Positions 1 through 20,190 of a stretch of 20,190 bases of DNA are shown here, one piece after another (position 1 is the stretch's first letter; the number at the start of each line of letters is the position of its first letter). Made by a program: the position numbers and the translations under genes. This DNA is from a virus, in IMG/VR virus record IMGVR_UViG_3300026518_000527, positions 1 to 20,190 of that record. One strand, 5' to 3'. The notes beneath the pieces are model-generated. The model was given only the letters and a program-made list of their open reading frames with translations. It did no database searches and was not told where the DNA came from.

Positions 1-165
1 GCCACCGAGATCCCGATAAGCCTCAATAAAACAAAGCGATAGCCATTCTTACGGGTGGATTTTTGCTGGATTCCTCGGGGTCCACAGAATCCACCTTGGA
101 ATCCAGACCGGAATCCACCTCGCCGGAATCCACCGGCCCACGCCAACAACAGCCGAAAAACACCC
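1..165. other. Leader region with five GANTC sites upstream of the methyltransferase
   Basis: No gene is supported here. One frame is open from position 1 to a TAG at 40-42 and could be the last codons of an upstream gene, but 13 codons are too few to judge. From 69 to 130 the sequence GAATCC (once as GGATTCC) recurs, giving GANTC sites starting at 69, 87, 99, 111 and 126. A GTG at 55 would extend the downstream methyltransferase through this repeat, adding 37 proline- and asparagine-rich residues that do not look like part of the ParB domain, so I treat the stretch as non-coding. No clear sigma-70 promoter was seen. Confidence 0.5.
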
Positions 166-1425
166 ATGACCCTCAGCTTCGCCCCGGATGCGATCGAGCA
201 ACGCCCGCTCGAGAGCCTCAAACCCTACGCCAAGAATGCCAAGATGCACGGGCCCGAGCAGGTGGCCAAGATCGCTGCCAGCATGGCGGAGTTCGGCTGG
301 ACCGTGCCGTGCCTCGTTGGTGATGATGGCGAATTGATCGCAGGCCACGGTCGGGTGCTGGCGGCAGAAATGCTCGGCCTGACTGAAGCGCCAGTGATCG
401 TGCTTGGCCATCTGACGGACGAACAGCGCCGAGCTTACCGCCTTGCCGACAACAAGCTGACGGAACTCGGGGACTGGAATGAGGCCGTCCTCTCCGAGGA
501 ACTGCAATTGCTGGCCGCCGAAGAGTTTGACCTGTCGCTGATCGGCTTTGATGATGGCGAACTGGATGCCCTGCTGTCCGGCCTCGATGAAGAAACCGAC
601 ACGGATGGCGAAGACGACATTCCCGAGCCGCCCGAAGATCCGGTCAGCAAACCGGGCGATCTCTGGCTTCTCGGCAAACACCGGCTGCTCTGCGGTGACG
701 CCACCGTTGCCTCCGATGCCGAAAAGCTCCTCGGAGACACCAAGGCCGATCTCTGCTTTTGCGACCCGCCATATAACGTGGATTACGCCGGTGGTGCAGG
801 TGCCGATCAGGCGGGCAAGGACCGGCGGATCAAGAATGATGCGCTTGGGGATGCCTTTGGCCAGTTTCTTTATGACGCCTGTGTGCTGATCAACACCCAT
901 ACCAAGGGCGCGGTTTACATCTGCATGTCCTCGAGCGAATTGCACACGCTGCAGACGGCGTTCATGAAAGCGGGCGGCCATTGGTCGACCTTCGTGATCT
1001 GGGCCAAGAACCGGTTCACGCTGGGGCGGTCCGATTACCAGCGCCAATATGAACCAATCCTTTATGGCTGGCCTGAGGGCGTCAAACGCCGCTGGTGTGG
1101 GGCCCGTGATCAGGGCGATGTCTGGAACATCAATCGCCCGGCAAAGAACGACCTGCACCCGACCATGAAACCGGTCAGCCTGGTCGAGCGGGCCATTCGG
1201 AACTCAAGCCGCAAGGGGGATCTGGTGTTTGACCCGTTCGGCGGCAGTGGCACGACGCTGGTCGCGGCCGAGGGCACAGGTCGAAAAGCTGCGTTGCTGG
1301 AACTTGATCCGAAATACGTCGATGTGATTGTGGAACGCTGGCAGCAGTTTACGGATCAAACGGCAACGCTGGAGGACGACGGGCGCAGCTTTGACGCAAT
1401 CAAAACGGGGCGCGAGGCCGCATGA
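166..1425 (+). CDS. ParB-like domain / DNA adenine-or-cytosine-N4 methyltransferase (beta class)
   Basis: A 419-residue phage DNA modification methylase. Residues about 8-105 form a ParB/Srx-like nuclease-fold domain, recognisable by the GHGRVLAA stretch and the preceding AKIAASMAEFGW helix. The methyltransferase follows, with catalytic motif IV DPPYN at 200-204 and the AdoMet-binding motif FDPFGGSGTT at 355-364. Motif IV before motif I is the beta-class order, shared by CcrM-like enzymes. It is expected to methylate an exocyclic amino group of phage or host DNA, protecting the phage from restriction or altering transcription; the target site cannot be read from the sequence. I chose ATG 166 over GTG 55 because the extra 37 residues are repeat-derived; neither start has a strong Shine-Dalgarno sequence. 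The stop overlaps the next start by 4 nt (ATGA), so the two genes are probably translationally coupled. Confidence 0.92.
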   Translation: MTLSFAPDAIEQRPLESLKPYAKNAKMHGPEQVAKIAASMAEFGWTVPCLVGDDGELIAGHGRVLAAEMLGLTEAPVIVLGHLTDEQRRAYRLADNKLTELGDWNEAVLSEELQLLAAEEFDLSLIGFDDGELDALLSGLDEETDTDGEDDIPEPPEDPVSKPGDLWLLGKHRLLCGDATVASDAEKLLGDTKADLCFCDPPYNVDYAGGAGADQAGKDRRIKNDALGDAFGQFLYDACVLINTHTKGAVYICMSSSELHTLQTAFMKAGGHWSTFVIWAKNRFTLGRSDYQRQYEPILYGWPEGVKRRWCGARDQGDVWNINRPAKNDLHPTMKPVSLVERAIRNSSRKGDLVFDPFGGSGTTLVAAEGTGRKAALLELDPKYVDVIVERWQQFTDQTATLEDDGRSFDAIKTGREAA

Positions 1426-1688
1426 AGCAGACCCGTTTCATGTCGCTGATCGAGGCAGTCACCAACGTCGTTGTGGGCTACGGCGTGGCGGTGGTCGCGC
1501 AAATTCTGGTTTTTCCGGTGTTCGGTCTGCACACAACGCTCGTGCAGAACCTGAAAATGGGCGGGATTTTCGCGCTGATCTCGATGGGCCGGAGTTTCTT
1601 TTTGCGGCGGTTGTTCGAGGCGATCAAGGTTGCCAATCGCTCCGCCGGCCATGACGCACATGCAGAACCTGAACGGTATCCTCCATGA
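1422..1688 (+). CDS. Small phage membrane protein, DUF7220-like
   Basis: An 88-residue protein with two hydrophobic segments, about residues 13-33 and 46-57, followed by the basic stretch RRLFEAIK. The sequence resembles the small DUF7220 membrane proteins often found next to methylase or terminase genes in Rhodobacterales prophages; the family name is from memory. Its function is unknown. It probably sits in the inner membrane. It starts inside the methyltransferase stop codon. Its last 20 or so codons run into the convergent toxin gene (65-nt overlap), and residues after the RRLFEAIK stretch are hydrophilic and look like antisense of the toxin rather than conserved sequence. The natural C-terminus may have been replaced when the toxin-antitoxin pair arrived. 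Confidence 0.7.
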   Translation: MKQTRFMSLIEAVTNVVVGYGVAVVAQILVFPVFGLHTTLVQNLKMGGIFALISMGRSFFLRRLFEAIKVANRSAGHDAHAEPERYPP

Positions 1689-1935
1689 TCGTGAAATACA
1701 CCCGCCAGCGGGTGGCGCGCCCATAAAGCGCCCGGCGGATTTCAACGTCGAATTGGGCGGATTCCGGTGCGATAGTGTGGGCTTGTGGCATTATCGATAG
1801 CCCGAGGATCAGTTTGCGCATGCCGGTCAGCCACGCCTCGGCGGCACGAGGATTGCGCGCGCGCAGCCAAGTGTATTCTTGCTGGAGATCATCTGCGGCG
1901 TTGGGCGTGACGACAACGCGATATTGGCGGCCCAT
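1624..1935 (-). CDS. RelE/ParE-family toxin
   Basis: A 103-residue protein with the RelE/ParE fold pattern: an N-terminal strand RVVVTPNAADDLQQ, two helices with a WL pair around residues 20-45, and a C-terminal hairpin ending VLHVRHGRRSDW, where the His/Arg-rich strand is typical of the family. RelE members cut mRNA at the ribosome and ParE members poison DNA gyrase; this sequence does not settle which applies. The start codon overlaps the antitoxin stop (TGATG), the usual arrangement for coupled antitoxin-first translation. It converges with and overlaps the 3' end of the DUF7220-like gene. It probably serves as a prophage maintenance or anti-phage module. Confidence 0.88.
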   Translation of the reverse strand: MGRQYRVVVTPNAADDLQQEYTWLRARNPRAAEAWLTGMRKLILGLSIMPQAHTIAPESAQFDVEIRRALYGRATRWRVYFTIMEDTVQVLHVRHGRRSDWQP

Positions 1936-2207
1936 CAGCTGGCAGAAAGATCATCAAAGAAGGCCGAGGCTTCAACGCCTTCGCCCGCACGGGCCTGATC
2001 CAGCCCCTTGCGGATACCGGCAACCGTCTCGGCATAGTCGATCTGGTCCTGCATCTCTTGCCACGCAGCGGCGTCCATGACGACAACCGACGGCTTGCCG
2101 TTCACCGTCAGCACCGAGGGACGGCCGGTTTCCTTGAGGTGGGCGACAAAGCGCGAAGTCTCACGTTTGAACTCGGTAAGGGGACGGATGTCCTTGGTGA
2201 TATCCAT
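1935..2207 (-). CDS. Phd/YefM-family antitoxin
   Basis: A 90-residue antitoxin. Residues 1-55 have the Phd/YefM DNA-binding fold: an N-terminal helix RPLTEFKRETSRFVAHLKET, the strand pair SVLTVNGKPSVVVMDAAAW and the following helix. Residues about 60-90 are acidic and flexible and should wrap the toxin. The family represses its own operon, more strongly when bound to toxin. This fits the palindrome and promoter immediately upstream (2225-2271). The stop shares one base with the toxin start. The reverse-strand reading GGAGCCTCCCC before the ATG offers a GGAG ribosome-binding site. Confidence 0.9.
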   Translation of the reverse strand: MDITKDIRPLTEFKRETSRFVAHLKETGRPSVLTVNGKPSVVVMDAAAWQEMQDQIDYAETVAGIRKGLDQARAGEGVEASAFFDDLSAS

Positions 2208-2224
2208 GGGGAGGCTCCAAATTG

Positions 2225-2271
2225 CGCATCTAATTAAATGCGAATATAGTGCGAAATCGGGACCAAGTCCA
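2225..2271 (-). promoter_or_regulatory. Toxin-antitoxin promoter with palindromic operator
   Basis: On the reverse strand, TGGACT (2266-2271) and TATATT (2243-2248) are separated by 17 nt, matching 4/6 and 5/6 of the sigma-70 consensus. Next to the -10 box, 2225-2242 reads CGCATCTAATTAAATGCG, an 18-bp palindrome with one mismatched pair out of nine. Its place over the expected transcription start fits an operator bound by the Phd/YefM antitoxin. The leader to the antitoxin ATG is about 30 nt. The whole stretch is clearly AT-richer than its surroundings. Confidence 0.6.
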
Positions 2272-2279
2272 GTATCGGG

Positions 2280-2783
2280 TCAAGAGGCTATCTTGTAGAC
2301 TCTCCCGCGATCCCGAAGTTTTTCAGACGTGACCGTGAGCCCGAGGCGTTTCTTCAACACCCCTGAAATCGCACCGCGTATGCTATGAGATCGCCAACCC
2401 GTGGCCGCAGCGATCTCGGGGATGGCTGCCCCACCCTCGGCGCGAAGCATTGCGATCAGGATTTCCTGCTTGCTGCCCTTGGGACGCTGGAGAGGTGGGG
2501 TCTCGGCAGGCACAGCCCGCTCTGGATCGGCGGCAACCGCGAGGGTCTCACGCGCCAGTTTTGTGGCACGCAGAGTAATCGGCCCGCGCTCTTCGTCATG
2601 TCGCCAGACGGTGTTGAGATCGTCTGCTTTGACTTCCTCAATGAGACCACGCTTGAGCAGGCTTTTGAGGCAATTGCCGACGGGCCCGCCCTTGAGATGG
2701 GGTGGTGTGGGAAAAACAAGGCCGTCCTTGCGTTCGCAGGCGGTCGAAAGGATCAGGGTTTGGGTTTCGCTCAGGTCGATCAT
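2280..2783 (-). CDS. DUF3489 domain protein
   Basis: A 167-residue protein. Residues about 103-166 match the DUF3489 pattern: KQEILIAMLRAEGGAAIPEIAAATGW, then SHSIRGAISGVLKKRLGLTVTSEK and a final GRVYKI. This is a winged-helix-like arrangement suggesting DNA binding, though no function is established. The N-terminal half (residues 5-80) resembles a second small winged-helix segment (LSTACERKDGLVFP, then LKSLLKRGLIEE). The start is firm: GGAGG lies 5 nt before the ATG. Such proteins are common beside phage packaging genes in Alphaproteobacteria. It lies between the toxin-antitoxin pair and the conserved unknown gene on the same strand, and it could regulate local expression. Confidence 0.85.
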   Translation of the reverse strand: MIDLSETQTLILSTACERKDGLVFPTPPHLKGGPVGNCLKSLLKRGLIEEVKADDLNTVWRHDEERGPITLRATKLARETLAVAADPERAVPAETPPLQRPKGSKQEILIAMLRAEGGAAIPEIAAATGWRSHSIRGAISGVLKKRLGLTVTSEKLRDRGRVYKIAS

Positions 2784-2835
2784 GTTGGCCTCCGGTTATT
2801 GGGCGCGCAGCATGCAGGCCCTCCTACGGCCTCAA

Positions 2836-2891
2836 GCCCCGCGCGGGGCGGGGCCGAGGACGGTGGCGGCGATCAGGCGATCAGGCGATCA
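2836..2891. repeat. GC palindrome and triple 8-bp tandem repeat
   Basis: Positions 2836-2849 read GCCCCGCGCGGGGC, a perfect 14-bp palindrome with no T-run on either side. Positions 2868-2891 hold three exact copies of GGCGATCA. The tandem copies cover the stop codon of the reverse-strand 128-residue gene; because each unit carries TCA, every copy regenerates a reverse-strand TGA, so gain or loss of units should not extend the protein in its own frame. Confidence 0.6.
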
Positions 2892-3267
2892 GGTCGGCTT
2901 CGATCTCGGCATTGGCGACAAAGCCGGTGAGGTAGGGCAAGCCTGCGGGGATGCCGGTCTCGCGACTTGTGCGGCGGGTAATCGTCCAGCCCATCCAGCG
3001 TTCGGTGGCCGCAAGGATCGCCTCTTTGAGCGTGGTGTTTTGGGACGGCGAAAGCGCATTGGCGACATCGTCGGCAAAATGCCGGCCATTGCGGCTGTCG
3101 AGAAACAACCGGATGGCCTCATCGCCGAGGTGGGTTGCCTGGCGAATGGCGTCGAAAGCCAGCTTCCAGGCCTCATTGGGGTCACTGGCGCGGGGATCTT
3201 CGAGGTGGCTGATGGTGCCATAAAAGCCCCAGACCTCGTTTTGGCTCGGGAGGGCGGCTCTGGTCAT
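2881..3267 (-). CDS. Conserved phage protein of unknown function
   Basis: A 128-residue soluble protein that I do not assign to a named family, although similar sequences occur beside terminase genes in Rhodobacterales prophages (recalled, not searched). Recognisable stretches are NEVWGFYGTISH near the N-terminus, FLDSRNGRHFADDV at 56-69 and a C-terminal ATERWMGWTITRRTSRETG followed by GIPAGLPYLTGF. The charged GRHFADDV and aromatic WMGW stretches look like conserved core motifs. I chose ATG 3267 because AAGGA lies 8 nt upstream; earlier in-frame ATGs at 3288 and 3417 have poor ribosome-binding sites, and the extra residues run into the terS leader. It is divergent from terS. Confidence 0.75.
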   Translation of the reverse strand: MTRAALPSQNEVWGFYGTISHLEDPRASDPNEAWKLAFDAIRQATHLGDEAIRLFLDSRNGRHFADDVANALSPSQNTTLKEAILAATERWMGWTITRRTSRETGIPAGLPYLTGFVANAEIEADLIA

Positions 3268-3325
3268 GTCGTGTGTCCTTGATTGCATCTCTCTGGTGTA
3301 ATCATCTTCGCTCTGGTCGTGCTGC

Positions 3326-3357
3326 TTATCCAGTAAAAGCGCAGCAATATCATTGCT
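3326..3357 (+). promoter_or_regulatory. Possible terS promoter overlapping an inverted repeat
   Basis: TTATCC (3326-3331) and TATCAT (3348-3353) are 16 nt apart, matching 3/6 and 5/6 of the sigma-70 consensus. AGCAAT-ATC-ATTGCT (3343-3357) is a perfect 6-bp inverted repeat lying across the -10 box. It sits in the 114-bp gap between the divergent unknown gene and terS, where a late-operon promoter would be expected. The evidence is weak and based on sequence only. Confidence 0.3.
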
Positions 3358-3381
3358 TTGATCAAGGAAGGTTGATTGTAA

Positions 3382-3981
3382 ATGGAAGGCATGAGCGAGC
3401 GCGCCTACGCAGCCCATGCGGGGCTCTCGCGCGGGGCGATCCAGAAGGCCAAGGCGGCCGGGCGGCTGGTGCTGTTTGCGGACGGTTCCATTGATGCCGA
3501 GGCTTCGGACAAGAAACGCGCGGCGATGACGGACCCGTCAAAGCAGCGCGGCACGGCAAAGGAAAAACTGAAACCCGTGCCCGATGCGGCTCTTTCGGCT
3601 GTAGGTGACACCTTACGCGAACAGGGCATGCGGGCCCCGGTGACCGGTGGCAATACCACCTTCCTGCAGGCAAAAACCGCCAACGAGGTTTTGAAAACCC
3701 AGGAGCGGCGGTTGAAGCTGCAAAAGATGAAGGGCGAGTTAGTGGACAAGGCGCGCGCCACGGCACTGGTGTTTCGCCTCGCCCGTGAGGAACGCGACGC
3801 CTGGATCAACTGGCCGGCCCGTGCGGCGGCCTTGATGGCGGCGGAATTATCAAGCGCCCTTTCGGAAGCTGGGCAGGAAACGGTCGTGGAAACGAGCCTC
3901 ATGCAGAAGATCCTTGAGACCCATGTGCGCGCGCAGCTTGCAGAAGTGGGTGGGCCAAACATCCGGTTCGAGATCACCTGA
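3382..3981 (+). CDS. terS: Phage terminase small subunit
   Basis: A 199-residue protein placed directly before the large terminase. The N-terminus (ERAYAAHAGLSRGAIQKAKAAGR, residues 5-27) has the form of a winged helix-turn-helix, like Nu1-type DNA-recognition subunits. A charged linker follows at about 45-90. Then comes a long helical stretch (about 95-135) containing KTQERRLKLQKMKGELVDKA, suited to oligomerisation, and a helical C-terminus likely to contact TerL. It should recognise the packaging site and regulate the motor. AGGAAGG lies 10 nt before ATG 3382; an ATG at 3391 is an alternative but its purine tract is too close. The end overlaps the apparent TerL start. Confidence 0.85.
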   Translation: MEGMSERAYAAHAGLSRGAIQKAKAAGRLVLFADGSIDAEASDKKRAAMTDPSKQRGTAKEKLKPVPDAALSAVGDTLREQGMRAPVTGGNTTFLQAKTANEVLKTQERRLKLQKMKGELVDKARATALVFRLAREERDAWINWPARAAALMAAELSSALSEAGQETVVETSLMQKILETHVRAQLAEVGGPNIRFEIT

Positions 3982-5920
3982 AGGTGTGCCGGCAATTGAT
4001 GATTTTGAGGGCGCCGGTGATCTGCTGCGCGCCTGGGGCGAAGGGCTTACACCCGACGCCGATCTGACGGTGTCCGAGTGGGCCGATCGATACCGCATGC
4101 TGGCATCGCGCGCCTCGGCCGAACCCGGGCGCTATCGCACCAGTCGCACGCCCTACATGCGCGAGATCATGGATGCGCTGAGCCCCAGGCACACCGCCCA
4201 GCGGGTGGTGTTCATGAAGGCAGCCCAGGTCGGCGCGACCGAAGCGGGCAACAACATGATCGGGTTTGTGATAGCGCATGCCCCGGGGCCGATGCTGGCG
4301 GTGCAGCCGACCGTGGAACTGGCCAAGAGAAACTCGCGCCAACGCATCGATCCGCTGATCGAGGAAAGCGCATCCCTGCGCGAACGGGTCCGGCCATCTC
4401 GCGCACGGGATTCCGGCAATACGATGCTCTCGAAGGAATTCGCGGGCGGGATTCTGATTATGACCGGCGCAAACTCGGCTGTCGGGCTTCGGTCTACCCC
4501 GGCGCGGTACATCTTTCTCGACGAGGTTGATGCCTATCCGGCGTCCGCCGACGAGGAAGGCGATCCGGTCAGCCTGGCCGAGGCGCGGTCCTTGACCTTC
4601 GCCCATCGGCGCAAGGTGTTTTTGGTGTCAACGCCAACAGTCAAAGGGGTAAGCCGGATCGAACGGGAATATGAGGCCTCGGACCAGCGGCGGTATTTTG
4701 TGCCATGTCCTCATTGTGGCGCGAGGCAATGGCTGAAGTTCGAACGCCTGCGCTGGAATAAAGAGCAGCCCGAAACCGCAGCCTACATTTGCGAGGCTTG
4801 CGAACAACCCATTGCCGAGCATCACAAGACCGCAATGCTGGAAGCGGGAGAATGGCGGGCTACCGCGGAAAGCGAGGACCCGAATACGGTTGGCTATCAC
4901 CTGTCGGCGCTTTATTCGCCTGTTGGGTGGCTCAGCTGGGAGCGGATTGCCCGCAGCTGGGAGGCGGCACAGGGGTCCGATGATGCCATTCGTGCCTTCA
5001 AGAATACCATCCTCGGGGAAACCTGGGTGGAATCTGGTGAAGCGCCCGACTGGCAGCGGTTGCTGGACAGGAAGGAAGACTGGAAACCGGGCACCGTTCC
5101 TGCAAACGCCCTGTTCCTGACGGCGGGTGCAGACGTGCAAAAGGACCGGATCGAGGTCGACGTCTGGGCCTGGGGACGCGGGCTGGAAAGCTGGCTCATT
5201 GATCATATCGTTATTGAAGGCGGCCCAGGCTCGGAGGCCTGCTGGAACGCGCTCAGCGATCTGCTTGGCCGAACATGGCAGCACGAAAACGGCAGCCACA
5301 TGACCATTGCGCGGTTGGCGATCGACACGGGCTATGAAACCCCGGCCGTTTATGGCTGGGCCCGCAAGGTTGGCTTTGCTCAGGTGGCCCCCATCAAGGG
5401 TGTCGAGGGGTTCAATCGCGCGAGCCCCGTTTCCGGGCCGACCTTTGTTGATGCGACCATCGCCGGCAAGCGCCTGCGCCGTGGCGCGCGGCTCTGGACC
5501 ATCGCGGTCTCGACCTTCAAGTCCGAGACCTACCGCTTCCTGCGGCTTGCGCGCCCGACGCCCGAGGAACTGGCGGGCGGGGCGGATTATCCGCCCGGGA
5601 CCCTGCACCTGCCGGGCTGGATCGACAGCGAGTGGCTGAAGCAACTGGTTGCCGAGCAGCTGGTGACGGTGAGGAACAAACGCGGGTTCGCCCGGCTCGA
5701 ATGGCAGAAACTGCGCGAACGCAACGAGGCGCTCGATTGCCGGGTCTATGCCCGGGCAGCTGCGTGGATCCTCGGCGCGGACCGCTGGTCAGAAAAGCAG
5801 TGGGATGAACTGGCGCGTCAGGTGGCAGCGCCGGAGCGGGATGCGCCAGCGGTTTCCGCATCGAAGTCCGCGCGGCCCACCCGCCAGCGTCGCTCGGTGC
5901 GGTCGAATTACATGGGATGA
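3914..5920 (+). CDS. terL: Phage terminase large subunit, GpA type
   Basis: The DNA-packaging motor and nuclease, up to 668 residues (numbering from ATG 3914). The ATPase half contains KAAQVGATEAGNN (102-114), the GpA-type Walker A region, FLDEVDAYP (191-199) as Walker B, and a VSTPT coupling motif at 238-242. CPHC (265-268) and CEAC (293-296) form a zinc-binding pair typical of lambda A-like proteins. The nuclease half supplies acidic residues in GADVQKDRIEVDVW (D407, D416) and AIDTGYE (D471). The first 24 residues overlap terS out of frame and look unlike the family; GTG 3986 is an alternative start, but its GAAGG tract is only 1 nt away, so the start is unresolved. The stop codon abuts the stop of the convergent pRiA4b-like gene. 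Confidence 0.95.
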   Translation: MRPMCARSLQKWVGQTSGSRSPEGVPAIDDFEGAGDLLRAWGEGLTPDADLTVSEWADRYRMLASRASAEPGRYRTSRTPYMREIMDALSPRHTAQRVVFMKAAQVGATEAGNNMIGFVIAHAPGPMLAVQPTVELAKRNSRQRIDPLIEESASLRERVRPSRARDSGNTMLSKEFAGGILIMTGANSAVGLRSTPARYIFLDEVDAYPASADEEGDPVSLAEARSLTFAHRRKVFLVSTPTVKGVSRIEREYEASDQRRYFVPCPHCGARQWLKFERLRWNKEQPETAAYICEACEQPIAEHHKTAMLEAGEWRATAESEDPNTVGYHLSALYSPVGWLSWERIARSWEAAQGSDDAIRAFKNTILGETWVESGEAPDWQRLLDRKEDWKPGTVPANALFLTAGADVQKDRIEVDVWAWGRGLESWLIDHIVIEGGPGSEACWNALSDLLGRTWQHENGSHMTIARLAIDTGYETPAVYGWARKVGFAQVAPIKGVEGFNRASPVSGPTFVDATIAGKRLRRGARLWTIAVSTFKSETYRFLRLARPTPEELAGGADYPPGTLHLPGWIDSEWLKQLVAEQLVTVRNKRGFARLEWQKLRERNEALDCRVYARAAAWILGADRWSEKQWDELARQVAAPERDAPAVSASKSARPTRQRRSVRSNYMG

Positions 5921-6535
5921 TCAATGGTTCACGGGCCGGTTCCCCTTCCGGTGGCTCAGGAGAGGACCGCGTCGCCGAACCGCGAAACCATAGATGATGC
6001 TGCGAACACGACGTTCATCAATGTCATCGGGGTCATAGGGCCCACCATACCAGGCAAGCATCTGCTGATGTTCTTCGTGCGTGGGATCGCTGACTGCCTC
6101 GAGGAACGCATCATAACCCATGCAGCCGCCGACATCTTCAGGTGGACAGCGGCGGGCACCCTCGATGAAGGACGGGTAATCCGTGTCGGCCTCACCATCG
6201 CGGATATCCTCGACGATCACCTCATGGCGCCAGTCGTCGCCGAAATCGTAAACATAGAGGAACCGGTCAAAGCCGCGATCGAGCAGGGTTTGCAGGCGAA
6301 TCGACTTGGCCTTGTATACGGTGCGGTCTTCAAAACCGTCATCGGGAAAAGGCTCGCCGTAAATCTTGTCGCCAACATGGAACTCGAACAAATGCGCGCC
6401 GTCCCAGCCCATCGTGACCTGAATGATGTGGTGAAGGTCCATCAGTGTCGATGAGCGCGGTACATCTACCCTGCGCCAGACCTTGGGGTCGATGCCCTCC
6501 AATTCAATCCGGATGCGTGCGATCGGTTCAATCAT
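5921..6535 (-). CDS. Plasmid pRiA4b ORF-3-like protein
   Basis: A 204-residue protein matching the pRiA4b ORF-3 family: N-terminal RIRIELEGIDPKVWRRVDVP, LHHIIQVTMGWDGAHLFEF at about 34-52, FLYVYDFGDDWRHEVIVE at about 92-109 and a C-terminal CPPEDVGG followed by GYDAFLEAVSDPTHEEH. The family is widespread on plasmids and phages and its biochemical role is not established. The gene is antisense to the structural operon, between terL and gpW, and its stop codon directly touches the terL stop. AGGGAG lies 11 nt before the ATG. Placement and orientation mark it as a moron-type cargo gene rather than a virion gene. Confidence 0.88.
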   Translation of the reverse strand: MIEPIARIRIELEGIDPKVWRRVDVPRSSTLMDLHHIIQVTMGWDGAHLFEFHVGDKIYGEPFPDDGFEDRTVYKAKSIRLQTLLDRGFDRFLYVYDFGDDWRHEVIVEDIRDGEADTDYPSFIEGARRCPPEDVGGCMGYDAFLEAVSDPTHEEHQQMLAWYGGPYDPDDIDERRVRSIIYGFAVRRRGPLLSHRKGNRPVNH

Positions 6536-6586
6536 GGTCGACGGGTCTCCCTGTGGCAGCTCCCCCGGACTTTAACGGAAAACCAG

Positions 6587-6802
6587 ATGGCGACAATTAC
6601 CGAACTTCAAACCCGCAGGGACGCCTTGGCGGCATCACGCGCCAGCGGCGTCGCCCGGGTCAGCTATGACGGCAAGACGGTGGAATACCGCAGCCTTGCC
6701 GAGATCGACCGGGCCATTGATGTGCTGGACCGCGAAGTCGCCACGCTCGAGGGCCGCAGCGTGATCCGGCAGGTCCGCGTCACCACGACCAAGGGATTGT
6801 GA
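6587..6802 (+). CDS. Head-tail connector protein, gpW-like
   Basis: A 71-residue protein in the expected slot between terminase and portal, and close in length to lambda gpW (68 residues). It shows the gpW pattern: an N-terminal helix TITELQTRRDALAASRASG, a two-strand hairpin VARVSYDGKTVEYRS and a second helix LAEIDRAIDVLDREVATLEG. In lambda, gpW binds the portal ring after packaging and prepares it for the FII connector. The stop codon shares one base with the portal start (TGATG). The purine tract GGAAAA before the ATG is a modest ribosome-binding site. Confidence 0.88.
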   Translation: MATITELQTRRDALAASRASGVARVSYDGKTVEYRSLAEIDRAIDVLDREVATLEGRSVIRQVRVTTTKGL

Positions 6803-8286
6803 TGGGCCTGTTTGATGCATTTCGCCGCCAACCCACTGGCGGTCCTTCTGCCGTGCGCGCCCGCCTTGAAGGGGCGATGTCGCGTCGCCGCCTGCGGGGC
6901 TGGCAGCCGCCTTTGGAAAACATCAACTCGCTGGTGGCTTCGGGTGGCCCGCGTCTCCTGGCACGCTCGCGGGAACTGGTGGTGACCAATGGCTACGCTG
7001 CCAATGCCTGCGAGGCCTGGGCCGCCAATCTGGTCGGGGACGGGATCAAGCCCTCGTCCTTGATCGAAGACGGGGAATTGCGCGACCGCATTCAGCGGCT
7101 GTGGCTCGCCTGGACAGATCAGGCAGATGCTGACGGGTTGACCGATTTCTATGGGCTGCAGGCGATGATTGCCCGCGAGATGTTCGTGGCGGGGGAGTGT
7201 TTCGTGCGCATCCGGCCACGTCGGGCCGAGGACGGGTTGCTGGTGCCCATGCAGTTGCAGCTGCTGCAAGCAGAAATGCTGCCGTTTGAGCTGACAAAAA
7301 CCACCCCGAGCGGCAACAAGATCCGCTGCGGGATCGAGTTTGATCTGATTGGCCGGCGTGTCGCCTACCACTTCCGCCGTCGCCATCCCGGTGACAGCAC
7401 CGACCGCGGCGGCCCGGTCATGGGCGCTATCATCCCGGCCACCACCCGCGTGCCCGCCGAGGATGTTCTGCACATCTACCGCCCCATTGATGCAGGCCAG
7501 ATCCGCGGTCTGCCACATGTGGCGCCGGCCATGGTGCGGTTGTTTCTGCTCGATCAATACGACGACGCCGAGCTCGATCGCAAAAAGACGGCGGCGATGT
7601 TTGCGGGGTTTGTGACCAAAAATGCTCCGGAAGACCCCATGATGGGAGAAATCGAGGACGAGGGCACCGGGATTGGCATCGCGTCGCTGGAGCCCGGGAC
7701 GCTGCAGGTCCTGCTGCCGGGCGAAGACATCAAGTTCTCGAGCCCCGCCGATGTAGGCGGCGGTTATGAGGCGTTTCAATATCGCACATTGCTGGCAATC
7801 TCGGCGTCCCTGGGTCTGCCGTATCATCTGGTCACCGGCGATGTGCGCCAGGCCAATTATTCGAGCCTGCGCGCCGAACTGGTCGAGTTCCGCCGCCGCA
7901 TCGGGCAATTGCAGCACGGCGTGATCGCGCATCAGTTCTGCCGCCCCGTCTGGCAACGCTGGCTGGAGGCAGCAGCACTTGCCGGTGTTTTGAAGCCCGG
8001 GGATATCAAGGCCGCGAAACCGGTGCACTGGATCCCGCCGCGCTGGGATTGGGTCGATCCGCTGAAAGACATCCAGGCGCAGCTGCTCGGGATCAACGCC
8101 GGGCTGATGTCACGGCGCAAAGCGGTCGAGGCCACAGGCTACGACATCGAGGAAATCGACCGTGAGAATGCGGCGGATGCGGCGCGGGCCGCTGGCCTTG
8201 GCCTCACATACAGCACGAGCCCCGGTGAGACCCAGGGCGCACGGGCAACGCCCACAAAAAAAGCCGATCCAAACAAAGGAAAGTAA
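6802..8286 (+). CDS. Phage portal protein, lambda gpB family
   Basis: A 494-residue portal subunit; twelve copies should form the DNA entry ring and the base for the connector. The sequence has the lambda-B pattern: an N-terminal NSLVASGGPRLLARSRELV, then NGYAANACEAWAANLVGDG (about 57-75), MFVAGECFVRIRP (about 129-141), a VPAEDVLHIYRP segment and GLPYHLVTGDVRQANYSSLR (about 340-359). The C-terminal segment RWDWVDPLKDIQAQLLGINAGL is the conserved tail of the family. ATG 6802 follows AAGGGA by about 6 nt. A GTG one codon earlier is also open but overlaps the gpW stop more awkwardly. Confidence 0.95.
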   Translation: MGLFDAFRRQPTGGPSAVRARLEGAMSRRRLRGWQPPLENINSLVASGGPRLLARSRELVVTNGYAANACEAWAANLVGDGIKPSSLIEDGELRDRIQRLWLAWTDQADADGLTDFYGLQAMIAREMFVAGECFVRIRPRRAEDGLLVPMQLQLLQAEMLPFELTKTTPSGNKIRCGIEFDLIGRRVAYHFRRRHPGDSTDRGGPVMGAIIPATTRVPAEDVLHIYRPIDAGQIRGLPHVAPAMVRLFLLDQYDDAELDRKKTAAMFAGFVTKNAPEDPMMGEIEDEGTGIGIASLEPGTLQVLLPGEDIKFSSPADVGGGYEAFQYRTLLAISASLGLPYHLVTGDVRQANYSSLRAELVEFRRRIGQLQHGVIAHQFCRPVWQRWLEAAALAGVLKPGDIKAAKPVHWIPPRWDWVDPLKDIQAQLLGINAGLMSRRKAVEATGYDIEEIDRENAADAARAAGLGLTYSTSPGETQGARATPTKKADPNKGK

Positions 8287-8290
8287 CCCC

Positions 8291-9223
8291 ATGCAGAACT
8301 GGTATTCGATCTGCGCGCTTAATGAGGGCGCGGAAATCTCCATCTATGATGAAATCGGCGCCTATGGCGTCAGCGCGAAAGCGTTTCTCGCTGACCTTGG
8401 CAAGCTGCCGGATGCGGACCCGCTGACGCTTCGGCTCAACAGTCCCGGCGGGTCCGTCTTTGATGCAGTGGCGATTTACAATGCGCTTTCGCGTCATTCC
8501 GGCACCGTGACCGTCAGCATCGACGGCATTGCCGCCTCGGCCGCCTCCTACATTGCCATGGCGGGCGACGAGATTATCATGCCGGAAAACGCCTTCCTGA
8601 TGATCCACGATCCTTCGGGGCTTGTGATGGGCACGGCTTCCGACATGCGCTCGATGGCCGATGCGCTGGAAAAGATCGGCGCTTCGCTCATCAAGGGATA
8701 CACCGCCAAATCCGGCAAGGCGGAAAAGGAGATCGCCAAGCTGATGGCGGCGGAGACGTGGTTTGATGCCGCCGAGGCGATCGACATGGGATTGGCCGAT
8801 ACCATGGTTGCGCCGGTCAAGATGGCCGCGCGCTTTGATGTGAGCGGGTTCAGGAATACGCCGGAAGCAATCATCAAAGCGGTGAAAGCGGCTGCAAAAT
8901 CTGCAGAACCCACGCCCGCGCCGGTCGCAAAGCCCGCGCCGACGGCCAAGGCGGACCCGGAACCAGACCTCACCGCAGTCCGCTCTGAGGTCATGGCCTA
9001 CGCCAAAACCGTGGTGGACCTTTGCCGCTTGGCGGGTCAGCCACAAATGGCCGCCGGGTTCCTTGAGGCAGAAACCAGCCTTGAGGATGTCCGCAAGGCA
9101 TTGATCGATGCGCGCGCCGCGGTCGATCCCGACATCTCCGTCCATCACCCGCAACCGGGTACGTCAAGCGATTCACGCCCCTGGGCAGATGTGATCGCCA
9201 AAACCTTCAAACGCAAAGGATAA
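8291..9223 (+). CDS. Head maturation protease, ClpP-like
   Basis: A 310-residue prohead protease of the ClpP/crotonase-like serine fold. SPGGSVFDAVAIYNAL (51-66) is the oxyanion segment, GIAASAAS (79-86) carries the probable nucleophile S83, and MIHDPSG (104-110) carries the catalytic H106. Residues about 195-230 are an alanine/proline/lysine linker, and the C-terminal 80 residues form a helical region that may act as scaffold, as in lambda C/Nu3-type fusions. It should cut scaffold and capsid proteins during head maturation. ATG 8291 has AAAGGA about 9 nt upstream; the longer open frame from 8162 overlaps the portal gene and is not used. The decoration gene follows at once. Confidence 0.93.
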   Translation: MQNWYSICALNEGAEISIYDEIGAYGVSAKAFLADLGKLPDADPLTLRLNSPGGSVFDAVAIYNALSRHSGTVTVSIDGIAASAASYIAMAGDEIIMPENAFLMIHDPSGLVMGTASDMRSMADALEKIGASLIKGYTAKSGKAEKEIAKLMAAETWFDAAEAIDMGLADTMVAPVKMAARFDVSGFRNTPEAIIKAVKAAAKSAEPTPAPVAKPAPTAKADPEPDLTAVRSEVMAYAKTVVDLCRLAGQPQMAAGFLEAETSLEDVRKALIDARAAVDPDISVHHPQPGTSSDSRPWADVIAKTFKRKG

Positions 9224-9229
9224 GACATC

Positions 9230-9607
9230 ATGACAGTTCTGAAAGAAGGCCGCCACGCTGGCGGCTTTTTGGTTTGGGAAGCCTTTCGGGATTACACCCG
9301 CGAGGTCATCACCATCGCAACCGGCGGCACATATCCGGTGCTGGAACCCGGCACCGTGCTTGGAAAAATCACCGCAACCGGGAAATACGCCGCCCACGAT
9401 CCGGCGGCCGTCGATGGCACCGAGACCGCCGTCGCCGTCCTCTGGGGCGCCGCAGATGCCACCGCGGCCGATGCAACAGCAGTTGCGCTTGTCCGTGGCC
9501 CCGCCGTCGTCAACGGCAATGATCTGGTGTTTACGGGCACACCCACCGCTGCCCAAATCACCGCGGCCCATACCGCGCTCAATGCCGTCGGCATTCTTAC
9601 CCGCTAA
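9230..9607 (+). CDS. Head decoration protein, lambda gpD-like
   Basis: A 125-residue protein in the lambda D position between protease and major capsid gene. EGRHAGGFLVWEAFRDYTREVITI near the N-terminus and LEPGTVLGKITATGKYA at about 37-54 are the hallmarks of the HDPD family; the rest is a beta-rich, alanine-rich domain ending in AAHTALNAVGILTR. Trimers should cap the capsid surface and stabilise it after expansion. AAGGA lies 8 nt before the ATG, within the protease 3' end. Codons 7-13 encode an RNA hairpin followed by five U residues (see the terminator entry). Confidence 0.9.
   Translation: MTVLKEGRHAGGFLVWEAFRDYTREVITIATGGTYPVLEPGTVLGKITATGKYAAHDPAAVDGTETAVAVLWGAADATAADATAVALVRGPAVVNGNDLVFTGTPTAAQITAAHTALNAVGILTR
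9249..9270 (+). terminator. Terminator-like hairpin inside the decoration gene
   Basis: GCCGCCA (9249-9255) pairs perfectly with TGGCGGC (9259-9265) across a 3-nt loop and is followed by TTTTT (9266-9270). This is the form of a Rho-independent terminator but lies about 20 nt inside the decoration reading frame. It may reduce transcription into the capsid genes, slow early translation, or be an accident of the conserved GRHAGGF peptide. Confidence 0.4.
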
Positions 9608-9634
9608 ATCATTCTGTTCTGAAAGGACCGCCCC

Positions 9635-10648
9635 ATGGCGACCATGGATATCTTTGCGACCGACGCCTTCTCGGTCATCGAACTCACCCGCGCGCTGGAA
9701 AACATCCCGTATAAGCCCGCGACATTGTCAGGATCGGGATTGTTTGCCGATCGCGGCGTGCGAAGCCGCACCGTTGTTATTGAAAGCCGCGACGGCACGC
9801 TCTCGCTGATCCCGTTCTCCGAACGCGGCTCGGCCTATGAGCAGCAGATCCCCGAAAGCCGGGATGTGCGCGCTTTCGTTTGCCGCCAGTTCAAGAAGCA
9901 GGATGTGCTCTGGGCGTCCGAAATTCAGGGCATTCGCGACTTCGGCTCGGAAAGCGAAACCCAGCAGATCCAGACCGAGGTTGCCCGCCGCCTGAAACGC
10001 CTGCGCTCGGATGCGGAAGCGACGTTCGAGTATCACCTCCTGAATGGCATTCAAGGGAAGGTGCTCGATCCCAAGAACGGCGCCACCGTCATCGACTACT
10101 TCACCGAGTTTGCCATTACACCGGCAGCGGAAGTGAACTTCGATCTGGCCAATGCATCCCCTGCCTCCGGGGCGCTCCGCAAAGCCTGTCAGGCGATGAT
10201 CGAAAGCGTCGAGGGCGATCTTGGCGGGCTGTCCACCGGCTCTGTGCAGCTGCGTGCCGAATGCGGCTCGGCCTTCTTTGCCGATCTGGTGGCCCATAAG
10301 GAGGTGCGCGCAACCTATCTCAACACGGCCGCGGCCGCTGATCTGCGCTCCCGCGTTGCCGATCAGATCAGCTTTGGCGGCATCACCTTCCGCCGGTATC
10401 GGGGCAATGCGGCTTTCGGGGTGCCGGTCGACAAGGCGTTCTTCTATCCCGAGGGTGTCGAGGGGCTCTTTGAAATCTACTACGCCCCGGCGGATACGTT
10501 CGAGACGGTCAACACCCTCGGCCAGCCGCTTTATGCCCGCTCCATCCCCGATCGCGACCGCGACGAATGGGTGCGGCTCGAGATCGAGTCGAACCCGCTC
10601 CCGATCTGTACCCGTCCGCAGGTGCTGCGTTCGGCACGGCGCGTCTGA
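9635..10648 (+). CDS. Major capsid protein, lambda gpE family
   Basis: A 337-residue shell protein, close in length to lambda E (341). Matching family features are the N-terminal FATDAFSVIELTRALENIPYKP, the LIPFSERGSAYEQQIPESRDVRAF segment (about 58-81), the LRSDAEATFEYHLLNGIQGKVLD segment (about 122-144) and a C-terminal FEIYYAPADTFETVNTLGQPLYA followed by a DEWVRLEIESNPLPICTRPQ tail. It should adopt the HK97 fold and form the icosahedral shell. AAAGGA lies 8 nt before the ATG. The stop codon overlaps the next start (TGATG). Confidence 0.95.
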   Translation: MATMDIFATDAFSVIELTRALENIPYKPATLSGSGLFADRGVRSRTVVIESRDGTLSLIPFSERGSAYEQQIPESRDVRAFVCRQFKKQDVLWASEIQGIRDFGSESETQQIQTEVARRLKRLRSDAEATFEYHLLNGIQGKVLDPKNGATVIDYFTEFAITPAAEVNFDLANASPASGALRKACQAMIESVEGDLGGLSTGSVQLRAECGSAFFADLVAHKEVRATYLNTAAAADLRSRVADQISFGGITFRRYRGNAAFGVPVDKAFFYPEGVEGLFEIYYAPADTFETVNTLGQPLYARSIPDRDRDEWVRLEIESNPLPICTRPQVLRSARRV

Positions 10649-10959
10649 TGAACGCCTTTGCCGCCGCCATGGACGCGATCTTCATGGACGCCAACATGGC
10701 GGCGGATGCCACCTGGACCCCGCAAGGTGGTGCGCCCCTGCCGGTGCGGGTTATTCGCAAGGCGCCCGATGAGATGACGACGTTCGGGGCCACGCGGATC
10801 CTGTCGGAGACCACGCTTGTGGATGTGCGTGTTTCTGAAATGGCCAGCGTCAAATCGGGGGATACGATCATCATTGGCACCGATACCTTTACCATCCAAG
10901 GCGAGCCGAAGCGTGACCGCGAGCGGCTGGTCTGGTCGCTCGAGTTGGTGCCCGCATGA
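10648..10959 (+). CDS. Head-tail joining protein, FII-like
   Basis: A 103-residue beta-rich protein directly after the capsid gene. Its length and position fit a lambda FII-type connector that closes the portal after gpW and receives the tail. The central VRVIRKAPDEMTTFGATRILSETTLVDVRVSEM and the C-terminal FTIQGEPKRDRERLVWSLELVPA are the recognisable parts; databases sometimes label relatives as sugar-transporter-like, which is uninformative. It begins in the capsid stop codon and its own stop overlaps the DUF6441 start (ATGA), so it is tightly coupled. The family assignment rests on context more than on motif strength. Confidence 0.75.
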   Translation: MNAFAAAMDAIFMDANMAADATWTPQGGAPLPVRVIRKAPDEMTTFGATRILSETTLVDVRVSEMASVKSGDTIIIGTDTFTIQGEPKRDRERLVWSLELVPA

Positions 10960-11582
10960 AACTGAAGCTCGACTTTGATCCTGACCTTGTCGGGATTCTC
11001 AAGGACGAAATCAAGGCAGGTGAGCATGCGGTCACGGCCGCGATGAAGGAAGCCGGGGCGGAGCTGAAACAGGCCTGGCGGGAACAGATCACCCGCGCTG
11101 GTCTCGGCCATCGCCTGCCGCGCACCATTCGCAACCGCACCTATCCCAAGGGCAAGGACAGCATTGATGCGGCGGCGTTTGTCTGGTCCAACGCCCCGGA
11201 AATCCTCTCGGCCCATGATCGCGGCGTGCTCATTCGCTCGAAAAACGGGTTTTATCTGGCGATCCCGACCGCGGCCGCTGGCAAGGGGCGTGGCGGGGCG
11301 CGGTTGACACCGGGAGAGTGGGAACGGCGGCGCGGGATGCGGCTAAGGTTCGTCTATCGCCGCAGAGGGCCCAGCCTTCTGGTGGCCGAAAAGGCGCGGA
11401 TCAACACGCGGGGGACGGCGGTGGCGTCGCGGTCAAAAACCGGGCGTGGGCAGGTCACCGCGCCGATCTTTCTGCTGGTGCCGCAGGTGAAGCTGCGCAA
11501 GCGGTTGGATCTGGCGCGGGATGCGGAAAGGGTGGCAGGTACGGTGCCGGGGTTAATTGTGGAAAATTGGGTGGAGGTATAA
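10956..11582 (+). CDS. DUF6441 phage protein, probable tail-completion or neck protein
   Basis: A 208-residue basic protein. I recognise the DUF6441 pattern: LKQAWREQITRAGLGHRLPRTIRNRTYP near residues 37-64, AAAFVWSNAPEILSAHDRGVLIRSKNGFYLAIPT at about 71-104, LTPGEWERRRGMRLRFVYRRR at about 116-136 and FLLVPQVKLRKRLDL near the end. The gene lies between the connector and the tail terminator, the slot of lambda Z or HK97 gp10-like proteins, so a role in head-tail joining is likely but inferred. The stop TAA lies inside the left copy of the 8-bp repeat that brackets the PIN-gene insert. Confidence 0.82.
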   Translation: MKLKLDFDPDLVGILKDEIKAGEHAVTAAMKEAGAELKQAWREQITRAGLGHRLPRTIRNRTYPKGKDSIDAAAFVWSNAPEILSAHDRGVLIRSKNGFYLAIPTAAAGKGRGGARLTPGEWERRRGMRLRFVYRRRGPSLLVAEKARINTRGTAVASRSKTGRGQVTAPIFLLVPQVKLRKRLDLARDAERVAGTVPGLIVENWVEV

Positions 11583-11586
11583 TTCA
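11579..11586 (+). repeat. Left copy of 8-bp direct repeat flanking the PIN insert
   Basis: ATAATTCA, which contains the DUF6441 stop codon. An identical copy in the same orientation lies at 12668-12675. Together they bracket the low-GC segment with the PIN gene. No inverted terminal repeats are visible inside. Confidence 0.45.
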
Positions 11587-11650
11587 AACGACCATGTGTC
11601 CAATCGACTGTAAACTTCTGAAACTCAAAAAGACGGCAAACCCTACGCCG

Positions 11651-12505
11651 CTAGGACAGGTAAGCAAGAAGATCGTCGAATGACATAAACTTAACGCCAT
11701 ACTCTTCAGTTAGCCATTGCCGATTGGATGAGTCTAAGATCGAGCTCATTCCGTTGCTATTCCCTACGTCGGCCGAACAAAAGACATCAAGGCCGTATGC
11801 CACATGCGAAGCAATTGCATCACCATCGGCCCATTCGCTGAATGCCCTCTCAATAGCGCGTTCTTCGTGGATATCTTGCGCGTTGTTCAAGGCTTTAAAC
11901 CAGACTTCAGCTGAGTCTTGGGTTGTCATACTCAGCCCGAGTGCTTTTATTTGAGCGAAACCCAGCCCACGATCCTCTATAGCGCTGGAAACATCTTGTA
12001 TTCTGCGAATCCATTCTTCGAGTGACTGATCTCGGTCATTTGCATGATAGAAACCATTGTCGGGATCCTCGATCTTATAAGCGCCTATCCTCGGTGCATC
12101 TTTTAAGACGCGCACGCCGAGCGCGCGCGCTGCTTCTGCTCGAGCGATGATCTCCGGATGCAGGGGTTTCCGCTTTGGCTGTTGTACGACCATGTTCATT
12201 GTAACCGTCTCAATATCGGTAACTCCGGTCACGGAACGAATTGCTTTGGGAAGGTCAGCGTTTTTTGTTCTCGAATTTGTTTCGGGTTGCATATATGTTT
12301 GGGTGCTTTCGAAGACATCCGCCCGATCTTTACGCATAATACCTTCTATCGTTAACATTGTAACTGAATAAAATCCCAAGATTTTCTTGTGTGAGAGTGC
12401 TTCTCGAACAATTTGTAAATAGGGCTGCCGTGGATCTTTAGGAAACCGCTCTGGGCGGCATGCTAAATCAAGAACATTAGTATCAAACGTCACGCGTAGA
12501 GTCAT
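11651..12505 (-). CDS. PIN-domain protein, putative ribonuclease
   Basis: A 284-residue protein. VTFDTNVLDLACRPERF at the N-terminus (D8) is a PIN-domain first strand. YSVTMLTIEGIMRKDRAD supplies E54, and WADGDAIASHVAYGLDVFCSADVG supplies D229 and D246, giving the set of acidic residues that bind metal in PIN nucleases. The C-terminal LTEEYGVKFMSFDDLLAYLS is a typical closing strand and helix. About 160 residues sit between E54 and D229, much more than in VapC toxins (about 130 residues in total), so this is a larger PIN-like protein. No antitoxin gene adjoins it. It is antisense to the tail operon and clearly AT-richer than its neighbours. ATG 12505 has AAGGA 7 nt upstream; starts at 12544 or 12562 lack one. 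A defence, exclusion or lysogeny role is inference. Confidence 0.8.
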   Translation of the reverse strand: MTLRVTFDTNVLDLACRPERFPKDPRQPYLQIVREALSHKKILGFYSVTMLTIEGIMRKDRADVFESTQTYMQPETNSRTKNADLPKAIRSVTGVTDIETVTMNMVVQQPKRKPLHPEIIARAEAARALGVRVLKDAPRIGAYKIEDPDNGFYHANDRDQSLEEWIRRIQDVSSAIEDRGLGFAQIKALGLSMTTQDSAEVWFKALNNAQDIHEERAIERAFSEWADGDAIASHVAYGLDVFCSADVGNSNGMSSILDSSNRQWLTEEYGVKFMSFDDLLAYLS

Positions 12506-12700
12506 AGGTACATCCTTGAGAAATAAATGATCAAGAGGCTTCATTGTGGTTGAACTTATCAAAAATAGAACGCCTCATGGGAAAAGTCTATGTGCGTCCC
12601 GAAGACAACTCAGATGAGGCTATCGTCGTATTAAGTGCCCCGTGAAACTCGAAAACCACCGCCTCAAATAATTCAGTCTTGCTAGCATCAGAGCATAATC
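12506..12700. other. Low-GC spacer between the PIN gene and the tail terminator
   Basis: No gene is supported. The stretch is AT-rich like the PIN gene. GCCTCAT (12572-12578) and ATGAGGC (12614-12620) form a 7-bp inverted repeat with a 35-nt loop, of uncertain meaning. A promoter for the reverse-strand PIN gene is expected here, but no convincing -35/-10 pair was found. The right copy of the 8-bp direct repeat is at 12668-12675. Confidence 0.4.
12668..12675 (+). repeat. Right copy of 8-bp direct repeat flanking the PIN insert
   Basis: ATAATTCA, identical to 11579-11586. Base composition returns to the phage norm just after it, and the tail terminator gene starts 26 nt downstream. Confidence 0.45.
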
Positions 12701-13132
12701 ATGCCCACCCCCCGAGAAACCATCCTGCAGGCCCTGCTTGCGGCACTGCAAACCGTGCCTGCCGCCACTGTGCTGCGCGAAGAGGTACTGCCCGAACGCA
12801 TCCCGACAGGCGGGCTTGTGATCCTGCGCGACGGCGACCCGGGCGCGTCCGAGGTCATGCTTTCACCGCTCGCCTATTCCTATGAGCACAAGGCTGAGCT
12901 TGAGGTAATCGTGCAGGGCAAGACACCGGCTGCGCGGGCGGCCACCTTCGACACCCTCGTGCAAGCAATCGGAACGGCAATTTCCACCAACCGCACCCTC
13001 GGGGGCTCATGCGACTGGGTTGAAGCCTCCGCGCCCAAACCCGTCGATCTCCCTGTTGAAGGCGGTGAGGCCCTGAAAGCCGCGGTTATCGAGATCACCC
13101 TCATTTACACCACGTCAGACCCGCTGGGCTGA
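12701..13132 (+). CDS. Tail terminator, lambda gpU-like
   Basis: A 143-residue protein with the form of tail terminators: an N-terminal helix RETILQALLAALQTV, a strand GLVILRDGD, the pair SYEHKAELEVIVQG (about 64-77), a helix RAATFDTLVQAIGTAIS and a final strand AAVIEITLIYTTSDPLG. Lambda U forms a hexamer that ends tail growth and binds the head. Relatives are sometimes mislabelled as acyl-CoA transferases; nothing here supports an enzyme. The gene precedes the tail tube, as expected. No good Shine-Dalgarno sequence precedes ATG 12701, possibly because the PIN insert disturbed the upstream sequence. Confidence 0.78.
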   Translation: MPTPRETILQALLAALQTVPAATVLREEVLPERIPTGGLVILRDGDPGASEVMLSPLAYSYEHKAELEVIVQGKTPAARAATFDTLVQAIGTAISTNRTLGGSCDWVEASAPKPVDLPVEGGEALKAAVIEITLIYTTSDPLG

Positions 13133-13178
13133 GCCCCACGTTCTGACCAGATCCCCGTACAAACCGAAAGGAACACCC

Positions 13179-14120
13179 ATGGCACGCGCACAAGGCGCGC
13201 GGTCGCAATTGGCGGCCGCGTTTGAGACAACATACGGCACCGCGCCGGCAAGCGGGTTTCACCAGATGCCCTTTGCCAGCGCCTCGCTGGGCGCCGAGCA
13301 ACCGCTTCTGGCCTCGGAGCTTCTCGGCTATGGCCGGGATCCGCTCGCCCCGATCAAGGATGCGGTAACGGCGGATGGCGATATCAAGGTTCCCATTGAT
13401 GCGGAAGCCTTCGGCTTCTGGCTGAAGGCCGCCTTTGGCGCCCCAACCACCACCGGGACCACCAACAAAACCCATACGTTCAAGTCGGGTTCGTGGAGCC
13501 TGCCCAGCATGGCGCTTGAAGTGGCGATGCCCGAGATCCCCCGCTTTGCCATGTATACGGGCTGCATGCTGGATCAGATCTCGTGGCAGATGGCACGCTC
13601 GGGATTGCTGACGGCGGACGTGAAGCTGATCGCCCAGGGCGAGAATGTGGCCACCGCCACGGCTGCCGGAACACCCACAGCCTACAGCCTGCAGCGCTTT
13701 GGGCATTTCAACGGGGCGATCAAGCGGGGCGGTGTGGCGCTCGGCAATATCGTTTCGGCCGATATCACCTATGCCAACAATCTCGACCGCATCGAGACTA
13801 TCCGCTCGGACGGGCGTATCGATGGGGCGGACCCTTCCATCGCCGCCCTCACCGGCAAGATCGACGTGCGCTTTGCCGATACCACGCTGATGGATCAGGC
13901 GCTGAACGGGACGGCCTCTGCGCTGGAGTTCTCCTACACGATCTCCGCCAATGTTAGCCTGACGCTGACGGCCCATGCGGTTTACCTGCCGCGGCCGCGC
14001 GCCGAGATTCAGGGCCCGCAAGGCATTCAGGTCAGCTTTGACTGGCAGGCGGCTTACGACAGCGTGGCGGGACAGATGTGCACCGTTGTTCTCAAGAATA
14101 CTGTCGGGAGTTTCTCTTAA
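13179..14120 (+). CDS. Phage tail tube protein
   Basis: A 313-residue beta-rich protein that should stack into the siphovirus tail tube. Features are the N-terminal RSQLAAAFETTYGTAPASGFHQMPF, DPLAPIKDAVTADGDIKVPID (about 50-70), FGFWLKAAFGAP and a C-terminal LTAHAVYLPRPRAEIQGPQGI then VSFDWQAAYD. This matches the large Phage_tube_2-type proteins in which the first domain has the gpV-like tube fold. GAAAGGA lies about 6 nt before the ATG. Downstream the operon is broken by the IS110 element, 11 bp after the stop codon. Confidence 0.88.
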   Translation: MARAQGARSQLAAAFETTYGTAPASGFHQMPFASASLGAEQPLLASELLGYGRDPLAPIKDAVTADGDIKVPIDAEAFGFWLKAAFGAPTTTGTTNKTHTFKSGSWSLPSMALEVAMPEIPRFAMYTGCMLDQISWQMARSGLLTADVKLIAQGENVATATAAGTPTAYSLQRFGHFNGAIKRGGVALGNIVSADITYANNLDRIETIRSDGRIDGADPSIAALTGKIDVRFADTTLMDQALNGTASALEFSYTISANVSLTLTAHAVYLPRPRAEIQGPQGIQVSFDWQAAYDSVAGQMCTVVLKNTVGSFS

Positions 14121-14129
14121 AAGGAACGA

Positions 14130-14310
14130 GGCTTCCGTGCGATACGGGAGCCGCTGCCCGGCACGGCATTTATGCCGGGCAGCGGCGGGGGATGGATCGA
14201 AGCGAGTTGGGCCTTGAAGGGCCGTTCAGTAGTGTGATCACCCCCGCCTTTTCATGTGGCCTGAACGGATACCCGGGGGAAAGCCCCGCATGAGAAGCAC
14301 AGGAGTTGAA
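14130..14310 (+). ncRNA. Putative IS110 bridge RNA
   Basis: The left end can be folded by hand into the plan known for IS621-type bridge RNAs. A 5' hairpin has a perfect 13-bp stem, 14151-14163 with 14173-14185, and a 9-nt loop. A first internal loop is closed by CGGGGG (14186-14191) with CCCCCG (14241-14246) and topped by GGCC/GGCC (14210-14213, 14220-14223); its 3' side, 14224-14233, is complementary to the right target flank. A second structure pairs 14249-14256 with 14289-14296 and is topped by CGGGG/CCCCG (14274-14278, 14284-14288); it exposes AACGGATAC (14264-14272), identical to the element's right end. GCACAGGAG (14297-14305) is complementary to the proposed left end 14132-14140 in 7 of 9 positions plus one G-T wobble. 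Ends of the RNA are guesses. Confidence 0.65.
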
Positions 14311-15265
14311 AAGGCAGATGAATCCTACAATCGGAATTGACATCGGAAAAGACACACTCGTCATCTATCGTCACCCGGACAAGGCGACCCTTGAAGTCAC
14401 GAACGACAAGGCCGGATTGAGCGCATTTCTGCACTGGCTTGGAACACCTGGGCCAGTGAAGGTCGTCTTCGAGCCGACCGGACCATATCATCGGCTTCTG
14501 GAAAAGACGCTTGCTGCGGCTGGCGTCGCAATGATCAAGGTTAATCCGCGCCAGGCACGACGGTTTGCGGAAGCGATCGGCCAGCTTGCCAAATCGGACC
14601 GTGTCGATGCGGCCATGCTGGCCCGGCTCGGTGCAACCCTGGGTCTCGAGGCGCGGCCCCCGAAGAGTGAAATGCTCAACGATCTAAAGGAGTTGCAGGT
14701 TGCACGTCAGGGTCAGATGAAGGACCGCATCGCGCTGGCGCACCGGCTGCAACATGCCACCATTGCGTTGGTCAAGCGGCAACTCAGGGCGCGCATCCGG
14801 CAAGTCGATACCCATCTTGCCCAGATTGATGCCGCCATGCTCGATGCCATCCGGGCCGATGAGGCACTGTCGCGCCGTTTCGATATCCTGACCAGTATCC
14901 CCGGCATCGGCTCGATTGCGGCCTGCGCCATCCTGATCGAGATGCCCGAGCTCGGTCAGATGGAAGCGCGACAGGCGGCCGCTCTGGCCGGCCTCGCGCC
15001 GATCACCCGGCAGTCAGGGAGGTGGAAGGGTCATTCCCACATTCGGGGCGGACGGGCCGGCCTGCGCCGCGCCCTTTATATGCCCGCCCTCGTCGCAGCG
15101 CGATACAACCCGCCACTGCGCGAAAAATATGGGGCGCTCATCAGCAGCGGAAAACCCGCGAAAGTCGCCATCACCGCGATCATGCGAAAGCTGATCGTCC
15201 TCGCCAATGCGCTTCTGCGCGATAACCGAAAGTGGACACCAAATGCCTCTTGATCACAACGGATA
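14132..15265 (+). mobile_element. IS110-family insertion sequence
   Basis: An element of about 1,134 bp carrying a DEDD transposase and a 5' non-coding end, with no terminal inverted repeats, as usual for IS110. The right edge is placed at the CT dinucleotide 15266-15267 and the left edge at CT 14132-14133. This is supported by matches to the predicted guide RNA: a 9-nt stretch (14264-14272) is identical to the right end 15258-15266, and 14224-14233 is complementary in 9 of 10 positions to 15265-15274. The left edge is less sure; an alternative CT occurs at 14114-14115. It lies in the operon orientation between tail tube and tail chaperone. Joining the flanks restores a GAGG tract 9 nt before the chaperone ATG. 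Confidence 0.85.
14318..15253 (+). CDS. IS110-family transposase (DEDD/serine recombinase)
   Basis: A 311-residue recombinase from ATG 14318; a TTG at 14306 would add four residues. The N-terminal RuvC-like DEDD domain shows GIDIGKD (D8), FEPTG (E52) and KSDRVDAAML (D94, D97). A central helical segment follows at about 115-185. The C-terminal Transposase_20 domain holds LTSIPGIGSIAACAILIEMPEL and ALAGLAPITRQSGRWKGHS, where S233 of RQSG is the expected nucleophilic serine. IS110 enzymes use a bridge RNA to pair target and donor DNA. The frame is intact with no visible damage, so the element may be active. AGGAG and AAAAGG tracts precede the start. The stop codon is 12 bp inside the proposed right end. 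Confidence 0.95.
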   Translation: MNPTIGIDIGKDTLVIYRHPDKATLEVTNDKAGLSAFLHWLGTPGPVKVVFEPTGPYHRLLEKTLAAAGVAMIKVNPRQARRFAEAIGQLAKSDRVDAAMLARLGATLGLEARPPKSEMLNDLKELQVARQGQMKDRIALAHRLQHATIALVKRQLRARIRQVDTHLAQIDAAMLDAIRADEALSRRFDILTSIPGIGSIAACAILIEMPELGQMEARQAAALAGLAPITRQSGRWKGHSHIRGGRAGLRRALYMPALVAARYNPPLREKYGALISSGKPAKVAITAIMRKLIVLANALLRDNRKWTPNAS

Positions 15266-15274
15266 CTACTGACC

Positions 15275-15730
15275 ATGCTGAAGCTTGATCTTTCAAACGA
15301 GCCCAAATGGCTGGACCTCGGCCACGGCGTGCGTGTGCTTCTCGGCCCTCTCACCACGGCCATGATGGTGACTGCGCGCAATGACCCCGCCATCGCCACA
15401 CTTCCCGAAGACGCAACGGATGAAGAAAGCGCGCTTGCGTTTGCCAAGGCGCTGGCCCGCAATACGCTGTTTGAGTGGGAGGGTGTCGGTGATGCCGAGG
15501 GCAACGTGATCCCCGTCAGCCCCGAGGCGATCGATGCGCTGCTGGATATCTGGCCGTTCTTCGAGGCCTTCCAGACAGATTACGTCGCCAAGGGGCTGGT
15601 GCTGGAACAGGAAAAAAACGCCTCACCGCCCTTGCCGAATGGCTCTTCGGCGGGGGCGGAGACTACTGCAAGGGCTGCGAGCCCCGCGAGGCCTGCCCGA
15701 AAACCTGCCCCGACTGCCCGCAAATCCTGA
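15275..15730 (+). CDS. Tail assembly chaperone, unshifted product (gpG-like)
   Basis: A 151-residue product of the zero frame. Residues 1-112 look like folded protein: KWLDLGHGVRVLLGPLTTAMMVTARNDPA, DEESALAFAKALARNTLFEWEGVGD and EAIDALLDIWPFFEAFQTDYVAKGLVLEQ. Residues after about 115 are low-complexity alanine, proline, arginine and serine, which suggests the zero frame is not the main coding frame beyond the slippery site. In lambda, G and the frameshifted GT bind the tape measure and recruit tube protein. Position between tail tube and tape measure fits. The IS110 insertion directly upstream leaves ATG 15275 without a Shine-Dalgarno sequence. Confidence 0.85.
   Translation: MLKLDLSNEPKWLDLGHGVRVLLGPLTTAMMVTARNDPAIATLPEDATDEESALAFAKALARNTLFEWEGVGDAEGNVIPVSPEAIDALLDIWPFFEAFQTDYVAKGLVLEQEKNASPPLPNGSSAGAETTARAASPARPARKPAPTARKS
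15613..15659 (+). promoter_or_regulatory. Programmed -1 ribosomal frameshift signal
   Basis: A AAA AAC (15613-15619) is a canonical X XXY YYZ slippery heptamer in the chaperone frame. Six nucleotides later a two-part stem begins: CCGCCC (15626-15631) pairs with GGGCGG (15654-15659), and inside it GCCGAA (15634-15639) pairs with TTCGGC (15646-15651) around a 6-nt loop, with a 2-by-2 internal loop between the stems. A -1 slip enters a frame that stays open to the stop at 15958-15960. Confidence 0.8.
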
Positions 15731-15960
15731 ACGCGCCACAGACGCTTGAGGGCGTGCAGATCTGGGACCTCGTGGGCCGATTGGGTGGTCAGATGCGTGT
15801 GGCCCCCGCAGGCGGCATCATCGGCTGGGATATCGGCACAGCGCTGGCACTGGCCGCGGCGCTGGGCGTGCCGGGTGTTGTGGTCGCGGAGCTTTTGCCG
15901 CCGATCGAGGCGGTGATGGCGCGCAAGATTAACGAACAAATGGAACAGCATGATGGCTGA
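15619..15960 (+). CDS. Tail assembly chaperone, -1 frame extension (gpT-like, DUF7697-like)
   Basis: The part of a G-T type fusion read after the -1 slip: 113 residues added to the first 115 of the chaperone, giving about 228. It starts RLTALAEWLFGG, then has five cysteines at fusion residues 132, 135, 141, 145 and 148 (C-x2-C-x5-C-x3-C-x2-C), which could hold a zinc or simply be redox-active. The end, QIWDLVGRLGGQMRVAP and GWDIGTALALAAALGV then LLPPIEAVMARKINEQM, resembles the small DUF7697 proteins annotated in Rhodobacterales prophages. A separate start at ATG 15754 would give 68 residues but has no ribosome-binding site and omits the cysteines. The stop overlaps the tape-measure start by 11 nt. 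Confidence 0.75.
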   Translation, partial: RLTALAEWLFGGGGDYCKGCEPREACPKTCPDCPQILNAPQTLEGVQIWDLVGRLGGQMRVAPAGGIIGWDIGTALALAAALGVPGVVVAELLPPIEAVMARKINEQMEQHDG

Positions 15961-18082
15961 AAAACACGTCTCCGTCCGCCTCGCGGCAGTGGGTGGCAAA
16001 CGGGTGCGCGCGGAGCTGACGGGCATTGGGGAGGCCGGCAAAAAGGGTTTTGGTCGGGCGTCGCGCGAGATGGAGATTGCGAACGCAAAGCTTGCGAAGT
16101 TCGCAAGGCGCGCGAAGATTGCGGTTGGGGTGATGGCGGCAGCTGCGGCTGCAGCGGGGATTGCCATGGTGCGCTCGAGTCTGACCACTATCGACGAACA
16201 AGCCAAGCTGGCGGCCAGTTTGCGGACCACCACGGCTTCCATGCAGGTGTTGGCGCGCGCAGCAGAACTCGCCGGCGTTTCGCAAGGCGAGGTCGAGCAG
16301 GCCACGATCATGATGACCAAGAGTCTCTCCCAGGCGGCGCAGGGCGCAGGGCCGGCCGTGAAGGCGCTGGAGCAGTTGCATCTCTCTGCGACCGATCTTG
16401 CGGCGCTGCCGATTGATGCGAAGATGATCAAGATTCAGGACGCCATTCAAAAATTCATCCCGGCGGCGGAACAAGCCGCTGTTGCCTCACAGATCTTCGG
16501 GGCCCGCGCGGGGCTGATCTTTACCCGCATCGACAGCGCCACCTTGCGCCAGGCCACCAAGGACGTGAAGGACTTTGGCGTGGCGGTCTCGGAACAGGAC
16601 GCCGCGCAGATCCAGCGCACGAACGATGCGCTGAGCCGGATGGGGCTGTTGTGGAAAGGCATTGCAAACCAGCTTGCCGTTGCAGCCGCCCCGGCGCTTG
16701 AGGCCATGGCGGACGCGTTCGCCGCCTTTGGCAAGGTGACGGGGCCTCTGGGGCGCGCCATCAAAGCCCTGTTCAACCATCTCGGTGAGATTGCCAGCAT
16801 TGCCGCTGTCGCTGCCTCTGTCTTCGGCGGCAAGCTGGTCGTTTCGCTCGCCAGCGCCGTCCTTGGCATTCGCGGCGTCTCCCTTTCGCTCGCCGTCCTG
16901 CGCGGGGCCATACTTCGCACGGGTATCGGGGCACTGATTGTGGGCGCGGGCGAGCTCATCTACTGGTTTGGCCGTCTTGTGAAAGGCGCCGGGGGTTTCG
17001 GCGCGGCGCTGGGCCTTTTGAAAGCTGTCGCCGTTGAAGTCTGGGAGCGGATCAAACTCGGGGGTAAGTCCCTCGGGCTGTCGCTTGCCATGGTCTGGAG
17101 CACGATTGAGACGGGTTGGCTGCGCATGCTGGCATCGATCCAGAAGAAATGGGCGGATTTTCTGCACAAGGTTGCCAGTGGCTTGCGCGATGTGCCGGGG
17201 ATGGATGCTCTGGCCTTGAAGCTGGGCGGGGCTGCCATTGAGGCGGGCTCGGCCTATTATGAAATGGCCGCTGCCGTGGATACGGCGAGGACAAAGGCCG
17301 ATGGGCTGGCCGTGTCGGCTGTTGTTGCGGCCAATGCCGCCAAGGCCCCGCTTCACTCCATCAAGGCGCTGAGTGATGCGGTCAGGACCGCCGGTGAGGA
17401 TGCCAAGACCGCCACGAATGATGCTGGCACAGCAGCTTCCACCGTGGCCACAACAATGGCCAAAGCCAGCGGGGCTGCCAAAAAGGCCGCTGAGATTGCC
17501 AGCTCGGCCTGGAAGACGGCCGCCTCGTCCCTCAAGGATTACGCCGCCAAAGCCGCCGACATGGGTAAGGGGCTCGGCGACAGTCTGGTCGGGGCGTTTT
17601 CCAATGCGGAAAGCGCCATTGGCGAATTTGTCAAAACCGGCAAGCTGGATTTTCGCTCGATGGTGACCTCCATGCTGGCCGATATGGCAAAGCTGTCTGC
17701 GCGCAAGTTTATCCTCGGCCCGCTTGCCAATGCGCTTTCGGGCGCGCTTGGCAATATGGGCGGTGTGTTTGCCTCGGTGCATCACGCGGGCGGCATGGTC
17801 GGGGGAGCGGTGCCGCAGCGCATGGTGCCGGCCATGGCCTTTGCCGGAGCGCCACGCATGCATGGCGGTGGATTTGTGGGATTAGCTCCCAACGAGGTGC
17901 CCGCCATTCTGCAGCGCGGAGAGCGCGTGCTCTCGCGCCGCGAGGTCGCCGCTGGCGCAGCTGGTGCCCAGAACATCACGATCAACATCCAGACCCCGGA
18001 TGCCGAGAGTTTCCGGCAATCGCGCACACAGGTCTCGGCCGATATTGCGCGGGCGGTGGCGCTAGGCAGGAGGGGAATGTAA
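15950..18082 (+). CDS. Phage tail tape measure protein
   Basis: A 710-residue protein, by far the longest tail gene here, which sets tail length; at roughly 0.15 nm per residue it predicts a tail near 105 nm. Residues 1-55 are charged and helical. An alanine-rich hydrophobic stretch follows at about 58-73, and longer hydrophobic regions lie at about 275-345, as in tape measures that insert into the host membrane. Residues about 440-540 are alanine/lysine-rich coiled coil. The C-terminal segment HGGGFVGLAPNEVPAILQRGERVLSRREV (about 641-669) is the conserved tail of lambda-type tape measures. It starts within the chaperone 3' end (ATG 15950, or 15953). Confidence 0.93.
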   Translation: MMAEKHVSVRLAAVGGKRVRAELTGIGEAGKKGFGRASREMEIANAKLAKFARRAKIAVGVMAAAAAAAGIAMVRSSLTTIDEQAKLAASLRTTTASMQVLARAAELAGVSQGEVEQATIMMTKSLSQAAQGAGPAVKALEQLHLSATDLAALPIDAKMIKIQDAIQKFIPAAEQAAVASQIFGARAGLIFTRIDSATLRQATKDVKDFGVAVSEQDAAQIQRTNDALSRMGLLWKGIANQLAVAAAPALEAMADAFAAFGKVTGPLGRAIKALFNHLGEIASIAAVAASVFGGKLVVSLASAVLGIRGVSLSLAVLRGAILRTGIGALIVGAGELIYWFGRLVKGAGGFGAALGLLKAVAVEVWERIKLGGKSLGLSLAMVWSTIETGWLRMLASIQKKWADFLHKVASGLRDVPGMDALALKLGGAAIEAGSAYYEMAAAVDTARTKADGLAVSAVVAANAAKAPLHSIKALSDAVRTAGEDAKTATNDAGTAASTVATTMAKASGAAKKAAEIASSAWKTAASSLKDYAAKAADMGKGLGDSLVGAFSNAESAIGEFVKTGKLDFRSMVTSMLADMAKLSARKFILGPLANALSGALGNMGGVFASVHHAGGMVGGAVPQRMVPAMAFAGAPRMHGGGFVGLAPNEVPAILQRGERVLSRREVAAGAAGAQNITINIQTPDAESFRQSRTQVSADIARAVALGRRGM

Positions 18083-18085
18083 CAG

Positions 18086-18712
18086 ATGGCGTTTCACGAG
18101 GTTCGATTCCCCGACAACATCAGCCGGGGCGCACGCGGTGGGCCCGAACGGCGCACGCAGATTGTCGAGCTGGCTTCAGGCGACGAAGAACGCAACGCCA
18201 GCTGGGCCAATTCACGTAGGCGTTATAATGCGGCCTATGGTGTGCGCCGGGCCGATGATCTCGCTTCTGTCGTGGCGTTTTTTGAGGCACGGAACGGGCG
18301 GCTTTATGGGTTTTGCTGGAAAGACTGGGGTGATTACAAATCCTGCTTGCCTTCCGCGACGCCCGCGGCCACCGATCAGGAGATCGGCACCGGCGATGGC
18401 ACGACCACGGCGTTTCAGCTGGTCAAAGCCTATACGTCCGGCGCGCAGACATGGGCCCGCGCCATTACCAACCCGGTTTCCGGAACCGTGGCGGTGGCGA
18501 TCGGCGGGACCGTTCAATCCTCCGGCTGGTCGGTCGACACCACCACCGGCCTTGTCACCTTCACCACCGCCCCGGCCAGCGGCACGGCGATTACGGCAGG
18601 CTTCGAGTTCGACGTTCCCGTACGCTTTGACACCGACCGGCTCGATGTGACCCATGACATCGAGCGACTCGGATCCATCACCTCCATTCCCCTGATTGAG
18701 GTCCGCCGATGA
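18086..18712 (+). CDS. DUF2460 distal tail protein (GTA gp12-like)
   Basis: A 208-residue protein matching DUF2460: FHEVRFPDNISRGARGGPERRTQIVELASGDEERN at the N-terminus, ADDLASVVAFFEARNGRLYGFCWKDWGDYKS at about 56-86, and the closing PVRFDTDRLDVTHDIERLGSITSIPLIEVR. In the Rhodobacter gene transfer agent the homologue (gp12) is the distal tail protein connecting tube and hub. AGGAGG lies about 12 nt before the ATG. Its stop overlaps the DUF2163 start (ATGA), opening the four-gene GTA-like tail-tip block. Confidence 0.94.
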   Translation: MAFHEVRFPDNISRGARGGPERRTQIVELASGDEERNASWANSRRRYNAAYGVRRADDLASVVAFFEARNGRLYGFCWKDWGDYKSCLPSATPAATDQEIGTGDGTTTAFQLVKAYTSGAQTWARAITNPVSGTVAVAIGGTVQSSGWSVDTTTGLVTFTTAPASGTAITAGFEFDVPVRFDTDRLDVTHDIERLGSITSIPLIEVRR

Positions 18713-19593
18713 AGACGCTCCCCTCCGGCCTTCAAGCCCATCTTGATTCTGGCACCACGACCTTGGCCTGGTGCTGGCGTCTGACCCGCAATGACGGGCA
18801 GGTGTTTGGTTTTACGGATCATGATGTTTCTCTCACCTTCGACGGCACCACCTTTCAGCCGGAAAGCGGCTTTGCGGCATCCGAGATCCGCGCGGGTTCC
18901 GACCTTTCGGTCGACAGCCAGGACGCCGAGGGCGTGCTGACCTCCTCCACCATTACCGAAACCGATATTCTCGATGGGCGCTGGGATAATGCGGGCGTCG
19001 AGATCTGGCGCGTGAACTGGCAGGACGTCAGCCAGCGCGTGTTGATGCGCCGAGGCGCCATCGGGCAAGTCCGGCGTGGGCGGGTGCAGTTTGTTGCCGA
19101 GATGCGGTCCTTGAGCCACGTTCTGGGCCAGACCGTCGGCCGGACGTTTCAGGCGACATGCGACGCGGCGCTCGGCGATGCACGCTGCGGGGTGAACCTC
19201 AGCGCCCCCGCGTTCAAAGGGAGCGGCACGGTCGCAAGTGTTGTCGGGGATCGCGGGTTTACCACCACGGATCTGGGCAGTTTTGCCGATGGATGGTTCG
19301 CGCTCGGGCTGGTGACATGGAGCAGCGGCGCCAATGCCGGTCGCTCGGCCGAAGTGCTGAGCCACAAGCTCTCCGGGGCGCTTGCCACTGTCACATTGCT
19401 GGAGAAGCCTGTGCGCGCAATTTCTGCGGGCGACGCCTTCACTATTACAGCAGGCTGCGACAAGAGTTTTGCAACCTGTCAGGAAAAGTTTGCCAATGCG
19501 GTCAATTTCCGGGGCTTTCCGCATATCCCGGGGCAGGACACGATTATCCGCTATGCCGCCAAGGGCGATGCCAACAGCGGAACCGTCTTATGA
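18709..19593 (+). CDS. DUF2163 tail hub protein (GTA gp13-like)
   Basis: A 294-residue hub protein. The N-terminal TLAWCWRLTRNDGQVFGFTDHDVSLTFDG, the GVEIWRVNW segment (about 96-104) and the C-terminal CQEKFANAVNFRGFPHIPGQD are family hallmarks. Four cysteines, C151, C160, C250 and C257, are spaced like those that hold an iron-sulfur cluster in the GTA hub, so a metal site is likely. It should join the distal tail protein to the peptidase and the large tip protein. It is coupled on both sides by ATGA overlaps. Confidence 0.94.
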   Translation: MKTLPSGLQAHLDSGTTTLAWCWRLTRNDGQVFGFTDHDVSLTFDGTTFQPESGFAASEIRAGSDLSVDSQDAEGVLTSSTITETDILDGRWDNAGVEIWRVNWQDVSQRVLMRRGAIGQVRRGRVQFVAEMRSLSHVLGQTVGRTFQATCDAALGDARCGVNLSAPAFKGSGTVASVVGDRGFTTTDLGSFADGWFALGLVTWSSGANAGRSAEVLSHKLSGALATVTLLEKPVRAISAGDAFTITAGCDKSFATCQEKFANAVNFRGFPHIPGQDTIIRYAAKGDANSGTVL

Positions 19594-20093
19594 ACGACTT
19601 CCCCACAGGAAACGGCAGGCGGCAGCGCAGTGCGCAGCAATGCGCGAGAGCCAATACCGCTCCCGCCCGCATCATCAAAGCCACCCGCCGCTGGATTGGC
19701 ACGCCCTATCACGACCAAGCCTCCGTCAGGGGCGTGGGTTGCGATTGCCTCGGCCTCATTCGGGGCGTCTGGCGCGAGGTGGTGGGGCCGGAACCAATGC
19801 CGGTGCCGCCCTATTCCCGCGACTGGGGTGAGACCGGCCCCGTCGAGGTTCTGGCCGAAGCGGCCCGCGCAGCAATGATTGAGATCGATGTGGCCGAGGC
19901 CCGCACCGGCGACGTGGTGCTGTTTCGCATGCGCGTCGGAGCGATTGCCAAACACGCTGGAATCCTTTCGCCAAGCCACCACTTCATCCATGCCTATGAG
20001 CGGACCGGCGTGATCGAGGAGGCCCTTACCGCCGCGTGGCAGCGCCGCATTGCATTCGCCTTCCGCTTTCCAACACCCAACCGAAAGCCTTAA
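19590..20093 (+). CDS. NlpC/P60 tail peptidase (GTA gp14-like)
   Basis: A 167-residue cysteine peptidase. RRWIGTPYHDQASVRGVGCDCLGLIRGVWRE contains the nucleophile, most likely C53 in the DCLG core, and KHAGIL supplies H122; HHFIHAYE with H134 follows. In siphoviruses and GTAs this protein cuts cell-wall peptides to let the tail penetrate. The first 25 residues are a polar extension before the domain. The start lies in the DUF2163 stop (ATGA). An upstream open extension to 19158 in this frame is antisense-like shadow of DUF2163 and is not used. Confidence 0.93.
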   Translation: MNDFPTGNGRRQRSAQQCARANTAPARIIKATRRWIGTPYHDQASVRGVGCDCLGLIRGVWREVVGPEPMPVPPYSRDWGETGPVEVLAEAARAAMIEIDVAEARTGDVVLFRMRVGAIAKHAGILSPSHHFIHAYERTGVIEEALTAAWQRRIAFAFRFPTPNRKP

Positions 20094-20096
20094 TCC

Positions 20097-20190
20097 ATGG
20101 CTTCCATTCTTCTGGCTTCCGCTGGTTCCGCCCTTGGCGGGGCCATTGGCGGCAGCGTCCTTGGCGTGTCCGCCGCCACCATCGGTGGGG
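20097..20190 (+). CDS. TIM-barrel tail tip protein, N-terminus only (GTA gp15-like)
   Basis: The first 31 residues of a protein cut by the window end: a hydrophobic, glycine-rich start, ASILLASAGSALGGAIGGS and then VLGVSAATIGG. This glycine/alanine helix is how the large GTA TIM-barrel-like host-contact protein begins, and the position after NlpC/P60 is exactly where that gene is expected. The full protein in the family is over 1,000 residues. Identity rests on context plus this short start. Confidence 0.7.
   Translation, partial: MASILLASAGSALGGAIGGSVLGVSAATIGG

What the first reader, a model, noticed from the sequence alone, without database searches (positions are those of the whole stretch)
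14130..15274. IS110 left end reads as a bridge RNA whose guides match its own ends and present target
Seen: a 5' hairpin with a perfect 13-bp stem, then two stem-closed loops. In loop one, 14224-14233 is complementary in 9/10 positions to 15265-15274, spanning the right junction and a CT dinucleotide. In loop two, AACGGATAC (14264-14272) is identical to the right end 15258-15266. GCACAGGAG (14297-14305) pairs 7/9 plus a wobble with the proposed left end 14132-14140. AGCGAG (14201-14206) resembles the left flank AACGAG (14125-14130), one G-T wobble. Known: IS621-type IS110 elements use an RNA with target and donor guide loops around a CT core. Inferred: this RNA guided insertion here; the left-target guide is the weakest part.
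Basis: partly seen in the sequence, partly recalled or inferred. Interest (0 to 1): 0.78.

Follow-up and report, generated by a model that had tools for sequence, protein, structure and literature searches.

The report
RNA-guided IS110 at phage stop codon
A small jumping gene in a bacterial prophage carries a guide RNA that matches the stop codon of a phage tail gene, and its own first bases supply a new stop codon; relatives sit in the same way at the ends of other phage building-block genes, so these elements may have specialised in living inside phages without breaking them.

Summary
The element is real: an intact single-copy IS110-group insertion sequence in a prophage morphogenesis block, with a left-end bridge RNA. 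Comparison of 41 relatives supports the RNA fold (23 of 30 pairs covary). In 37 relatives the guides match the element's own flanks far better than other elements' flanks (0 of 20,000 permutations). The RDG is GAGAAGC (14292-14298) and the LTG is AAGCGAGTT (14200-14208). Empty sites in related phages (GTCGGGAGTTACTGA) match the reconstruction. So the target is the Ser-Tyr-stop end of the tail-tube gene, and the element's first bases restore a stop (VGSY* becomes VGSFS*). Relatives sit the same way at the stop codons of tail tube, cement protein, terminase and a chromosomal gshA. The in-frame stop (TAA, TAG or TGA) is in all clade members examined and in no other relative whose left end could be read. 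Some copies sit mid-gene. Bridge-RNA IS110s are known; I found no description of a lineage aimed at phage late-gene stop codons that replaces the stop. Function is inferred, not shown.

The parts
14113..15267 (+). IS110-group insertion sequence, 1155 bp counting the right core once; single copy in this genome
   Evidence: joining the flanks gives GTCGGGAGTTACTGACC, matching empty sites
13179..14120 (+). Target gene: phage tail tube protein; last codons TTC TCT TAA (14112-14120) come from the junction and the element
   Evidence: PF18906 E 3.5e-61; PHROG 290 tail; relatives end ..SY*
14104..14112 (+). Left target plus core TT (TCGGGAG.TT)
   Evidence: empty site L097 GTCGGGAGTTACTGATCATG
14113..14119 (+). 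Right donor (left end of the element), TCTCTTA
   Evidence: shared with L091, L002, L003; most other relatives TGTCTTA
14118..14120 (+). In-frame TAA supplied by the element, replacing the tail-tube TGA; also first bases of the presumed -10 box of the circle promoter
   Evidence: TAA here, TAG in L002/L003, TGA in L365, TAA in other clade members, TAT in the other relatives read
14150..14186 (+). Bridge RNA 5' stem-loop
   Evidence: 7 of 7 counted pairs covary
14187..14245 (+). Target-binding loop with its closing stems
   Evidence: helices 3-5
14200..14208 (+). Left target guide AAGCGAGTT (includes core UU)
   Evidence: no other element matches this left flank better; family permutation z 10.2
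14224..14234 (+). Right target guide GTTCAGTAGTG (pairs with CTACTGA: core, remainder of the Tyr codon, TGA stop)
   Evidence: family permutation z 10.8
14246..14315 (+). Donor-binding loop, closed by GCCTTTTCA (14246-14254) with TGAAAAGGC (14307-14315)
   Evidence: fold; helices 6-8
14264..14273 (+). Left donor guide AACGGATACC
   Evidence: identical to the right end over AACGGATAC; conserved in the family
14292..14298 (+). Right donor guide GAGAAGC, pairs with left end GTTTCTC (14110-14116) with one G-T wobble
   Evidence: L002/L003: GAGAAGC with GCTTCTC; others GACAAGC with GCTTGTC
14318..15253 (+). IS110 recombinase (DEDD RuvC plus Tnp_20), intact
   Evidence: PF01548, PF02371; ISCro4 9t56 E 2e-25, IS621 8wt6 E 7e-24
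15257..15267 (+). Left donor (right end) CAACGGATA plus core CT
15268..15274 (+). Right target ACTGACC (contains the original TGA stop)
15250..15255 (+). TTGATC: presumed -35 box, 17 nt from TAAAAG (14118-14123) across the circular right-end/left-end junction
   Evidence: sequence reading; circle promoter known for IS621 (PMC11208160); not tested
15275..15730 (+). Next phage gene, tail assembly chaperone, intact
   Evidence: PHROG 313 E 2e-19

Best explanation
An IS110-group element that moves by bridge-RNA-guided recombination and whose target loop is aimed at the 3' end of the phage tail-tube gene (Ser-Tyr-stop, around GCGAGYTACTGA). Shown by comparison: the ends, the RNA fold, the guides as a family property, the empty site and the exact junctions. 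Inferred: the circular element, paired through LDG and RDG, recombined with a prophage or phage at GGGAG.TT.ACTGACC; top-strand exchange left the target core TT on the left and the donor core CT on the right. Because the target core fixes the reading frame, the first bases of the element are read as Phe-Ser-stop, so the tail-tube protein is changed only at its very end, and the transposase lies co-oriented in the late operon. Inferred with less certainty: the in-frame stop is an adaptation that makes insertion at gene ends harmless, and the lineage has retargeted between genes of the same phage module.
For: Pfam and PDB matches to IS110/IS621. Left end from L091, L002, L003 and the family. Covariation: 23 of 30 pairs, 95.9% of cells paired, none of 500 shuffles as high. 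Guide-to-own-flank test: LTG 6.59 versus 4.88, RTG 7.11 versus 5.10, 0 of 20,000 permutations. Empty sites: L096, L097, L113, L176. The tail-tube stop region holds a site unsurpassed elsewhere in the locus for this guide in 41 of 109 tail-tube loci, 13/14 in L113 and L176; mean match 9.44, shuffled guides 7.64, maximum 9.0. Tail-tube stop insertions in other phages: L285/L159, L160, L305, L314, L321, L293, L352, L358, G215. Cement protein stop L351/L361 with empty sites L143/L155; terminase stop L362; gshA stop L365. Stop at the same left-end codon in every clade left end examined (TAA, TAG, TGA), TAT in the other relatives whose left end was read. L423 keeps only TGTCTTAAG, with its stop, at the terminase end.
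Against: No RNA, binding or transposition data. The LTG matches the present site only partly (4/7 plus core), and a site matching this loosely would occur many times per genome. In the L159/L210 group the LTG matches only with a 2-nt offset. The left-end codon overlaps the presumed -10 box, so the stop could be a by-product. L353 and L363 sit mid-gene in DUF6441 and would truncate it. How the two stop-carrying clades are related is unresolved, so the number of origins is unknown, and shared descent of phage regions means the tail-tube insertions are not all independent events.
Confidence: 0.85

Rival explanations
1. Ordinary IS110 whose guide happens to match a phage gene end; the TAA/TAG/TGA in the left end only reflects changes in the -10 box of the circle promoter, and the abundance of phage copies reflects which databases were searched.
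For: The codon overlaps the presumed -10. Family IS110s hit many unrelated sites. Much of the clade was found in a viral collection. L353/L363 are mid-gene.
Against: The variants are exactly the three stop codons; TAGAAG and TGAGAA are poor -10 boxes. Four different genes are hit at the last codon in the frame that uses the stop. The chromosomal gshA copy shows the same pattern outside phages.
Confidence: 0.35
2. One reading: left end at 14132, RDG 14297-14305, LTG 14201-14206, left target AACGAG.
For: The stated pairings exist.
Confidence: 0.02
3. The left end is a structured leader or a relic and the complementarities are coincidental or ancestral, with no present guiding role.
For: LTG and RD matches taken alone in this one sequence are at chance (722 and 570 of 2000); single copy, no second insertion in this genome.
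Against: Family-wide guide-flank matching and covariation; intact recombinase.
Confidence: 0.04

Closest known systems
IS621 and IS110-group bridge RNA (PMC11208160; PMC11208158)
   Same: DEDD plus Tnp_20 recombinase, RNA in the left end, 5' stem-loop, target loop then donor loop, guides overlapping the core, T as second core base, presumed circle promoter.
   Different: IS621 targets REP elements; here the target is a phage late-gene stop codon and the left end carries an in-frame stop. Left core is TT (IS621 also accepts TT, PMC11208158).
seekRNA-guided IS110/IS1111 (PMC11187229)
   Same: RNA-determined target; natural retargeting between related elements.
   Different: A search of that text found no mention of phage targets or stop codons.
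ISCro4 transposase (PDB 9t56)
   Same: Closest solved sequence (E 2e-25).
   Different: Distant; its target was not compared.
Helper-embedded PICIs (PMC10111431)
   Same: A mobile-element clade that repeatedly targets prophage late genes, co-oriented with them.
   Different: Uses a protein integrase and interrupts the gene until excision; here an RNA guides and the gene end is restored.
Tn7 at glmS (own knowledge)
   Same: Insertion at the conserved 3' end of a gene without harming it.
   Different: Protein-directed, inserts downstream of the gene.

Membership tests
IS110 group (IS110/IS1111 family) | DEDD RuvC-like plus Transposase_20 recombinase with the catalytic serine | tested here: met
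   PF01548 and PF02371 above cut-off; aligned to ISCro4 over 298 residues, with the D, E, D, D stretches and the serine of RQSG in register
IS110 group (IS110/IS1111 family) | Long noncoding left end upstream of the gene holding a structured RNA with two internal loops | tested here: met
IS110 group (IS110/IS1111 family) | First loop matches target, second loop matches donor, each including the core | tested here: met
   LTG match partial in this copy
IS110 group (IS110/IS1111 family) | CT core at both ends | tested here: inconclusive
   right CT, left TT; empty sites show TT or CT as target core; IS621 tolerates TT (PMC11208158)
IS110 group (IS110/IS1111 family) | Circular intermediate with right-end/left-end junction promoter | not testable with these tools
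   TTGATC and TAAAAG spaced 17 nt on paper only
IS110 group (IS110/IS1111 family) | Recombinase binds the RNA and recombination needs it | not testable with these tools
   needs RNA pulldown and recombination assays
IS1111 group | RNA in the right end, long subterminal inverted repeats | tested here: not met
   RNA lies in the left end; right end after the stop codon is about 14 bp
Helper-embedded PICI | Tyrosine integrase and AlpA of a satellite inside a late gene | tested here: not met
   only the IS110 gene lies between 14113 and 15267

The most novel reading that the evidence does not exclude
A lineage of IS110 elements has become a resident of alphaproteobacterial phages by aiming its bridge RNA at aromatic-codon-plus-stop sites of conserved late genes (tail tube, cement protein, terminase) and carrying a replacement stop codon in its left end, so that insertion spares the gene; retargeting moves it between neighbouring genes of the same module.
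Probability: 0.5. Interest if true: 0.72.

Novelty: new variant of a known kind. Interest (0 to 1): 0.6.

Why it matters
It would show how bridge RNAs are retargeted in nature and what keeps an RNA-guided insertion harmless: a conserved target that many related phages have, a fixed frame, and a stop codon inside the element. It also gives a natural series of guide and target pairs for testing IS110 specificity, and a possible route for IS110 spread by phages.

Tried and rejected
Rfam: no family reaches its threshold. Annotated phage records: only relatives under 60% identity (mostly 27-34%), none of this clade. Other copies in the same genome: none. The IS621 and seekRNA texts searched for stop codon or phage targets: none found. 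In one search one row (L020) was given a wrong left end by the script; its true left end is CTTATCTTATG, also without the stop; two rows (L012, L025) had none assigned. In the permutation test some target-loop anchors were misplaced by the script (for example L029, L210), which weakens the test rather than inflating it. One left flank there (L013) was also taken from a neighbouring position.

Full report
Setting. The window is a whole 20-kb contig carrying prophage morphogenesis genes: terminase GpA, lambda-type portal, capsid E, tail terminator, tail tube, tail assembly chaperone, tape measure. Between tail tube and chaperone lies one IS110 gene (PF01548 and PF02371), the only copy in the genome.

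Ends. Most relatives begin with core CT followed by TGTCTTATG and end with AACGGATA and core CT. The closest relatives, L002 and L003, begin GCTTCTCTTAG; a 99% identical left-end fragment in another genome of the genus (L091) begins CTTCTCTTAAAAGGAACGAGG. The window reads GAGTTTCTCTTAAAAGGAACGAGG, so the left junction is AGTT|TCTCTT at 14112/14113. Related phages without the element read GTCGGGAGTTACTGATCATG (L097), GTTGGGAGCTACTGATATG (L096) and GTGGCGAGTTACTGACCATG (L113), in agreement with the sequence obtained by joining the flanks at the corrected core.

Guides. LTG AAGCGAGTT (14200-14208), RTG GTTCAGTAGTG (14224-14234), LDG AACGGATACC (14264-14273), RDG GAGAAGC (14292-14298). The RDG changes with the left end: GAGAAGC with TCTC in the window, L002 and L003, GACAAGC with TGTC in the others. 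In the window alone only the RTG and LDG matches are beyond chance (9 and 2 of 2000 shuffles); LTG and RDG rest on the family. Over 37 elements the target guides match their own flanks better than permuted flanks in every one of 20,000 permutations, for left and right guides.

Fold. On 41 left ends, 23 of 30 consensus pairs have compensatory double changes, 95.9% of cells are paired, and sliding the partner by one to three columns drops this to 37-56%. The donor loop is closed by GCCTTTTCA with TGAAAAGGC, just before the start codon at 14318.

What it targets. The site is the last codon and stop of the tail-tube gene: GGG AGT TAC TGA. After insertion the gene reads GGG AGT TTC TCT TAA, so VGSY* becomes VGSFS*. 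For the guide-defined target GCGAGYTACTGAAC, the tail-tube stop region holds the best site of the locus (none better elsewhere) in 41 of 109 related loci, and 13/14 in L113 and L176; shuffled guides do worse (9.44 versus 7.64, maximum 9.0). The guide therefore fits sister phages better than the present one, which has GGGAG.

Relatives do the same. Tail-tube stop insertions occur in L285/L159, L160, L305, L314, L321, L293, L352, L358 and genome G215, read as ..LS*. L351/L361 sit at the stop of a cement protein (PF09956), whose empty sites are in L143 and L155; L362 at the stop of a terminase large subunit; L365, the sister left end in genome G283, at the stop of a glutamate-cysteine ligase (PF04107), with TGA as the new stop. 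Nearly all of 80 related terminase genes end in TGGTT[CT]TGA, and one of them (L423) keeps only TGTCTTAAG there, which looks like a left-over of the element with its stop. In this clade the left-end codon is always a stop (TAA, TAG in L002/L003, TGA in L365); in the other relatives whose left end could be read it is TAT. L002 lies just after a gene's own stop, and L003 has the same left flank. Against a simple rule, L353 and L363 lie inside DUF6441 at GGNTTCTGG and would truncate it, L355/L366 lie at the tail-tube end in the opposite orientation, and another related class sits inside a DNA methyltransferase gene.

Mechanism. Established for IS621: circle formation, paired loops, top-strand exchange after the core (PMC11208160, PMC11208158). 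Applied here it explains why the left core is TT (target) and the right core CT (donor). The right end and left end would form a promoter in the circle (TTGATC, 17 nt, TAAAAG), by inspection only. The step that insertion is made harmless by the carried stop is inference: the stop codon overlaps the presumed -10 box, so a promoter explanation remains open, though TAGAAG and TGAGAA are poor -10 boxes.

Phylogeny. The window groups with L002/L003 (100/99) and the other stop-carrying elements form a second clade (100/100); whether these two are sisters is not resolved (84/35). Tail-tube targeting therefore arose twice or was kept from a common ancestor; both remain possible.

Known or new. Bridge RNA and natural retargeting of IS110s are published. 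A protein-integrase clade that repeatedly targets prophage late genes is known (PMC10111431). I found no report of a bridge-RNA lineage aimed at late-gene stop codons with a replacement stop; the library searched holds only open papers.

Noticed in passing
window 15610-15619 (GGAAAAAAAC): Slippery site in the tail assembly chaperone gene; a -1 frame runs on to 15960 (..EQMEQHDG*), as in lambda G/GT.
   Followed up: partly
window 1624-2207, minus strand: ParE-like toxin (PF05016) and Phd/YefM antitoxin (PF02604) pair near the start of the prophage block.
   Followed up: partly
window 5921-6535, minus strand: pRiA4b ORF-3-like gene (PF07929) lying backwards between terminase and portal.
   Followed up: no
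window 11651-12562, minus strand: 303-aa ORF without Pfam match, backwards between head and tail genes.
   Followed up: no
L423 1059-1075: Terminase gene ending GGATGGTTGTCTTAAGATGACGG: apparent scar of the IS110 left end, with its stop codon, without the rest of the element.
   Followed up: partly
L355 and L366/L208 (genome G260, contig 20): Element of the same clade at the tail-tube end in the opposite orientation, at CATCAGTAGGT.CT; the contig ends inside the element.
   Followed up: no
L004, L005, L083-L086: A related element class inserted in a phage C5 DNA methyltransferase gene at a conserved coding site.
   Followed up: partly
L159, L210, L293, L314: The LTG of this group matches the target only if two target bases are skipped before the core; unexplained.
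   Followed up: partly
G000:C6:47899-48213: A second, partial tail-tube gene with one internal stop in the same genome.
   Followed up: no
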